This document shows, piece after piece, positions 1 to 64,000 of a stretch of 64,000 bases of DNA. The stretch lies in NCBI GenBank assembly GCA_025934735.1, contig JAICWP010000004.1:186001-250000 (forward strand). Reading direction: 5' to 3'. Source of the stretch: Terriglobales bacterium. Its GTDB lineage: Bacteria > Acidobacteriota > Terriglobia > Terriglobales > Acidobacteriaceae. Every line of letters starts with the position of its first letter. Within the stretch, counting starts at the first letter, position 1. The position numbers and the translations under genes are program-made. The notes under the pieces were generated by a model. The model searched no databases and had not been told where the DNA came from. It worked only from the letters and a program-made list of their open reading frames with translations.

Positions 1-722
1 TTGTTCTTGATTAGAGTGAACTCAAAATAGTTGCGGTCACCCGAATGCTTTAGGGTATCCAGGTCGCCGCGGGTACGAGCGATCAAGCCGCTCTGCACGC
101 CCAAGTCCCCGATGGCGCGCTCCAGCTTGGCCTTGGTGGCTTCCAGGTCGCTGCGGGCGGAGGCGACGTCGGTCTTCACGCCGCCCACTTCCGTCTTCAC
201 CCCCGCCACTTCCCCGCTGACGGCGCTGATCTGCTGCTTCTGCTGCTCCGCCAGACGCTCCTCGGCGGCGCGCTGCTGCCGCTGCAGGTCAGAGGTGCGG
301 CGGGCCAGCTCTTTCTTGGTAATGCCCAGTTGGGAAGCAAGAGTGTCGGTATCGGCCTGGGCATCGCCCAATTTCCGGTTCAGCTCGTGCACGTCCCCGT
401 GCAGCGATTCTGAGGAATGCTCCACCTTCTGCAGACGCCCGCGGAGATCCACGATGAAGTAAATTGACCCCGCCACGTAAAGCACAGCCATCGCCAACAC
501 AATCCATTTCCAGATGGCGTTCTCTCGACGTGCTCGTTCCAGCTTCGGGGAGACATACTGCTCCGGGCTAGGCGCTTGTTCGTAATACTGCGGCTCCGGA
601 GCCGGCTGCTGCTCGTACGGCTGCTCCTGGTAGGCTTGCTGCTGCTGATATTCCTGCTCCTGCTGCTGCCGTCGCCGCTCCTCATCAGGGATTTCAGGGG
701 TGGGAGCTGGAGTGATGGACAT
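1..722 (-). CDS. Membrane-anchored coiled-coil protein (3' end beyond window)
   Basis: The reading frame opens with ATG at 720-722, behind AGGTGAGG, and stays open for 240 codons to the left window edge, so the C-terminus is missing. Residues about 15-55 are rich in Gln, Glu, Tyr and Pro. A single hydrophobic segment lies at about 71-91. From about 95 onward the chain is a long heptad-like, Ala/Glu/Lys/Gln-rich stretch, including the direct repeat EVAGVKTEVGGVKTDV, typical of a coiled coil. This suggests a one-pass protein with a short Q-rich cytoplasmic head and a long periplasmic coiled coil. I do not recognise the family and assign no function. The open frame, start signal and upstream promoter make the gene itself likely. 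Confidence 0.8.
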   Translation of the reverse strand, partial: MSITPAPTPEIPDEERRRQQQEQEYQQQQAYQEQPYEQQPAPEPQYYEQAPSPEQYVSPKLERARRENAIWKWIVLAMAVLYVAGSIYFIVDLRGRLQKVEHSSESLHGDVHELNRKLGDAQADTDTLASQLGITKKELARRTSDLQRQQRAAEERLAEQQKQQISAVSGEVAGVKTEVGGVKTDVASARSDLEATKAKLERAIGDLGVQSGLIARTRGDLDTLKHSGDRNYFEFTLIKN

Positions 723-758
723 GATTACCTCACCTGCACTGGTGTCGGGGATAGAAGC

Positions 759-786
759 ATTGTGACAGAAAAGAAGGCCCTGTCAA
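759..786 (-). promoter_or_regulatory. Putative sigma-70 promoter for the coiled-coil gene
   Basis: On the minus strand a perfect TTGACA (781-786) is followed after 16 bases by CACAAT (759-764), about 37 bases upstream of the ATG at 722. The same segment holds an inverted repeat, TGACAG (763-768) and CTGTCA (780-785), which overlaps both promoter boxes and could be an operator. This rests on motif matching only. Confidence 0.5.
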
Positions 787-1022
787 ACGCAGGACCGCAG
801 AGGAGGCGGAGTTTGGCCTTTGACTTGCCCTAACGTAACCAGAGATTGTTGCCCCTGGAGCAGGCTGCTGGCCCTAAGGAGCTCTGATTAGGACTCTTGG
901 CGGGCAGATACGCATGCTGAGGTGAGTTGGCGCCTCGGCAGGCTATATCCGAAATTTGGCAATCGGGTGCTCACACTTGGTTCAGAAGGTAACGGTCGCT
1001 CGATGATAGAAGACGCTGGAAA
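787..1022. other. Intergenic region, nothing recognised
   Basis: This is the rest of the divergent spacer between the coiled-coil gene and the sortase-substrate candidate. I see no RNA gene, terminator or clear plus-strand promoter. The start at 1023 has only a weak GGA-type ribosome site (CTGGAAA). Confidence 0.4.
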
Positions 1023-1337
1023 ATGAAGCGATACTGGCAATTCGCGGTGGTGGGTCTTATCTGCCTCCTGGCGGCACTACTATGGGCTCAGCCGGTACAC
1101 AACCGCGCGGAAAGCGCGGATTCTACGTCCCAAAATGCCCTGGTGCAGGCAGCGGTCTCCAATCCCCAGGCTGCCCCAGCCTCTTCCCACACAACCAAGG
1201 CCGGCGACAAGGATGATAAAGAGAGCGACAACGATGACCAGCCTCTGCCAGGCTCCAGCAGCTCGCTTCCCGTGCTTGCGGTAATCGGATTTGGCGTGCT
1301 GGCGGGCGGAATCACTTCCGCCATGCGCACCCGCTGA
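1023..1337 (+). CDS. Small secreted protein with sortase-type C-terminal sorting signal
   Basis: This 104-residue protein has an N-terminal signal peptide (about residues 5-22), a polar middle rich in Ser, Ala, Lys and Asp, and a C-terminal tripartite tail: LPGSS at 75-79, a hydrophobic span at about 82-100 and a basic end (MRTR). That order (LPx motif, membrane span, positive tail) is the layout of sortase substrates, and the next gene downstream on the same strand, about 105 bases away, is a sortase. The tail resembles the LPxTxSxLPLLGLIG-type anchors I recall from diderm bacteria, but here the Thr is replaced by Ser. No function can be assigned to the mature 50-residue polar part; it may be a displayed peptide. 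Confidence 0.7.
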   Translation: MKRYWQFAVVGLICLLAALLWAQPVHNRAESADSTSQNALVQAAVSNPQAAPASSHTTKAGDKDDKESDNDDQPLPGSSSSLPVLAVIGFGVLAGGITSAMRTR

Positions 1338-1443
1338 TCGGGGCTGAGTAGCAGGTCTGGCCAGCCACAGCTAAGATTGCGGTACCCTGGATTTGCGCAT
1401 CTTAATGCTTGCTCTTGCCCTCAGGGAGCCAGGAAAGCCGCCT

Positions 1444-2067
1444 ATGAGAATAGTTCCGGACCGGCTGAAGCGAATCTGGCCGTCGTTGCTGATCGTGGCG
1501 GGAGTGGCGCTGTTGATTTATGTGGGCTCCCAGTATGCCACCATGTACGCTGCCCAGCGCCGCCTTACGCAGCAGTGGCAGCAGCAAAACCTGCAGTTGC
1601 CGGTTCAACCCGCCGGCCTGGTAACTACGCTCACTCGCCTGACGATTCCCGCCATCAAGCTGGACGCCGTGGTAGTGGAGGGGGTGAACCGCAAGGACCT
1701 GCTGATGGGCCCAGGGCATCTGCCAGAGACGCCCGAGCCCGGGCAAACCGGCAACGCTGTAATTTCCGCGCACCGCGACACCTTCTTCCGCCACATTCAC
1801 GAGCTCAAGAAGGGCGACTACATCGTGGTGCAGCGCGCCGGCCGGCAGTTCCGCTACGAAGTTACAGGCAAGAAGATACTGCAGCCCGATGACGTATGGG
1901 TTACGAAGCCTACTCCGGACAGCCAGTTGACCCTGCTGACGTGCTATCCCACGTATTACATCGGCCCGGCACCGGAGCGCCTGGCGGTATTCTCCAAGCT
2001 GGTGGACGCGAACCGCGACGGAGAGTCCTCCGCACAAGCCAAGCCGGTGGCGGAAGCTGAGCAATAG
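1444..2067 (+). CDS. Class D-like sortase
   Basis: Sortases are membrane-bound transpeptidases that cleave an LPxTG-like motif and join the protein to an amine on the cell surface or another protein. This 207-residue protein has an N-terminal membrane anchor (about 12-31) and a sortase fold with the catalytic His110 (SAHRD), Cys167 (TLLTCYP) and Arg179 (APERL). The TLxTCYPxYYxGPAPER block is typical of class D enzymes. The ATG at 1444 is preceded by AGGAAAG; a TTG at 1393 would add 17 residues without a better ribosome site. Its only neighbour with a sorting signal is the small protein upstream, so the two look like a dedicated pair. Covalent anchoring in a diderm cell has no obvious peptidoglycan-facing partner here. 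Confidence 0.9.
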   Translation: MRIVPDRLKRIWPSLLIVAGVALLIYVGSQYATMYAAQRRLTQQWQQQNLQLPVQPAGLVTTLTRLTIPAIKLDAVVVEGVNRKDLLMGPGHLPETPEPGQTGNAVISAHRDTFFRHIHELKKGDYIVVQRAGRQFRYEVTGKKILQPDDVWVTKPTPDSQLTLLTCYPTYYIGPAPERLAVFSKLVDANRDGESSAQAKPVAEAEQ

Positions 2068-2179
2068 GGCTTTCGCACTCCAGTTTCAATTTTTCTAGCG
2101 GTTCATGTTGACTGAAGCGTGAACTCTCACCGCTTTGCCGATTGCCGGTTCTTACTTGGCCACGTTCTACAATGATGAG

Positions 2180-3241
2180 GTGAAGACCTGGGACGTGGTG
2201 ATCGTGGGCGGCGGGATCATCGGCCTGTCGTTGGCATTAAGCCTGCGCAAGCAGGGCGCTGCCGTGCTGGTGGTGGAGCGCCATGAGCCCGGAGGTGAAG
2301 CGTCACATGCCGCTGCCGGGATGCTGGCTCACTGCGATCCGCACACTCCGGAAAAGCTCCGTACCCTCGCTATGGCCAGCGCCCAGCTTTATCCCGAGTT
2401 CGTTCACGAACTGCAAGACGAATCGGGGAAGCAGGTGGATTTGCGGCGCGAAGGGTCCATCATTCTTGACGGCGATGGATGCTCGCTGTGCCCTGATGCC
2501 CAGCCTCTCGACGCCCAGCAGGTAAGCAAGCTGGAGCCGTGCTTGGCGGACGCCGCGGGAACGGCCGAATTCTGGCCGGAGGGCAGCGTGGATCCGCGCG
2601 CGCTAACCTCGGCGGCGCTTAAGGCGGCCAAGCACCGCGGTATTGAGATCGCGTCGGGGGTGCCGGTGACCGAAATCCAGGTAAGCGATGGCCGCGCGAG
2701 GGGGGTAAGGACCGCGCGAACGCATTTTCCGGCGGCGGTAGTGGTGAACTGCGCAGGCGCCTGGGCGGGCCAGATCCGGGGCGCGTCTTCCTTCCCTACT
2801 CGTCCGGTAAAAGGGCAAATGCTTTCTGTGATCGCACCGCGCCGTGATTTTTTGCGCCACGTCGTGCGCGGCCCGGGCGCCTACCTGGTGCCACGCAGCG
2901 ACGGCCGCATCCTGATTGGGGCCACTCTGGAAGAGGCGGGATTCGACAAGCGCACCGACGCCAACACGATCCAGCGCCTGCACCAGGCGGCCGCCAACCT
3001 GGCACCAGACTTGGGACAAGCGCGCATGCTGGAAGCCTGGGCCGGCTTGCGCCCGGGCACACCGGACAATCTGCCTATTCTGGGGGAGACATCTCTGCCC
3101 GGCTATTTTGTGGCGGCTGGACATTTTCGCGATGGCATTCTCCTGGCCCCGGTGACCGCTTTACTGATGACGCAGGTGGTGCGCGGCGCCCGCCCAGAAT
3201 TCGACATTTCCGCTTTCTCCGCCAGACGCTTTCAGAACTGA
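2180..3241 (+). CDS. thiO: Glycine oxidase ThiO-like FAD enzyme
   Basis: ThiO oxidises glycine to iminoacetate (dehydroglycine) for the thiazole ring of thiamine in aerobes. The protein begins with the FAD-binding Rossmann motif VVIVGGGIIGLS and ends with the DAO-family block RPGTPDNLPILG followed by YFVAAGHFRDGILLAP, which is characteristic of ThiO. No other thi gene lies nearby, so a different small amine or amino acid substrate is possible. I prefer GTG at 2180 because the family starts a few residues before the Rossmann strand; TTG at 2135 would add 15 residues. A TACAAT box at 2168-2173 sits 7 bases before 2180, so a leaderless message is conceivable. The stop overlaps the next ATG (TGATG at 3239-3243), indicating translational coupling. 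Confidence 0.8.
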   Translation: MKTWDVVIVGGGIIGLSLALSLRKQGAAVLVVERHEPGGEASHAAAGMLAHCDPHTPEKLRTLAMASAQLYPEFVHELQDESGKQVDLRREGSIILDGDGCSLCPDAQPLDAQQVSKLEPCLADAAGTAEFWPEGSVDPRALTSAALKAAKHRGIEIASGVPVTEIQVSDGRARGVRTARTHFPAAVVVNCAGAWAGQIRGASSFPTRPVKGQMLSVIAPRRDFLRHVVRGPGAYLVPRSDGRILIGATLEEAGFDKRTDANTIQRLHQAAANLAPDLGQARMLEAWAGLRPGTPDNLPILGETSLPGYFVAAGHFRDGILLAPVTALLMTQVVRGARPEFDISAFSARRFQN

Positions 3242-4065
3242 TGGCAACTCCCGAACTCATCCGCGACCACTACGATTCGCTGGCGCTGGTTTATCGCGCC
3301 TTCTGGGGCGATCATATTCATCACGGTCTGTTCGAGCGCGGCGATGAAACACCCCATGAGGCTCAAAGCGCGCTTCTGGACTACTGCCTCAAGCTGGTGC
3401 AGCCGGCCCCAGGATCCGCTGTTCTTGACGCAGGTTGTGGTCATGGCGCAACCGCCGTCCGCCTGGCGCGCGAATTCGGTTGTCAGGTTGTGGGGCTGAC
3501 TATCAGCGGAAAGCAAGCTTGCCTGGCACGGGAGAATGCCCAACATGCCCGGGTGCAGCAACGAACCCTATTTCTGGTGCAGGATGCGGAGACATATGGC
3601 TATCCGTGCGAGCAATTCGACCTCGTGTGGACCATGGAATCGTCGGAACATTTTTTGGACAAAGAGCGTTATTTTCACAACGTGGCCTCAGCGCTGAAGC
3701 CGGGCGGCCGTGTGCTGCTGGCCGCCTGGACAGGAAGCATGGATTCGGCCCGCGTGGGTGCGGTGGCCGCTGCCTGTCTCTGCCCCGCTCTATGGACAGC
3801 ACAACAATATCGGGACGGCATCGAGCATGCTGGGCTGCAGATTTCGTATTGCGAGGATTTAACGGCCAAAGTGAGGCGCACCTGGGAGGTCTGCCGCCAA
3901 CGGGCCTGGGCGGCGCGCGTCGCGGTGGCCCTGCTGCCTCGACCGGCACGCGAGTTTGTGGAAGGAATTGATCTTATACTTGCTGGCTACGGCAGCGGCG
4001 AATTGAGCTATAGCGTAATGAGTGCGATCAAACCGTTCGCCGGATCAGGAGAGTGCGATGGCTGA
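3241..4065 (+). CDS. Class I SAM-dependent methyltransferase
   Basis: This 274-residue protein has the SAM-binding motif I VLDAGCGHGA, an acidic motif II region (VGLTISGKQ), and the post-motif WTMESSEHFLDKERYFHN seen in gamma-tocopherol / sarcosine-dimethylglycine-type methyltransferases. The N-terminus (IRDHYDSLALVYRAFWGDHIHHG) also matches that small-molecule methyltransferase branch. The substrate cannot be told from sequence. It overlaps thiO by one base upstream and the OsmC-like gene by eight bases downstream, so the three are very likely translated from one message. A link to glycine or sarcosine metabolism is a guess based on ThiO next door. Confidence 0.8.
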   Translation: MATPELIRDHYDSLALVYRAFWGDHIHHGLFERGDETPHEAQSALLDYCLKLVQPAPGSAVLDAGCGHGATAVRLAREFGCQVVGLTISGKQACLARENAQHARVQQRTLFLVQDAETYGYPCEQFDLVWTMESSEHFLDKERYFHNVASALKPGGRVLLAAWTGSMDSARVGAVAAACLCPALWTAQQYRDGIEHAGLQISYCEDLTAKVRRTWEVCRQRAWAARVAVALLPRPAREFVEGIDLILAGYGSGELSYSVMSAIKPFAGSGECDG

Positions 4066-4531
4066 ACCCGTTTACGTTTCCCAGGTTCGCATTGAGCGGC
4101 AAACCGGACCCGTTCGTGTTGCCCACCTGCCAGGCGAGTCCCAGCCTGTTATCTTCAGCGTTCATGGAGCCATTGCTGAGCACTACGGAATGGATCCCGA
4201 TCGCCTGCCCGGCTCGCATGCCGCCACGCTCGACTACGTGGTCGCGGCGCTGGGCGGTTGAATGCTGGGAACCTTCGGGGGCGCGCTGGAGGCGCGCGAG
4301 ATTAACGCGAGCGACGGACGTTTAGTTGCCGAGGTGCGCGGCGAAATCGAAAGTGATGGCGGGGTGCTCGTGATCCGCCGCGTGCACGTGAAATTCCAGC
4401 TGCGGGCAGCGGAGGAGGCGCGGGCAATAGTTGAGCGGGTGCACGGAGTGTACGCGCAAAAGTGCCCGGTGTACCGGACGCTGCAGCCGGCCATGCAGAT
4501 TACTTCTTCCTACGAACTGGCGCCGGAATGA
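4058..4531 (+). CDS. Selenocysteine-containing OsmC-family protein (Sec at first Cys position)
   Basis: OsmC/Ohr proteins are thiol peroxidases that use two cysteines to reduce hydroperoxides. The frame starts at ATG 4058 after CAGGAGAG, meets an in-frame TGA at 4259-4261 (codon 68) and continues without other stops to 4531, giving 157 residues, close to the family length. The residues around TGA, YVVAALGG-U-MLGTFGGALEA, match the OsmC helix AALGGCLLGTF, with U replacing the peroxidatic Cys. The second Cys is intact at about residue 136 (KCPVYRTL). Neither half alone is a complete OsmC fold. A GC-rich hairpin with a TGGAG loop starts 20 bases after the TGA, as expected for a bacterial SECIS. 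Alternatives are two separate small proteins, a pseudogene or a sequencing error. The formate dehydrogenase and second OsmC in this window support true selenocysteine. Confidence 0.85.
4281..4297 (+). promoter_or_regulatory. Putative bacterial SECIS hairpin (OsmC-like gene 1)
   Basis: The stem GCGCGC (4281-4286) and GCGCGC (4292-4297) encloses the loop TGGAG. The loop begins 26 bases after the TGA at 4259-4261 and has G at its second position. Bacterial SECIS elements need a loop roughly 16-37 bases downstream with G among its first two bases. A GC-rich self-complementary stem could arise by chance, so the position and loop G are the main support. Confidence 0.6.
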
Positions 4532-4547
4532 CGCCGCTACTCGCTTC

Positions 4548-4910
4548 CTAATCCTTCAATTCGAAGTTGATGACCCGCAGTTCGGCTTGGCCGACGTTCT
4601 CCACGGTGTGCGGCGGCATGGCTTCCGACCACTGCATTCCCGGACGCTTGCTGGAAGGCGGCAGCTGCCGAGTGTCGAGCAGCACTTGCCCGTTCTGGTC
4701 GCGGCGGATGAACTCGCTGAAACTCAGCAGGTGCAGCGCGCTGGCCCAGCGGTGGGTGTGCAGCGGGGTGGAATGGCCCGCGGGGATGTGGGTTTCAAGC
4801 ACACGCACGCGTTCATTTTCCAGCAGCACGGTGTGATACTGCGCCGCCGCGGTCATGGCGTCCAGTTCCGCAGGCCATGGCCAATTCGCCTTCAGCTTGG
4901 GAGAGCTCAT
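4548..4910 (-). CDS. Cupin-domain protein
   Basis: This 120-residue protein has a single cupin core. The first metal motif is recognisable as HIPAGHSTPLHTHRW and the second as MPPHTVENVG, giving His ligands on a small beta barrel. The family covers dioxygenases, isomerases and binding proteins, so no reaction is assigned. The start at ATG 4910 (MSSPKLK) is preferred; a GTG at 4961 would add 17 residues of poor composition. It is convergent with the Sec-OsmC operon, separated by only 16 bases. Confidence 0.75.
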   Translation of the reverse strand: MSSPKLKANWPWPAELDAMTAAAQYHTVLLENERVRVLETHIPAGHSTPLHTHRWASALHLLSFSEFIRRDQNGQVLLDTRQLPPSSKRPGMQWSEAMPPHTVENVGQAELRVINFELKD

Positions 4911-5032
4911 GGTGGAACGCTTAGGGTAGCTCCGAAGAAAGCCATCAGCAACCCCCGTCACAGCCGCGCGCCTACCCTTCGGGTATACTTTGAGGTCACT
5001 GAATCCGACAACTCTGAAGCGAGAGAGGGCTT

Positions 5033-6412
5033 ATGTCCACTGCCGCCGTTGATTACGCCCGTCAAAACCAGCAACGCTTTCTTAGCGAATTGAAGGACCT
5101 GCTGCGCATTCCCAGCGTGAGCACGCTGCCTGACCACAAAGATGATGTGCGCCGCGCCGCCGACTTTGTAGCCGCGGAAATGAAGCGCATTGGCCTGGAG
5201 CACGTGGAGGTCATCAAGACGGAAGGGCATCCGTTGGTTTACGGCGACTGGCTGCACGCCGCGGGCAAGCCCACCGCTCTCTGCTACGGCCACTACGATG
5301 TGCAGCCGCCCGATCCCCTGGATGAGTGGAAGTCCCCGCCCTTTGATCCTACGGAGCGCAACCAGAATCTGTATGCCCGCGGCGCTGTGGACGACAAAGG
5401 CCAGATGTACATGCACCTGAAAGCGTTGGAAGCCCTCATGAAGACGGGCAACGGCAAGCTGCCGCTGAATGTGCGCCTGCTCATCGAGGGCGAGGAGGAA
5501 GTGGGTGGCGAATCTATTGCCGCTTTTGTGCGGGAGCATCCCGACCGGCTGAAATCAGACTTTGCCCTGGTCTCTGACACGGAAATGTTTGCCCCGGAGA
5601 CGCCCAGCCTGTGCGTCGGCTTGCGCGGCATGTGCTACACGGAACTGGAGGCCAGCGGCCCCATGACTGACCTGCACTCGGGCGTTTATGGGGGTGCCGC
5701 GCCCAATCCATTTGAGGCTCTGGCCCGCATCATCAGCAAGCTGAAAGACGAGAGCGGCAAGGTCCTGATTCCCCATTTCTACGATCGCGTGCAGAAGCCG
5801 ACTGCCGACGAGCTGAAGGCTTGGGACCACTTGCCGTTGAACGAAGAGCATTACCGCAAGACCGAAGTTGGCTCGAAGGTGCTAACCGGCGAACCAGGCT
5901 ATTCCGTGCTCTACCGCACCTGGGCGCGACCCACGCTGGAAGTACATGGCATGCCCGGCGGCTTCACCGGCCACGGCGCCAAGACGGTGATTCCGGCGCG
6001 AGCCAATGCTAAGGTGTCCATGCGCCTGGTCCCCGACCAGCGCCCCGACGAAATCTGGAAGCTCTACAACGAGTTTGTCCAATCCATTGTGCCAAAAGGC
6101 ATCGAGGTCAAAATCAAGCAGTGGAATGTTGCGGATCCTATTGTGGTCAGCACCGATAATAAGTACATCAAGGCTTCGGCCCAGGCCATGCACGACGTGT
6201 TCAAGAAGGACACGGTGTACATCCGCTCCGGCGGCTCGATTCCCATTGTGGCCGACTTCGAAAAGGCGCTGAAGATTCCGAGCGTGATGATGGGCTTCGG
6301 CCTGCCCGACGATAATTTGCACGCGCCCAACGAGAAGTTCCACATCCCCAATTTTTACCGCGGAATTGAGAGCATCATCCGCTTCTTCCAGATCGTGGGC
6401 GGTGCGGCTTAG
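5033..6412 (+). CDS. M20-family dipeptidase
   Basis: M20 metallopeptidases cleave dipeptides or N-acyl amino acids with two zinc ions. This 459-residue protein shows the metal and catalytic motifs in order: GHYDVQP, ARGAVDDKGQ (bridging Asp), EGEEEVGGES (catalytic and ligand Glu), SDTEM and, near the C-terminus, LHAPNEKF (final His ligand). A dimerisation insert lies between them. The length and the DDKGQMYMHLKA context fit the dipeptidase subgroup that includes cytosolic nonspecific dipeptidases. No signal peptide is present, so it is likely cytoplasmic. The ATG is preceded by GAGAGAGGG. The amidase gene follows nine bases after the stop on the same strand, suggesting a catabolic operon for peptides or amides. 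Confidence 0.9.
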   Translation: MSTAAVDYARQNQQRFLSELKDLLRIPSVSTLPDHKDDVRRAADFVAAEMKRIGLEHVEVIKTEGHPLVYGDWLHAAGKPTALCYGHYDVQPPDPLDEWKSPPFDPTERNQNLYARGAVDDKGQMYMHLKALEALMKTGNGKLPLNVRLLIEGEEEVGGESIAAFVREHPDRLKSDFALVSDTEMFAPETPSLCVGLRGMCYTELEASGPMTDLHSGVYGGAAPNPFEALARIISKLKDESGKVLIPHFYDRVQKPTADELKAWDHLPLNEEHYRKTEVGSKVLTGEPGYSVLYRTWARPTLEVHGMPGGFTGHGAKTVIPARANAKVSMRLVPDQRPDEIWKLYNEFVQSIVPKGIEVKIKQWNVADPIVVSTDNKYIKASAQAMHDVFKKDTVYIRSGGSIPIVADFEKALKIPSVMMGFGLPDDNLHAPNEKFHIPNFYRGIESIIRFFQIVGGAA

Positions 6413-6421
6413 GACAAATCT

Positions 6422-7789
6422 GTGGGCGAGGTTACCGCTCTCACGCTGGCCGAGGCGTCGAATCTGATTCGCACCCGGGCCGTGTCGCCAGTGGAGTTGA
6501 CGCGCTCCTGCCTGGAGCGCATCGAGCAGCTCAATCCGGGGCTGCACGCCTTCCTTACCGTGACGGCAGATGCCGCCCTGGAACAGGCAGGCCGCGCTGA
6601 ACGGGAAATTCAGCATGGCGGCTGGAAAGGCCCGCTGCATGGAATCCCCATTGCCCTGAAGGATCTGGTGGACACGGCGGGAGTAGTTACAACTGCTGCT
6701 AGCGCGCTATTCCGCGAGCGTGTGCCCCAGGAGGACGCCGAGATCGTGCGCCGGCTGAAGACTGCGGGCGCGGTACTTCTGGGCAAGCTCAACCTGCACG
6801 AGTTTGCGTACGGGGGCAGCGGAGTAATTGGCGCTTTCCCTGCCACCCGCAATCCGCGCAACCCGGAACTGATTACCGGCGGCTCCTCCTCTGGATCAGC
6901 CGCGGCCGTTGCCGCCCAACTCTGCTACGCCGCAGTAGGCACCGATACGGCCGGCTCCATTCGCCTGCCCGCCTCCTGCTGCGGCATCGTGGGCCTGAAG
7001 CCGACCTATGGACGCGTGAGTGCCCGCGGCGTGATTCCCCTCTCCTGGTCTTATGACCACGTTGGACCGATGGCGCGCACGGTGAGAGATGCCGCGTTCC
7101 TCCTCCAGGTACTCGCCGGGTACGATGCTGAAGACATCGCCAGCCAGGATGTCCCGGTGCCCGACTACGCGGCCGCCTTCGCGGACTGCGACGTTTCCAG
7201 GCTGCGCCTGGGAGTTCCGCGCGAATGGTTCTTCGCCGATCTGGAGCCCGGAGTGGCCGTCCGGATTGAGTCCGCCTTGTCGCAACTGGCTTCCATGACG
7301 GCTGGCGCTCAGGACATTTCCTTGCCGGTGGATAGCGACCGGACGGTGGCGAAATGCGAAAGCTGGGTGTACCACGCCAAGTATGTAGAATCCTGCGCTG
7401 GTTTGTATCAGCCGGAGACTTTGCGGCGAATCCGCACCGGTGAAAACGTGAGCGCCCCCGATTACATTGCGAAGTGGCACGAATTGCAGAGGTTGCGGCG
7501 AAAGGCGACTAGCCTGTTCGAAAATGTAGACCTGATCATCACTCCAACTGTTCCTATTCCTGCCCCGAGTTTCGCCGAACTGGAAGCCCGCCCTGACCAG
7601 CTCCGGCCCAAGGAGCTCGTTCTGCTGCGCAACACGCGGCCGTTCAACGCTCTAGGCCTGCCGGCTATCTCCGTACCTTGCGGTACCACCTCGGACGGCC
7701 GGTGGGTCGGATTGCAGATTGCCGGCAAGCCCTGGGATGAAATTTCTGTCCTTCGTCTGGCGCACGCGTTCGAGCAACAAACGGCATAA
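6422..7789 (+). CDS. Amidase-signature family amidase
   Basis: This 455-residue hydrolase belongs to the amidase signature family, which uses a Ser-cisSer-Lys triad. The Lys is in GIPIALKDLVDT, and the Ser-rich signature GGSSSGSAAAVAA is followed by GTDTAGSIRLPASCCGIVGLKPTYG, where the nucleophile Ser lies in TAGSIRLP. It could be GatA of the tRNA amidotransferase, but no gatB or gatC neighbours it and the C-terminal part (TPTVPIPAPSF) fits stand-alone amidases. The start is GTG at 6422, tightly downstream of the dipeptidase. The stop overlaps an ATG at 7789, but the real start of the next gene is more likely further down. Confidence 0.88.
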   Translation: MGEVTALTLAEASNLIRTRAVSPVELTRSCLERIEQLNPGLHAFLTVTADAALEQAGRAEREIQHGGWKGPLHGIPIALKDLVDTAGVVTTAASALFRERVPQEDAEIVRRLKTAGAVLLGKLNLHEFAYGGSGVIGAFPATRNPRNPELITGGSSSGSAAAVAAQLCYAAVGTDTAGSIRLPASCCGIVGLKPTYGRVSARGVIPLSWSYDHVGPMARTVRDAAFLLQVLAGYDAEDIASQDVPVPDYAAAFADCDVSRLRLGVPREWFFADLEPGVAVRIESALSQLASMTAGAQDISLPVDSDRTVAKCESWVYHAKYVESCAGLYQPETLRRIRTGENVSAPDYIAKWHELQRLRRKATSLFENVDLIITPTVPIPAPSFAELEARPDQLRPKELVLLRNTRPFNALGLPAISVPCGTTSDGRWVGLQIAGKPWDEISVLRLAHAFEQQTA

Positions 7790-7941
7790 TGCACACCATT
7801 TCCCCGGCAATCCTTTCGCCTTCCCCGGACATCCCAAAAATCCAGCGGCAGTCGCACCGCTTGTCCCCAAACCGGCAGCTCTCAATCTTAGTTATTGACC
7901 GCAGAGCCCCAAGGCCTGCCCAGCAATGGAGGAGCATCGCA

Positions 7942-8370
7942 ATGGAAGACATCACTCTGGAAGTCGCCAACCGTGCCATCAACGCCGCCATCCGCAAGTC
8001 GCAAAAAATGAATGTGAAGCAGAACATCGCCATCGTGGACCGGGGCGGCAATCTGAAGGCTTTTGCCCGCATGGAAGGAGCCTGGCTGGGCAGCATTGAT
8101 ATCGCCATCAAAAAGGCGCGCACTGCCCGCTTGTTCGACATCGAGACCGGAGACATAGGCAAAATGTCCAAGCCTAACGGACCGCTCTACGGAATTGAGC
8201 TCACTAATGGCGGACTGGTCAGCTTTAGTGGGGGCATTCCGCTGACCAATGGGGAGGACGAGATCGTAGGCGCTATTGGCGTGAGCGGCGGCACGGTGAA
8301 AGAAGATCAAGCCGTAGCCGAAGACGGCGCCGAAGCGGCATCCGACCTGCTGGAACGCCGCGCGGCGTGA
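7942..8370 (+). CDS. GlcG/HbpS family protein (DUF336)
   Basis: Proteins of this family are small cofactor- or haem-binding proteins often encoded beside catabolic enzymes. The 142-residue chain shows the typical pattern: an N-terminal helix (ANRAINAAIRKSQ), NIAIVDRGGNLKAFARMEGA, the central helix AIKKARTARLF, and the C-terminal GGIPLTNGEDEIVGAIGVSGG. The ATG at 7942 is preceded by GGAGGAG at a good distance. A start at 7789, overlapping the amidase stop, would add a 51-residue, Pro/Ser-rich leader without homology. It probably belongs to the dipeptidase-amidase transcription unit. Confidence 0.85.
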   Translation: MEDITLEVANRAINAAIRKSQKMNVKQNIAIVDRGGNLKAFARMEGAWLGSIDIAIKKARTARLFDIETGDIGKMSKPNGPLYGIELTNGGLVSFSGGIPLTNGEDEIVGAIGVSGGTVKEDQAVAEDGAEAASDLLERRAA

Positions 8371-8432
8371 TCCCTGATTTTGTGGGGCCGCGCTCCGCCC
8401 GCGAGCTTTGGGGTTTGCAGAAAACGTGCCTG

Positions 8433-9131
8433 TCAGTCTGATGCGGCGGCGCGGGCGTCTTCGTCGGCAGATCGAGGAATCACGTCAGCAAAAACGAAAC
8501 CATCCCGGTTCAGCACTCGTCCGACAAGGACGTCTAGCTGGTGCCGAAACATCGGTCCAGCGTAGGCGAAGGAGTGAAACTCTCCGCGCTCGCCGCAGGG
8601 GTCAACTCCGGGAGGCAGATCGGCCAGCAGGCGGCGATCGAATTCCCGTCCCGCGAAACTGGGGTCCAGCACCTTGGGATCTACGCAGGTCAGCTTGGCC
8701 CTGAGCCCGGCGCCAATCATCTGCTGCGCCAGCTCAGTAGTCGCCTGTCCCCAGATGGGAAACAGCGGCTGCAGCCCCGTATCCCGCATCTGCTTCTCCC
8801 GGTAAGCGCGCACATCCTCCAGGAATAAATCCCCGAAAGCCACAGCCTCGACTTTCTGCGCGACAGCTTTGCTGCAGGCCACAGTCATGGCTGCCTCATA
8901 GTCCGCATTGGAACAGGGCCAGGGCAGCTCGACCACCCACAGCGGGATCCCAGCCGCCTCGGCTTGCGCCTGCACCAGCTCCCGCCGTACAGCATGCATC
9001 GCGACGCGGTTGGCCGCCTGGTTAAATGTGGTCAGCAGTCCGACAACTTCGTACTCATGCTGCTGCTTCAGCACATGCAAGGCCCAGGCGCTGTCCTTGC
9101 CGCTACTCCAGGAAAGAAGAATGGGTTTCAT
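8433..9131 (-). CDS. DUF71/Dph6-like ATP pyrophosphatase
   Basis: This 232-residue protein is of the N-type ATP pyrophosphatase fold. The N-terminus carries the PP-loop (LLSWSSGKDSAWAL), and the middle has AFGDLFLEDVRAYREKQ, the conserved DUF71 block. The archaeal and eukaryotic members are diphthine-ammonia ligases. Bacteria lack diphthamide, and the bacterial branch has been proposed to act in cobalamin-related salvage; nothing nearby confirms that. The end (HSFAYAGPMF) holds another conserved family segment. It is convergent with the GlcG-like gene. Confidence 0.85.
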   Translation of the reverse strand: MKPILLSWSSGKDSAWALHVLKQQHEYEVVGLLTTFNQAANRVAMHAVRRELVQAQAEAAGIPLWVVELPWPCSNADYEAAMTVACSKAVAQKVEAVAFGDLFLEDVRAYREKQMRDTGLQPLFPIWGQATTELAQQMIGAGLRAKLTCVDPKVLDPSFAGREFDRRLLADLPPGVDPCGERGEFHSFAYAGPMFRHQLDVLVGRVLNRDGFVFADVIPRSADEDARAAASD

Positions 9132-9177
9132 CTCTAAGCTCGTTCACGGCTGCGTTCTGTGTTGATGTTGATGCGGC

Positions 9178-10230
9178 TTACGCCCCGGGATGCACCAGGT
9201 GGATCAGCCAGAAGGTGAGGGCAGCCACCAGCCCTGCAGCGGGGATGGTCAGAATCCAGGCCCAAACAATGCGGCTAGCCACGCCCCAGCGCACCGCCGA
9301 GAGCCGGTTGACGGCGCCGACGCCCACGATGGCGCCCGTAATGGTGTGCGTGGTGCTCACGGGGATTCCGGCCAGCGCCGTGCCAAATAGCGTGATGGAC
9401 CCTGCCGCCTCGGCGCAGAAACCGCCAAAGGGCTTCAGTTTGGTGATCTTCTGCCCCATGGTGTGAACAATACGCCAGCCGCCAAAATAGGTGCCCAGGG
9501 CCATGGCGCTGTGCGCCAGCAGAATGATTGGCCAGTGCCAGCGGCCCCAGTTCCCTGCCAGCTGTGCCTTGCTCATGTAGCCGGCGGCATAGAGCGCACC
9601 GGCCACGATGCCCATGGTCTTCTGGGCGTCATTGCCGCCGTGGCCCAGGCTGTAGCCGGCCGCCGAAAGCAACTGCAGGCGGCGGAACCAGCTGTCCACC
9701 TGCCGCGGTGACTTGTCTTTGAACAGCCACAGCACCGAGATCATGAAGAACAGCGCCAGCACCAGACCCATTACTGGCGCCACCACGATAAACACCAGTG
9801 TTTTGGTCCAGCCGGAAGGGATAATCACTCCGAAGACAGCGCGGCCGACGCCGGCGTGCAGAGCCGCCTTGGTCATGGCCGCACCAGCGTAGCCGCCAAT
9901 CAGCGCGTGGGAAGAGGAGGTAGGCAGCCCCCACCACCAGGTCAGCAGGTCCCACACGATGGCTCCAAGCAAGGCGGAGAGCACCACAAACTGGGTGACG
10001 TAATCCAGGTTGATCATGCCCTTGCCGATGGTGTGGGCCACGGCCGTACCCAGAAAAAATGCGGCTACAAAGTTGAAGAAGGCCGCCCAAAACACCGCCA
10101 GGGTTGGCGAGAGCACGCGGGTGGATACGACCGTGGCAATGCTGTTGGCGGCGTCATGAAAGCCATTGAGGAAGTCAAAAACGAAGGCAATGCTGACTGT
10201 GACGAGGACCAGCACCAGTCCCGTGTTCAC
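9178..10230 (-). CDS. pit: PiT-family inorganic phosphate transporter
   Basis: PiT proteins are low-affinity, proton- or sodium-coupled phosphate (metal-phosphate) symporters of the inner membrane. The 350-residue protein has about ten hydrophobic segments and the duplicated signature: DFLNGFHDAANSIATVVST near the N-terminus and GGNDAQKTMGI with PVSTTHTITGAIVGVG in the second half. WWGLPTSSSHALIGG is the first-half equivalent. The start is GTG at 10230. The DUF47 gene ends 41 bases upstream on the same strand, forming the standard DUF47-PiT pair. Confidence 0.93.
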   Translation of the reverse strand: MNTGLVLVLVTVSIAFVFDFLNGFHDAANSIATVVSTRVLSPTLAVFWAAFFNFVAAFFLGTAVAHTIGKGMINLDYVTQFVVLSALLGAIVWDLLTWWWGLPTSSSHALIGGYAGAAMTKAALHAGVGRAVFGVIIPSGWTKTLVFIVVAPVMGLVLALFFMISVLWLFKDKSPRQVDSWFRRLQLLSAAGYSLGHGGNDAQKTMGIVAGALYAAGYMSKAQLAGNWGRWHWPIILLAHSAMALGTYFGGWRIVHTMGQKITKLKPFGGFCAEAAGSITLFGTALAGIPVSTTHTITGAIVGVGAVNRLSAVRWGVASRIVWAWILTIPAAGLVAALTFWLIHLVHPGA

Positions 10231-10271
10231 CTTGTCTGCCTCATGATGGGGATTACGGAATTGCTCGCCAC

Positions 10272-10886
10272 TCAGGCGCTCTTGAGCACCACCGCTTCCA
10301 GCACATTAGCGGCGTCTTCGGCCTTATCGGTGGCCGTCTCCAGCACTTCGTAGAGCTCCTTCATCTTGATGAGCGAAATGGGATCTTTTTCCTGCTCGAA
10401 CAAGCGGGCAATGGCCTTGCGGCTGACCAGGTCGGCTTCATTTTCCAGCCGGTTGATCTCCACACAATGCTCCAATACGTGCTGGTTTTTCTCCAGGTTG
10501 GAAACCGCTTTGGCCAGCTCCTCACTCTGCTGCACGATAATACCCGCCAATTCGGCGGCGGGCGGCGGAGGCGCACTGATGTTGTACATGACCAGCCGCA
10601 CGGCCGCTGAGTTCATGAAATCCAACACGTCGTCCAGAGAAGAGGCCAGGCGGTGGATGTCCTCACGGTCAAAGGGAGTGATGAAGGTCTGATTCAGCTT
10701 GGTGATGATGGCGTGAGTCATGTCATCGCCGCGGTGCTCGAGTTCTCGAAACTGCTCCACCGCGGTTGGAATCTGGTTGTGGTGGCCCAGCATGTGCTGC
10801 AGCAGCCGCGCCGCGTCGGTGAGGTTCTTAGAAACCTCGGCAAACATCTCGAAGAACTTTGTTTCTTTGGGGATGAAGCGCACCAT
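10272..10886 (-). CDS. DUF47/PhoU-like partner of the phosphate transporter
   Basis: DUF47 proteins are all-helical, PhoU-like and almost always sit next to PiT transporters, where they are thought to regulate phosphate uptake. The 204-residue chain has the family start MVRFIPKETKFFEMF, the acidic metal-binding helices (EQFRELEHRGDDMTHAI and EINRLENEADLVSRKAI) and the intermediate TPFDREDIHRLASSLDDVLDF. I start it at ATG 10886 rather than the 24-residue-longer open frame because the family begins there. It is transcribed just ahead of the transporter gene. Confidence 0.9.
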   Translation of the reverse strand: MVRFIPKETKFFEMFAEVSKNLTDAARLLQHMLGHHNQIPTAVEQFRELEHRGDDMTHAIITKLNQTFITPFDREDIHRLASSLDDVLDFMNSAAVRLVMYNISAPPPPAAELAGIIVQQSEELAKAVSNLEKNQHVLEHCVEINRLENEADLVSRKAIARLFEQEKDPISLIKMKELYEVLETATDKAEDAANVLEAVVLKSA

Positions 10887-11000
10887 GCAGGTGTATGAGT
10901 CCTTGGCGACACTGGAATCGGACACGGCTACTATTCCACACGCCTGCGAGAGCGTCAATGAGTGGAATCCTGCAGCGGAGACGCGGCACCCCGCCTGTCC

Positions 11001-12044
11001 TCACGGTCTGGCAGAAGCGCTGATCACATCTGCCAGGACGGGACGGGCATAGTATCCCTGGCGCGCGTGTACATGCAATTTCTTGCCGAAGCGCCGGGCC
11101 ACGATGCGGATGTGCCTGAAATGGCCGTCGGGCTTGAATTCTGCCGGGCGATAGGAAACAGCATAGCGATTGCGCAATTCGTCCCGAATGCGGTCAAAGG
11201 CCTTGGTCACCTGTTTCTTTGAGCCAGGAAAGAGACCGCGCCCGCCACTCTGCTCGGCCAGCTTCTGCAGGGCCTCATCGCCGATCAGGTTCAAGCCGCG
11301 CGCATTGGTGCTGACGGTGTAGATGGTTACTTCCTCCGATTGTGCGATCTCAGCCACATCTTTCAGCGTGGCCCTGCTGGCATTGTCGTCCCCGTCGCTG
11401 AGCAGCACCAGGACACGCGCCACCGGTTGCTGATCCCCGCTGTCGGCCAGTTTTTTGCAGGCGCGAACAACAGCGTCAAACACCGCCGTATCGCCCTGGT
11501 CATCGTGAAGCTTCTCCAAGCCCCGGCTTACCTTGGCGGGATCGTTGGTGAAGTCCTGCGTGACTCGCATGCGATGGGAAAAACCAGCCACAAAGACACG
11601 GTCGTGCTGGTTATCCGCGACCTCCTTGGCGAACTGGCTTGCCGCCTGGGTCTCAAAACGAAAGTGGTCGCTGACCGAGCCGCTGGTATCAACCAGCAGC
11701 CCCAGCCGCAATGGCAGGTTCTGCTCATTGCGGAAGTCCATGACTTCGGCCGGAGGTCTTTTGTCGTCCCGCACCTGCACATCATTCCGCTGCAGGTCGG
11801 CAACAAACTTTCCTTTGTGGGAGGCGGTGAACATCACGGTCACCTCGTTCACCTGCCGACGAAAAACCCAGCTGCCGTTCTGGTCCACCAGCGGGAGTTG
11901 GCCGGGGAGAATGGAGGCTGCCGCCGCGGCGGTGGCCGCACTATCCGACGCTATTTGCTGGGCCAGGGCTGGGGCATTGCCGAATTGGCAGAGCCCTACC
12001 CCGAGCAGTAGAGCAATCACTGCATGAAAATACTTAGTCTGCAT
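11001..12044 (-). CDS. Secreted VWFA-related protein of acidobacterial type
   Basis: This 347-residue protein has a signal peptide (about 1-28, ending ALAQQ) followed by a short beta-rich segment (VNEVTVMFTASHKGKFVADLQRNDVQVRDD) and a von Willebrand A domain. The MIDAS metal site is intact (LLVDTSGSVSDHF, a later Thr in GDTAVFDAV, and LLSDGDDN). The N-terminal segment followed by VWA is the pattern of the TIGR03436 'VWFA-related acidobacterial' family, which is greatly expanded in Acidobacteriota; this is one of the taxonomic clues. The likely role is extracytoplasmic protein-protein contact. The 239-base gap upstream (12045-12283) shows no recognised element. Confidence 0.88.
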   Translation of the reverse strand: MQTKYFHAVIALLLGVGLCQFGNAPALAQQIASDSAATAAAAASILPGQLPLVDQNGSWVFRRQVNEVTVMFTASHKGKFVADLQRNDVQVRDDKRPPAEVMDFRNEQNLPLRLGLLVDTSGSVSDHFRFETQAASQFAKEVADNQHDRVFVAGFSHRMRVTQDFTNDPAKVSRGLEKLHDDQGDTAVFDAVVRACKKLADSGDQQPVARVLVLLSDGDDNASRATLKDVAEIAQSEEVTIYTVSTNARGLNLIGDEALQKLAEQSGGRGLFPGSKKQVTKAFDRIRDELRNRYAVSYRPAEFKPDGHFRHIRIVARRFGKKLHVHARQGYYARPVLADVISASARP

Positions 12045-12283
12045 GGCTCAACAACCGGGAATGATCTAAATACCTACGCGTTTGGGAAGATGCCCGGGCG
12101 TAGGTGGGTGTTGGCCCAGATTCTTGGACCGCTCGTGCTTGCCCGGCCGGGGAATGCGAAGGCCTGGTCCCAAGGCCATTTAACTGTGGGGACAGGCAGG
12201 GCTAACCGTAAGGAGGAACGGGTATTTACGACGGCGGTCGAAAGAAAGAGGCTTTTAACCGCCAATCTTCGAATCCGCCATTC

Positions 12284-13621
12284 TCAATTGCGTTTCTTTC
12301 CTATCCGCAAGAGCCGCCGCGCCGCCTCTTCCAGAGTGGCGTCCTTCTTGCAGAAAGCAAACCGCACCTGCTGCGACCCTTGCCCGGATTGACTGTAGAA
12401 GCTGGAACCCGGCACAGCCGCAATCCCGATCTCTTTCACCAGATGGCGGGTGAATGACACATCATCTGCAAAACCAAAGCTGCGGATATCGGTCATCATG
12501 TAATAGGCACCCCGGGGCATGTAGGCTTTAAATCCAGCTTCGGTCAAGGCGGCATGCAACCGGTCACGGCGACGTCGGTAGCCTTGGGCCAGTTCCACGT
12601 AATAGGTTTGCGGCAAAGAAAGGCCCACGGCCGCCGCTTCCTGCAGGGGGGCCGGTGCCCCTACGGTGAGGAAATCGTGCACCTTGCGGATGGCATTGCT
12701 TAGGAGTGCAGGTGCAATTGCCCATCCCACCCGCCAGCCAGTAACGCTATAGGTCTTCGAGATTCCATTAATGGTGATGGTGCGCTCGCTCATGCCGTCC
12801 AGGCGCGCCATGGAAATGTGCTCTGCTCCGTCGTAAATGATGTGCTCGTAGATCTCGTCAGTGATGGCCAGAGCGTTGTGTTGCTGGCAAAGTTCCGCAA
12901 TCAGCTGGAGCTCGGCCCGAGTGAACACCTTCCCGGTGGGATTGTTAGGCGTGTTCACGATGACGGCTTTGGTGTGTCGGTTGAAGGCGCGGCGCAGTTC
13001 ACCTTCATCGAACGTCCATTCTCCTGTACCGTTGGCAGGCGGACGCAGGCTGACAAACCGCGGCCGTGCGCCCGAGAGAATTGCATCCGGGCCGTAGTTC
13101 TCGTAGTAGGGCTCGAAGCAGACGATCTCGTCGCCGGGATTGGTGACGGCCAGCAGAGAGGCGATCATGGCCTCGGTGGAGCCGCAGCACACGGTGATGT
13201 TCTTCTCCGGGTCAACCTCCATCCCCTGCCATGTTGTGGCCTGGCGGGCAATCGCCTGTCGCAGGTTCTTGGCGCCCCAGGTGATGGCGTACTGATTGAC
13301 GTCGTTTTCAATGGCCTGCTGGGCTGCGCGTTTAAGTTCCGCCGGGGCGGAAAAGTCGGGAAAGCCCTGCGCCAGGTTCATAGCGCCGTGAAGCTGCGCC
13401 TGGCGGGTCATCTCGCGGATCACGGATTCGGTGAAGCGCTCCGCCTTTTCGCTAACCAGGCGCTTAGCCGCACCGGGCGTGATGCTGACCGCCTGTGCCC
13501 TGCTGCCCGCTCGGATAATGGCGGCAGATTTCAGCCGTGCGGGTTTTACCTTGGCCGCCGCCACACCGCTTCGGCCTGCGATCTTGGTCGCCTGTGATTT
13601 TCCTGAACCGTTCTTCGCCAT
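12284..13621 (-). CDS. PLP-dependent class I aminotransferase
   Basis: The catalytic domain has all fold-type I marks: GFPDFSAPAELKRAA near its start, the Asn of NTPNNPTGKVF, the Asp-Tyr pair in ITDEIYEHIIYDG, and the PLP Lys in GISKTYSVTGWRVGW. The motif set is closest to the kynurenine-glutamine / methionine aminotransferase subgroup (YbdL/KAT-like). There is an unusual N-terminal extension of about 45 residues rich in Lys, Ala, Arg and Ser before the domain. It could be cleaved, disordered or due to an over-long start. The start is taken at ATG 13621; TTG 13657 would add 12 residues. Confidence 0.87.
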   Translation of the reverse strand: MAKNGSGKSQATKIAGRSGVAAAKVKPARLKSAAIIRAGSRAQAVSITPGAAKRLVSEKAERFTESVIREMTRQAQLHGAMNLAQGFPDFSAPAELKRAAQQAIENDVNQYAITWGAKNLRQAIARQATTWQGMEVDPEKNITVCCGSTEAMIASLLAVTNPGDEIVCFEPYYENYGPDAILSGARPRFVSLRPPANGTGEWTFDEGELRRAFNRHTKAVIVNTPNNPTGKVFTRAELQLIAELCQQHNALAITDEIYEHIIYDGAEHISMARLDGMSERTITINGISKTYSVTGWRVGWAIAPALLSNAIRKVHDFLTVGAPAPLQEAAAVGLSLPQTYYVELAQGYRRRRDRLHAALTEAGFKAYMPRGAYYMMTDIRSFGFADDVSFTRHLVKEIGIAAVPGSSFYSQSGQGSQQVRFAFCKKDATLEEAARRLLRIGKKRN

Positions 13622-13684
13622 AGAATTATTGACTCGACCGATTTTACTTGATTGCAATCCAGCCGGTCTGGTGCGAGCTTGCGG

Positions 13685-14686
13685 TCAGTCCTGTTTGAAG
13701 GCAGCGTCAAACGCCACTCCCGAGGGAGCGAGTTCCAGCCGACGCACCAGGGCCAGGGCTTCCGGGGCACCCTGCTCCCGGTCCATGCCATTGTCTTCCC
13801 ACTCAATGCTCAGCGGCCCGCGATAGCCCACGTCGTTCAGCGCCCGGAATACGCGTTCGAAGGGTACGCCGCCTCGGCCCGGGGAAACGAAGTCCCATCC
13901 GCGCCGGTGATCGCCGAAGAACAGGTGCGACGCGAGAATCCCGTTCCGCCCGTCCAGCACGCGCACCGACTCCTTCACATGCATGTTGTAAATGCGATCG
14001 CCGAAGCGGTGTACGAAGGCTACCGGGTCCACCATCTGCCAATGCAGGTGGCTGGGATCAAAGTTGATGCCGAAGGCCGGTCGTCGCCCTATCGCGTCCA
14101 ACGTGCGCTCTGTGGTCCAGTAGTCGTAGGCAATTTCGCCGGGGTGCACTTCGAGGGCGAACTTCACTCCCAACTGCTCGAAAACATCGAGAATAGGGTT
14201 CCAGCGCGTGGCGAAATCCTGGTATCCCTCTTCGATCATGGCCGGCGGAACGGGGGGGAACATGGCCAGAGCGTGCCAGATTTTGGAGCCGGTGAAACCG
14301 TTCACCACCTTCACTCCGAATTTGGCGGCCGCCCGGGCCGTGTCCATCATGCGCTGCGCCGCCCGCTGCCGCACTCCTTCCGGCTTGCCATCGCCCCACA
14401 CTTCCGGCGGCAGAATGCCTCGATGGCGTTCGTCTATATTCAGGTCGCAAACCGCCTGACCCACAAGATGCGCCGATACCGCAAAGCACTTCAGTTGGTG
14501 ACGATTGAGAATGTCCCATCGCGACTGGCAGTAACGCTCATCGGCCAGCGCCTTATCCACTTCGAAGTGGTCGCCCCAGCAGGCCAATTCCAAGCCGTCA
14601 AATCCCCACTGCTGCACCTTGGCCGCCAGTTTCTCCAGGGGCAAGTCCGCCCACTGTCCCGTAAATAGACAGACCGGTCTTCCCAT
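13685..14686 (-). CDS. Sugar phosphate isomerase/epimerase-like TIM-barrel protein
   Basis: This 333-residue protein is a member of the xylose isomerase-like TIM barrel (AP endonuclease family 2) superfamily. It has the metal ligand regions [34 protein letters not shown] and [11 protein letters not shown], and the N-terminal [14 protein letters not shown]. The catalysed reaction (epimerase, isomerase or dehydratase such as IolE) cannot be assigned. ATG 14686 is preceded by CAGGAGAAAAG. The gene lies between xylulokinase upstream and an aminotransferase downstream on the same strand, so a role in sugar or polyol catabolism feeding XylB is plausible. Confidence 0.85.
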
Positions 14687-14714
14687 CTTTTCTCCTGACT
14701 TCACTACGACTGGA

Positions 14715-14773
14715 AGCCCTCAGGGCTAAAGCCCCTTCTTGCCAGCCCCGAGCGGCACGGCTGAAGCCGCCCT
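14715..14773. repeat. Intergenic GGCT(A/G)AAGCC-type palindromes
   Basis: Two short palindromes sit in this gap: AGGGCTAAAGCCCCT (14722-14736) and GCACGGCTGAAGCCGCC (about 14755-14771). The same core appears at 42141-42198. These resemble short dispersed palindromic repeats common between genes in this bacterial group. They lie between the xylulokinase and isomerase genes and could form RNA hairpins that affect the message. Confidence 0.5.
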
Positions 14774-14833
14774 TTCAAAACTCCCTGTGCGACAGGTTTC
14801 CGTCATACCACCGAGTCCTGCGGAATCAGCACT

Positions 14834-16327
14834 TCATTCGAACCCAATCTGCTTTATCGCCGGATAAAGTTTCCGGTACTCCCGATAGCGGCCGTCCATG
14901 TGCTTTACGGTGGCGGCTTCGGGTTCAACTCGCGAGGCGATGCGGATCACGGCATCGCAAGCCGAATCCACAGACGGCCATGCGCCTCCCCCCACGCCTG
15001 CCAGCAACGCCGCCCCGTAGGCCGCGCCTTCCTCTGCAGCCGGCAGCTCCACCGTCCTGCCGTAGATTTCAGCCTGAATCTGGCGCCACACTGACGAACG
15101 CGCTCCCCCGCCTCCCAATCGGATGCTCTCCACCGGTACTTTCATTTCGTCAAAGATGGTCAGGGTATCGCGCAGGCTGAAGGCCACTCCCTCCAGAATA
15201 GCGCGCACGACTTGGGCCCGGGTGTGGCTCGCGGTCAATCCGACCAGCGCCGCCCGCGCCTGCGGGTCGAGGTACGGCGTGCGCTCGCCCATGAGATAAG
15301 GCGCCCACAGCAACCCTGCAGCGCCCGCAGGAACCTTCGCCGCCTCCGAACACAAGCGCTCGTAGGGGTCACGGCTATCGTCCGCGCCCGCTCCAAACTG
15401 CTCGCGAAACCAGCGCAGCGAAAGCCCCGCCCCCTGGGTGACGCCCATCACGTGCCAGCGCCCGGGAACGGCGTGGCAGAAAGTGTGCACGCGTCCCTGC
15501 GCATCAAGCGCCGGGCGATCCGTGGCGGCAAACACCACGCCCGAGGTGCCGATGGTGGCGCTCACGGCTCCGGGCCGGACAATGCCCAGTCCCACGGCTC
15601 CCGCGGCCTGATCACCGGCTCCCGCCACGACCAGAGTCCCCGGTTTGAGGCCGGTTGCCTTGGCCGCCTCGACAGAAATGCCTCCGACCACTTCGGGCGA
15701 CTCGACCACCGGTGGCAGCAAACGCCCGTCTATTTCCACGGCTTCCGCCACTTCGGAAGACCATTGCCGGTGGGCCACGTCAAACAGCAGCGTGCCGGAG
15801 GCGTCGGCCACGTCCATGCCGCGTTCGCCGGTCAACCGGAAACGCACGTAATCTTTGGGCAGCAGCAGGGTGCGCACGCGGGCCCACAACTCCGGTTCAT
15901 GCTCACGGACCCACAGCAGCTTGGGAAGGGTAAAACCGGTAAGCGCCGGGTTGGCGGTCAACTCGATGAGGCGCCGGGCACCGATTTTGTCAGTGATTTC
16001 ACGGCACTGCAGCGCCGTGCGCTGGTCGCACCAGATGATGGCCGGGCGCAAGACCTCATCCCTGTCGTCGAGCAGCACCGCGCCGTGCATTTGCCCGGAG
16101 AAGCCGACTCCACCGATGCTCTCCGCCGCCACGCCCCGGGCGAGGACTACCCGGACCGCCTCTTGTGTGGCCCGCCACCAGTCGCGCGGGTCCTGCTCCG
16201 CCCAGCCGGTTTGCCGCGAGGTGAAATGGGCGTGCTCCGCGCCGGCCACAGCCACTACCTGCCCGCGCTCGCTGACTACCACGGCACGCGTGCCGCCCGT
16301 GCCCACATCAATACCGAGGAAATTCAT
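14834..16327 (-). CDS. xylB: Xylulokinase
   Basis: Xylulokinase phosphorylates D-xylulose to xylulose-5-phosphate with ATP. The 497-residue FGGY kinase has the N-terminal phosphate-binding motif GIDVGTGGTRAVVV, GGVGFSGQMHGAVLLDD (a substrate motif typical of XylB), IIWCDQRT, the second phosphate motif TIGTSGVVFAA, and the C-terminal IRLGGGGARSSVWRQIQAEIYGR. SGQMHG favours xylulokinase over glycerol kinase. It is transcribed ahead of the TIM-barrel isomerase/epimerase. No xylA or transporter lies in the window. Confidence 0.92.
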   Translation of the reverse strand: MNFLGIDVGTGGTRAVVVSERGQVVAVAGAEHAHFTSRQTGWAEQDPRDWWRATQEAVRVVLARGVAAESIGGVGFSGQMHGAVLLDDRDEVLRPAIIWCDQRTALQCREITDKIGARRLIELTANPALTGFTLPKLLWVREHEPELWARVRTLLLPKDYVRFRLTGERGMDVADASGTLLFDVAHRQWSSEVAEAVEIDGRLLPPVVESPEVVGGISVEAAKATGLKPGTLVVAGAGDQAAGAVGLGIVRPGAVSATIGTSGVVFAATDRPALDAQGRVHTFCHAVPGRWHVMGVTQGAGLSLRWFREQFGAGADDSRDPYERLCSEAAKVPAGAAGLLWAPYLMGERTPYLDPQARAALVGLTASHTRAQVVRAILEGVAFSLRDTLTIFDEMKVPVESIRLGGGGARSSVWRQIQAEIYGRTVELPAAEEGAAYGAALLAGVGGGAWPSVDSACDAVIRIASRVEPEAATVKHMDGRYREYRKLYPAIKQIGFE

Positions 16328-16437
16328 TTCCTGAGGCTCGTGTCTTTGGAGGCACGATTATATGCCGCCTGGACTTCGGTCAACTCGCGCCCGCAACAGC
16401 ATCGATAGAACTGTTACCGTAATGTTTTGTGAACTGC

Positions 16438-16449
16438 TTCAATGTTAAA
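16438..16449. promoter_or_regulatory. Candidate MarR operator upstream of marR
   Basis: TTCAA-TG-TTAAA is an imperfect palindrome 14 bases upstream of the MarR start. It shares 11 of 12 positions with the perfect palindrome before the pirin gene (17013-17024). Autoregulation by MarR proteins at such sites is common; binding here is inferred. Confidence 0.5.
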
Positions 16450-16463
16450 CTACTCTCAGCCTC

Positions 16464-16910
16464 ATGTCCCGCCACTTCCATGGCACCCCGCGCCAGGAGC
16501 GCGCTTTGTCGGCCTACGTCAAGCTGCTGCGCGCCAGCGATACTCTGCACGGGGAAGCCACGCGTTCGCTTGCCGATGAAGGGCTCTCTCCGAGCCAATT
16601 CGGCGTCCTGGAAGCTCTCTACCACATTGGCCCCATGTGCCTGACTGACCTGGCCCATAAGATCCTCAAAACCAGCGGCAATCTCACCCTGGTAGTGGGA
16701 AACCTGGAAAAGCGTGGACTGGTTACCCGGCAGCAACAGAGCCACGATCGCCGCTTCGTCAGCGTGGCCATCACGGAAAAGGGCCGCAAACTGATGGCCC
16801 GCATCTTCCCTGCCCATCTGGAGCAGATTGTCGAATTTATGGAGCGACTCAGCCCCGCCCAGCAGGACGAACTGGGCCGGCTGTGCCGGCAGTTGGGCAA
16901 GAACCAGTAG
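16464..16910 (+). CDS. MarR-family transcriptional regulator
   Basis: This 148-residue winged-helix protein shows the MarR layout: an N-terminal dimer helix, SLADEGLSPSQFGVLEALYHIGPMCLTDLAHKIL (helix-turn-helix start), the recognition helix TSGNLTLVVGNLEKRGLV, and the wing TRQQQSHDRRFVSVAITEKGRKL with its conserved DxR (Asp-Arg-Arg). MarR dimers normally repress their own gene and neighbours and release DNA on binding phenolics or on oxidation. No Cys is present, so redox control through thiols is not evident. The pirin and DoxX genes follow on the same strand, each with ribosome sites, and are probably its targets. Confidence 0.92.
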   Translation: MSRHFHGTPRQERALSAYVKLLRASDTLHGEATRSLADEGLSPSQFGVLEALYHIGPMCLTDLAHKILKTSGNLTLVVGNLEKRGLVTRQQQSHDRRFVSVAITEKGRKLMARIFPAHLEQIVEFMERLSPAQQDELGRLCRQLGKNQ

Positions 16911-17012
16911 CTGGTGGTTGGCAGTTGGTAGCTGCAAATCATACGAATACCTATCCTCGGAAGCGTAACAACTGGCAACTACTAACCGCCGGCTCTAGAT
17001 TGGTGAAACTAT

Positions 17013-17024
17013 TTTAATGTTAAA
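17013..17024. promoter_or_regulatory. Candidate MarR operator upstream of the pirin gene
   Basis: TTTAA-TG-TTAAA is a perfect inverted repeat 31 bases upstream of the pirin start, matching the site before marR at 16438-16449. The shared unusual AT-rich sequence in a GC-rich region supports a specific operator. Confidence 0.55.
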
Positions 17025-17054
17025 GCATCTATTGTTGTTGAAAGGAGGCCGCCC

Positions 17055-17756
17055 ATGATCACCCTGCGTCCCGCTGAAGAGCGCGGACAGGCCGACTTCG
17101 GCTGGCTCCATACCCGTTATACTTTCTCGTTTGCCGATTACTACGACCCCGAGCACGTGCAGTTCCGCAGCCTGCGTGTGATTAACGAGGATCACGTGGA
17201 TCCCGGACACGGCTTCGGCACTCACCCTCACCGGGATATGGAAATCATTACCTATGTCCTGGAAGGCGCGCTGGCGCACAAGGACAGCATGGGGACGGGT
17301 TCGACCATCCGCCCAGGCGAAGTGCAGCGCATGAGCGCCGGAACTGGCGTGATGCACAGCGAATTCAACCACTCGCCATCCGAGGAAGTGCACCTGCTGC
17401 AGATCTGGCTTCTACCCGAGAGCAAGGGGATTAAGCCCAGCTACGAGCAGAAGGAGTTTCCTCGCGAGAGCAAACTGAATCGTCTGCGCCTGGTGGCCTC
17501 GCCCGCAGGCGACGATGGTTCCGTAACCATTCACCAGGACGCGCGTCTGTATGCTTCTGTTCTGGAAGAGGGCAAAAGCGTGCGCCATGAAGTGGGCAAG
17601 GGCCGCTACGCCTGGCTGCAGGTGGCGCTGGGCGAAGTAACACTCAACGGTGCCATGCTAAAAGCCGGCGATGGCGCTGCCGTGGAGCGCGAAGCCGCAC
17701 TGGAAATTACCGGCCACGCGCCCAGTTCGGAATTCCTGCTATTTGATCTGGCGTAA
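17055..17756 (+). CDS. Pirin-family protein (YhaK-like quercetinase)
   Basis: This 233-residue bicupin has the pirin signature: [62 protein letters not shown] (metal His-His-Glu), and [24 protein letters not shown] (fourth ligand). Related enzymes oxidise quercetin in vitro; others act as redox-responsive regulators. The physiological substrate is unknown. The start is set by AAAGGAGG upstream of ATG 17055. Its placement between MarR and DoxX is a recurrent stress-related arrangement. Confidence 0.92.
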
Positions 17757-17779
17757 AAGGCTGTCCACTCGCGGTCTTT

Positions 17780-17809
17780 GGCTCTCGGCAAAGACGACCA
17801 TCGAGAGCC
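17780..17809. other. Hairpin between pirin and DoxX genes
   Basis: GGCTCTCG (17780-17787) pairs with CGAGAGCC (17802-17809) across a 14-base loop. No T-run follows, so it is more likely an mRNA stability or partial attenuation element than a full terminator. Confidence 0.35.
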
Positions 17810-17846
17810 GAAGGCTGTGACATCCCATTGAAGTAGGAGATGAACT

Positions 17847-18329
17847 ATGCTACGTAAACTTCTGTACACCAACAACGATGCGGTTCTCACTATCGTTCGG
17901 CTTGTCCTGGGCGTCGTGTTCTTCGCTCACGGCGCCCAGAAGATGCTGGGCTGGTTTGGGGGTTATGGCTACGGCGCCACCATGGGATTTTTTGAGCACA
18001 ACGGCATTCCTGCAGGGTTCGCGTTCCTGGCGATTGCCGCTGAATTCTTTGGCGGGATCGGATTGCTGCTGGGGCTGCTCAGCCGCGTGGCTGCCTTTGG
18101 CATTACCTGCAACATGATTGTGGCCATCGCCACTGTTCACCACCATTTCGGCCTGTTCATGAACTGGACTGGCCAGCAGAAAGGGGAAGGCTTCGAATTT
18201 CACCTGCTGGTGCTGGCGATTACTTTCCTGATCATGGTTCGTGGGGCCGGGGCCTTGGCGCTCGACCGGCTGTTGAGCCGGAATCTCTCTGAGAAAGGTG
18301 AATCCAGGCCGCTGGCGAGGGCGGTTTAG
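17847..18329 (+). CDS. DoxX-family membrane protein
   Basis: This 160-residue integral membrane protein has four hydrophobic segments and the DoxX family features RLVLGVVFFAHGAQKMLGWFGGYG at the start and AIAAEFFGGIGLLLGLLSRVAA in the middle. DoxX homologues are linked to quinone-dependent oxidations and, in other bacteria, to a membrane complex against oxidative stress. AGGAGATGAACT precedes the ATG. It follows the pirin gene by 90 bases and probably shares its MarR control. Confidence 0.88.
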   Translation: MLRKLLYTNNDAVLTIVRLVLGVVFFAHGAQKMLGWFGGYGYGATMGFFEHNGIPAGFAFLAIAAEFFGGIGLLLGLLSRVAAFGITCNMIVAIATVHHHFGLFMNWTGQQKGEGFEFHLLVLAITFLIMVRGAGALALDRLLSRNLSEKGESRPLARAV

Positions 18330-18386
18330 GGCTGCCGTCCCGCCGGCTCTCCGGCGGATGTCTCGCCCCTGAGTCCTGTCTACGGC

Positions 18387-18827
18387 CTACTGTTTTACTT
18401 CTACGTCTACTTTTACTTCTGGGGTCGCAACTGCGACCGTGCCGTAGAGCGGTCAACGCTGCTTGAACGCGCTTATCAGGCGCTCACCCTCCTGCCGGCT
18501 CACTCCTTCCAGCCGGAATTTCACACGCACGGAATTGAGCAGGCTCACGTCGGGACGGACTGGCCGCGAGCGATCCTGCGTGCTGGTAATCTCCACCGCC
18601 ACCTTCTTCAGCGGCAGTTGCTCGCTTTTGGCGATCACCTGCACCAGTTCCACGCCACACGCCGCAACCGCCGCCAGAAATACTTCTACCGGAGTGATCT
18701 CCTCGCCCGGACAGCCATTCTGCTCTGGCCCATCCACCACCACGTGGTGGTTGCGGGCACTGCACAGCACCCGCCCAAAGGTTTCCGTCGAAGCCGCACT
18801 CACCGTGTACTGCCGCACCTCGGCCAT
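18387..18827 (-). CDS. Selenocysteine-containing OsmC-family protein (Sec at second Cys position)
   Basis: A simple ORF call stops at TGA 18453-18455 after 124 residues, at AFKQR, leaving the OsmC fold without its last strands. Reading TGA as Sec continues as U-PLYGTVAVATPEV and stops at TAG (18387-18389), giving 146 residues, the normal family length. UPLYGTV aligns with the OsmC C-terminal motif CPVYRTL, so U125 replaces the second Cys. The first Cys is present as Cys57 (AAVAACGVELV). The 68-residue spacing equals that between U68 and C136 in the OsmC-like protein at 4058-4531. A perfect 6-bp hairpin follows 14 bases after the TGA. The gene lies 60 bases downstream of the RND pump on the same strand. 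A truncated pseudogene is the alternative, but the continued family match past the stop argues against it. Confidence 0.85.
18423..18438 (-). promoter_or_regulatory. Putative bacterial SECIS hairpin (OsmC-like gene 2)
   Basis: On the minus strand GGTCGC (18438-18433) and GCGACC (18428-18423) form a perfect 6-bp stem around the loop AGTT. The loop begins 21 bases after the TGA and has G as its second base, as expected for a SelB-binding bacterial SECIS. Confidence 0.65.
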
Positions 18828-18887
18828 GCTTCCCTCCGCAAATACTCCCTATTGTAATTACTGGCCGTGGAGAGACTCTGGCCTGTG

Positions 18888-21800
18888 CTAGTCGGCGGTG
18901 TGGGCGGCGGCTTCGCGAGTGGTCATTTCCCTAACCTCGCCGGCGCCCCTGCGCGTCGTTAGGCTCTTCACGATCACATAGAGCACGGGAATGAAAAACA
19001 AATTCAGGATGGTGGAAACCACCATGCCGCCTACCACGGTCGTGCCCACGGAATGGCGGCTGGCCTGTCCGGCGCCGGAAGCGAACACCAGGGGCAGCAC
19101 GCCCAGGATGAAGGCAAACGAAGTCATCAGGATGGGGCGCAGGCGAATGCGCGCCGCCTCCACCGCCGCTTCGGAAATGGAGAGCCCACGCCTTCGCAAT
19201 TGTTCCGCAAACTCCACGATCAGAATGCCATTCTTGCTGGCCAGGCCGATCAGCATCACCAGCCCGATCTGGCAGTAAACGTCATCCAGGAGGCCGCGCA
19301 TGGCCTGCGCTCCCAGCGCTCCCAGCAGCGCCATGGGGACGCCCAGCAGGATGATGAAGGGCAGGGTGAAGCTCTCATACTGCGCCGCCAGCGTCAGATA
19401 AACGAACAGCAGGCCAAGCCCGAACAGGCGGATGGATTGCCCGCCTGACTTGATCTCTTCCAGCGACAGTCCCGTCCACGAATATCCCATGCCGAGTGGC
19501 AAAACTTTTTTCGCCAGCTCCTGCATGGCGTTGATGGCCTCGCCCGAACTGTAGCCGGGCGCCGGCGAGCCATCGATTTCGGCGGACCGGAACAGGTTGT
19601 AATGGCTGATGATCTGCGGCGCCGTGGTTTCCTTCACCGTCACCAGGTTCTCCAGCGGCATCATCACGCCCTTATTGGAGCGCACATAGAACTCGCGAAT
19701 ATCGCGCGGCTGCGAGCGGAACTGCTTGTCCGCCTGCACATACACCCGGTAGCTGCGGTTATTGAAGTCGAAGTCATTGACGTAGGCCGAGCCCATGTAC
19801 ACCTGCAAGGCGTCGCTGATCTGGCTGAGCGGCACGTCCAAGCTCTTGGCCTTTTCGCGATCAATGTTGACGACAAATTGCGGGTCATTGGCCGTAAACG
19901 AGCTGAACAGGCCGCGTAAATCCTTGCGTGCGTTGCCTTCGCTCACCATCTTCTGGGTGGCATCGTAAAGCGCGTTGAGCGTGGTTCCACCCTCGTCCTG
20001 CACTTCGAACTGGAAGCCGCCGAAAGTGCTCAGGCCTTCGATCGGCGGCGGCTGGAATGGTATGACCATGGCCCCGGAAATGGCGCTTAAACCGCCACGC
20101 AAGCTGTTGATGACCGCATCCGACGACTGATCCTTTCCCTTGCGCTGGTCCGTGGGCGCCAGATTGATGAACAGGATGCCGCGGTTGGGGCTGGCGCCGG
20201 CGAAACTGAATCCGGCCACGCTGAACACGCCCTGGATGTTTTTATTACGCGCCAGCACCTGCTCGACCTGGGTCATGATTTTCGAGGTGTAGTCCAGCGA
20301 AGCGCCTTCCGGCGACTGCACTGTGACCATGAAGTAACCCTGGTCTTCATCCGGGACGAAGCCCGTCGGTACCTTCTTGAATACCCAGAAGGTCAAGCCT
20401 AAGCCGACGAAAAATACCAGCAGCAGCGCCCAGCGGAAGCGCAGCGCCCGGCGCGCCGAATGGCGGTAGGCATTGGTGGCGCCGTGAATTGCGGCCTCGA
20501 CGCCGGAGAAGAAACGCCCCTTCCTGGTTTCGCCGCGCAGAATAAGCGCCGATAGCGCGGGGGTGAAGGTGAGGGAGTTGAACGCCGAAATGATGATGGA
20601 AAAGGCGATGGTCAACGAGAATTGCTTGTACAGCAACCCGGTCGTGCCGGGGAAAAAGGCCACCGGCACGAACACCGAAACCAGCACCAGCGAGGTGGCA
20701 ATTACCGCGCCCGTGACCTCGCCCATGGCTTCCGAGGCCGCCACGTGCGAATTGATGTGCTCCTCGCCCATGTGGCGCTTGACGTTTTCGATGACCACGA
20801 TGGCATCGTCCACCACCAAGCCGGTGGCCAGCGTGATGCCGAACAGCGTCAGCGTGTTAATGGAAAAGCCCAGCAGCTTGATGAAGGCGAAGGTTCCCAC
20901 CAGCGAGACCGGGATGGTGACCGCCGGAATCAGCGTGCTGCGCCAGTCCTGCAGAAAGAAGAACATCACCAGCACCACCAGAGCGATGGCGAGCAGCAGC
21001 GTGTAGAGCACCTCGCGGATGGATTCGCCCACCACGGTGGTGGTGTCGAAAGCGATGGCGTACTTCAATCCCGGCGGAAAAAACTTTGAGAGCCGCGCCA
21101 GTTCTTCGCGGGCGGCTCGATCCACATCTATGGCATTGGCCGTGGGCAATTGCATCACGCCGATGCCGATTGCCTGGTAACCGTTATAGGCCAGGTTGCT
21201 GTTGTAAGCCTCCGCCCCCAGTTCGGCCCGGCCCACATCGCGCAGGCGGATCAGGCTGCCGTCGCTGCCTGTTTTGAGAATGATGTTGTTGAATTCCGAG
21301 GCTTCGCTCAGCCGTCCTAGCGCGCGCACGCTGATCTGATACACCTGGTTTGGCGGCGCCGGCTCGGCTCCCACCTGGCCAGCGGCAATTTGCACGTTCT
21401 GTTCCCGCAGCGCGTTGACCGCGTCGCTGGCGGTAAGCCCGCGCGCCGCCAGACGCACCGGGTCCAGCCACAGGCGCATGGAATACTTACGCTCGCCGAA
21501 GATCATCACGTCGCCGACGCCCGGAATCCGCTTCAGCGCGTCCTTGACGTAAACATCGATGTAATTGCTGATGAACTCGTTGCTGTACTGGTTGCGGTCG
21601 GAGTAGAAGCCTGCCGCCAGCACGAAGGCACTGGAATTCTTGGTGATGGTGATGCCGGAAGTGTTCACCTCCGTAGGCAGCCGCCCGGTCACTGTAGAAA
21701 TGCGGTTCTGCACGTCCACTGCGGCCAGATCCAAGTTCCGCGACAGGTCAAAGGTGACGGTAATCTGGCTGGCGCCATCATTGGTGCTGGCCGAGGTCAT

Positions 21801-22034
21801 GTAGCGCATGCCTTCGACGCCGTTGATTGCCTGTTCGAGAGGCGTCGTGACCGCTGTTTCCACGGTCTGCGCGTTGGCTCCGGTGTAGAAGCTGGTAACA
21901 GTGACCTGCGGCGGCGCCAGCTGAGGATACTGCGCGATGGGCAGCAACGGAATGCACACTGCTCCCGCAATCACGATGAACAACGAGCTCACCGTGGCAA
22001 ATACCGGCCGTCTTATGAAGAAATCAACGAACAC
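18888..22034 (-). CDS. RND efflux pump permease (HAE1 family)
   Basis: This 1048-residue inner-membrane protein is a full-length AcrB/MexB-type multidrug exporter. It shows the N-terminal MFVDFFIRRPVFATV, twelve predicted membrane segments, two large periplasmic loops, the proton-relay Asp pair in TM4 (GLVVDDAIVVIENV) and the HAE1 marks GIALATGL-like and GLASKNGILIVEFAEQLR in the second half. It starts at GTG 22034. The adaptor gene is 110 bases upstream on the same strand. An outer-membrane TolC-like channel is not encoded here, so the pump must borrow one. Downstream, 60 bases away, lies the Sec-OsmC gene, which could be co-transcribed. Confidence 0.95.
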   Translation of the reverse strand: MFVDFFIRRPVFATVSSLFIVIAGAVCIPLLPIAQYPQLAPPQVTVTSFYTGANAQTVETAVTTPLEQAINGVEGMRYMTSASTNDGASQITVTFDLSRNLDLAAVDVQNRISTVTGRLPTEVNTSGITITKNSSAFVLAAGFYSDRNQYSNEFISNYIDVYVKDALKRIPGVGDVMIFGERKYSMRLWLDPVRLAARGLTASDAVNALREQNVQIAAGQVGAEPAPPNQVYQISVRALGRLSEASEFNNIILKTGSDGSLIRLRDVGRAELGAEAYNSNLAYNGYQAIGIGVMQLPTANAIDVDRAAREELARLSKFFPPGLKYAIAFDTTTVVGESIREVLYTLLLAIALVVLVMFFFLQDWRSTLIPAVTIPVSLVGTFAFIKLLGFSINTLTLFGITLATGLVVDDAIVVIENVKRHMGEEHINSHVAASEAMGEVTGAVIATSLVLVSVFVPVAFFPGTTGLLYKQFSLTIAFSIIISAFNSLTFTPALSALILRGETRKGRFFSGVEAAIHGATNAYRHSARRALRFRWALLLVFFVGLGLTFWVFKKVPTGFVPDEDQGYFMVTVQSPEGASLDYTSKIMTQVEQVLARNKNIQGVFSVAGFSFAGASPNRGILFINLAPTDQRKGKDQSSDAVINSLRGGLSAISGAMVIPFQPPPIEGLSTFGGFQFEVQDEGGTTLNALYDATQKMVSEGNARKDLRGLFSSFTANDPQFVVNIDREKAKSLDVPLSQISDALQVYMGSAYVNDFDFNNRSYRVYVQADKQFRSQPRDIREFYVRSNKGVMMPLENLVTVKETTAPQIISHYNLFRSAEIDGSPAPGYSSGEAINAMQELAKKVLPLGMGYSWTGLSLEEIKSGGQSIRLFGLGLLFVYLTLAAQYESFTLPFIILLGVPMALLGALGAQAMRGLLDDVYCQIGLVMLIGLASKNGILIVEFAEQLRRRGLSISEAAVEAARIRLRPILMTSFAFILGVLPLVFASGAGQASRHSVGTTVVGGMVVSTILNLFFIPVLYVIVKSLTTRRGAGEVREMTTREAAAHTAD

Positions 22035-22144
22035 GCCCGATCGCCCCTAGCTTTGTAGCGCCGGCATCTCGCCGGCCGTTCCGAGTGCGTCTCACCCTGA
22101 TCCGAAATTGTTCTTACGGTCGGCGTCAGCCGACGGTCGGCGAC

Positions 22145-23251
22145 TCATTTCACCGTGACCGGCGCTCCATCCGCCAGAGTCTGCGTCCCCGAAACAATGA
22201 CCTGGTCTCCGGGTTTGATCCCCGCCAGCACGGTGTAGCTGCTGTCGCTAATATCGCCTACCTGCACCGGAGTCTGTCTTGCTATGGTGCCCTTGGGGCC
22301 CTGCTCGGCCACGAACGCGAAGTACTGGCCGCTGATGCGGGCTATGGCCGTGACCGGAATCATCAGGCCAGGATGCGAGTTCCACACTACGCGCGCCCGC
22401 ACGAACTGGGCGGAGCGAATCTCCCTCTTAGGGTTGGTGATGAGCGCCTTGGCCAGAACCGACTGCATTCCCGTATCCACCTGCGGAGAAATGAAGGTGA
22501 TCCGCGAGCGCGCCAGTACCGTGCCCGCATCGCTCACGATGTCCACCGGCAAACCCACGCGCAGCCCTGTGGCCCGCTCCAGCGGCACCTGGATATAAGC
22601 CTCCAGGTCCGTGTTGCGATCTACCGTGGTCAGCATGGTGGAAGTGGTCACCCGGTCGCCCACGTGCACCGGAATATCGCCCACGATGCCGGCGCTGGGC
22701 GCCACCACCTCGTAATACTGAAGCTGTACCTGCTGCTCCTTCACTTGCGCGTTCAGCGAGGCCAGGTCGGCCTGGGCGGCGTCGTAAGCCGTCTGCGCCT
22801 GGTCGAGGTCCTGGCGGCTCACCACCCCGGCCGCATTCAATTTCTTTGTGCGTTCCAGTTGGGTACGCGCCCACTCCAGGTTGGCTTGTTTTTGCCGTGC
22901 GCTAGCTTCCGAGCTGTTTACAGTGGCCCGCTGCTTCAGCGGATCAATTTCCAGAAGCGGCGCGCCCTGGCGCACTTGCTCGCCCGAGCGTACGAAAATC
23001 CTGGTGATCTGCCCTTCGACCTGCGGCTGGATGGTGGCCGAGTTGCGCGACTTGATCGTGGCCACGTATTCGCTGGTGTCCTGCACCGTGCGCAGTGCTG
23101 CCGGCATGACCTTCACCTGGGCCGGAGGCGGCGCTTGCATGGAAGCAGCCACATTGCCTCCGCTGCAGCCGCTGAGCATTGTCGCGGCCCCGAACCCCGC
23201 CAATACAACTCCCCAGGAAACTAAAGAGACTGCGTGGTTTTGCTTCTGCAT
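22145..23251 (-). CDS. RND efflux periplasmic adaptor lipoprotein (MFP)
   Basis: This 368-residue membrane-fusion protein links the RND pump to an outer-membrane channel. It has a lipoprotein signal (ATMLSGCSGG, Cys acceptor around residue 29), the first barrel-sandwich half (SRNSATIQPQVEGQITRIFVRSGEQVRQGAPLLEID), a long coiled-coil hairpin with Ala/Gln/Leu-rich helices, the second half (APSAGIVGDIPVHVGDRV), and the beta-barrel and C-terminal domains (PGDQVIVSGTQTL). ATG 23251 has AGGAAATC upstream. It is transcribed before the pump gene. Confidence 0.94.
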   Translation of the reverse strand: MQKQNHAVSLVSWGVVLAGFGAATMLSGCSGGNVAASMQAPPPAQVKVMPAALRTVQDTSEYVATIKSRNSATIQPQVEGQITRIFVRSGEQVRQGAPLLEIDPLKQRATVNSSEASARQKQANLEWARTQLERTKKLNAAGVVSRQDLDQAQTAYDAAQADLASLNAQVKEQQVQLQYYEVVAPSAGIVGDIPVHVGDRVTTSTMLTTVDRNTDLEAYIQVPLERATGLRVGLPVDIVSDAGTVLARSRITFISPQVDTGMQSVLAKALITNPKREIRSAQFVRARVVWNSHPGLMIPVTAIARISGQYFAFVAEQGPKGTIARQTPVQVGDISDSSYTVLAGIKPGDQVIVSGTQTLADGAPVTVK

Positions 23252-23452
23252 ACCCGATTTCCTGCACCTGCGCCTAGCCGCCCCAAGCGGTTTTCGGAGG
23301 TGGATAAACGATGTTCCAGTGTCTCAGAAATATTGCTGCCAAGGGAAGTGCGTACGTCACAAATGTAAGGCGTCGCAAGTCTCTGTGACACGCAACCCCT
23401 GTTATGTCAGGCGTGAGTCGGCTCGGCTTGGCGGAACCCGGCAAAAATTGCA

Positions 23453-25387
23453 CTATGCCCTAAGCACCTGGTCCAGCAACTGCCCTATGGCGCGGTCGGC
23501 CTCCAGGATGGAGCTGCGGTGGTCCATATTCCCGGAGAGGTCGGTATTGGCGAAGGCAATTCTGCCAAACGGCTCGGCGCGCAAAACGTCGCGTGGCGAC
23601 GGCTTGCCATCCTTGCCGTAATACCACCCCGGTTGCGGGCTCAAATAGGCGTGGCCCCAGCGGTTGAGCACGATGCCGGCGATGTCGCGCTTGGGGTTAA
23701 GACCCGCCCTCGAGAACATGTCGTCAAATTGCTGCCGGATCTGCCGCTCGTAATCGCGAAATGAAGTCGAGATCAACTGGTAGCGGCCACGATGCCCCTG
23801 CTGGTCGGTCGGCAACCCGGGAAAAGGGTAGATCACCTTTAGCGTGAGCACGATAGGCTGCTCCGGGCTGATTGTGGGCGAATCGGCGCCGCATAAGGCG
23901 ATCTTTCGCACCTGCATGTAGCTGCCCACGCCCTCAAACCAGCGGCAGCCGGTTATGCCCAGTTTGGCCAGAAAATTCCAGTTCCGCACCGCCACGTTAA
24001 CCATCATGGCGGGCGAGCGGTAGAACTGCCCGTAAGCCTCGCGCTGAGCCGCCGGCAGGTCGCGAACAATGTGCCTGGTGGTCCACGAACCACCGGCCAT
24101 AACCACGCTGCGTGCTTTTACTCGATAGACCTTCGCGCCTTGCGTGTAGACGACGGTCACCGTTTGTGACTTCTCCGGTCCGCCATCATGCTGCACCCAC
24201 ACTACTGTCGAGTTCAGCCGGAGCCGGGTGGGCGAGCCCTGCCGGTCGAGGATGCCGAAATTCACTGCGCCGCGGCACACATCTTCCACGGTGTCGCTCC
24301 CGGAAATGGAGCCGGGCAGCAGCGTTTTTGTGATCAGCCGGGCAAAACCGGCGTTCCCTCCGGGAAACATCTGGTCGCCAGTGTCGTCCGGCAACGGGTG
24401 CAGCATGTCGGGAGCATAGGCGGAGAAGGCGGAGAGTGCATCCGGTCCCAGGCCAAAGCCGCTGCCCTCGTCGGAAAGGTAGGTGCGCACCGCCTCGCGG
24501 CTCACGCCATACCGGTCCATCAGGTGGTCTTCCAGGGTGACCGTATCGAGTTGGCGCGATACCGGATCGCCATCGTATTGCGGGCGCGGCTCCTGCCAGC
24601 CCTGACGAGTCGAGCCAGTCAGAATCTTCATCCACTCCGCCCGCGTTGCCTCCGGGATGGGCGCTCCCTGCAGTTTCTTGCCCAGCGGGTCAATCACCCA
24701 CAAGCCGGGCTTCTGCCCGAATTTAGCGCCAAAGAAGATTCCGTACTGGCCGCGATCCATGCCCGGTGAACCGTAGGGCGTGGTGCTCACCGTCATCTCC
24801 GGGCCCGGCCCGCCCCACTTTTGATATTCGAGTTTGGGCTGCTTGAGTCCAACCGACTCGTAGAAACGTCCAATGAAGCTGTAGGGGTAGGGCACGGGAT
24901 AGAACGCCGAGCCCTGGTGAGCTATGAGGCGGTGGCCATCCACCTCGAACTCATTGCGTTTAGCCTCGCCGCCGAAGATAGGGTGGTCATCCAGGACCAG
25001 GCACTTCATGCCTTCCCTGGCGCGCCGCTTGAAAAACAGCGCCGCCGCTAAACCGCTGATTCCGCCGCCCACGATCACGCAGTCATAGGTTTCGTGTGTA
25101 TCCACCACTTCGGCCGGCAGCGTGTCATAGGCGTGGTCGCGAATCTTGTGTCCCGCGGTCAGCACCGGGAGCGTGTTGCCGTTGGAATCGGCGTAGTCGC
25201 CGACTCCGCCCGGCCCGCCCCAGTCCTCTCCCTGCGCCGCCGCCTTGGCCAGCAACTCGGCGGGCGTGAGCGGGGCCAGCAGCAGCGCCCCGGATGCCAG
25301 CAGCGTGGAATTCAGAAAATCCCGCCGGGTGATGCCCTGCTCCATCCCCAGCGCCTTGTCCCCGTTTTCGTGCTTTGTGTCTCCCAT
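23453..25387 (-). CDS. Spermidine dehydrogenase-like FAD protein, Tat-exported
   Basis: This protein of about 644 residues carries a twin-arginine signal (ITRRDFLNSTLLASGALLL) and an FAD-binding motif (YDCVIVGGGISGLAAALFF). The segment FGGEAKRNEFEVDGHRLIAHQGSAF, the length and the Tat signal match the spermidine dehydrogenase family of Gram-negative bacteria, which oxidises polyamines in the periplasm. Its natural substrate is not proven from sequence. ATG 25387 follows GAGAGGCG; the upstream-extended frame lacks a credible start. It is followed by the RND efflux genes on the same strand, 200 bases away. A second amine-oxidase-type flavoprotein lies at 32845-34140. Confidence 0.85.
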   Translation of the reverse strand: MGDTKHENGDKALGMEQGITRRDFLNSTLLASGALLLAPLTPAELLAKAAAQGEDWGGPGGVGDYADSNGNTLPVLTAGHKIRDHAYDTLPAEVVDTHETYDCVIVGGGISGLAAALFFKRRAREGMKCLVLDDHPIFGGEAKRNEFEVDGHRLIAHQGSAFYPVPYPYSFIGRFYESVGLKQPKLEYQKWGGPGPEMTVSTTPYGSPGMDRGQYGIFFGAKFGQKPGLWVIDPLGKKLQGAPIPEATRAEWMKILTGSTRQGWQEPRPQYDGDPVSRQLDTVTLEDHLMDRYGVSREAVRTYLSDEGSGFGLGPDALSAFSAYAPDMLHPLPDDTGDQMFPGGNAGFARLITKTLLPGSISGSDTVEDVCRGAVNFGILDRQGSPTRLRLNSTVVWVQHDGGPEKSQTVTVVYTQGAKVYRVKARSVVMAGGSWTTRHIVRDLPAAQREAYGQFYRSPAMMVNVAVRNWNFLAKLGITGCRWFEGVGSYMQVRKIALCGADSPTISPEQPIVLTLKVIYPFPGLPTDQQGHRGRYQLISTSFRDYERQIRQQFDDMFSRAGLNPKRDIAGIVLNRWGHAYLSPQPGWYYGKDGKPSPRDVLRAEPFGRIAFANTDLSGNMDHRSSILEADRAIGQLLDQVLRA

Positions 25388-25522
25388 GAATTCGCCTCTC
25401 AGGCCGGCGTCGTGCGGAGAGGCTTCAGCCTGGAAGTATCCCGCGTGCGCTACGTCGCATTTGACGAGCGCCACCGCCGCCCCTGAACATGTAAAAATAC
25501 TCTGTCGCGAGGAAATCGAAGA

Positions 25523-26488
25523 ATGAAATATCGCCAGCTAGGCAAAACCGAATTGCAGGTCAGTGAAATCGGCTATGGAGCGTGGGGCATCGGGCAGAGC
25601 GAGTGGATGGGAGCCGACGACGAAGTTTCCCTCAAGTCCCTCAAGGCTGCCCGCGAGGCGGGCATCAATTTTTTTGATACGGCACTGGCCTATGGCATGG
25701 GCCACAGCGAACAGCTTCTTTCGCGCGCCTTCGGCGCATCCAGCGAAGTGATTATCGCCAGCAAAGTACCGCCCAAAAACTTCATCTGGCCGGCGCAGCC
25801 TGGAGTCCCCGTGCGCGACGTCTTCCCGAAGGAATATGTGTTTTCCTCTCTCGACCGGACACTGAAGAACCTGGGCCGCGAAACCGTGGATCTGTACCAA
25901 TTTCACGTGTGGAACGATGAATGGGCAAATGATGAAGAATGGCTTTCTACCGTGCGCGAAATCCGCAGCTCTGGTAAAGCCCGCTTTGTTGGCATTTCCA
26001 TCAATGACCACCAGCCCGCGAATTCGCTCAAAGGCCTGGCCACAGGCTTAATTGATGCGGTGCAGGTCATCTACAATATGTTCGACCAGTCCCCCGAAGA
26101 CGAACTTTTCCCCTATTGCCAGAAGCACAAGATCGGCGTTCTGGCCCGCGTTCCCTTTGACGAAGGCAGCCTCACCGGCAAGATCCGTCCTGACACGAAC
26201 TTCCCTGACGGTGACTTTCGCCACCAGTACTTTGGCGGGGATCGCAAACAGCAGGTCTGGGATCGTGTGCAGCGTCTGACCAAGGATGCCGCCATTCCTG
26301 TGGAGCAATTGCCGCAGTTCGCCCTGCGCTTCTGCCTGAGCCAGCCCGCCCTGTCTACCGTCATTCCGGGCATGCGCACGCCGGCCCATGTGGGTTCTAA
26401 TGCCGCAGCGTCTGATGCTGGTCCCCTCTCGCCGGCTTTGCTGGCGAAGATTCACGCCCACCGCTGGGTCCGCAACTTTTACGACTGA
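25523..26488 (+). CDS. Aldo/keto reductase
   Basis: This 321-residue (beta/alpha)8 oxidoreductase uses NADPH to reduce carbonyls. The catalytic tetrad can be placed: Asp and Tyr in FFDTALAYGMGHSE, Lys in VIIASKVPPKN, and His in LYQFHVWND. The C-terminal half (ALRFCLSQPALSTVIPGMRTPAHVGSN) forms the NADP-binding part and is typical of the YghZ/YajO-like AKR groups. The start ATG follows GAGGAAATC. It is divergent from the spermidine dehydrogenase gene over 135 bases, so shared control is possible. Confidence 0.92.
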   Translation: MKYRQLGKTELQVSEIGYGAWGIGQSEWMGADDEVSLKSLKAAREAGINFFDTALAYGMGHSEQLLSRAFGASSEVIIASKVPPKNFIWPAQPGVPVRDVFPKEYVFSSLDRTLKNLGRETVDLYQFHVWNDEWANDEEWLSTVREIRSSGKARFVGISINDHQPANSLKGLATGLIDAVQVIYNMFDQSPEDELFPYCQKHKIGVLARVPFDEGSLTGKIRPDTNFPDGDFRHQYFGGDRKQQVWDRVQRLTKDAAIPVEQLPQFALRFCLSQPALSTVIPGMRTPAHVGSNAAASDAGPLSPALLAKIHAHRWVRNFYD

Positions 26489-26604
26489 AGACGCACCACG
26501 ATCGCGACGCTGCTGTCTTTGCGTAAAGGGTAAAAAAGCTCAAACCGCTGTTCTTGCAAACCCCGCCTGCATTCACTAACGTAGGTGCAGTCGCTGGCCT
26601 TCAC

Positions 26605-26690
26605 GCCCGGGTGGCGAAACTGGCAGACGCACGGGACTTAAAATCCCGGGTCCCGAGAGGGACGTACCGGTTCGATTCCGGTCCCGGGCA
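26605..26690 (+). tRNA. tRNA-Leu(TAA)
   Basis: The acceptor stem GCCCGGG (26605-26611) pairs with CCCGGGC (26683-26689), the discriminator is A at 26690 and CCA is encoded at 26691-26693. The anticodon stem CGGGA/TCCCG encloses the loop CTTAAAA, giving anticodon TAA. The T arm is CCGGTTCGATTCCGG. The long variable arm (GGTCCCGAGAGGGAC) is typical of a class II leucine tRNA. Confidence 0.97.
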
Positions 26691-26829
26691 CCAACTCTGC
26701 GCGCATTGCGCCCCCGGCACACTCCGCGATTCCGGAACCTCTCCCTGTTATACAAATGAGAACAGCCTCGATGCGCAACATAGTTGTGGGTTGCCTGCTG
26801 CGTGACCTTTGGACGATGTTTATGGCTCA

Positions 26830-26851
26830 TGTGTTCCTATTTACGAACACA
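26830..26851. promoter_or_regulatory. Inverted repeat upstream of the TonB receptor
   Basis: TGTGTTC (26830-26836) and GAACACA (26845-26851) form a perfect 7-bp inverted repeat with an 8-base spacer, in the 364-base gap between the tRNA and the receptor gene. It could be an operator for the receptor. The rest of the gap shows no gene or recognised riboswitch. Confidence 0.4.
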
Positions 26852-27057
26852 CCGTAGAAGCTGGTTACGTTGTTTTAAATTCGGAGTTACTGCTGGATAT
26901 GCGAATCCGGAGTGTCGCGCTCACCTCGGCGACTAAGTGCATGAAAAAGCTGTAGCCGCTCTCTCCTATTCTGTGGAACCTCGCTTGCACTCCGCACGGC
27001 GGACGTATTTACCTCGGAGTCTTCGGCCGAGAACGTCACATCTATCGAGGTGCACGA

Positions 27058-30000
27058 ATGAAAGCGTTGTTTGCATCACTCAGCCGCCAGGACAAGGTTG
27101 CCGGCGGCGCAAAGTCCTCCCACACCAGTGCTGTTTCGGGCGGAACGCTGGCTTTGCTGGCGCTGATGGCTGTCGCTCTGGTGTTGTTCTGGACCCTTCC
27201 CCTGGTTGCCCAATCCACCATTTCCGGCGGTATTACCGGGACCGTCACTGATCCCAGCGGCGCCGTCGTGCCGAATGCCGCGGTCACCCTGAAGAATGAC
27301 GCGACCGGCCAAACCCAGACTCAGACAACTAATTCCAACGGCGTCTACCGCTTCAGTTTCCTCAACCCGGGGACCTACACCGTAACCACCACGGCTCCCA
27401 ATTTCCAAAAATCCAGCAGCACGGTTGCCATTAGCGTGGGTCAGACCACCACGAATAACATCAAACTGGCCCTGAGCTCGGCCTCGCAGACGGTGACCGT
27501 TACCTCGGAAGCTCCCGTTTTACAGACGGAAAATGGCAACGTCTCCACCACCTTCAACGCCGCCCAGATTGCCTTGATTCCCAATCCCGGCAATGACTTA
27601 AGCTACGTCGCCCAGACTGCTCCTGGCGCCACCATGAACACGCAGGGCGGGTATGGAAATTTTGAGACTTTCGGCCTGCCGGGAACCTCGAATTTGTTCA
27701 CCGTCGACGGCCAGTATGAAAATGATCCTTTCCTGAACCTGAACAATTCCGGCGCCACCAACCTGCTCCTGGGCTCCAATGACGTTCAGGAGACCGCGGT
27801 TGTCAACAACGGCTACAGCGGCCAGTATGGCGGCTTGGCCGGCGCGAATGTGAATTACGTAACCAAGTCCGGCGGCAATGCCTGGCACGGCAACGCCAGC
27901 TACTGGTGGAATGGCCGGGTGATGAACGCTAACAACTACTTCAACAAGCAGAGCGCTCCCATTACTCCCCGCCCCTTCGTCAATGACAATCAGTGGGCGG
28001 CTTCCATCGGCGGTCCCATTAAGAAGGACAAAACCTTCTTCTTCGTAGACACGGAAGGGCTGCGGGTTTTGATCCCGGTGATTCGTAAAGTCAGCATCCC
28101 CAGCCCGCAGTTCCAGAGCGCCACGCTGGCCAATATCAGCGCTGTGGCTCCCGGTGAGCTGCCGTTCTACCAGCACATGTTTAGCCTTTGGAACGGAGCC
28201 CAGGGCGCCAGTGGCGCGGCCAATGTGCTGCCTGCTGGCGGCTGCAGCAGCAGCTTCACGTTGCCCGGTGGAGCGCCTTGCGCTTTACAGTTCAATTCCA
28301 ACAATCGCAACAACACCAAGGAATGGCTGCTGACGGGGCGTGTGGACCAGAACATCGGCGCTAATGACCACGCCTTCATCCACTTCCGCACCGATCATGG
28401 CGTGCAAGCCACCTACACCGATCCTATCAATCCGGTGTTCGATGCTGTGAGCACGCAGCCGCAGTGGGAAGGCCAATTGAACGAAACCCACACCTTCGGC
28501 GCAACAGCCGTGAACCAGTTCATTCTTTCCGGTTCGTATTACAGCGCGATTTTCAAGCCGGCGAGTCTGAACAACGCGCTTGCCACCATGCCCTTCCAGT
28601 TGGAGTTTTCTGGCACCACCTTCCGGGGTCTGGGACATGACCTGGGCATCTGGCCGCAGGGGCGCAACGTCACGCAATATCAGGTTGTGGATGACGTCTC
28701 ACTTCCCCGTGGAAACCACAACCTTAAAGTGGGACTCAACTTCAAGCGGAACGATATCAGCGACTTCGATCCTGGCGCCGGCTCCATTGGAGAAGTCTTT
28801 TCTGAGAGCCTGACCAGCTTCTTCAATGGTATTGGCGACAACTATATCCAGGCTTTCCCCGCTCGCCTCAGCCAGCCGGTTGCCCTCTACAACCTGGGCG
28901 CCTACATCCAGGACGAGTGGCGGATGAGCAATACCTTTAAGCTCACCCTGGCCTTGCGGGTGGACCACAACTCCAATCCGGTCTGCGTGACCAATTGCTT
29001 TGCCCGTCTCGACAACTCGTTTCAGGGGGTTTCGCATGATGCTTCCATCCCCTACGACCGGACTATCCTCACCGGGCAGCATCAGGCTTTGGCCCATCTG
29101 CAGAGCCTTGGCTGGCAGCCGCGGGTGGGCTTTGCCTGGCAATTGCCTCATCTGAAAGCGACCGTGCTGCGCGGTGGATTCGGCCTCTTTGATGATGCCT
29201 TTCCCGCGTTCGTCTCTGACTTCATGATGAACAATCCGCCTAACTACAACCAGTTCGTGGCTGGCGGCGCGCCCTTCGCTCCTGGCCTTGCAGGCAATCT
29301 CTCCTCCATTGCCGCGGGAGCCAATGCTTCATTCCTCAGCTCCTTCCGCAATGGCGGCACCCTGGCCTCCATTTCCGCGGCCAACCCCCTGTTTACTCCA
29401 CCCTCCGTCTTCAACGCTTCCAGGAATATCAACTATCCTCGCTATCAGGAGTGGAACCTGGAACTGCAGCAGGGACTGGGGCAAAGGGCTTCGCTGTCCT
29501 TGAATTACGTGGGCAACCACGGCATCTACGAGGCGGTACAGAACTCCGGGCTTAATGCCTTCTGCGATCCGGCTGTGTGTATGAGTTCGCTCGGCAGCAC
29601 CAGCTTCATCGGAGTGCCCGCCGCGGCTCCCGACCCGCGCTTCGGTACTGTCACCGAGGCCCAGAGCTCAGCCGTTTCCAACTACAACGGGCTCACAGTC
29701 TCTCTGCAGCGCAAATTCACTTCCCTGCAGCTGCAGGCCAACTACACCTGGAGCCATGCCATGGATGATATTTCCAACGGCGGCTTCCTGCAGTACAACT
29801 TCCTCACCAACATCAGCGTGCTTTCGCCGCAGGATCCTTACAATCTGCGCGCCTACAATTACGGCAACGCCGATTACGATGTGCGGCAGAACCTGAGTTT
29901 GAATTGGGTCTACAACATGCCCCAGTTTCACGGCTTCGTCAGCCGAGTGCTGGGTGGCTGGGTGATCTCCGGCACGCTCTTCGCGCGTACCGGCCTGCCC

Positions 30001-30480
30001 TACACAGTGGTGGATGGCAACGCCACCGGAATTCTCGGCGGCAATAACTTCGGCGGATCGTTGAACGGCATCGGCGCCTTCATCTTCGCCAACGACCTGA
30101 ACCGAAATCACGGCGGCGAATGCGGCGACGGCGCCACCAACCCCGCCACACCCTGCCTCTCGGCTGCAACCTTTACACCGGCCACCGCGGGCTTGGGCAT
30201 GCAGCGCCGCAACCAGTTCTACGGGCCCAGGTTCTTCAATACCGATCTGACCCTGATGAAGAACTTCGGCATCACCGAACACCTGAAGTTAGGCGTGGGC
30301 GCGACTGCCTTCAACATCTTCAATCATCCTAATTTCGATCAGCCGGTGGGCGATATTGCCAATCCACAGTTTGGCACCATCGTCAGCACCGTGAATCCGC
30401 CGACTAGCATTTATGGCTCGTTCCTGGGAGGCGACGCTTCTCCGCGCGTCATCCAGTTAAACGCCCGGCTCACCTTCTAA
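27058..30480 (+). CDS. Oar-like TonB-dependent receptor with carboxypeptidase-regulatory domain
   Basis: This 1140-residue outer-membrane protein begins with an unusually long N-terminus (about 35 polar residues before the hydrophobic signal segment, ending LPLVAQS). Then comes a carboxypeptidase regulatory-like beta sandwich (ISGGITGTVTDPSGAVVPNAAVTLKN), a plug domain (SYVAQTAPGATMNTQGGYG) and a long beta barrel. Such proteins take up oligomeric substrates energised by TonB and are a hallmark of Acidobacteriota. The substrate is unknown. The start has GAGGTG upstream. It has no SusD-like partner. A strong hairpin follows the stop. Confidence 0.92.
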   Translation: MKALFASLSRQDKVAGGAKSSHTSAVSGGTLALLALMAVALVLFWTLPLVAQSTISGGITGTVTDPSGAVVPNAAVTLKNDATGQTQTQTTNSNGVYRFSFLNPGTYTVTTTAPNFQKSSSTVAISVGQTTTNNIKLALSSASQTVTVTSEAPVLQTENGNVSTTFNAAQIALIPNPGNDLSYVAQTAPGATMNTQGGYGNFETFGLPGTSNLFTVDGQYENDPFLNLNNSGATNLLLGSNDVQETAVVNNGYSGQYGGLAGANVNYVTKSGGNAWHGNASYWWNGRVMNANNYFNKQSAPITPRPFVNDNQWAASIGGPIKKDKTFFFVDTEGLRVLIPVIRKVSIPSPQFQSATLANISAVAPGELPFYQHMFSLWNGAQGASGAANVLPAGGCSSSFTLPGGAPCALQFNSNNRNNTKEWLLTGRVDQNIGANDHAFIHFRTDHGVQATYTDPINPVFDAVSTQPQWEGQLNETHTFGATAVNQFILSGSYYSAIFKPASLNNALATMPFQLEFSGTTFRGLGHDLGIWPQGRNVTQYQVVDDVSLPRGNHNLKVGLNFKRNDISDFDPGAGSIGEVFSESLTSFFNGIGDNYIQAFPARLSQPVALYNLGAYIQDEWRMSNTFKLTLALRVDHNSNPVCVTNCFARLDNSFQGVSHDASIPYDRTILTGQHQALAHLQSLGWQPRVGFAWQLPHLKATVLRGGFGLFDDAFPAFVSDFMMNNPPNYNQFVAGGAPFAPGLAGNLSSIAAGANASFLSSFRNGGTLASISAANPLFTPPSVFNASRNINYPRYQEWNLELQQGLGQRASLSLNYVGNHGIYEAVQNSGLNAFCDPAVCMSSLGSTSFIGVPAAAPDPRFGTVTEAQSSAVSNYNGLTVSLQRKFTSLQLQANYTWSHAMDDISNGGFLQYNFLTNISVLSPQDPYNLRAYNYGNADYDVRQNLSLNWVYNMPQFHGFVSRVLGGWVISGTLFARTGLPYTVVDGNATGILGGNNFGGSLNGIGAFIFANDLNRNHGGECGDGATNPATPCLSAATFTPATAGLGMQRRNQFYGPRFFNTDLTLMKNFGITEHLKLGVGATAFNIFNHPNFDQPVGDIANPQFGTIVSTVNPPTSIYGSFLGGDASPRVIQLNARLTF

Positions 30481-30488
30481 CCGCAACC

Positions 30489-30527
30489 TTGCGTGGCGCG
30501 GCCTACTCCTCGGCCGCGCCAGCGCAA
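30489..30527 (+). terminator. Hairpin after the TonB receptor gene
   Basis: TTGCG-TGGCGCGGCC (30489-30503) pairs with GGCCGCGCC-AGCGCAA (30512-30527) with one bulge, nine bases after the stop. No T-run follows, so it may act as a mixed terminator or mRNA-end stabiliser. It also lies ahead of the convergent Sel1-repeat gene's end. Confidence 0.6.
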
Positions 30528-30560
30528 ATTATCGTTTGGACTGGGCGGATGTGCGAGCTG

Positions 30561-31454
30561 CTAGTGGAAACTCTGGTTGTTGCTCACCTGTGAGTTTCCC
30601 CCTTGCGCTGTTGCTTGTTGTTGCAGGATGTGCAGGTTTTTTTGCGCCTCTGCCAGGCCCTGGACCGCAGCCTTTTTGTACCAGAACAGCGATATAGTCC
30701 GGTCGCGCAAGACCCCCAGGCCATGTTCGTAAGCGAATCCCAAATTGTTTTCTGCCGTGGCTGATCCCCGTTCTGCTGCCCGGCGGAGCCAGCGCGCCGC
30801 AGCCGCCAGATCTCGCGGCACCCCTCTTCCCTGGGCATACATGCCGGCTACATTTTCCTCAGCCGGAACGTATCCGGCCTCGGCTGCACGCCGGTACAGT
30901 TCCGCCGCCCGGGCCGGATCCTGTGGCACTCCGCGGCCTATGCTGTAGAAGTAGGCAAGATTGGCTTCTGCCGGCGGAAAGTTCTGGTCTGCCGCCTTCC
31001 TGTACCAGCGTGCCGCTTCCGCCGTATCCAGATTGATACCTTGGCCAGTGGAATACATATAGCCAAGATTGTTCTGTGCCGCCGCAAGCCCGTTTACCGC
31101 CGCCCTCAAATACCAGCGCACCGCCCCGGCATTGTCCTGCGCCCCTCCCAGGCCTTTAGCGAGGAGGGCTCCCAGGTTGTTCTGCGCTGCTGGATTGCCG
31201 GCCTGGGCCGCTTTTTCATACCAGTCGCGCGCCAGAGCGTAATTTTGTACCAGCCCTTGGCCGTGCTCAAGCATCAACCCCAAGCGGAGTTCTGCCTCTG
31301 TGTCGCCCTGGCGCGCCCGTTTAAGCAGTCGTCCGGCCTCCCCCTTGTAATTTTCCGCTACGGTAGCGTCGGGAGTGGTTGGGAGCCTCTGGGCGAGCGC
31401 CACACTGGCCGCTGCCGTTAGAAGCAGGGAGAGCGCTATTCCGCGGCAGGGCAC
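30561..31454 (-). CDS. Secreted Sel1-repeat protein
   Basis: This 297-residue protein has a signal peptide (about 1-21, ending ALAQ) and about six or seven Sel1-like repeats of 36 residues, each with the pattern A-x2-NLG-x-MY-x-G-G-V-x2-D-x3-A-x2-W-Y-x-KAA. Sel1 repeats form a curved helical scaffold for protein binding, commonly in periplasmic stress or envelope systems. No enzymatic domain is present. The start is GTG 31454, supported by a strong GGAGGTGAG. A Gln/Asn/Ser-rich tail ends the protein. Its upstream 218 bases hold no recognised element. Confidence 0.9.
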   Translation of the reverse strand: MPCRGIALSLLLTAAASVALAQRLPTTPDATVAENYKGEAGRLLKRARQGDTEAELRLGLMLEHGQGLVQNYALARDWYEKAAQAGNPAAQNNLGALLAKGLGGAQDNAGAVRWYLRAAVNGLAAAQNNLGYMYSTGQGINLDTAEAARWYRKAADQNFPPAEANLAYFYSIGRGVPQDPARAAELYRRAAEAGYVPAEENVAGMYAQGRGVPRDLAAAARWLRRAAERGSATAENNLGFAYEHGLGVLRDRTISLFWYKKAAVQGLAEAQKNLHILQQQATAQGGNSQVSNNQSFH

Positions 31455-31672
31455 ACCTCACCTCCGCCTTTGACGTTCGACTTGGTTGGAGTTACTTCCG
31501 ACGGTCGAGCGCGTGAAACATAGCGCCGTTATTCGGCTATGTCAAGAAGGTTTCGGATGAAAGGCGCCGAAGCTTGGGCGTACGCCCTTGCAGGCAGGTA
31601 GGGCTTCTCCTGCATCCGGACGGGCTTAGTGTAGCAAGTTCAGGAAATTGCGCATCCCCCAATCAGAGATGC

Positions 31673-32233
31673 TTACAATCCCGACTCCGATGCCGCGCCC
31701 GGGGTCGGGCGCGCCAACAACTGTTTGATTTCGTTTTCAAATACGGAAGCATCGGTTTCGCCAACGTGCCGCGCGTAGATGCGGCCGTCGCGCCCAATCA
31801 GGAAACTTACCGGCAGTCCGAGCACTCCCCCGAAGCGTTCCGCCAGCTTGGCATTTCCCATGGCCACCGGATAATTCATCTGGTAATTGTGGTAAAACTC
31901 GCGCACGGGTTTGGGGCCGTCATCCATGGAAATACCCAACACACGGAAGCCCTGGTTGCGGTACTTGTCCTGCAGTTGTACAAAGTGCGGAATCTCCGCC
32001 CGGCAGGGGTCGCACCAGGTGGCCCAGAAGTCCACCAGGACCACGTCGCCCTTGTAGCTGGTCAGATCCAGTTTCTTGCCGTTGAGATCTGTGAGTGTCA
32101 CCTGCGGAACCGCCAGATGCTGCCCGGAGTTCAGGCCGAAGCTAGGGGGATCGCTGACATCCCTTGTTCCGAAATACAGACTGGCAGCCACGACCACGAC
32201 CGCGCCAATAATGAAAGGAATTTTGCTGTTCAA
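31673..32233 (-). CDS. TlpA/ResA-like thioredoxin-fold protein
   Basis: This 186-residue protein has an N-terminal membrane anchor or uncleaved signal (about 5-22) and a TlpA-like thioredoxin domain with the redox motif WATWCDPCRAE and the cis-Pro loop LGLPVSFLIG. Such proteins reduce disulphides in the cell envelope, for example during cytochrome c maturation. It starts at TTG 32233, 30 bases after the rhodanese-like gene on the same strand, suggesting the two act together on thiols in the periplasm. Confidence 0.9.
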   Translation of the reverse strand: MNSKIPFIIGAVVVVAASLYFGTRDVSDPPSFGLNSGQHLAVPQVTLTDLNGKKLDLTSYKGDVVLVDFWATWCDPCRAEIPHFVQLQDKYRNQGFRVLGISMDDGPKPVREFYHNYQMNYPVAMGNAKLAERFGGVLGLPVSFLIGRDGRIYARHVGETDASVFENEIKQLLARPTPGAASESGL

Positions 32234-32263
32234 GATACCGCCTGATCCCCCGGCTCGAGAAGC

Positions 32264-32731
32264 CTATTTACCTTTGCTGACTGGGTATCCCTTATCCACC
32301 CAGTCTGCCCCAAAATTGTTCGCAATGTAGAGCAGCTTCACGTTCCGAAAGCCCATGCCCTGCAGTTCATGGTACGCGGGTTGCACGTTCGGGCAGTGGC
32401 TCCATGGACAACAACCGCAGTAAAGCACGATGTACCGGTTCCGCGGTAGACCCTGTACCCTCTTGTGCAACTCCTGTATTCCCTCGGCCTGCGAGCTTGG
32501 GCCCACGTATTCCGATCCTGGAATGTGGGCCTGTTCATAAAGCGTGCGAAATCCCACCTGGATTATGAGCGGCTTTTGAGCGCTAGAGCCCTGCAGTACC
32601 TTGGCCAGCTCAGCCGGCTGAATCAGCTGCGGGCTGGACTGGGCGAGCAGCGGCATGGTCATGGCTGCTGCCACAATCAGAGCAAAGACGACGGATACAG
32701 GTTTATTTCGGTGCATTTGCAGGGTTGTCAT
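32264..32731 (-). CDS. Secreted rhodanese-like protein with Cys-rich loop
   Basis: This protein of about 155 residues has a signal peptide (ending MPLLAQSS) and a rhodanese domain (ELAKVLQG, PGSEYVGP, GLPRNRYIVLYCGCCPWSHCPN). The active-site loop is unusual because it carries four cysteines, CGCCPWSHC, instead of one, so metal or cluster binding is possible as well as sulfur transfer. The start is taken at ATG 32731; ATG 32716 is an alternative. It is followed by the TlpA-like gene, a likely redox partner. Confidence 0.8.
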   Translation of the reverse strand: MTTLQMHRNKPVSVVFALIVAAAMTMPLLAQSSPQLIQPAELAKVLQGSSAQKPLIIQVGFRTLYEQAHIPGSEYVGPSSQAEGIQELHKRVQGLPRNRYIVLYCGCCPWSHCPNVQPAYHELQGMGFRNVKLLYIANNFGADWVDKGYPVSKGK

Positions 32732-32844
32732 GCTTGAAAACAATATTATCTCTGGTCGATGTCACCGGTGGCAACCTCGGCTTTAGCCTGTTTCTCCTGT
32801 TTTCTTGTGCCGGATTTCTTCTCCGCGACGGTCACACAAACGAC

Positions 32845-34140
32845 CTAGCTGACAATATCCAAAAACTTGTACCAGGCTCCCGCGAAAGGCAGAAACCACG
32901 GTTTTCCGTTGTACAGGCCCAGGGGCGCACCGGGGAACGGAATGGCCGCAAAGGGATTCTGGTCCTCGCCCCCGCACATGATTTCGGCGACTCTGGCCCC
33001 CAGATACGTGGCCATCGCAACTCCGTGCCCGGCATAGCCCACGGCATAGTACATGCCATCTATTTTTCCGGCATGGGGCATAATGTCGAAAGCGAAATCG
33101 AGGGTGCCGCCCCAGGCATACTCCACCCTAGCATCCCTTAACTGCGGATAAACCTTGGTCATGCCCTGGCGCAGAATCTCGGCGCTGCGCCGGATGGTGT
33201 TGCCGCTCTCGGGAAAGAAAGCGGCGCGCCCGCCGAACAGCATGCGGTTATCCGGGGTGAGGCGGTAATAGTAAAGGTAATTTTTGGAATCGAAGATCAT
33301 GCGGTTCTGCGGGCTGAGCTCACGGGCGCGCGCCTCCGGCAGTGGCTCGGTGGCGATGATGAACGAGCCGATGGGAACAATTTTCTTGCGCAGTCCGGGA
33401 GTGGCGGCACCGGTATAGCCGCTGGTGCCGACGAACACGTTACGCGCCCACAAGCGGCCCCGGGTAGTCTGAAGCTGAAAACCGCCGCTGCCGTTATTGG
33501 AGGCGTGCTCGATGGCACTTACCCGCGCCTGATCGAAGACCAGGGCGCCGGCTTTCGTGGCCGCATGGAGAAGGCCAGACACATAACGCGCCGGGTTGAG
33601 TCCGGCGCTGAGCTCGTCCACCAGCCCGCCATAATAAATGTTGGACCCAATTTCGCTGTGCAACTCGCTACGTGGAACCACGCGCAGCTGGTGATGGAAG
33701 TCGCGGCCGATGACTTCAGCGGAGCGGCAGAATGCGGCAAAGTGCGCTGGCTTGCACGCCACTTCCAGGTGGCCGCAGCGGGCGAAGTCGCATTGGATCT
33801 GCTCTTCCCCGACGATTTGCTCGACGCAGTCGATTGAGGCCAGCGAGGCGGCGTACATGCGGCGCGTCGCCTCCAATCCGTAGCGGGCGACCAATTTCGC
33901 CACCCCCACCTTCAGGCCCGTCAACACCATGCCACCATTGCGCGAACTGGCGCCCCAGCAGAGGGACTCAGCCTCCAATACAGCAACCTTGGCCCCGCGG
34001 CGCGCCAACGTGCGAGCAGCCGACAGCCCGGAGAAGCCGGAACCGACAACGGCAACGTCCACCTTTTCCGGCAGCGGCGCAGACTCGCCCTGGGGCGTGG
34101 CGACCGTATCCCACCAGAAGACTCGTTCCTTGTAGTTCAT
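32845..34140 (-). CDS. DadA/PuuB-type FAD amine oxidase
   Basis: This 431-residue flavoprotein has the FAD motif VAVVGSGFSGLSAARTLARRG, the GASSRNGGMV loop typical of the DadA / gamma-glutamylputrescine oxidase branch, and the C-terminal YAVGYAGHGVAMATYLG. These enzymes oxidise D-amino acids, sarcosine-like amines or gamma-glutamylputrescine; the exact substrate is open. ATG 34140 (MNYKERVFWWDT) is favoured because PuuB-like proteins begin like this; the frame is open 16 residues further upstream. A spermidine dehydrogenase-like gene in the same window would fit polyamine use, but no other puu gene is present. Confidence 0.85.
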   Translation of the reverse strand: MNYKERVFWWDTVATPQGESAPLPEKVDVAVVGSGFSGLSAARTLARRGAKVAVLEAESLCWGASSRNGGMVLTGLKVGVAKLVARYGLEATRRMYAASLASIDCVEQIVGEEQIQCDFARCGHLEVACKPAHFAAFCRSAEVIGRDFHHQLRVVPRSELHSEIGSNIYYGGLVDELSAGLNPARYVSGLLHAATKAGALVFDQARVSAIEHASNNGSGGFQLQTTRGRLWARNVFVGTSGYTGAATPGLRKKIVPIGSFIIATEPLPEARARELSPQNRMIFDSKNYLYYYRLTPDNRMLFGGRAAFFPESGNTIRRSAEILRQGMTKVYPQLRDARVEYAWGGTLDFAFDIMPHAGKIDGMYYAVGYAGHGVAMATYLGARVAEIMCGGEDQNPFAAIPFPGAPLGLYNGKPWFLPFAGAWYKFLDIVS

Positions 34141-34510
34141 GAGCGGGTGATCAGGAGCATGGTAAAGAGGACCGGCCCCAAGAGACAAGCGCTGAGTTCC
34201 TAAACATCACTAGAGCAGCTCTTGCTTGACCACCCGCGCGGAAACTGCGGAAACTAAAGTCACCTACACGATACTTCTGCCGAGCCGCTAAGGCACTGCA
34301 AGCACAGCCTTCCCCATCTAGCCACGCTCCAAGGTAACTTTCCCTGCCCCTGCCAAGCGGCTAACGTCCTGAAGTAACGCGAACAATTTTGGCGCGCTTG
34401 TGTTTGCAGGAGCAGGAGTTCCGGCAGCAGCATCTTCGCACCGGAATCCGGCTGAAAAGGTGCGTGGAAGCCGCGGATGCAACAGCGCGCTTCTGGAACA
34501 TGGAGCAACC
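34141..34510. other. Divergent intergenic region, no element recognised
   Basis: This 370-base spacer separates the divergent FAD oxidase and DUF6600-type gene. It contains the tandem 9-mer GCGGAAACTGCGGAAACT (34239-34256) and a TTGACC at about 34226-34231 without a good -10 box. I see no RNA gene or terminator. Confidence 0.35.
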
Positions 34511-36898
34511 ATGAAAAGCTTGGGGAAATTGGGCGTATGGATGTTAGCCGCACTCGTAGTAATGAGCGCGGCGGCGATGGCGGACGATGATCCGCCCAGC
34601 CGCGTGGCGCGGCTGCAATACATGTCGGGACAAGTTTCATTACAGCCCGGCGGCGAGAATGATTGGGTCCCGGGTGTGCTCAACCGGCCCCTGACCACCG
34701 CGGACCGCGTGTGGACGGACAAGGAATCCAAGGCGGAACTGGACCTGGGCAGCGCCGCTCTGCGTGCGGGCGCTGAAACCAGTGTGACGCTAACCAACGT
34801 CAACGACAACACTGTGCAGGTGGAACTCGACCAGGGCACTCTGGATTTGCGGGTCCGACGCCTATATGACGGCGAAATCTACGAGATTGATACGCCGAAC
34901 CTGGCCTTTACCATCCTGCGCTCGGGCGAATACCGCCTGGACGTGGATCCCAATGGGGACCTGACGGTGGTCACGGTGTGGCACGGTTTGGGCGAAGCCA
35001 CCGGCGAAGGCCGCAGCGTGCGCGTCAAGGGCGATCGCCAGGCGCGCTTTACCAACGGCACTTCGCTGGAACACCAGATTTCCGACGATCCGGAACGCGA
35101 CGGTTTTGACGACTGGTGCCGAGTGCGCGACCGCCGCGAGCAGGAATCGGTGTCCGCGCGCTACGTTTCGCCGGACGTGATTGGCGCTGAGGATCTCGAT
35201 CGGTACGGGCGCTGGCAAACGACGCCCGGTTACGGCGCAATGTGGGTACCGGCCGTGGCGCCTGGCTGGGCTCCTTACCATAATGGACATTGGGCCTGGG
35301 TTGAGCCCTGGGGCTGGACCTGGGTAGATGACGCGCCTTGGGGATTCGCCCCCTTCCACTATGGCCGTTGGGTTTATGACGACGGTTATTGGGGTTGGGT
35401 GCCTGGTCCGCGAGTCGAGCGCCCTGTTTATGCTCCCGCGCTGGTAGCGTGGGTGGGCGGAGGCGGAGTCAGCGTGGGCATTTCGGTGGGAGAAGCGCCG
35501 ACCGTGGCCTGGTTTCCATTGGGTTATGGCGAGCCTTATGTGCCACCGTATTCGGGCAGCCGCAATTATTTCCGCCAGGTGAACGTTTCCAATACCCGCA
35601 TAACCAACATCACGCAGGTCACCAACAACTACTACGTCAACAACAGCAACACCAACATTAACCGGACGACGGTAGTCAACAACAACACCACCATCGTGAA
35701 CAACAACGTGCACAATAACGTTCACAACAATGTGCATATCCGCTATGCCAATGAGAAAGTGCCGGGAGCGGTAACCGCGGTACCAGCTACCGCGATGGCT
35801 AGCTCACAGCCCGTGGCTCGGGCTGCGTTGCGGGTTCCGCCCGGACAATGGAAGCGGGCTGAGGTGGCGGTCGCGCCCCCCGTTGCTCCTTCCCGCGCCA
35901 GCGTTTTAGGCGCCCGTGCTGGTGCTCACGCGGTTGCACCGCCCACACGCGCCATAACGCGGCAGGTGGTGATGAAGGCTCCGGCTCCTCCTCGGCCAAT
36001 TCCCTTCTCCGCGAAGCAGGAGGCCCTGCAGCATAATCCTGGGCGTCCTCTGGATCGCGATACGCAACAGGCTTTGCGCACCCGAATCGCACGGCAGCAG
36101 GTAAATCAGCCCGGCAGGGTGGCGCAACAGGAGCCGTTTAGCAGCCGGCCAGGCAACGGACAGCCGGCTGTGAATCAGCCTCAGCCACGGCAGCAGATGC
36201 CAGAGGCGGAGCGCGGTTACCGTCAGCCACCGGCCAGGCCGGCAGTTCAGCAACAGCAACCTGCGGCCGGAAGAGGCGTTGCTCATCCTCCAGAGAACCG
36301 TCCCGCGGCAAATGGTGAGCAGATGGCGCCCGCATACCGCCAGGTGCCCCGTCCGCCGCAACAGGGCAATGGCCAACAGCCTGGCTTCCGCTCCTTCGGT
36401 TCGCCGCAAGGACAGTCGCACCCCGTGGCGCAACCACCGGCGCAGGAGAACCGGCAGCAGCCCGGATTCCGCTCCTTCGGCTCGCCACAAGGGGAGTCGC
36501 GTCCGGTGCCGCAATCGCCGGCGCAGGGCAACCGGCAACAGCCTGAAGCCCGCCCGGTCGAGTCGCGGCAAGCGCAGCCCCATTCCGTGCCGCAGCCTCC
36601 GGCTAACACAGGAAGCGGCGAACGTAACGGGCGCAGCATGGATAACCCACAGCCGCGGTATCAGGGCAGCCAGTCGAACGCTGCACCGCAGTCCACTCGC
36701 GGGAATCAGGGTTCGCCCGCAGCTCGTCCCAGCAACTCCCGGCCGAGTTCCGAACCGGTTCGCGTAGAGCGGCCCGCTTCCCGGCCGGAAGCGGCTCCCA
36801 GCAGCGGACGCGAGGTGCGCTCGCAACCGTCCAGCCCACCGCCGCCGTCGCATAAACAAGAAACAAAGGGCGAGTCAAACAAGGACAAGCAGCACTAA
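34511..36898 (+). CDS. DUF6600-like secreted surface protein, Pro/Gln-rich
   Basis: This 795-residue protein has a signal peptide (ending AAAMADDD), a FecR-like beta domain (about residues 30-190: QVSLQPGGENDWVPGVLNRPL through VRVKGDRQARF) and then a Trp/Tyr/Pro-rich block with repeated GRW..Y, GHWAWVEPWGWTWVDDAPWGFAPFHYGRW, the YXWXP pattern of DUF6600 proteins. An Asn-rich linker (NNNVHNNVHNNVH) follows, then about 350 residues rich in Pro, Gln, Arg and Ser, probably disordered. A role as a structural envelope or surface protein is likely but unproven. ATG 34511 is preceded by GGAGC. A strong terminator follows. Confidence 0.85.
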   Translation: MKSLGKLGVWMLAALVVMSAAAMADDDPPSRVARLQYMSGQVSLQPGGENDWVPGVLNRPLTTADRVWTDKESKAELDLGSAALRAGAETSVTLTNVNDNTVQVELDQGTLDLRVRRLYDGEIYEIDTPNLAFTILRSGEYRLDVDPNGDLTVVTVWHGLGEATGEGRSVRVKGDRQARFTNGTSLEHQISDDPERDGFDDWCRVRDRREQESVSARYVSPDVIGAEDLDRYGRWQTTPGYGAMWVPAVAPGWAPYHNGHWAWVEPWGWTWVDDAPWGFAPFHYGRWVYDDGYWGWVPGPRVERPVYAPALVAWVGGGGVSVGISVGEAPTVAWFPLGYGEPYVPPYSGSRNYFRQVNVSNTRITNITQVTNNYYVNNSNTNINRTTVVNNNTTIVNNNVHNNVHNNVHIRYANEKVPGAVTAVPATAMASSQPVARAALRVPPGQWKRAEVAVAPPVAPSRASVLGARAGAHAVAPPTRAITRQVVMKAPAPPRPIPFSAKQEALQHNPGRPLDRDTQQALRTRIARQQVNQPGRVAQQEPFSSRPGNGQPAVNQPQPRQQMPEAERGYRQPPARPAVQQQQPAAGRGVAHPPENRPAANGEQMAPAYRQVPRPPQQGNGQQPGFRSFGSPQGQSHPVAQPPAQENRQQPGFRSFGSPQGESRPVPQSPAQGNRQQPEARPVESRQAQPHSVPQPPANTGSGERNGRSMDNPQPRYQGSQSNAAPQSTRGNQGSPAARPSNSRPSSEPVRVERPASRPEAAPSSGREVRSQPSSPPPPSHKQETKGESNKDKQH
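36374..36616 (+). repeat. Three tandem 81-bp coding repeats
   Basis: Three consecutive 27-codon units begin at 36374, 36455 and 36536. The first two start QQPGFRSFGSPQG and are nearly alike; the third (QQPEARPVESRQAQPHSVPQ) is diverged. They sit in the disordered tail of the DUF6600-like protein and are a candidate site for length variation between strains. Confidence 0.8.
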
Positions 36899-36918
36899 AC
36901 CAAGGTTCCATTCTTCTC

Positions 36919-36950
36919 AGCAGGGCGCCTCCGGCGCGCCCTGCTTTTTT
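36919..36950 (+). terminator. Rho-independent terminator
   Basis: GCAGGGCGC (36920-36928) pairs with GCGCCCTGC (36936-36944) around CTCCGGC, followed by six T. It lies 21 bases after the DUF6600-like stop. The remaining bases to 37199 show no gene or other element. Confidence 0.9.
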
Positions 36951-37199
36951 ATTGCTCAGAAATATCCGACGAACGCGCCAACGCCAGTGGTTCTGCCACG
37001 CGTGTTGTTGCTATGCTTGCGGGCTCGAAAGAGAGTTCATGCGAAGCAGGCAAGCTGCGGGAACACCGCGCGCATGGTAACGTATCCCGGTTCTCCGCAC
37101 TTCCCCAGGTTTGGGAGCAGCGCCACGACGTGTTCCTGAAATCGCCGCCTGGTTATCGAAGTACAACCCATAGATTTCATCCCGGCCGGTGAGCACATT

Positions 37200-37886
37200 G
37201 TGAACAAGCCGAAACCACAGCCGAACCTACGCGAGCGCACGCGAGCGTCTTACGACACCCTGGCGGCGGAGTATGCGTTCCGCATTTATGGCGAACTGAG
37301 CGGCAAACCGTTCGACCGGGAGTGGCTCGATGATTTTGCCAAACGCGCGCAGCCTCTGGGTCCGGTTTGCGATTTGGGCTGCGGCCCCGGTCATATCGGC
37401 CGCTATCTTCAGGAACGTGGGGCCCGAGCAGTTGGTCTGGATCTTTCGTTCGGCAACCTGCAGCAGGCGCGGCAACTGAATCCCCGCCTGAAATTGGTTC
37501 AGGGCGACATGATGGCTTTGCCCTTTAAGGGCGAGAGCCTCGGCGGAATCGCGGCCTTTTATTCCATCATTCACCTCGAGCGCCGCGAAGTTCCAGCCGC
37601 GCTGCGCGAAATGCGGCGCGTGCTCCACTCAGGTGGATGGCTCCTGTTGGCTTTTCATCTGGGTAATGAAACCCTGCATGAAGAACAGTTGTGGGGCTAC
37701 GCCGTGGATTTTGACGCCACCCTGTTCACAGTGGCAGAGGTGGTCCAGCAACTCAAGGAGGCCGGGCTGGTGGTGGAAAAAGCTGAGGAACGCGATTCTA
37801 CTCGCCGGAGGTGGAATATCAGAGCCGGCGAGGATACATCCTGGCTCACCGGCCTTAGTCGTGGACAATGTCCCTTGCTTTCGTAA
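37200..37886 (+). CDS. Class I SAM-dependent methyltransferase
   Basis: This 228-residue protein has the Methyltransf_11/25 pattern: motif I VCDLGCGPGHIGRYL, motif II VGLDLSFGNL, the middle KLVQGDMMALPF, and post I GGIAAFYSIIHLERREVPAALREMRRVLHSGGWLLLAF. It is of the small-molecule type and its substrate is unknown. It starts at GTG 37200 and its stop lies seven bases from the end of the convergent Fn3 protein gene. Confidence 0.87.
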   Translation: MNKPKPQPNLRERTRASYDTLAAEYAFRIYGELSGKPFDREWLDDFAKRAQPLGPVCDLGCGPGHIGRYLQERGARAVGLDLSFGNLQQARQLNPRLKLVQGDMMALPFKGESLGGIAAFYSIIHLERREVPAALREMRRVLHSGGWLLLAFHLGNETLHEEQLWGYAVDFDATLFTVAEVVQQLKEAGLVVEKAEERDSTRRRWNIRAGEDTSWLTGLSRGQCPLLS

Positions 37887-37892
37887 TAAAAA

Positions 37893-39263
37893 TCACTGTG
37901 AGTTCGCGGCAGCTGGGACTGCATGCGCGGCGCTGACCGGAATGGATAGGCTTTGGTCGAGGCGCAATTTCATGCCCGACTGCGCCGGAATCTCCACGTC
38001 CTTGCCCTGGGTGGCCAGCACATAACCGCCTCCGGCGATAGCGCCAATGGCCAGGCCCTTCAGGGCGCTGCCAAAGATCAGGCCCGCAACGGTGCCTAGT
38101 CCCGCGCCAATCCCGACGTCTTTAGCCACCGTTTTGCCACCTGTGCTGGAGGTAACTTCTCCTTCGCTGCCGGCCTTCTTATCGTGCACCGACAGGAGCG
38201 TGGCTTCCACCGGGAAAGACTGATGGCTGGGCAACGTTATGTCTCTAAACCGGAAGGCGAGGCGTCCTTTGCCGCGCACCATGGGAAGAGTTTTGCCCTG
38301 TTCAGATTCTGTAACTTCGCCGTTGATGACCGTACCCGCCGGTATGGCCACTTCGCCATTGGCCGCGTGCACAGGCTGGGCAACCACGGCAGTAAAAGTA
38401 TCCCCGGTCTTGGCGGTTTTGCTGGAAAGCGCGTCCTGCAGCGTGGCGTCAATTTCCGTGCCCGCCGGTACGCTCAGTTGAGCGGCCGCGGGTTTGGCGG
38501 CGGAAGCAGCGGTTCGGCTCTGCAGTTGTGGGCTGCCGGATGCGACTTCTTGCGGGGCTTGGTCGAACACCGGCTGCGCCCCGGCGGCCACCGTCTGAAA
38601 GCGGGCTTCCTGGTTGCGCGTGTCCTGCCCAGTATCAACCTGGAAGTAGTATGTGGCCGCGCTCTTCAATCCGGAAAGATGCACGCGGTGATAGGTATTG
38701 GCGCCGGGCGATTCCGCCGTCTCATTCAGGGTGCCCGGGCTGGTACCGTAGTAAACCTTGCTGGGCACCGGCGCGTTGGTAGACCAGGTGATAACGGCGG
38801 AGCTGTCGTCGGCATATTGAATGCTGGGGCCTTTGCTAATTGTGGCCGCTACCGGTTGGTTCAAGCGAGCCGGCTGAAGATTGCGCTCGGCAACGGCGCC
38901 GCTTGCGACAGTCTGGAAACTATTGCTGGCCAGGGTCGAGGGCGTGCCAGTATCAATACGGAAGTAGTAGGTGGTAGAAGGCTGCAGGTTCTGCAGGTCT
39001 ACTCGATGGAAGGTGCGACTGGTACGGTTCTCCGCCACCTGGGTCAAATTTTTCTCGCTGGTGCCGTAATAAACGCGAGATTCGGTGGCAATGTCGGTTG
39101 TCCAGGTAACCACGGCAAACTGATCGTCCGCATATTCAACGGTGGGGCCCTGGGTGACGCGGGCCAGGGGCGCAGCTGAAGCTGATGTGGGCGAGCTCTG
39201 GGCGGTCGCCAGCGCTCCCCATGCCAGCACGCACACCATTGTGGCAGTCCGAACTCTCCTCAT
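37893..39263 (-). CDS. Secreted protein with two fibronectin type III domains and C-terminal glycine zipper
   Basis: This 456-residue protein has a signal peptide (ending ATAQSS), two Fn3-like repeats of about 100 residues of the purple-acid-phosphatase N-terminal kind (GPTVEYADDQFAVVTWTTD and GPSIQYADDSSAVITWSTN, each followed by ESRVYYGTS / PSKVYYGTS and STTYYFRIDTG / AATYYFQVDTG), an Ala/Pro linker, a beta domain (VPAGTEIDATLQDALSSKTAKTGDTFTAVV), and a glycine-zipper stretch (GIGAGLGTVAGLIFGSALKG) that may insert in a membrane. The beta domain resembles those I recall from TrbI/VirB10-like or adhesin proteins. No catalytic phosphatase domain is present, so it is a structural or binding envelope protein. 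Confidence 0.82.
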   Translation of the reverse strand: MRRVRTATMVCVLAWGALATAQSSPTSASAAPLARVTQGPTVEYADDQFAVVTWTTDIATESRVYYGTSEKNLTQVAENRTSRTFHRVDLQNLQPSTTYYFRIDTGTPSTLASNSFQTVASGAVAERNLQPARLNQPVAATISKGPSIQYADDSSAVITWSTNAPVPSKVYYGTSPGTLNETAESPGANTYHRVHLSGLKSAATYYFQVDTGQDTRNQEARFQTVAAGAQPVFDQAPQEVASGSPQLQSRTAASAAKPAAAQLSVPAGTEIDATLQDALSSKTAKTGDTFTAVVAQPVHAANGEVAIPAGTVINGEVTESEQGKTLPMVRGKGRLAFRFRDITLPSHQSFPVEATLLSVHDKKAGSEGEVTSSTGGKTVAKDVGIGAGLGTVAGLIFGSALKGLAIGAIAGGGYVLATQGKDVEIPAQSGMKLRLDQSLSIPVSAAHAVPAAANSQ

Positions 39264-39424
39264 AGATGCCTCGCCTGTCCCAATTTTAATGGATTTGCCG
39301 CTTGGTTAGATGCAGAGTTGCCGCCCCGCAGATGACAAAATCTGCGCCCAGTCGCTTCCCGCCGGGCCCAGGGGCACAATAACGCGGGGTGCGCCGTGTT
39401 ACGCGCAGCCACGTGCTGTTGCAC

Positions 39425-39450
39425 CGAGGTGTTTCGCATCTGACACCTCG
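39425..39450. promoter_or_regulatory. Inverted repeat upstream of the site-2 protease gene
   Basis: CGAGGTGT (39425-39432) and ACACCTCG (39443-39450) form a perfect 8-bp repeat with a 10-base spacer, 50 bases before the GTG at 39500. It could be an operator or a leader hairpin. Confidence 0.4.
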
Positions 39451-39499
39451 AAGGCGCAGTCAGCATCTTAAACAGAGAGGCTTTTCGGAGAGGCACGCG

Positions 39500-40636
39500 G
39501 TGCGAGCGCAAATCAAGCTGGTGCGGCTGTTTGGGGTCGAACTAGGGCTGCACTATAGCTGGATTATCATTGCGGTTCTGATCGTGTTCTCCTTGGGAGA
39601 TCACTTTCACATCATCCATCCGGAGTGGACCTCAGGCCTGGTGTGGGGTATCTCGATCCTTACCGGGGTCCTGTTCTTCGTTTTTCTTTTTGCCCATGAA
39701 CTTTCGCACGCGCTGGTGGCCAAGGCGAGCGGCCTGCCGATTCACAAAATCACCTTGTTCGCGCTGGGTGGAATGGCGCAGATCGAAAAAGAGCCGACGC
39801 GGGCCAGCACGGAATTCTGGATGGGCATTGTCGGGCCCATCACCAGCTTTGTCATTGGGGTGGTGCTGCTCGGCATTGCGGTGGCCGGAGGATGGACCTG
39901 GCGCAGCGAGCCACCCACGCCGGCCCTCGCGATTCTGGTCTGGCTCGGATACATAAACATCCTGCTGGCGGTCTTCAATATGATTCCAGGCTTCCCGCTG
40001 GACGGCGGCCGGGTGCTGCGCGCCATCATCTGGGGTATCACCAAGAGCGCCGACAGTTCCACTCGCATTGCGGCGCGCATCGGGCAACTGGTGGGCCTCG
40101 GATTCATTCTGTATGGCATTTTCGAATTTTTTCAGCAGCAGGCCTTTGGCGGCCTGTGGCTGGCCTTCATCGGCTGGTTTCTCATGAACGCTGCCGGAGC
40201 CAGCTACATGCAACTGAAGGCCAGTAATGCACTCGAAGGCGTGAAGGTGGGCCAGGTAATGTCGCAGGAATGCCAACCTGTGGCAGCACACATCTCTCTG
40301 CAGGATTTCGTGGACAACTTCCTGCTGCGCACCGGACGCCGCTGTTTTATTGTCGCCGATAACGGACGGCCTCTGGGCCTGATAACGCCGGCGGAGGTGC
40401 GGCAGGTGCCGCGGGATGACTGGAACGTGACCAGCGTTCAGGCAGCCATGAAACCACTGGAACGCATTCATTCCGTCACGCCGGAGATGCCGGTAATGAA
40501 CGCTATGGAGATCATGGCCCGGGAAGATGTCAACCAGCTGCCGGTGGTCTCGGACGGGCATCTTGCCGGCGTTCTCAGCCGCGCGCACGTGCTGGAGTTG
40601 TTGAGAGCGAAGTCGGAACTGGGGCAAAATCGATAG
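39500..40636 (+). CDS. Site-2 protease family (M50) metallopeptidase with two CBS domains
   Basis: This 378-residue membrane protease has the zinc motif [11 protein letters not shown] (HExxH) in an early helix and the third ligand motif [17 protein letters not shown]. The C-terminal cytoplasmic part holds two CBS repeats ([12 protein letters not shown]... and [16 protein letters not shown]...[17 protein letters not shown]), which in related proteases sense nucleotides. Substrates are usually membrane-bound regulators such as anti-sigma factors; none is evident nearby. The start GTG 39500 has CGGAGAGG upstream; the frame is open 37 codons further but that part has no homology. Confidence 0.93.
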
Positions 40637-40699
40637 TGAATGCTGGTGCTTAGCAGTTGGCCGCTGGTTCGGACGCCCCAACTATGCCATACCAGCTAC

Positions 40700-41044
40700 T
40701 TATTTCTGTGGCCCCGGCTTGGGTGCGGGATTAGTAACCGGAGGAGTCGCCTGCCGCGTAGGCTGGGTTCTGCTCTGCCCCGGCTTCAGCCCTTCCAACA
40801 CCGAACCGCTGCGATGGCGGGAGGCATAAACCGAGAGCGTAACCGAGGTCAGGATGAAGATGACCGCCGACCAGGTGGTCGCCTTCCCCAGCAGGGTGGA
40901 CGAACCACGGGGACCAAAGGCCGTCTGGCTACCCATTCCACCAAATGCCGAGGCGACGTCGCCGGCGTTGCCGCTTTGCAGCAGCACCACGATGATGATG
41001 AAAAAGCAAACCACAATGTGAATGACTGTTACTAACGTGACCAT
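40700..41044 (-). CDS. secG: Protein translocase subunit SecG
   Basis: SecG is a small inner-membrane subunit of the SecYEG channel. The 114-residue protein has two hydrophobic segments (about 3-20 and 56-74) joined by the typical loop VLLQSGNAGDVASAFGGMGSQTAFGPRGSSTLLGKATTW, with the conserved GSQTAFG. The Pro/Gln-rich tail is usual. It lies downstream of tRNA-Leu(GAG) and the glycolysis genes on the minus strand, a widely conserved neighbourhood (gap-pgk-tpiA-secG). Confidence 0.96.
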   Translation of the reverse strand: MVTLVTVIHIVVCFFIIIVVLLQSGNAGDVASAFGGMGSQTAFGPRGSSTLLGKATTWSAVIFILTSVTLSVYASRHRSGSVLEGLKPGQSRTQPTRQATPPVTNPAPKPGPQK

Positions 41045-41115
41045 AACTATGGGTTTACGGGGCGCGTTGCGCCCACCTTTCCTGTTCGACCTACGGGGAA
41101 GCCGAAGCTGAATGG

Positions 41116-41197
41116 TGCGGAAGGGGGGATTTGAACCCCCACGCCTTTCGGCGCCACCCCCTCAAGATGGTGTGTCTGCCAGTTCCACCACTTCCGC
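41116..41197 (-). tRNA. tRNA-Leu(GAG)
   Basis: On the minus strand the acceptor GCGGAAG (41197-41191) pairs with CTTCCGC (41123-41117). The discriminator is A and CCA is encoded at 41115-41113. The anticodon stem CCATC/GGTGG holds the loop TTGAGGG, giving GAG. The variable arm CGCCGAAAGGCG confirms a class II leucine tRNA. It sits between tpiA and secG. Confidence 0.96.
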
Positions 41198-41230
41198 ACA
41201 GGCCGAAAGAATAACGTGAGGTCGGGTTTC

Positions 41231-41239
41231 ATTATAACA
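41231..41239 (-). promoter_or_regulatory. Extended -10 promoter for tRNA-Leu(GAG)
   Basis: The minus strand reads TGTTATAAT, a perfect TATAAT (41236-41231) with the TGn extension, ending 33 bases before the tRNA 5' end. No good -35 box is needed for an extended -10. It may also transcribe secG. Confidence 0.6.
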
Positions 41240-41375
41240 AGCAATTAGCCATTATCACTTGGCATTTAGCCGTTGCAGTGAGGATAGCGGTACGGAAAAG
41301 GTCCGCTCTAGACTGGACGAAACTGAGATAAACCGTGACTGGCCAAACGCTAATAGCCAGGTGCTAATTCCTGGT

Positions 41376-42128
<753 letters not shown>

Positions 42129-42140
42129 TTATTTGTGGTT

Positions 42141-42198
42141 CAGAGGCTAAAGCGCTCTGATAAATCCAGCGTCAGACCCCCGGACTGAACTCCGGGGT
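42141..42198. repeat. Intergenic palindromes between pgk and tpiA
   Basis: CAGAGGCTAAAGCGCTCTG (42141-42159) and ACCCCCGGACTGAACTCCGG (42176-42195, extending to 42198) are imperfect palindromes with the same (A/G)CT(A/G)AA core as the repeats at 14715-14773. They may form mRNA hairpins that separate expression of pgk and tpiA. Confidence 0.5.
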
Positions 42199-42276
42199 TC
42201 CGCGGCGAGACCAGTTTCACTCAAAAGGCGTCCGACCTCGGATGCCTCCCGGCTTGAGTGGCCCTTTCCAGCTACC

Positions 42277-43521
42277 CTACGGCGCGTCCGTTAGCGCTTC
42301 CACTCCGGGCAGCTTCTTGCCTTCCATGAACTCCAGCGAGGCGCCTCCGCCGGTGGAGATGTGCGTGATGCGGTCGGCAACCCCGGCAGCGTGGACGGCG
42401 GAAACCGTGTCGCCGCCCCCAACGATAGAAGTCGCGCCGCTGTTTTCCGCCACGGTGTGGGCCAGGCGCTTGGTTCCATGGGAAAACGGTTCCACTTCGA
42501 AGACGCCCATAGGCCCGTTCCAGACGATGGTGCGGGCGCGGGCCACTTCCGCGCTGAACAGTTCCACGGTTTGCGGGCCGATGTCGAGCGCCATCTGGTC
42601 GGCAGGAATTTCGGTGACTGTGCGGGCCAGTGCGGTCGGATCAATCTTCTGCGCCACCACGTGATCCACCGGCAGCAGGAACTTCACCCCTTTGCTCTTG
42701 GCGTCCTGCAGAATCTGGCGGGCGAGGTCCAGCTTGTCTGCCTCCACCAGCGACTTCCCTACCTGCTGGCCCTGCGCCTTAAGAAACGTGTAGGCCATGC
42801 CGCCGCCGATAAGCAAGGCATCGACCTTGTTCATCAGGTTGCGAATAACGCCGATCTTGTCGCTGACCTTGGCGCCTCCGAGAATCGCGACAAAAGGATG
42901 CTCGGGGTGCTGCATGGCCTTGCCCAGATACTCCAGTTCCTTTTCCATCAGCAGCCCGGCAGCCGATTTCTGCAAGAACTTGGTAATGCCTACCGTGGAG
43001 GCATGGGCGCGGTGCGCCGTGCCGAACGCATCGTTCACGTAAAAATCGGCGAGGTGAGCCAGTTGGCGGGAGAACTTTTCATCGTTGGCCTCCTCTTCCG
43101 GATGGAAGCGCAAGTTCTCCAGCAGCAGGGTCTGGCCTTTTTCCAGCTTCCCCGCCATCTCCTCCGCCTGAATGCCCACGCAGTCCGTGGCGAAGCCGAC
43201 GTTCTCGCCGCGGCCAAGCTGGGTATCGAGCAACATGCGCAGGCGCTCGGCTACCGGGCGCAGGCTCATGCGGGGATTGATCTTGCCTTTGGGGCGGCCC
43301 AGGTGCGAAGCCAGAATCAGCCGGGCTCCGTGGCGCAACGCGTACTCAATGGTGGGCAGGGTCTCGCGAATGCGCGTGTCATCCAGGACACCTCCTTCCT
43401 CTGCTAGCGGCACATTGAAATCTACGCGCATAAAAATGCGGTGGCCGTTTAAGGGCAGGTCGCGGATGGAGAGCTTCCCGATACCTTCACGATGCAAAAC
43501 GGGCTGCCGAGTAGTGCTCAC
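42277..43521 (-). CDS. pgk: Phosphoglycerate kinase
   Basis: Pgk makes ATP from 1,3-bisphosphoglycerate. The 414-residue protein has the N-terminal substrate motif [30 protein letters not shown], and the nucleotide-binding [10 protein letters not shown] and GGGDTVSAV of the C-terminal lobe. It starts at GTG 43521 after AAGGAG and has about 20 more N-terminal residues than usual ([21 protein letters not shown]). It is the second gene after gap. Confidence 0.97.
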
Positions 43522-43584
43522 AGCGAACTCCTTGCGAGAGCAGTACGCCTCGCTACGCCGGCCAGAGACCGGCTCTTCGTTGTC

Positions 43585-44595
43585 TTAAAGTCCCTTGCTG
43601 GCGAGGAAATTGATGAGATCCCTGACGCGGCACGAATATCCCCATTCGTTGTCGTACCAGGCGATAACCTTCACCAGATTGCCGTTAATGACGCGGGTCA
43701 TGGGCGCATCCACGATGGAAGAGCGCGAGTCGCCGCGGTAGTCCATGGAAACCAGCTCAGCATCTTCATATCCCAGGTAGCCCTTGAGCGGAGTCGAGCC
43801 GGCCGCCTGCTTCATGGCGGCGTTGACTTCCTCTGCTGTCGTCTTCTTCTCCACGTAGGCGACCAGGTCCACCACCGAAACATTGGGGGTGGGCACACGC
43901 ATGGCGAAACCATCGAGCTTACCCTTCAATTCGGGAATCACCAGGTGCAGGGCCTTGGCCGCGCCCGTCGAAGTGGGAATCATGCTGAGCGCCGCCGCGC
44001 GCGCCCGCCGCAGATCCTTGTGGGGGAAGTCCAGGATCACCTGGTCATTGGTGTAGGAATGGATAGTGGTCATGCTGCCGCTGACGATCTTGAAGGAATC
44101 GTTTACCACTTTGGCCAGGGGCGCCAGGCAGTTGGTGGTGCAGGAGGCGTTGGAAATGACGTTGTGCTTGGCGGGATCGTAAACCTGCTGGTTGACGCCC
44201 AGCACCAGGGTGACGTCCTCATTCTTGGCGGGAGCGGAGATGATGACCTTCTTCACCGGCCCGCGCAGGTGCTTTTTGGCGTCGTCGGCGTTGGTGAAAC
44301 GGCCGGTGGACTCGAGCACTACCTGGGCGCCCACCGAGTCCCAGGGCAGCTTAGCCGGATCTTTTTCAGCGAAAACGCGGATGCTGCGGCCGTCCACGCG
44401 AATGCAGTCGGTGCCGGCGCTGATGTCGTTCGGCAAATTGCCCAGGATGGAGTCGTACTTGAGGAGGTGGGCCAGGGTCTTAGGATCGGTCAGGTCATTT
44501 ACCGCCACAAATTCGAGGTTGCGGTCGTTGAGCGAGGCACGCAGCACGTTGCGCCCGATCCGCCCGAATCCGTTAATGCCTACTTTGACTGCCAT
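43585..44595 (-). CDS. gap: Glyceraldehyde-3-phosphate dehydrogenase
   Basis: Gap oxidises glyceraldehyde-3-phosphate to 1,3-bisphosphoglycerate. The 336-residue protein has the NAD motif [16 protein letters not shown], the catalytic Cys in [13 protein letters not shown], the His in IHSYTNDQ, and SSTGAAKA as [12 protein letters not shown] 44595 is preceded by GGAGGCAAT; upstream codons in the open frame are not part of the gene. First gene of the glycolysis run, with a promoter at 44656-44684. Confidence 0.97.
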
Positions 44596-44655
44596 ATTGC
44601 CTCCGTATAAGTGCGAGATGAAGGATGAGCTTGGAGCCGATGATCCAAACAAAAA

Positions 44656-44684
44656 ATCGTAACATCGGCATCGCCGCAGGGCAA
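44656..44684 (-). promoter_or_regulatory. Putative promoter of the gap operon
   Basis: On the minus strand TTGCCC (44684-44679) and TACGAT (44661-44656) are separated by 17 bases, about 60 bases upstream of the gap ATG. Both boxes match consensus at four of six positions. Confidence 0.4.
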
Positions 44685-44780
44685 ATAAGCGTGACACAGG
44701 ATGATGTGACGAGAAGCACATGGCTAGTGGCTGAAACCGAACATTGCCTGCAAAGCGAGGGATGTGTTACAAGGCGGGAG

Positions 44781-45710
44781 ATGGGCAAGTGGATTCGTGA
44801 CCGGCTGCGTCGCCGCAGGAAGAAGACGGGCGCGAGCGCAGCGTCTGGGGAAAACCCGCCGCCATTGCAACCCAACTTTCTGGCCAACGAGATGGCTGCT
44901 GGGCCGTCGCAAGCGGAGCCCGAACCAATTCATGAGGATGACAATCCCGAGCCAGCAACAACGGCGTTGCCTGCCGGCGCGGCGGCTGCAGGTCAGCCTC
45001 CCGCAGCGAAAAGACGCCGGCGCAGAGGCCGGCGTGGGCGGGGTGGCCGGGCGCCAGTTGCGCCAGGCGCTCAACCCACTCCATTGCGGCCTGCCTATCC
45101 CGAACCGGCCGAATCAGGCCCGCCTCCGGTCCTACAGCAGGCTGCTGAACCCGAGTCACGGCCCGCGACCCGGCCTCATCCGGCTGCCGCACCCGCCGCT
45201 CAACCTCGGCGTCCCAAAGGCGTGGTGGTTTTAGCCATTGGCTTGCCCGGCTCCGGCAAAAGCACCTGGTTCAAGCGCCGCCAGGCTGTCCCCCTTTCCA
45301 GCGACGTAATTCGCTCCATGCTGTTTGACGACGTCACCGAACAGCGTTTCCAGGACCTGGTCTTTTCTACCCTGCGCTCGCTGCTGCGCGCCCGGCTGGT
45401 GGCCCGCATGCCCGTGAACTACGTGGACGCCACCAACCTTTCCCCGCACGACCGCCGCGGCTGGATCAAGATGGCCCACGATTTTGGCTATGAAGTGCAG
45501 GCGGTCTTCTTCGATGTGCCCACGGAAGTTTGCATCGAGCGGAACCGCCGCCGCGATCGGGTGGTTCCCGAAGACGTGATGCAACGCATGGCTGGCAAGC
45601 TGCGCCCGCCGAAATTCGACGAAGGATTCTCCAAAATTACCGTGGTACGGGTGAAACGCACGGAAGAGGCGGAGTCCAGCCAGGGAGACTCCGAGCCGCA
45701 GGATCGGTAA
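44781..45710 (+). CDS. Polynucleotide-kinase-like P-loop protein with Arg-rich N-terminal region
   Basis: This 309-residue protein has an N-terminal half of low complexity, rich in Pro, Ala and Gln, with a strongly basic segment (KRRRRRGRRGRGGR) that could bind nucleic acid. The C-terminal half is an AAA_33 kinase domain: P-loop LAIGLPGSGKSTWF, SSDVIRSMLFDD, YVDATNLSPHDRRGWI, and the lid ERNRRRDRVVPEDVMQRMAGKL, as in the 5'-kinase domains of T4 Pnkp and bacterial Pnkp. No phosphatase or ligase domain is attached. RNA repair or tRNA end processing is inferred from the fold and the RGG-like segment. ATG 44781 has AAGG upstream. Confidence 0.8.
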   Translation: MGKWIRDRLRRRRKKTGASAASGENPPPLQPNFLANEMAAGPSQAEPEPIHEDDNPEPATTALPAGAAAAGQPPAAKRRRRRGRRGRGGRAPVAPGAQPTPLRPAYPEPAESGPPPVLQQAAEPESRPATRPHPAAAPAAQPRRPKGVVVLAIGLPGSGKSTWFKRRQAVPLSSDVIRSMLFDDVTEQRFQDLVFSTLRSLLRARLVARMPVNYVDATNLSPHDRRGWIKMAHDFGYEVQAVFFDVPTEVCIERNRRRDRVVPEDVMQRMAGKLRPPKFDEGFSKITVVRVKRTEEAESSQGDSEPQDR

Positions 45711-45790
45711 GAATCAGCGTCGTCCCTTTTTGATGTCGATAACTTTTACGGTCTCTCACACCCACACCTTCCGTGTTTCTGCCGAGTCAC

Positions 45791-46399
45791 TCAGGATTTC
45801 AGGTAGGGCAGCAGTTCCTTGAAGGCGGGTGTGCCGGAAGAGCGCAGCAGTTCGTACATCATCATTTCGGTGGAGGAGATGACCGCCCCGGCGTCGCGCA
45901 TGCGCTGCAGGCCGATTTTCCAGTTCCACTCGGCGCGTGAGCTGACCGCGTCGGAGGCGACATGCACGAGATAGCCTTGCTGCAGGGCGCCCAGTGCCGT
46001 TTGCATCACGCAAATGTGAGCTTCCATGCCGCAGAGCAGCACGGTGTTGCGGCGTCCGGGCAGGCTCTTCAGCGCGGTGGTAAATTCCCGGCTGCCAAAG
46101 CAGGAAAATTCCAGTTTATCCATTACCTTTGAGTCAGCTGCCAACGAGGCAATCTCCGGAACTACGTTGCCCAGTCCTTTGCAGTACTGGGTGGTCAGGA
46201 GCGTGGGAATGTTCAGAATGCCCGCCAGGCGGATCAGCAGCTGCGAGTTTCGCACCAAGCGCTCTTTTTCGAAAATGGGCGGCAGCAGCTTCTGCTGGAT
46301 ATCCACCACCACCAGCGCGCAGTGCTCCGCCACCAGCGGATGGCGAGCTGCTTGGCTGAGCTCGGCAGGTGTGTTGAAGGTTTCCAGTGTGCTGCCCAT
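45791..46399 (-). CDS. Isochorismatase-family hydrolase
   Basis: This 202-residue cysteine hydrolase shows the family triad: Asp in ALVVVDIQQKL, Lys in DSKVMDKLEFSCFG, and Cys in LLCGMEAHICVMQTALGALQQG, with the downstream cis-peptide region HVASDAVSSR. The subgroup is close to YcaC-like hydrolases of unknown substrate. The start ATG follows GAGGAGC. Related enzymes act on N-carbamoyl or nicotinamide-type amides. Confidence 0.9.
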   Translation of the reverse strand: MGSTLETFNTPAELSQAARHPLVAEHCALVVVDIQQKLLPPIFEKERLVRNSQLLIRLAGILNIPTLLTTQYCKGLGNVVPEIASLAADSKVMDKLEFSCFGSREFTTALKSLPGRRNTVLLCGMEAHICVMQTALGALQQGYLVHVASDAVSSRAEWNWKIGLQRMRDAGAVISSTEMMMYELLRSSGTPAFKELLPYLKS

Positions 46400-46750
46400 G
46401 GTTGCTCCTCAGCGCGCGGCAACTCGCGCCCGCTTCTCTGCTAACCTCAGAATGCACATGATTTTACCCTTGTGCGGAGTAGTTGCAACGGTTGTGCCTG
46501 GCTTCGCGGTTATGGCAGGCTTTTCTGCCCAAGTCTGGCCAGTGCATTAGCGTCGGTACATCCTGCCTTTAGCCTCCCCAATCTAAATAACCTAGCTAAA
46601 CGAGGATTGTGGGGTATGCACGTTTGCCATTTGCGGCTGAAGAGGAAGCTGTTGTTTTCGAAGCGGAACCTGTAACTCGGTTCAGCCGAACCACCTAGCC
46701 GCTATTTCTCCTTTTGTTCCCCGGCAGAAGGCTGGCACTGAGTTGATAAG

Positions 46751-46788
46751 AACGGGGATACCCGTTCCTGCAGGCGCCCTGCCGCAGG
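46751..46788 (+). promoter_or_regulatory. Tandem hairpins in the tonB leader; rest of spacer unassigned
   Basis: AACGGG-GATA-CCCGTT (46751-46766) is directly followed by CCTGC...GCAGG (46767-46788), 30 bases before the tonB GTG. They could form adjacent RNA hairpins affecting translation. In the rest of the 418-base spacer (46400-46817) I see no gene, RNA or clear promoter. Confidence 0.35.
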
Positions 46789-46817
46789 CAAACTGCGCCC
46801 CGAAAGGAGATGGGCCG

Positions 46818-47570
46818 GTGTTTGAGGAAAGCCTTATCGAATCTACGAATCGGTTCAAGACCAATCGTGGGAAGGCCACGGTAGTATCGTTCGTCATTCA
46901 GATTGCTATCGTGAGTTTCCTTGTGTTGATACCTCTTATCTTTGTGGAGGCATTGCCCACCCATCAACTGATGACGGAACTGGTGGCGCCACCTCCTCCG
47001 CCCCCGCCACCTCCGCCGGCGGCGGCGCCGGCCGCAGCACACCCGCAGCCGGTGGCGAAGGAACAGCTCAACCCCAATGAACTGCATACGCCGACCAGAA
47101 TTCCCAAGCAGATCGTTAAAACCCAGGAGATGGCGTCGGCGGCGCCACCCTCCAACGCTCCAGCAGCTGTGGGCGGTGTAGTTGGCGGGGTCCCAGGCGG
47201 CGTTGCAGGCGGGCAGGTGGGCGGCGTCTTGGGTGGTGTGCTCAATTCTCCGGTGGCTGTGCCCAAAGTTGAATTGAAGCGCGTGCGCGTCTCCCAGGGC
47301 GTCTCTCAAGGACTGCTCACGCACAAGGTGGACCCACAATATCCGCAACTCGCGAAATCGGCCCACATTCAGGGTACGGTAGTGCTGCACGCCGTGATCG
47401 GCAAGGACGGCAAGGTGCAGAACCTGCAGGTGGTGAGCGGACACCCCATGTTGACCGCCTCGGCTATCAATGCGGTCAAGCAGTGGCGATACAAGCCTTA
47501 CATGTTGAACGGACAGCCGACGGAAATTGATACCACCATTACGGTCAACTTCACGCTGGCCGGAGCGTAA
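46818..47570 (+). CDS. TonB-family energy transducer
   Basis: TonB proteins pass inner-membrane proton-motive energy to outer-membrane receptors. The 250-residue protein has one N-terminal membrane segment (ATVVSFVIQIAIVSFLVLIPLIF), a periplasmic linker with ten consecutive Pro (MTELVAPPPPP...), a Gly/Val-rich repeat (GGVVGGVPGGVAGGQVGGV), and a C-terminal TonB domain (VDPQYPQLAKSAHIQGTVVLHAVIGKDG ... AVKQWRYKPYMLNG). The Gly-rich segment is a common acidobacterial variant. GTG 46818 is preceded by AAAGGAGAT; the longer frame from 46743 has no ribosome site. It may serve the two Oar-like receptors of this window. A terminator follows the stop. Confidence 0.92.
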   Translation: MFEESLIESTNRFKTNRGKATVVSFVIQIAIVSFLVLIPLIFVEALPTHQLMTELVAPPPPPPPPPPAAAPAAAHPQPVAKEQLNPNELHTPTRIPKQIVKTQEMASAAPPSNAPAAVGGVVGGVPGGVAGGQVGGVLGGVLNSPVAVPKVELKRVRVSQGVSQGLLTHKVDPQYPQLAKSAHIQGTVVLHAVIGKDGKVQNLQVVSGHPMLTASAINAVKQWRYKPYMLNGQPTEIDTTITVNFTLAGA

Positions 47571-47595
47571 GCACAAAAGCGGTAACGGTTGGACG

Positions 47596-47629
47596 AGCGG
47601 GCGGTCTCGCGATCGCCCGCTTTTCTTTT
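47596..47629 (+). terminator. Rho-independent terminator after tonB
   Basis: AGCGGGCG (47596-47603) pairs with CGCCCGCT (47614-47621), followed by TTTCTTTT. It separates tonB from the formate dehydrogenase operon. Confidence 0.9.
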
Positions 47630-47709
47630 CACCAACCCCAGTTGGCAACCCGGCCCGACAGCATGGGTTCTTTAACAACGTAGCGCTTTATGGTTGTGGG
47701 GGGCCCTTC

Positions 47710-50700
47710 ATGCTAAAAAATCTGCTCGAGCGCTGGCCGGTGGTGAAACAGATTCGCACGGGCGGCGACGGAACCGGTCCGGAAGCTTGGTCTGAGCACA
47801 CTCGCCAGCTCGCCCCTAAAACTCAGGACGCCCAGGTGACCCGCTCCATCTGTCCTTATTGCGGGGTGGGATGTGGGCAATTGATCTTCCATAAAGATGG
47901 AAAGATGATCTCCGTCGAAGGCGATCCAGACTCGCCCATTTCTCGCGGGCGTTTGTGTCCCAAAGGCGCCAACACTTTCGAACTCCACACCCATCCGGAC
48001 AGGCTGAAGAAGGTGCGCTACCGCGCGCCTTACTCCAGCAAGTGGCAGGAACTCGATCTGGAAACGGCCATGGACATGGTCGCCGAGCGGGTGTGGCAAA
48101 GCCGCGAGCAGACGTTCATCGAGAAGAAAGACGGCGAGGTGGTGGCGCACACCCAAGCCATTTGCCACTTGGGCGGAGCCACCCTGGACAATGAGGAAAA
48201 TTACCTGATCAAAAAGCTGTTCAGCGGCGGCCTGGGCATGGTCTGCATCAGCAACCAGGCGCGAATATGACATAGCTCGACGGTGCCCGGTCTGGGCACC
48301 TCTTTCGGGCGCGGCGGAGCCACTACCGCGCAGCAGGACCTGAGCAATGCAGACGCCATCCTGATCATGGGATCGTCCATGGCGGAGAACCATCCGGTCG
48401 GCTTCCAATGGGTAATGGAGGCGCGCGAGCGTGGAGCCAAGGTCATCCACGTGGACCCGCGGTTCACGCGCACCTCGGCGATGGCCGATATATGGGTGCC
48501 GCTGCGGGCGGGAACTGACATTCTGTTCCTGGGTGGCATCATCAACTACGTCCTGCAAAACGAGAAGTATTTCCGCGAGTATGTAACCCACTACACCAAC
48601 GCCCCCACCATCATCAACGATCAGTTCAAGGACACCGAAGACTTGGGCGGCGTCTTCTCCGGCTTTGACCCTGAAACCAGCGAGTACAGTCCGGCGACCT
48701 GGCTTTATGCCGGATCGGACGTTAAGGGAGCGGACGAATCTGCCACTCACGCAGCATCAAGCGGCGGGCATGCCTTGCGGGGTAGCCCTGGAGGTGGACA
48801 TGGGCACGACCGTGGCGGCGAAGTCGCTAAAGAGAGCGAGCAGCAACAGGATCGAACCCTGCAGAATCCCCGCTGCGTGTTTCAGATCCTGAAGCGGCAC
48901 TTTGCGCGCTATACGCCAGAATTGATTGAGCACTACTGCGGAATCCCGAGAGATGTGTTTCTCAAAGCAGCGGAGGCGTTCACTAACGCTTCCGGGCCAG
49001 ACAAGACGGCGGCCATCTGCTACGCGGTGGGCTGGACGCAGCACTCCAAAGGCGTGCAGATCATCAGGTCGGCCTCCATTCTGCAGCTGCTGTTGGGCAA
49101 CATCGGGCGGCCAGGAGGCGGCATTCTCGCACTGCGTGGTCACGCTTCCATTCAGGGTTCCACTGATATACCCACACTTTATGACATCCTGCCCGGCTAT
49201 TTGCCGATGCCGTATTTTGAATCCGACTCGCACCGCTTCGAGCAGTATGTGAGCAAGCACAGCAGCAAGGTGGGGCTATGGGCCAACTTCGACAAGTACA
49301 TCATCAGCCTGCTGAAGGCCTGGTACGGCGAAGAGGCGAGCGAGGACAATGACTGGAGCTTTGATTGGCTGCCGCGGGTGACCGGCGACCACTCCGAGTT
49401 TGGCTACTGGCTGGAGATGATGGAAGGCAAGGTGGAAGGGCTGTTCGTTATGGGACAGAACCCGGCTGTGGGCGCGCCCAATGGGCGGTTGGAGCGCAAA
49501 GCATTGGCCAAGCTGAAATGGCTGGTAGTCCGGGACATGGTGGAGACAGAGACCGCGTCTTTCTGGTACGACTCACCGGAAGTAGAACGTGGCGAGCTCA
49601 GCCCAGAGAAGATTGGCACCGAGATCTTCCTCTTCCCTGCCGCCGGCCAAGGAGAGAAGGACGGCACCTTCACCAATACTCAACGTCTGCTGCAATACCA
49701 CAACAAGGCGGTTGATCCACCGGGTGACGCACGCAGCGAGACCTGGTTCATTTATCACCTGGGGCGGCGATTGAAGGCGAAAGCGGCCAAGTCTTCGCGG
49801 ACCTGGGATGCCGGCCTGCGGGCGCTGACCTGGGACTATGGCACCCACGGGGCACACGCCGAGCCCAACGTGGAGGAAGTGCTGGCGGAGATCAATGGTT
49901 ACACCGTAGCCGACCGCAAGCTGGTGGAGAATTTCGATAGCCTTCGCAATGACGGCTCTACCGCCTGCGGTTGCTGGATTTATTCCGGAGTAATGCCGCA
50001 CCGCGATGAGAACAAGGCTAACAAGCGGGAACCCAAGGGCCTGCTTGGCCACGGCTGGGGATTCGCATGGCCCAAAGATACTCGTATTATTTACAACCGC
50101 GCTTCCGCCCGGCCCGACGGCAAGCCCTGGAGCGAACGTAAGAAGCTGGTGTGGTGGGACGAAGAAAAGAAGCAGTGGACCGGGACAGACACACCGGACT
50201 TTCCCAAGAGCAAGGCCCCCAATGATCCGGGTGATCCCAAGGGTAAAACCGGACTGGAGGCGCTTGCCGGCGACAAGCCATTTATCCTTCATCCCGATGG
50301 TCTGGGTTGGATTTGGGTGAGCAGCGGGCTGAAAGATGGGCCGCTGCCCACGCATTATGAGGCGCTGGAATCGCCAGTCCGCAACCCGCTCTACCCCAAG
50401 CACACCAGTAATCCGCCGGCCAAGAAGAAGGAAGGACCGGACAATCCTTACGCCTTCTCGCCCACCGACGCACGCTTCCCTTACGTGCTCACCACGTATC
50501 GCCTCACCGAGCACCACACCGCGGGCGGAATGACGCGCACCCTTTCCCATTTGGCCGAGTTGCAGCCGGAGCTGTTCACCGAGGTCTCCCCCGAACTGGC
50601 CGCCGACATCGGTTTGGAGCACGGTGACTGGGCCACCATTACCACGCCGCGCGGCATCATTGAAGCGCGTGTGCTGGTCACTACCCGCATGCGTCCCATG

Positions 50701-50925
50701 TGGGTGGAAGGCCGCACCGTGCACCAGGTGGGCCTGCCGTATCACTGGGGCTACAAGGGGCTGGTGAAAGGCGACGTCACCAATGACCTGCTGGCCATCT
50801 CCGAGGAGCCCAACGTGCGCATCATGGAGACCAAAGCGCTGGTGTGCAACATCCAGCCTGGCCGGCGCCCGCAAGGCAAAGAGGCGCTCGAAGAACTGCA
50901 AGCGCAGACACGGAGGGCGGCATGA
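47710..50925 (+). CDS. fdnG: Selenocysteine formate dehydrogenase, catalytic subunit
   Basis: This subunit oxidises formate to CO2 at a molybdopterin (Mo/W) site. The frame has an in-frame TGA at 48268-48270 (codon 187) in the context NQARI-U-HSSTVPGLGTSFGRG, the exact place of E. coli FdnG Sec196; the invariant His follows it. With Sec the protein is 1071 residues. The N-terminal [4Fe-4S] cysteines are C48, C51, C55 and C83. No twin-arginine signal is present (start MLKNLLERWPVV), unlike periplasmic FdnG, so a cytoplasmic site is inferred. A His/Gly-rich insert (SSGGHALRGSPGGGHGHDRGG, about 345-370) precedes the conserved TLQNPRCVFQILKRH. The ATG follows TGGGGGG, and the stop overlaps the next start (ATGA). 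Confidence 0.97.
48282..48300 (+). promoter_or_regulatory. SECIS hairpin of the formate dehydrogenase
   Basis: GGTGCCC (48282-48288) pairs perfectly with GGGCACC (48294-48300), leaving the loop GGTCT, which begins 19 bases after the TGA. This matches the AGGTCT/GGTCT loop of the E. coli formate dehydrogenase SECIS that SelB recognises. Confidence 0.9.
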
Positions 50926-51785
50926 GCGCCAACATCCCAGATTTCTCCTCGCCCGGATCACAAAGCCGGATTACTGCCTTCCTCACCGATTCAACCTTGT
51001 GCATCGGGTGTAAAGCCTGTGAGGTCGCCTGCAAGGAATGGAACGGCGTGGCGGAAGACGGCCTGAATTGGAGCGGCTTCTCTTACGACAACACGGGCGC
51101 CGTAGGCGCTTCCACCTGGCGGCACGTGAAGTTTGTGGAAGGCGAGCCGGAACCTGGATACGGGGGCGCCGCCGGCGAAGTGAACTCTTGGAACTTTTCT
51201 TCCGATGTTTGCAAGCACTGCGAAGAGGCGGGCTGCCTGGAGGCATGTCCCACCGGCTCCATTGTGCGCACTGAGTTTGGCGGTGTGTACATGCAGCCCG
51301 ACGTTTGCAACGGTTGTTCCTACTGCGTAGTCGCCTGCCCCTTTGGGGTGATTCAGAAAAATGACTCCGACGGCCGCGCCTTCAAGTGTACCTTCTGCTA
51401 TGACCGGCAAAAGGCTGGATTAGGACCAGCTTGTGCTAAGGCCTGCCCCACGGAATCGATCAAATTTGGCGAATTGAACGAGTTGCGCCTGGTTGCCCAG
51501 GAGCGCGTGAAGGAGCTGCACAGTCGCGGCGTGCATGACGCCCAAGTTTACGATCCGGTGGATACCAGCGTGGCCGGAATCCACGCCTTCTTTCTCATGC
51601 GTGGCGATCCCCGCACTTACAACCTGCCGCCCAAACCGGAAGTTCCGACTGTTTATCTGAAGACTGCCTGGCGAGCGGCGGCAATAGGTTCGGCTGCGCT
51701 GCTGGCCGGATCGTTAGCGGCATTCCTCGCTAGTCCAAAGGGCAACGCCGGTCGCCAATCCAGAAGCAGGAGATATCGCCGATGA
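50922..51785 (+). CDS. fdnH: Formate dehydrogenase iron-sulfur subunit
   Basis: This 287-residue FdnH-like subunit carries four [4Fe-4S] cluster motifs: CIGCKACEVACKEW, CKHCEEAGCLEACPTGS, CNGCSYCVVACPFGV and CTFCYDRQKAGLGPACAKACPTES, which wire electrons from the catalytic subunit to the membrane. A hydrophobic segment near the C-terminus (AAAIGSAALLAGSLAAFLAS) could anchor it. It overlaps fdnG by 4 bases (ATGA) and the membrane subunit gene by 4 bases, so the three are translated together. Confidence 0.96.
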   Translation: MSANIPDFSSPGSQSRITAFLTDSTLCIGCKACEVACKEWNGVAEDGLNWSGFSYDNTGAVGASTWRHVKFVEGEPEPGYGGAAGEVNSWNFSSDVCKHCEEAGCLEACPTGSIVRTEFGGVYMQPDVCNGCSYCVVACPFGVIQKNDSDGRAFKCTFCYDRQKAGLGPACAKACPTESIKFGELNELRLVAQERVKELHSRGVHDAQVYDPVDTSVAGIHAFFLMRGDPRTYNLPPKPEVPTVYLKTAWRAAAIGSAALLAGSLAAFLASPKGNAGRQSRSRRYRR

Positions 51786-52876
51786 GCACCGAACCGTTGC
51801 GGCAGGATCCAGCCCCTCAGCGTGCCAGCGAAGCACGCCTGCTGCAATTGCGCCGCGAAGGCGAGACTCGCGGCCGCGTCGAAGGTGCGGGCGTGCATCC
51901 GCCAGGAGCGCCTTTCCCCAAGGCCTCGCCAGAAACCGGCTATTACGGCGTTCCCATGCTGAAGCAACCGCAGTGGAAGTGGGAGGTGCCGCTCTACTTC
52001 TTCGTTGGCGGCGCGGCAGGTTCGGCGGCGGTAATCGGTGCCATGGCCAATTGGGTGGGCCGCGATCCCGAACTGCGGCGGAACGCGCGTCTGGTAGCCG
52101 CAGCCGGCGGCATGATCTCCACCGGCCTGCTCGTGGCGGACCTGGGTCGCCCGGCTCGCTTCCTGAATATGCTGCGCGTTTTCAAAAAGCAGAGCGCCAT
52201 GTCCATGGGCGCATGGACGCTAGCGGCATTCAGCAGTTTTTCCGGTGCCACCGCGTTTGCGGAACTGATTGGCGAATGGTTCGACTTTGCGCCCCTGCGC
52301 GTGCTCGGCAACATTTCAGAGGCCTTCTCGGCCGCCCTGGGTCTTCCCTTCCACAACTACACCGGGGTGCTCATCGGAGCGACGGCCATACCGGTATGGA
52401 ACCAGAACATAACTACGCTGCCGATTCACTTTGGCATGTCGGGCCTGAATTCGGCTGTTTCCATCCTGGAACTTGTGGGACACAACAATGCCGCCTTGAA
52501 TCTTTTAGGGATTGGAGCCTCGGCGTTCGAAACCTACGAAGGCTTGCACCTGGAACAGCGGCCGGAAGCGGCGCTGGATCCTTTGAAACATGGGCTGAGT
52601 GGATGGATCACCCGCCTGGGCGGTGTGCTCTCCGGACCCGCTCCCCTGAGCCTGCGGCTGGCGGCGCAGATCAGCGGTTCACAAAAAATGCGGCGTGCGG
52701 CGTGCTGGTCGTCCATTGCCGGCTCACTCTTGACCCGCTATGGATGGATGCAGGCCGGGAAGGCATCTGCCCAGAACTGGCGCCTGCCCCTGGAAGTGCC
52801 GAAGTCAACACCGGAAGCGCCGAAGCTGCAATCGAAGCCGCAGCTGCCGCAGGCGCGTGCTATTAAAACCGCGTGA
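51782..52876 (+). CDS. nrfD: NrfD/PsrC-type membrane subunit
   Basis: This 364-residue protein has a hydrophilic N-terminus of about 60 residues and then several membrane helices with NrfD features: WEVPLYFFVGGAAGSAAVIGA, MISTGLLVADLGRPARFLNMLRVFKKQSAMSMGAWTL and PFHNYTGVLIGATAIPVWN. NrfD-type subunits bind quinone without haem, unlike the cytochrome b556 subunit FdnI of E. coli formate dehydrogenase-N. A formate:quinone oxidoreductase is therefore the expected complex. The stop is four bases from the end of the convergent MFS gene. Confidence 0.92.
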   Translation: MSTEPLRQDPAPQRASEARLLQLRREGETRGRVEGAGVHPPGAPFPKASPETGYYGVPMLKQPQWKWEVPLYFFVGGAAGSAAVIGAMANWVGRDPELRRNARLVAAAGGMISTGLLVADLGRPARFLNMLRVFKKQSAMSMGAWTLAAFSSFSGATAFAELIGEWFDFAPLRVLGNISEAFSAALGLPFHNYTGVLIGATAIPVWNQNITTLPIHFGMSGLNSAVSILELVGHNNAALNLLGIGASAFETYEGLHLEQRPEAALDPLKHGLSGWITRLGGVLSGPAPLSLRLAAQISGSQKMRRAACWSSIAGSLLTRYGWMQAGKASAQNWRLPLEVPKSTPEAPKLQSKPQLPQARAIKTA

Positions 52877-52879
52877 GCT

Positions 52880-54070
52880 CTACGAACCAGCCACACGCTT
52901 CGACGCTTCGCCCCCACACAGCCGGTGCTTGATCACCACCACGGCCGCCGCCACCGCACAGGCGCCGGCCAATGGGATCACCATGCCCGTGCGCACGGTA
53001 CGCGCTTCAGAGATTTGGCCTACCGCCCAGGGAAACACGGCCCCTCCCGCCAAACCCATGGCGAAGAGCACACCGAATACCGTGCCGGCATAACGCTGGT
53101 AGCGGTCGCCGATCATGGCCAGCGTGGTGGGATAAATGGCGGAAAAGGCGAAGCCGACGAAGAAGACGGCTGCCGCGAGGAGCGGAACCGAGCGCGCGCC
53201 GAGCAGAATGGCGCATCCGGCCATGGAGCCCAGGGCGCTCAGCAACACCAGTTGCACATCGCGAAAGTAGCGCAGCAGGCGGGTGGCCGTAAGCCGGCCC
53301 AGCATTAGCCCGGCCCAGTATCCGGCGAGAATCCAGGTAGCCAGCTGCGCCCTGGCTCCCGCTTCCCCCAAATAAGTAGAGGTCCAGCCCGCGAGCACGG
53401 CTTCGTTACCGGACTCCACAAACAAGGCGATTCCGAACAGCAGCAGGCCGGGATAGCGCACCACCTCCAGGATTTCGCGCCAGGTCATGCCATGCCCTTC
53501 GCGCGCCGGCGGGAAAGGCAGCACAGCATAGGCCACGGCACCGATGGCGGGCAGCACGGCTGTAACGAGCAGCAGCCGTGACATTGGCAGCAGGCTGGTG
53601 ATGCTAGCCGCGAGCAGCGGGACGAACAACGCGCCAAAACCGTAGAAGATGCCCAGCAAATTGAGCATGCGTCCGCGGTTGCCGCCGTAGAGTTCGGAAG
53701 TAAGCACGTTACAGGACGTATTGAGGCCACCGCCTCCCAACCCGATCACCAGCGCGGCAATCACCGCCGCCAGCATGGACTTGGCCGCCGCAAACTCCAC
53801 CAGGGCTACGGTCACCAGCACTGCCGAAACCAGCAGCACCAGCTTGTTTCCGAAACGGTCAATCAGCGGCCCTACCGCCACTGTGGCGAAGCACACGCCC
53901 GCGAACAGCAGCAGAAAGAGGTCTCCCTGCTGCGCCAGGTCCACGCCCAGGCGCTCGCGCATGGCCGGCAACCCGAACAGCGTTCCCAGCAGCGCCAGCA
54001 CCAGGCCAAAAATGAACATCCCGGCGCAGGCGGCGGCGAATAGCCGGGCGCGTTGTCGCCCTTCCAGCAT
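52880..54070 (-). CDS. MFS sugar transporter
   Basis: This 396-residue permease has about twelve hydrophobic segments. The segments AALVIGLGGGGLNTSCNVLTSELYGGNRGRMLNLLGIFYGFGALFVPLL and IYPTTLAMIGDRYQRYAGTVFG resemble the FucP/fucose-glucose permease branch (FGHS family) of the major facilitator superfamily. Following the SIS and ROK genes by two bases, it probably imports the sugar that the locus handles. It is the last gene of the minus-strand unit. Confidence 0.88.
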   Translation of the reverse strand: MLEGRQRARLFAAACAGMFIFGLVLALLGTLFGLPAMRERLGVDLAQQGDLFLLLFAGVCFATVAVGPLIDRFGNKLVLLVSAVLVTVALVEFAAAKSMLAAVIAALVIGLGGGGLNTSCNVLTSELYGGNRGRMLNLLGIFYGFGALFVPLLAASITSLLPMSRLLLVTAVLPAIGAVAYAVLPFPPAREGHGMTWREILEVVRYPGLLLFGIALFVESGNEAVLAGWTSTYLGEAGARAQLATWILAGYWAGLMLGRLTATRLLRYFRDVQLVLLSALGSMAGCAILLGARSVPLLAAAVFFVGFAFSAIYPTTLAMIGDRYQRYAGTVFGVLFAMGLAGGAVFPWAVGQISEARTVRTGMVIPLAGACAVAAAVVVIKHRLCGGEASKRVAGS

Positions 54071-54072
54071 GG

Positions 54073-54822
54073 CTACCGTTTCAGCGACCGCTCGTAGGCC
54101 GCGTACACCTGATGGTTGTTGTCGGGCGGAATTCCGGGGACATTAGGAGAGACAAATACCGGCGGCTTCAGGCCGCGACGCGCCAGCTCATCCGCCACCT
54201 GCGCGACCAGGGCCATGGCGATGGTGACGATGGCTACCGTGGAGCCGGCAGCCACCGGCGGTTTCCAGCCTTCGATGCTTACCAGCGAGTCTTGCGCCGG
54301 AACACAGTTGTCAATCACCAGTTCGGCCACTTCGCTCAGCTTTTTGCCGCTGGAATGCGTGGCCGCTCGGCGCCGCTGATTATCCATGGAGGTGACGGCC
54401 ACGGTACGCAACCCGCGCCGGGCAGCCTCCATAGCCACTTCGATCACCACCGCATTGAGCCCGCCATGGGAAAACACCAGCATTACGTCACCCGAGCGAA
54501 TGGGCTCATTCTCAAACAACAAGGGCGCATAGCCTTCGCGGCGTTCCAGCCACAGCAACCCTTGTGTGCCCCCAGAGCCCAGCACGTTGGTCCACATCAG
54601 GCGCGCGTCCATCATGGGGCGGAAGCCGGGAAAGCTGCCATAGCGGGGAAATATATCGAGTACGGGGATGACGGAGTGCCCGCTGCCAAACAGGTGCACC
54701 AGGCCGCCCCCCGCAATGGATTCCGCCATGATCGCGGCGGCGCGCGCAATGTTCTCTGCCTGCGTGCTCCAGATTTTGTTCAGAACTTCCGAAATACGGT
54801 CGCGATAATGGTAGAGACTCAT
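54073..54822 (-). CDS. SIS-domain phosphosugar-binding protein
   Basis: This 249-residue protein has one SIS domain with the phosphosugar loop VHLFGSGHSVIPVLD, LVFSHGGLNAVVIEVAMEAARRG and SSGKKLSEVAELVIDNCVPAQDSL, as in the UPF0309 family. SIS domains act in aldose-ketose isomerisation or lyase reactions on amino sugar phosphates. Its gene overlaps that of the ROK kinase by four bases, so it likely acts on the kinase product. Exact reaction unknown. Confidence 0.87.
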   Translation of the reverse strand: MSLYHYRDRISEVLNKIWSTQAENIARAAAIMAESIAGGGLVHLFGSGHSVIPVLDIFPRYGSFPGFRPMMDARLMWTNVLGSGGTQGLLWLERREGYAPLLFENEPIRSGDVMLVFSHGGLNAVVIEVAMEAARRGLRTVAVTSMDNQRRRAATHSSGKKLSEVAELVIDNCVPAQDSLVSIEGWKPPVAAGSTVAIVTIAMALVAQVADELARRGLKPPVFVSPNVPGIPPDNNHQVYAAYERSLKR

Positions 54823-55754
54823 AGGAGACCTGCCCTTCCCAGCGCCAGGTAACCCATGCCTAGCAGATTGGCGTCATTTCCTAGTCGGCTGAGCTTGATC
54901 TGGACCTGCTTGGCGGCCAATGGCTGGCAGCGCGCCAATGCAGTTTCCTTCAGCGTGTCGTAGAAGAGGTCAGCGGCGGCGCTCATACCGCCGCTCACAA
55001 TCACCACTTGCGGATCGAACAAGCTGATGAGGTTGGCTACGGCCAGACCCAGCAGCTTTCCGGCGCGTTGAAATATCTGCCGGGCAAAGGGGTCGTGCTC
55101 GCGCGCCATGCGAGCGATGTTTTCCGCCGTTAATTTGCTGGCGGGCAGCCCGGCCATCTTGCCGCCGAAACCAGCCTCAATGCTGTTGACGGCCGCGCGC
55201 ACCAGGGCTGGGCCACAGGCAAAAGCTTCCAAGCCGCCGTGGCGGCGCACGTCGTCACCATCGGCTTCGGAAACTGCCATCCAGCCTGCGCAACCGGAGA
55301 GTTCGTGGGCGCCGCGCAACACCTCTCCTCCACTGAGGATTCCTGCGCCGATGCCGGTGCCCACCAGGAGCACTATCACGTCGGTTTTGCCGCGTCCCCC
55401 ACCCCGCCATGCTTCTCCCAGCACAGCAGCGTTGCGGTCGCTCTCCACCTGCACCGTGACCTGCAGCCGCTTGCGCAGCAACTGCTCGAGGGGCACCTTT
55501 TCCCATCCCGGAAGATTGGGCGCCCACACAGTACGGTTGCGGCGCACCAGTCCCGGCACGGCAATACCGGCGGCGCGAATCTTGAACTTGCCGGCCACTT
55601 CCCTCGCCAGCCGCAAAATCTGCTCCACCGGCGCCAGGGTGGAAGAGAGGTCCACCACCTCCGTCTCGCGCGCCAGGAATTTGCCCTCGTGGGTCAGCAG
55701 AGCCGCGGCTATCTTGGTTCCTCCCAGATCGGCGGCAAAAACGGTGGGCGGCAT
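54819..55754 (-). CDS. ROK-family sugar kinase lacking the zinc motif
   Basis: This 311-residue protein has the ROK ATP motif VFAADLGGTKIAAALL, the catalytic region PNLPGWEKVPLEQLLRKR, LLVGTGIGAGILSGGEVLRGAHELSGCAGWM and the nucleotide motif VIVSGGMSAAADLF. The usual zinc-binding CxCGxxGC sequence is absent: at its place stands DDVRRHGGLEAFACG, and the preceding Glu-Ile-Gly-His is SGCAGW. It may still phosphorylate a sugar (glucose, GlcNAc or ManNAc type). Overlap with the SIS gene supports a linked step. Confidence 0.88.
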   Translation of the reverse strand: MPPTVFAADLGGTKIAAALLTHEGKFLARETEVVDLSSTLAPVEQILRLAREVAGKFKIRAAGIAVPGLVRRNRTVWAPNLPGWEKVPLEQLLRKRLQVTVQVESDRNAAVLGEAWRGGGRGKTDVIVLLVGTGIGAGILSGGEVLRGAHELSGCAGWMAVSEADGDDVRRHGGLEAFACGPALVRAAVNSIEAGFGGKMAGLPASKLTAENIARMAREHDPFARQIFQRAGKLLGLAVANLISLFDPQVVIVSGGMSAAADLFYDTLKETALARCQPLAAKQVQIKLSRLGNDANLLGMGYLALGRAGLL

Positions 55755-55841
55755 GGCGATGAAGAGCCGATTGTACTGGAATGGGCTGCTGCCAATTCTT
55801 TTCCCTCTTAGCCCTGCTTCGGTGTCTCCGCGCGAACTGCC

Positions 55842-57194
55842 TTACTGGGGCACGCCGTTAAAGACCACGTTGGCCTTCAGCGTTACCGCGCCCACGGAGC
55901 GCCCGCCGGCCTCAGCATTAAACGTCAGCGTTTGCCAGCTTCCTTTTTGGCTCTGGGGCGCTACCAGGAACAGCGATACTGGGCGCGACTCGTGTGCCGC
56001 CAGGTTGTAAACCATGGGACCTGGGGCCTCGGTCCATCCCGTGGGCAATGCAGACCGCAGTGTCACCTGCTCGGCGCTGCCGCTGGTGTTACGAAGGATC
56101 AGCGGAACCCAGAGGTGAAAATCGGCCGTTCCCATGGCAGTTTCTGGCGCCAGCAGCTTGGCCAGATGGTCCAAGTTGTGCTGCGGCCAGAAGTCGCGAT
56201 AGAACGCCCAGGGTCCGCCCAGCTGCAATCCCTCGCCTGGCCCGGCCACTGCATGGTGCCCCACCACCGGAGCCCAAGGCACGCCCTCCGGCTTCACGTT
56301 CTCCAGGATGTCGCCGGTAGTCGAACCTCCCACGACTGACTTGCCGAAAATGTAGCGCATGGGACGGGCCAGGTACTCCTTCACCGTGGCCTCGCTGAAC
56401 TCCGGCCCGATCTGCGATTTGTCGTGCATCCACGCGTTATAGGTTATTTGTCCATAGGATATGTGCTGACTAGACGAGATCTCGTCGGTGCGATATTCCG
56501 GGCCTTTGCCTTGCACGAACTCCTCATGGCTGGCGTCGGTGAAGTAATAGATCTTCTGCGGCTGCCAGGGATGCAAGCCTTCGCCGTAGTTGCTGATGTG
56601 CAAGCGGTCGCGGGGCGCTTCCACCTGTTCCGGGAAAGCCAGCGAATCGCCCGCCAGATCGAACGCCTCGGTAGCGAGCACGCCGGCTGCCTGGTGGTCA
56701 TCATGGTTCTCGCCCGCAACGTAATCGGGGAGCCAAGTCAGGATTACCTCGGGACGGGTCAGTCGCACCAAGCGTACCACCTGGTCCAGCGCCGTCCCGT
56801 GTCCCCACGCCTCCAACGAGTGCAGCACATCCTGCCCAGGAGTGTCCGATCCGTTCAGAAACCAGACGTTGTAAACGCCCAGTGCGGCCTCGGCCCGCCG
56901 TCCTTCGACTTCGCGAATGGCGCCCAGTGAAGCCGCCTGCTCGTTGCCCACATAATTTGACCCGGAATTGCCGCGCGTGCAGAAGATGACGGCGGCACGC
57001 TTCCCCTGATCCATTGCGCGCGCCACGTAGGGCGCAGCTGCCATGTCGTCATCCGGATGCGCCACTATCACCAGAATGTCGGCTTTGTACCGGTCGTCGG
57101 GTGCCGGATACGGGGGCGCTTGCGGCACTTGCGCCCAGGCGGCGCCGATCAGCAGCAACGCGGCAAGAACAGAGTGAACTACAAATGATTTCAT
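55842..57194 (-). CDS. Secreted PIG-L family deacetylase (copy 1)
   Basis: PIG-L/LmbE proteins are zinc N-deacetylases acting on N-acetylglucosamine conjugates. The 450-residue protein has a signal peptide (ending AAWAQ), the metal motif VIVAHPDDDMAAAPYV, FLNGSDTPGQDVL, and the second metal motif ENHDDHQAAGVLATEAF. After about residue 300 comes a C-terminal beta domain (VPLILRNTSGSAEQVTLRSALPTGW ... YNLAAHESRPVSLFL) like the NEW3 domain of glycosidases. Located in the periplasm, it is closely related to the gene next to it. Confidence 0.92.
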   Translation of the reverse strand: MKSFVVHSVLAALLLIGAAWAQVPQAPPYPAPDDRYKADILVIVAHPDDDMAAAPYVARAMDQGKRAAVIFCTRGNSGSNYVGNEQAASLGAIREVEGRRAEAALGVYNVWFLNGSDTPGQDVLHSLEAWGHGTALDQVVRLVRLTRPEVILTWLPDYVAGENHDDHQAAGVLATEAFDLAGDSLAFPEQVEAPRDRLHISNYGEGLHPWQPQKIYYFTDASHEEFVQGKGPEYRTDEISSSQHISYGQITYNAWMHDKSQIGPEFSEATVKEYLARPMRYIFGKSVVGGSTTGDILENVKPEGVPWAPVVGHHAVAGPGEGLQLGGPWAFYRDFWPQHNLDHLAKLLAPETAMGTADFHLWVPLILRNTSGSAEQVTLRSALPTGWTEAPGPMVYNLAAHESRPVSLFLVAPQSQKGSWQTLTFNAEAGGRSVGAVTLKANVVFNGVPQ

Positions 57195-57344
57195 CTGATG
57201 AGGTGATCCTTTGGGTCAATTTGTAATTGAGCAATTTGTAACTGGTAATTAAAAACCCGCCGTGCCGGATGCGCAAATCGAAAAGTGCGAATTACCCATG
57301 GCGAGCACGCTGCAGTCCAAGCCGGCAGTGCCCTCACTCCTGGT

Positions 57345-58694
57345 CTACTGCGGCATGTGTTCCCTATCGACGTGCCCGCGCAGGGTCACCGAACCTATGT
57401 CCCTGCCTTCGGACTGGGCATTCCACATTAGATTTACCCACGCGTCTTTTGGTGCCGACGCAGGCGCCAATACCCAGACCGACACCGGATAAGTATCATG
57501 AGCGGCGATGCTATAGATCTGCGCCGCAGGTTTGGCTGTCCAGCCGGCAGGCAAGGCCGGGTTCAACGTCACCTGTTGGATTGAATCGGTATCGTTATGA
57601 ATCAGAATCGGCACCCAGAGCTTTTCCTCGGGCGCAACACCGGTCTCCGGCGCGTAGAGCTTCCCGATGTGCTCGATGTCGTGGGCCTGCCACAGCTGAC
57701 GGTAAAACGCCCACGGGCCGCCCAATTCGATTGAGACAGGCGGTCGTGCCGCCGGCTGGTATCCGCTCGCACGATGATACGGAATGGCTCCCGGTCGGAC
57801 ACCTTCGAAAACATCCCCCGTCGGCGTTCCGCCCACCAGCGATTTGCCGAGAATAAACCGCACCGGCGTTTCCATCACTTCCTTCAACTGCTCCGGCGTG
57901 TAATCGCCCTGCGTCTGATAGGAACCCCAGGCCAGCTCACCAATTTTGGAATAGGGAACGTGCCGCGAAGGCGAGATGTCGCTGCTGGGATACTCCGGCC
58001 CGTTCCCTTTATAAAACTCTGAATGGATGGCGTCGGAAAAGTAGTAAATCTTCTTCGGCTGCCATGGCCGCAGCCCTTCGCCGTAGTTGCTGACGTTGAA
58101 GTGGTCGCGTGGCGCCGCCACTTGCTCGGAAAAGGCCAACGGGTTGCCGGCCAGATCAAAGGCCTCTGTGGCCAGCACGCCGGCAGCTTGATGATCGGAG
58201 TGGTTTTCCCCATCGTCATAATTGGGCAGCCAGGTGAGGATCACCTCCGGACGCGTCAGGCGCACCAGGCGCACCACTTCTTCCAGCGATTCCCCGTGCC
58301 CCCAGGTTTCCAGGGAATGCAGCACATCCTCGCTCGGGGTGTCCGGGCCATGCAGGAACCACGCATTGGTGATGCCGTAAGTGGCGAGGGAATGCCGGGC
58401 TTCCATCTCGCGCTCATCGGCCAGCGCCTTGGATTGCTCGTAGCCCACCGCGTTGCCGCCGGAATTACCGCGGGTGCCGTACACCAGCGCCACACGGACG
58501 TGGTGCTGCTCGATCTCCTTGGCCAAATAAGTGGTCGCTTCCGTATCGTCATCGGGGTGGCCGACAATGACCAGAATATCCACCTTGTAGCGCGCATCGG
58601 GAGCCAGGTTCGCAGGAGCCTGGGGCGCTTGCGCCCAGGCAGTGATAGTTAGCAGCCAAACGGCAACAACACAGCGACACAAGATTGTATTCAT
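57345..58694 (-). CDS. Secreted PIG-L family deacetylase (copy 2)
   Basis: This 449-residue protein is a close tandem paralogue of the previous gene, with signal peptide (ending ITAWAQ), VIVGHPDDDTEATTYLA, FLHGPDTPSEDVLHSLETWGHG, ENHSDHQAAGVLATEAFDLAG and the same NEW3-like tail (VPILIHNDTDSIQQVTLNPALPAGW). Metal-ligand residues are conserved in both copies, so both should be active, perhaps on different substrates. ATG 58694 gives the same length as the paralogue; the open frame extends 68 codons upstream without homology. It follows the receptor gene after a hairpin. Confidence 0.92.
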   Translation of the reverse strand: MNTILCRCVVAVWLLTITAWAQAPQAPANLAPDARYKVDILVIVGHPDDDTEATTYLAKEIEQHHVRVALVYGTRGNSGGNAVGYEQSKALADEREMEARHSLATYGITNAWFLHGPDTPSEDVLHSLETWGHGESLEEVVRLVRLTRPEVILTWLPNYDDGENHSDHQAAGVLATEAFDLAGNPLAFSEQVAAPRDHFNVSNYGEGLRPWQPKKIYYFSDAIHSEFYKGNGPEYPSSDISPSRHVPYSKIGELAWGSYQTQGDYTPEQLKEVMETPVRFILGKSLVGGTPTGDVFEGVRPGAIPYHRASGYQPAARPPVSIELGGPWAFYRQLWQAHDIEHIGKLYAPETGVAPEEKLWVPILIHNDTDSIQQVTLNPALPAGWTAKPAAQIYSIAAHDTYPVSVWVLAPASAPKDAWVNLMWNAQSEGRDIGSVTLRGHVDREHMPQ

Positions 58695-58768
58695 GAGTTC
58701 GGAAAAGGCATTGTATTGGAACAGGTAAACCAGACGTGACCGTCTGGGTGCTGAGCAGACTGGGTGAA

Positions 58769-58801
58769 CAGGGCCGCGGAGATTGCTTCTCCGCGGCCCT
58801 G
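58769..58801 (-). terminator. Strong hairpin after the receptor gene
   Basis: CAGGGCCGCGGAGA (58769-58782) pairs with TCTCCGCGGCCCTG (58788-58801), a 14-bp stem with a 5-base loop, 12 bases beyond the receptor stop on the minus strand. No T-run follows, so readthrough into the deacetylase genes is likely; it may set their lower expression. Confidence 0.65.
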
Positions 58802-58812
58802 TGTTGGCTTTC

Positions 58813-61800
58813 CTAGAACCGGAAGTGCAGCCCGAACTGCATCTGTCGCATGTCGGTCTGCGTGGAAGTAATCTGCCCGGCGCCCGCCGAATCCACATAA
58901 TTAGCCGGCTGGCCCAGGTTTACGTGGTTAATGGCGTTAAAGTTTTCCCAGGAGAACTCCAGCGTCTTGCCTTCGGCGATGGTGAACGTCTTGCCCAATG
59001 ACAAGTTAAGCAAGGCTTCGCCCGGTCCGCGCATGGAGTTGTGCCGCACGTCGCCATTGCGGCCGATGCCCTGTGGCGCTACGAAGGCCGTGGGGTCGAA
59101 CCATTGGTTGGCACTCTGGTTAGGCACGTTGGGATTGCCGATGGCGTCCGGACGGAAGCTGTTGAAATCAGCAAATACCAGTGGCGCGTCACCGACCTGA
59201 GGCGTGAATGGCAAGCCGGAGTAGAAGGTGCTGATGCCGCTGAACACCCATCCGCCCAGCAGCATGTCCATAGGTTTGCTGGCGCTGCTTCCCCAGTGCC
59301 GGCCGTGGCCGAAGGGCAACTGCCAAACGTGCGCGATGCTCAAGGCCTGCGTGCGGTCGAAGTTGGCCGGCCCGTGGTCCTGCCACCAGTTCAGGTTGTT
59401 GGAGAAAGGTCCGTACTCCGAGTTGGCCATCGCCTTGGAGTAGGTGTAGGTCACCAGGAAGTCCAAACCTGCGCTGGTGCGCTTCTGCAGCTTGGCTTGC
59501 AGCGAGTTGTAGCTGGAGTTGTCGCAGTTGCAAGTCTGGTATAGACCCTGGGTCAGCCCGAACTTGGCAAAGCGGCGGCGCGCGTCGAGGTTCGAGCAGC
59601 CATTGGGATCATTGGGATTAGGATCGCTGAGCAGGCAGTTGGGGCTGGGCGGCGCTGCCTGGTTGGCATTGGGGTTCACATAAATATGCCGGCCCAGATT
59701 GCCCACATAGCCCAGTTCCGCCGTTAATGTGGGAGTGATCTCGCGCTGCACGGTCAGGTTCAAAGTTTCCGCCAGCGGAACGCGGTAGGAACTTGGCGGA
59801 TCGAAGAAGTAGTACACGCCCAGGTCGTTGGGCAGCGGAAAACGTCCAGTGGTCATGTTGATGGCCGGGTTGGCAGGCGCCGGCGGACCATTCAACAAAT
59901 TGAATACCGGCGTGTAGTTGTTGGGCGGATTCACCGATTGCGGGATGGTGATGGGGGGATCATATTCCGGCGATTGCCCGAATACCGCACCCAGGCCGCT
60001 GGGGGTGTAGCTCCGGCCGTAGCCGGCGCGGATGACCGTCTTCTCCTGGATCTGGTACGCGATGCCAATGCGCGGCGCGAAGCCCAGGTTATAGGCCTGC
60101 ACACCCATATTGGCCGGCGTGGTGCCGATTCCCGCCGCCAGTCCCTCGCCAGTATTGGGGTCGAAGCTCCCCGCTCCGCCCGGTTTGGCGGCGTACTGCG
60201 GCAGGTAATTCTCGTAGCGCATGCCATAATTGATGGTCAATTTCCGCGTCGCCCGCCATCCGTCCTGAACGTAGAGGAACAGGCGCGTTTGCCGCAGGGC
60301 TGGATAAAAGCCTATGCCGGTGAAGTAACGGTTGAAGCTGGCAGGATCGGCCATCAGAAACGATGCCAGCCCCTCTCCGGTAGTAACCGAGCCATTGGTC
60401 AACTGGTCCACCGTGGCGCTGCCCGTGGTCGCGTCGTTGAAGTTCATTTCCCCGGAACGGTGGGAGTCGCTGGGGATCCGCTGCTGCTGGTCACGCCGGA
60501 TATCTACCCCCCAGCCGAAAGTGTGGTTGCCGTGGATCTTGGTCCAGTTGTTCACCCACTGGAACTGATTCTCGGTTTCCTTCAGCGGGCAATTGCACTG
60601 GTTGATTTCCAAGGCATAGCCGAAATTGAAGCCACCATCACCGTTAACGTAGAACGCCGGCATGCCGCTGGTTTCGGTGGTCCCCAGGTTGAGCCCGGGG
60701 AAACCGGCGTCCAGCGCGGGTGTGGTGCCAACGCCGTTAGGCTGCACTCGTATGCGGTAGCGGAACGCGCCGAAGCGGAAGTCGGTGATTAGCGTGTTGC
60801 TGAGCGTATAAGTAGCGCCCAGCGCCAGGCTCTGGTTGCGATCCACCGACTGGCCGGCGAACAGCAACCCGTTCAGGCCCGGTCCGCCCGCTTCCCCGCC
60901 GTAGGCTCCGGGAGCCTGCATATCGAAATCGGCCAGCGTGTAGCGGCCAAAGAAATGCAATTTTTCTGAGATGTTGTAGTCCACGCGCCCGTCAACTTGG
61001 TCGCTGTTGAAGTGCTCCCCACCGCTTCCGATGTAATTGTTGAAGACCTGGCCGGGTGCGGTATTCGGCTGGGGCAACAATTTCATGATGTTGGTTACCG
61101 GACCGGCCACGGGAATAAGGTTCGGAACACCCCCGCTGGTGATCGCCGAACGTCCTGAGCCGTCCGGGTTCCCGGTATTCGGGTCGAAAATCATCCCGGC
61201 TTGCGCGGCAATGGATCCACCTTCGGTCGTCGGAACCATAAGCGGACTGGCGCATGGGGAGGCCGAGGTGCTGCCGTTGGAACAGACGTAATCGCCCAGC
61301 AGCGCGCGCAGGTCGCCCGCGCGCTCCGCGTTAGTTGGCACCGTGGTCACTGCGGAAGCTGTACGACGTCGTCGTGTCCCCTGGTAGTCAGCAAAGAAGA
61401 ACAGCTTGTCCTTCTTAATGGGACCGCCGAAGGAACCGCCAAACTGGTTCCAGCGCAGGGGCAGGGTTAAGCCGGAAAACCGGTCCTTGGCATTAAAGAA
61501 GTCGTTGCGCAGGAACTCAAACCCGCTGCCATGGAACTGGTTGGTGCCCGATTTGGTGGTGGCCTGCAGCAGGGCCCCGGCTACGGAACCGAACTGCGCA
61601 TCGTAGTTGCCGGTGGTTACCTTGAACTCCTGCAAGGAATCAATGTTGGGATTGATAACCGCAATGCCCAGCAGCGGGCTGCTGTTTTCCGTTCCGTCCA
61701 GCAGAAAACCATTGTGGGTGAAGGGCTGCCCGTTGACGTCAATCTGAATTCCGCCCTGCGGATTCTCCATGGCGGCGTGTTGCCAGTCATTGGCCTGCGC

Positions 61801-62286
61801 GCCCGGGGTGGCAAACATTACTTCCGTCAAATTGCGGTTGAGGATGGGCAGGCTGCTCAGTTCCTGGGTGCTCAGAGTGGTGCTGACGTCGGCCCGGTCC
61901 ACCTTGAGCAGCGGCGTTTCCGCGGTAACCGTGACTTCGCTCTGGGCCGATTGGACCGCCAATCGGGCATCCACCCGCGTACTGGCGTCCACCTGTACAT
62001 CGGCGGTGGCCTCGTAGCCCGCAAAACCTGCGGCTGATACTTTGACGCGATAATGCCCGGCCAGTAAGTGGGTCTGCTCGAAATTGCCGGCAGCATTGCT
62101 CTTGGTGTTATAGGTCACTCCCCGGTCCATGTCGCTGATGACCACGGAGGCATTGGGCACGGCCGCGCCACTAGGGTCGGTCACCGTGCCGCTGACGCTG
62201 CCATAAACCGCTTGGCCGAGCGCAAAACTAGGCAACAACAGGATGAAAACCGCTGCCCCTAGAAGACGAAACGTGCGCAACTGCAT
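58813..62286 (-). CDS. Oar-like TonB-dependent receptor with carboxypeptidase-regulatory domain
   Basis: This 1157-residue outer-membrane receptor has a signal peptide (ending SFALGQ), a carboxypeptidase regulatory-like domain (VYGSVSGTVTDPSGAAVPNASVVISD, with VQVDASTRVDARLAV), a plug (SLPILNRNLTEVMFATPGAQ) and a long barrel (FSWENFNAINHVNLGQPANY near the end). ATG 62286 follows GGAGGTGGTT. It is the first gene of a minus-strand unit with PIG-L deacetylases, ROK kinase, SIS protein and MFS transporter, so uptake of an N-acetylated glycan fragment is inferred. No SusD-like partner was seen. Confidence 0.92.
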   Translation of the reverse strand: MQLRTFRLLGAAVFILLLPSFALGQAVYGSVSGTVTDPSGAAVPNASVVISDMDRGVTYNTKSNAAGNFEQTHLLAGHYRVKVSAAGFAGYEATADVQVDASTRVDARLAVQSAQSEVTVTAETPLLKVDRADVSTTLSTQELSSLPILNRNLTEVMFATPGAQANDWQHAAMENPQGGIQIDVNGQPFTHNGFLLDGTENSSPLLGIAVINPNIDSLQEFKVTTGNYDAQFGSVAGALLQATTKSGTNQFHGSGFEFLRNDFFNAKDRFSGLTLPLRWNQFGGSFGGPIKKDKLFFFADYQGTRRRRTASAVTTVPTNAERAGDLRALLGDYVCSNGSTSASPCASPLMVPTTEGGSIAAQAGMIFDPNTGNPDGSGRSAITSGGVPNLIPVAGPVTNIMKLLPQPNTAPGQVFNNYIGSGGEHFNSDQVDGRVDYNISEKLHFFGRYTLADFDMQAPGAYGGEAGGPGLNGLLFAGQSVDRNQSLALGATYTLSNTLITDFRFGAFRYRIRVQPNGVGTTPALDAGFPGLNLGTTETSGMPAFYVNGDGGFNFGYALEINQCNCPLKETENQFQWVNNWTKIHGNHTFGWGVDIRRDQQQRIPSDSHRSGEMNFNDATTGSATVDQLTNGSVTTGEGLASFLMADPASFNRYFTGIGFYPALRQTRLFLYVQDGWRATRKLTINYGMRYENYLPQYAAKPGGAGSFDPNTGEGLAAGIGTTPANMGVQAYNLGFAPRIGIAYQIQEKTVIRAGYGRSYTPSGLGAVFGQSPEYDPPITIPQSVNPPNNYTPVFNLLNGPPAPANPAINMTTGRFPLPNDLGVYYFFDPPSSYRVPLAETLNLTVQREITPTLTAELGYVGNLGRHIYVNPNANQAAPPSPNCLLSDPNPNDPNGCSNLDARRRFAKFGLTQGLYQTCNCDNSSYNSLQAKLQKRTSAGLDFLVTYTYSKAMANSEYGPFSNNLNWWQDHGPANFDRTQALSIAHVWQLPFGHGRHWGSSASKPMDMLLGGWVFSGISTFYSGLPFTPQVGDAPLVFADFNSFRPDAIGNPNVPNQSANQWFDPTAFVAPQGIGRNGDVRHNSMRGPGEALLNLSLGKTFTIAEGKTLEFSWENFNAINHVNLGQPANYVDSAGAGQITSTQTDMRQMQFGLHFRF

Positions 62287-62365
62287 AACCACCTCCACCC
62301 GGAAAATGAAAGAAACCATTCAGAAAACACGAATGCCAAGCTGCCAAACAGCGGAAAATGGGCGA

Positions 62366-62394
62366 ATTGTCACAGAGGTAAGCGGGGGAGTCAA
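62366..62394 (-). promoter_or_regulatory. Sigma-70 promoter for the receptor operon
   Basis: On the minus strand TTGACT (62394-62389) and GACAAT (62371-62366) are spaced by 17 bases, about 80 bases upstream of the receptor ATG. Each box is close to consensus. Confidence 0.6.
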
Positions 62395-62735
62395 GCGATT
62401 TCTAAATCGTTTCAAATGGCGCCGGCCGCTAAACATCTTCCGCTCAGCGCACTATGGGGGGATTTTGAGTTGGGCCGTTTCCTGTTTGCGGGAAAACTTT
62501 CTTGCCCGGTGTAGGGAATCTATTCAGGAGTGCGGCAACGCCGTCAGGCGCGAGGTTGCATCTTGCCGCTTTGCTGCAAGGGCTTGCACCTGCTTGTTGC
62601 ACTCCCTGAACAATGTCGTCGTACTCTGCTGATTAGACTGTATTTAGAGACAGGGTCAGTTATGCCGCTTAGGTCCGCCGATTGCGCTTGCCCGGTGCGG
62701 CGGCAGGTTCCGCGGTTTTACCGCCCGCCTATTTC
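62395..62735. other. Intergenic region, nothing recognised
   Basis: This is the remaining divergent spacer before the small TonB-C-like gene. An open frame on the plus strand from 62243 to 62632 overlaps the promoter and has no recognisable homology, so I do not call it. No RNA gene or terminator is visible. Confidence 0.35.
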
Positions 62736-63176
62736 ATGACCCGAGTAGCACTTCTGCTTGCGCTTTTATTGCCAGTATCGTGCCTGGCAGCGGTAGCTCC
62801 CTCCCCCCTGATTTCCTCAGCGGCCTTCCATGACGCCCTTGCCGCCAAGCTGGCGGACGGCCGCGTGCATCTTTTGAAGTTCCAGCCCCTGGAAGAAGCC
62901 GATGTAGAGATGCAGTGCGAGTCCACAGAGCCGCCGCAAGCCCTGGCCACGCCCCACAGTTGGGTGGCGGCCATCCCTGACAACACCAAAATTGTTGTGA
63001 ATTTCATCATCGGCACTGACGGTCAGGTCTATAGCCCGTTTGTGCTCGACGGTTCCGGCACCCATACCCTGTTCCGCAAACTGGTGGAGGAAGTGCGTCG
63101 GTGGCACTATCGCCCGGCGCTGTGCAACGGCGTGCCAACCGATGCCGAAGTGAAGGTCCAGCTCTCCAGCCGTTAG
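62736..63176 (+). CDS. Secreted TonB C-terminal-like protein
   Basis: This 146-residue protein has a signal peptide (MTRVALLLALLLPVSCLAAV) and a C-terminal half resembling the TonB C-domain: VVNFIIGTDGQVYSPFVLDGSGTHTLFRKLVEEVRRWHYRPALCNG with a final beta strand. It lacks the Pro-rich linker of true TonB and is probably a stand-alone periplasmic version, a form frequent in Acidobacteriota. A Cys in the leader (VSCLAA) might be lipidated. ATG 62736 has no clear ribosome site; the open frame extends 18 codons upstream. Confidence 0.75.
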   Translation: MTRVALLLALLLPVSCLAAVAPSPLISSAAFHDALAAKLADGRVHLLKFQPLEEADVEMQCESTEPPQALATPHSWVAAIPDNTKIVVNFIIGTDGQVYSPFVLDGSGTHTLFRKLVEEVRRWHYRPALCNGVPTDAEVKVQLSSR

Positions 63177-63214
63177 CGCCTGACCCTTTATTTCCAGAAC
63201 TATTGGTTGTGGCG

Positions 63215-64000
63215 CTATTCGTAACGCAGCGCGATCAGAGGGTCCACCGCCGTGGCCCGTCTCGCTGGAATCGCGCAGGCGGCTAAGCCAACCCCCACCA
63301 ATACGGCCACCACAACCAGAAAGGTCACCGGATCCCTGGCCGAAACGCCCCACAGTTGGCTGGAGATAAAGCGGGTCACGAACATACTCGCAATCTCACC
63401 CAGGATCAGTCCCAGGCCGATTAGCCCTAAGCCGTTGAACAGCACCATGCGCAGGATGGCTCCGCGCTCTGCTCCCAGCGCCATGCGAATCCCAATTTCG
63501 TGGGTGCGCAGCGAAACCGAGTACGACATGACGCTAAACACTCCTACCGCCACCAGCGCCAGGCCGATGCCGGCAAAAATCGCGATGAGGATCATGCTGA
63601 ACTCGGGCTTGGAATAAGTGTTGCGCTGCAGGAAGCTTTCCATGGACCCGGTGTCGCTGGTGGCGACGTTGGGATCCACGGACCAGATTTGTTTTTCGAT
63701 GCTGGGCAGCAGCGAGCCAGGGTCAACCGCGGTACGCACCAGAATCGCACCGCTTAACGACGCGACGGCCGTATATGGAACGAACACCTCCGGCATGGCG
63801 GGATCCTGCAGGCCACGATTCTTGGAATCGCCTACCACCCCGATGATTTCAAAATAAGCGTTGTGGGGCAGGTCCGGCTCCTCATCGAGAGCGTTGAACT
63901 TTATTGTGTGGCCGAGGGGATCTTCCTTGCCAAAGTAGTTTCGCGCCAGCGCCCGATTGATGACGGCGACGCGCCTTCCTGACGCCACATCAGCTTCCGA
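63215..64000 (-). CDS. MacB/FtsX-type ABC transporter permease, C-terminal part (cut by window)
   Basis: The frame is open to the right window edge (it continues as SEADV before the nominal GTG at 63988), so the N-terminal part lies outside. The visible 261 residues hold the end of the MacB periplasmic domain (RRVAVINRALARNYFGKEDPLGHTI) and an FtsX domain with three membrane helices (MILIAIFAGIGLALVAVGVFSVMSYSV, then LRTHEIGIRMALGAERGAILRMVL and the last two spans) ending in IPARRATAVDPLIALRYE. This ending and motif set match the duplicated permeases (ADOP) expanded in Acidobacteriota. Such proteins move peptides, antibiotics or lipids across the envelope. Confidence 0.88.
   Translation of the reverse strand, partial: SEADVASGRRVAVINRALARNYFGKEDPLGHTIKFNALDEEPDLPHNAYFEIIGVVGDSKNRGLQDPAMPEVFVPYTAVASLSGAILVRTAVDPGSLLPSIEKQIWSVDPNVATSDTGSMESFLQRNTYSKPEFSMILIAIFAGIGLALVAVGVFSVMSYSVSLRTHEIGIRMALGAERGAILRMVLFNGLGLIGLGLILGEIASMFVTRFISSQLWGVSARDPVTFLVVVAVLVGVGLAACAIPARRATAVDPLIALRYE

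Follow-up and report, generated by a model that had tools for sequence, protein, structure and literature searches.

Overall Organization of the Locus

The window analyzed here, a stretch of 64,000 nucleotides from a Terriglobales bacterium, carries on its reverse strand a gene for an OsmC-fold protein (positions 18387–18827) that is very probably a selenoprotein. The gene starts with the ATG at 18827–18825 and consists of 146 codons followed by a TAG at 18389–18387. Codon 125 (18453–18455, reverse strand) is a TGA, read here as selenocysteine (Sec, U). Up to this codon, the open reading frame (18827–18453) translates into 124 residues; with TGA read as U, the product has 146 residues, with U125 in its C-terminal part, QRUPLYGTVAVATPEVKVDVEVKQ. 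The 21 codons after the TGA (18390–18452, reverse strand; PLYGTVAVATPEVKVDVEVKQ) cover helix 126–134 and the last strand, 137–145, of the predicted fold. Cys57, the first conserved Cys (codon TGT, 18657–18659, reverse strand), aligns with the peroxidatic Cys of Ohr. The translation agrees in coordinates and reading with the original prediction, which had placed a TGA interruption at 18453–18455 and let the frame run on to the TAG. Standard gene calling would truncate the gene at this TGA. Six OsmC-family genes are found in the genome of the window, two of which contain one internal TGA; both lie within the window.

On the opposite strand, a pirin-like and a DoxX-like ORF (17055–17756 and 17847–18329, named by eye) adjoin the gene. 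Neither is in a cluster common to other loci among the ORF clusters listed. Across 37 related loci (see below) and the window, several of these loci being short, the ORF clusters include no near-universal neighbor. The two largest clusters are the truncated ORF of the gene itself (17 loci) and a frame overlapping that gene (11 loci), followed by a receptor-like family (7 loci) and a dehydrogenase-like family (4 loci), both named by eye. In these 37 loci and the window, no widely conserved neighbor hints at a substrate or a reductant.

Codon 125 among Relatives

Relatives were collected by scanning genome contigs with two N-terminal peptide patterns lying outside the TGA region, which yielded 37 loci. 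All of them keep the motif around codon 125, with TGA in 32 and Cys in 5. Their titles name Acidobacteria, Beta- and Deltaproteobacteria, Gemmatimonadetes, Actinobacteria, Thermoleophilia, Chloroflexi, and similar groups, and nearly all of the loci are MAGs. A search of 397 genomes of the order gave eight matches with at least 64% identity, the window's own genome included, all eight with TGA at the same codon, and a search of 396 genomes of the phylum gave eight matches above 100 bits, four with TGA and four with Cys. The pattern loci and the genome-search matches, minus nine duplicates (L053–L057, L061, and L090–L092), make up 44 distinct genes, the gene of the window included. By record titles, these genes are spread over six phyla (Acidobacteriota, Pseudomonadota, Myxococcota, Gemmatimonadota, Actinomycetota, and Chloroflexota). 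Two loci titled Bordetella parapertussis (L073 and L075) are MAGs (TH-11nov19 isolates), and because their copies group with those of Betaproteobacteria MAGs, the species given in the title is doubtful. A plasmid search returned six records with 26–27% identity, all from Enterococcus and none belonging to the Sec-OsmC subfamily.

Codon 125 is TGA in 35 of the 44 distinct genes and Cys in 9, the two states anticipated for homologues; TAA, TAG, or any other residue occurs in none. Likewise, none of the 44 genes ends at codon 125, so that relatives with a real stop at this position were not seen. The frame past this codon ends 20–27 codons on in every gene. The motif UPL[YF]G[TS] is present in 35 of 35 TGA genes, the copy of the window being UPLYGT, and 15 of the 35 also use a TGA to close the frame. 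The nine Cys homologues support the earlier claim that Sec occupies the position of the second conserved Cys of OsmC proteins. On a tree of the 44 genes, built with the codon-125 column left out, the U and C states require four changes, of which the well-supported branches alone force only one. Both states occur within the Gemmatimonadota/Myxococcota part of the tree.

A SECIS-Like Hairpin Downstream of the TGA

A hairpin with a perfect 6-bp stem (GGTCGC/GCGACC) and the loop AGTT, noted in the original prediction, is indeed present at 18438–18423 on the reverse strand, with 20 nt from the TGA to the loop. The passages on bSECIS elements in a 2026 review give, as rules i–iii, a loop of 3–9 nt, a stem of 4–16 bp, a G at one of the two leading positions of the loop, usually as N1-G-[GU]-N..N2 with N1 pairing with N2, and a distance of 16–37 nt from the UGA (PMC13188914). 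The hairpin conforms to rules i–iii as worded there (loop 4 nt, stem 6 bp, distance 20 nt; PMC13188914). In the TGA genes, the loop is AGTT or GGTC, i.e., N1-G-U-N2, and N1 and N2 covary as A-U or G-C.

Across the 35 TGA sequences, the 6-bp stem and the loop-closing pair are paired in 245 of 245 cells. Two-sided, compensatory changes are found at four of the seven pairs (GC/CG in 14 sequences, GC/CG in 2, CG/UA in 5, and AU/GC in 14), giving 35 two-sided cells, as compared with a shuffled mean of 11.9, and no one-sided cell. The covariation score is 0.386 versus 0.144 for shuffled alignments. Of 500 shuffles, 0 came up to the alignment in the percentage of paired cells, in the count of two-sided cells, or in covariation score; the other two of the five measures are unremarkable, namely the number of two-sided pairs (4; reached by 38/500 shuffles) and of further pair types (4; 500/500). 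When the partner columns were slid by 1–3 positions, pairing fell to 17–71%. RNAalifold recovered the same 6-bp hairpin and a short stem starting from the TGA itself.

For a single gene, the hairpin is weak evidence, because six Watson–Crick pairs arose in 10,903 of 100,000 synonymous shuffles of the window gene (10.9%) and the fold z-score of its 51 nt is only −1.28. A by-product of coding would therefore be plausible here, but this explanation is rejected by the TGA genes as a set, since 35 of 35 have six Watson–Crick pairs, against 3.64 expected with shuffled synonymous codons. Conservation of the hairpin was thus confirmed, and loss of the hairpin with retention of the TGA was seen in 0 of 35 genes. 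What the protein alone imposes can be read from the Cys genes: their stem cells are paired in 43 of 54 cases because the protein constrains that DNA, and none of the nine has six Watson–Crick pairs (0.93 expected under synonymous shuffling), two being fully paired when G-T pairs are counted. Fourfold sites just past codon 125 are conserved in TGA genes and not in Cys genes. In TGA genes, their identity is 0.69 in codons +1 to +10 versus 0.41 elsewhere (Mann–Whitney p = 2.3e-5), and in Cys genes, it is 0.45 versus 0.58 (p = 0.97).

These data bear on the alternative that translation really ends at the TGA, the product has 124 residues, and the similarity downstream is a leftover of decay. Standard annotation does end at the TGA, and the use of TGA as the terminal stop in 15 of the 35 TGA genes shows that it can end this frame; yet the downstream codons are kept in 44 of 44 genes, codon 125 is TGA or Cys but never TAA or TAG, the hairpin carries compensatory changes, and a fold ending at residue 124 would miss its last strand. 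The true stop or pseudogene was rejected on the preserved downstream frame and the compensatory changes, and we regard it as barely conceivable.

Selenocysteine Insertion Machinery

The genome of the window contains selA, selB, selC, and selD. Its tRNA-Sec scores 70.6 bits and is also called tRNA-SeC by ARAGORN, and the profile scores of SelB, SelA, and SelD are 351.5, 554.4, and 365.9 bits, respectively. The SelD gene of this genome (L151, G000:C5:142434-143372) has an in-frame TGA (AAGUASKL), and because of this TGA, SelD looks like a selenoprotein as well, judging from its sequence.

For the relatives, a tRNA-Sec threshold of 60 bits was applied instead of the family cut-off of 47, because second-best tRNA matches reach about 51. 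A tRNA-Sec of at least 60 bits is present in 27 of the 35 TGA genomes, and SelB is over its cut-off in six of the other eight. The remaining two, G761 (1.7 Mb) and G775 (3.1 Mb), have neither; these assemblies are perhaps incomplete. Among the Cys genomes, eight of nine have a tRNA-Sec of at least 60 bits. The ninth (L085, Gemmatimonadetes) has neither such a tRNA nor SelB over the cut-off, and its gene (L085:5998-6438), which has a Cys codon in place of the TGA, retains five of six stem pairs and the loop GGTC. On this sequence pattern, the L085 hairpin is likely the relic of a SECIS element in a genome that has lost its Sec system. Across the phylum, 133 of the 199 genomes examined have SelB over the cut-off; since it is so common, the machinery is only weakly diagnostic, i.e., supportive but not decisive.

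The TGA might instead be read as another residue such as Trp, through stop reassignment or read-through suppression. Beyond the open frame, nothing speaks for this reading, and the nine genes without TGA have Cys, not Trp, in every case. Moreover, 15 of the 35 TGA genes close their own frame with TGA, and the full set of Sec genes is present; both facts speak against reassignment. The Cys partners at codon 125 and the terminal TGA led to rejection of this reading, which is as improbable as the true stop. Collectively, the Cys/TGA alternation at codon 125, the paired and covarying hairpin, the fourfold-site conservation, and the Sec machinery genes make it very probable that the gene encodes a selenoprotein. 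Both the SECIS-like hairpin and the complete Sec-insertion gene set also back the claim of Sec at the second OsmC Cys, and we are highly confident that Sec is inserted at codon 125 to give the full-length product of 146 residues.

Family Assignment and Predicted Fold

The protein belongs to the OsmC family PF02566, with a score of 42.7 bits against a cut-off of 27.5. None of the matching NCBIfam models reaches its cut-off. The best is NF041052 (OsmC_like_Se), with 33.7 bits against 95, aligned over residues 23–136; the Ohr model TIGR03561 scores 26.9 against 88.85, HydprxOhrVib 24.7 against 240, and PRK10738 12.7 against 138.

An AlphaFold2 model computed from 38 aligned proteins has a mean pLDDT of 84.4 and a pTM of 0.73. 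In this model, helix 126–134 and strand 137–145 lie wholly past the TGA, with block-mean pLDDT values of 92–95, and U125 is predicted at the break between helices 111–124 and 126–134. The earlier claim that reading through the TGA restores the end of the OsmC fold is thus supported by the predicted structure, which regains its last helix and strand. Structural comparison (Foldseek and VIA-align) placed OsmC/Ohr-type chains in the best rows. The best 33 rows, with Z values of 9.9–15.0, are chains of this type or, in the case of 2egt and 1ml8, chains that are not so named.

Cys57, Arg19, and Glu48 are invariant in the 38 aligned rows. Profile alignment to two Ohr chains puts Cys57 on the peroxidatic Cys and U125 on the resolving Cys, the roles of the two Ohr residues being those given in the portions of the literature consulted on Ohr (PMC5962072). 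The column of the catalytic Glu of Ohr (PEQLF) is occupied here by Ala, Val, Pro, or Gly, and the invariant Glu48 comes one residue later. With no Glu at the Ohr position, activation of Cys57 in the manner of Ohr becomes uncertain.

Comparison with Known OsmC-Like Proteins

To date, an OsmC-like selenoprotein with the motif UxxT has been reported from the Sargasso Sea, as the passages on it in four sources describe (PMC1088965, PMC2398784, PMC9312934, and PMC13188914). As far as these passages go, the protein of the window shares with it the OsmC superfamily (COG1765/PF02566), a single in-frame TGA, and a predicted SECIS element. Its motif differs: in U-P-L-Y-G-T, position +3 holds Tyr and Thr comes only at +5, so that UxxT is not matched. 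Here, U is at the site of the second Cys and the first Cys is kept; the distinction from the UxxT protein is one of motif and not of the site of the published U. NF041052, named OsmC-related (seleno)protein, is the closest NCBIfam model, yet its score lies far below the cut-off. Among 297 genomes of the phylum, this model gave one match over the cut-off, without TGA, and five weaker matches among those listed hold one TGA.

With Ohr, the protein shares its predicted fold (Z values of 9.9–14.3 for the chains so named) and the alignment columns of both redox residues. Differences are the replacement of the resolving Cys by Sec, the shift of the catalytic Glu by one residue, and the low TIGR03561 score. 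YhfA-type OsmC proteins come into view through the structures that match best, 2egt and 1ml8 (Z 15.0); we take 1ml8 to be E. coli YhfA and PRK10738 to be the YhfA model. The PRK10738 score (12.7 versus 138 bits) sets the protein apart from this type. YhfA is said, in the part of the source that treats it, to be without the Arg and Glu of the Ohr type (PMC8945050).

Under the rule set out in the corresponding passage of the 2026 review, which covers 119 families and subfamilies, a different Sec position defines a distinct subfamily (PMC13188914). In the text of that review at hand, the word OsmC occurs once, with UxxT (PMC13188914). By this rule, and with the motif UPLYGT instead of UxxT, the gene appears to represent a new subfamily among the OsmC-like selenoproteins, judging by its sequence. 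The gene could also be a member of the published UxxT family. Its Pfam family, PF02566, is the same as in the part of the review table concerned (PMC13188914), but the motif, in which Tyr stands at +3 and Thr follows at +5, and the OsmC_like_Se score of 33.7 against 95 argue against membership, which we consider improbable. In the open literature on OsmC and selenocysteine, published alignment figures aside, no description of Sec at the second OsmC Cys was found in the text portions covered (PMC1088965, PMC2398784, PMC13188914, PMC9312934, and PMC2673044), and the word OsmC is absent from the text covered of PMC12013277. The original prediction had held that no OsmC with Sec at the second position was described; the portions covered yielded none, but OsmC-like selenoproteins as such (UxxT) are already in print. 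This is likely the first OsmC with Sec at the second position, with the UxxT protein compared by motif rather than by the site of its U. If so, a selenoprotein subfamily spread over six phyla by record titles would be added.

Proposed Roles of Cys57 and Sec125

A working scheme can be drawn from Ohr, which, according to the section cited, reduces hydroperoxide via an intramolecular disulfide and serves as the model for function here (PMC5962072). SelB carrying Sec-tRNA(Sec) would bind the hairpin just after UGA125 and insert Sec, and translation would then run on through the last helix and strand, so that the folded protein would contain the redox pair Cys57–Sec125. On the pattern of Ohr, a peroxide would oxidize Cys57, and Sec125 would attack the resulting sulfenic acid to form an intramolecular selenenylsulfide, which may be reduced by a lipoyl- or AhpD-type dithiol donor. 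As the resolving residue, Sec might speed up resolution and shield Cys57 from over-oxidation, and its predicted place at the break before helix 126–134 may favor the selenolate. Without selenium, the product would be a 124-residue stub that lacks the last strand and probably would not fold. The protein most likely works through the Cys57–Sec125 selenenylsulfide; we infer this chemistry, the substrate, and the selenium content by analogy.

Within this pair, the division of roles in which Cys57 attacks and Sec125 resolves is reasonably likely. The roles might be swapped, with Sec125 as the peroxidatic residue, activated by its place before helix 126–134, and Cys57 as the resolving one; the protein would still be a selenoprotein. 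Selenoperoxidases usually attack with their Sec, which counts for the swap, but the invariant Cys57, Arg19, and Glu48 in the 38 rows look like a preserved first-Cys active site. Because the Ohr Glu column is not kept and U125 lies at the helix break of the model, the swapped arrangement keeps a minor share of the probability. Doubtful, too, is a fuller version, in which the gene belongs to a widespread, undescribed OsmC-fold subfamily whose selenium sits at the former resolving site, now attacking, with the order of the Ohr/OsmC cycle inverted, and which coexists in the organism of the window with a second Sec-OsmC bearing selenium on the opposite partner. For the pair as such, Cys57 as the attacking residue and Sec125 as the resolving one is the assignment preferred here.

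A Second OsmC Paralogue with an In-Frame TGA

The second OsmC gene with an internal TGA, related but separate, lies at 4058–4531 on the forward strand (PF02566, 47.7 bits). Its TGA replaces the first Cys (ALGGU68MLGTF), and CPVYRTL is kept. It thus resembles the gene at 18387–18827 in its superfamily, its conserved TGA, and a hairpin just downstream (by eye), and differs in having Sec at the first Cys with the second Cys kept, where gene 18387–18827 has Sec at the second. Two OsmC paralogues of one genome with Sec on opposite redox partners would allow the gain from selenium to be compared between the attacking and the resolving position.

At E 1e-15 or better, the paralogue has matches in 24 of the 397 genomes of the order, a count that takes in its own genome. 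In 22 of these, the match contains one TGA, that of G116 also having a TAA; of the other two, the match in G271 is split around residue 68, and that in G256 spans only residues 91–156. G210 carries a further, incomplete copy that covers residues 1–84 and is free of stops. From 20 fetched loci (L153–L172), six genes were readable by motif search; all six keep the TGA, U-x-x-G-T, and CP[VL]YR, and a G+C-rich hairpin follows the TGA in these loci (by eye). These features suggest that the paralogue is very likely a selenoprotein. At the thresholds used, only the window's own genome, among the 397 of the order, has strong matches to both Sec-OsmC genes, as the other seven genomes with orthologues of gene 18387–18827 are absent from those 24.
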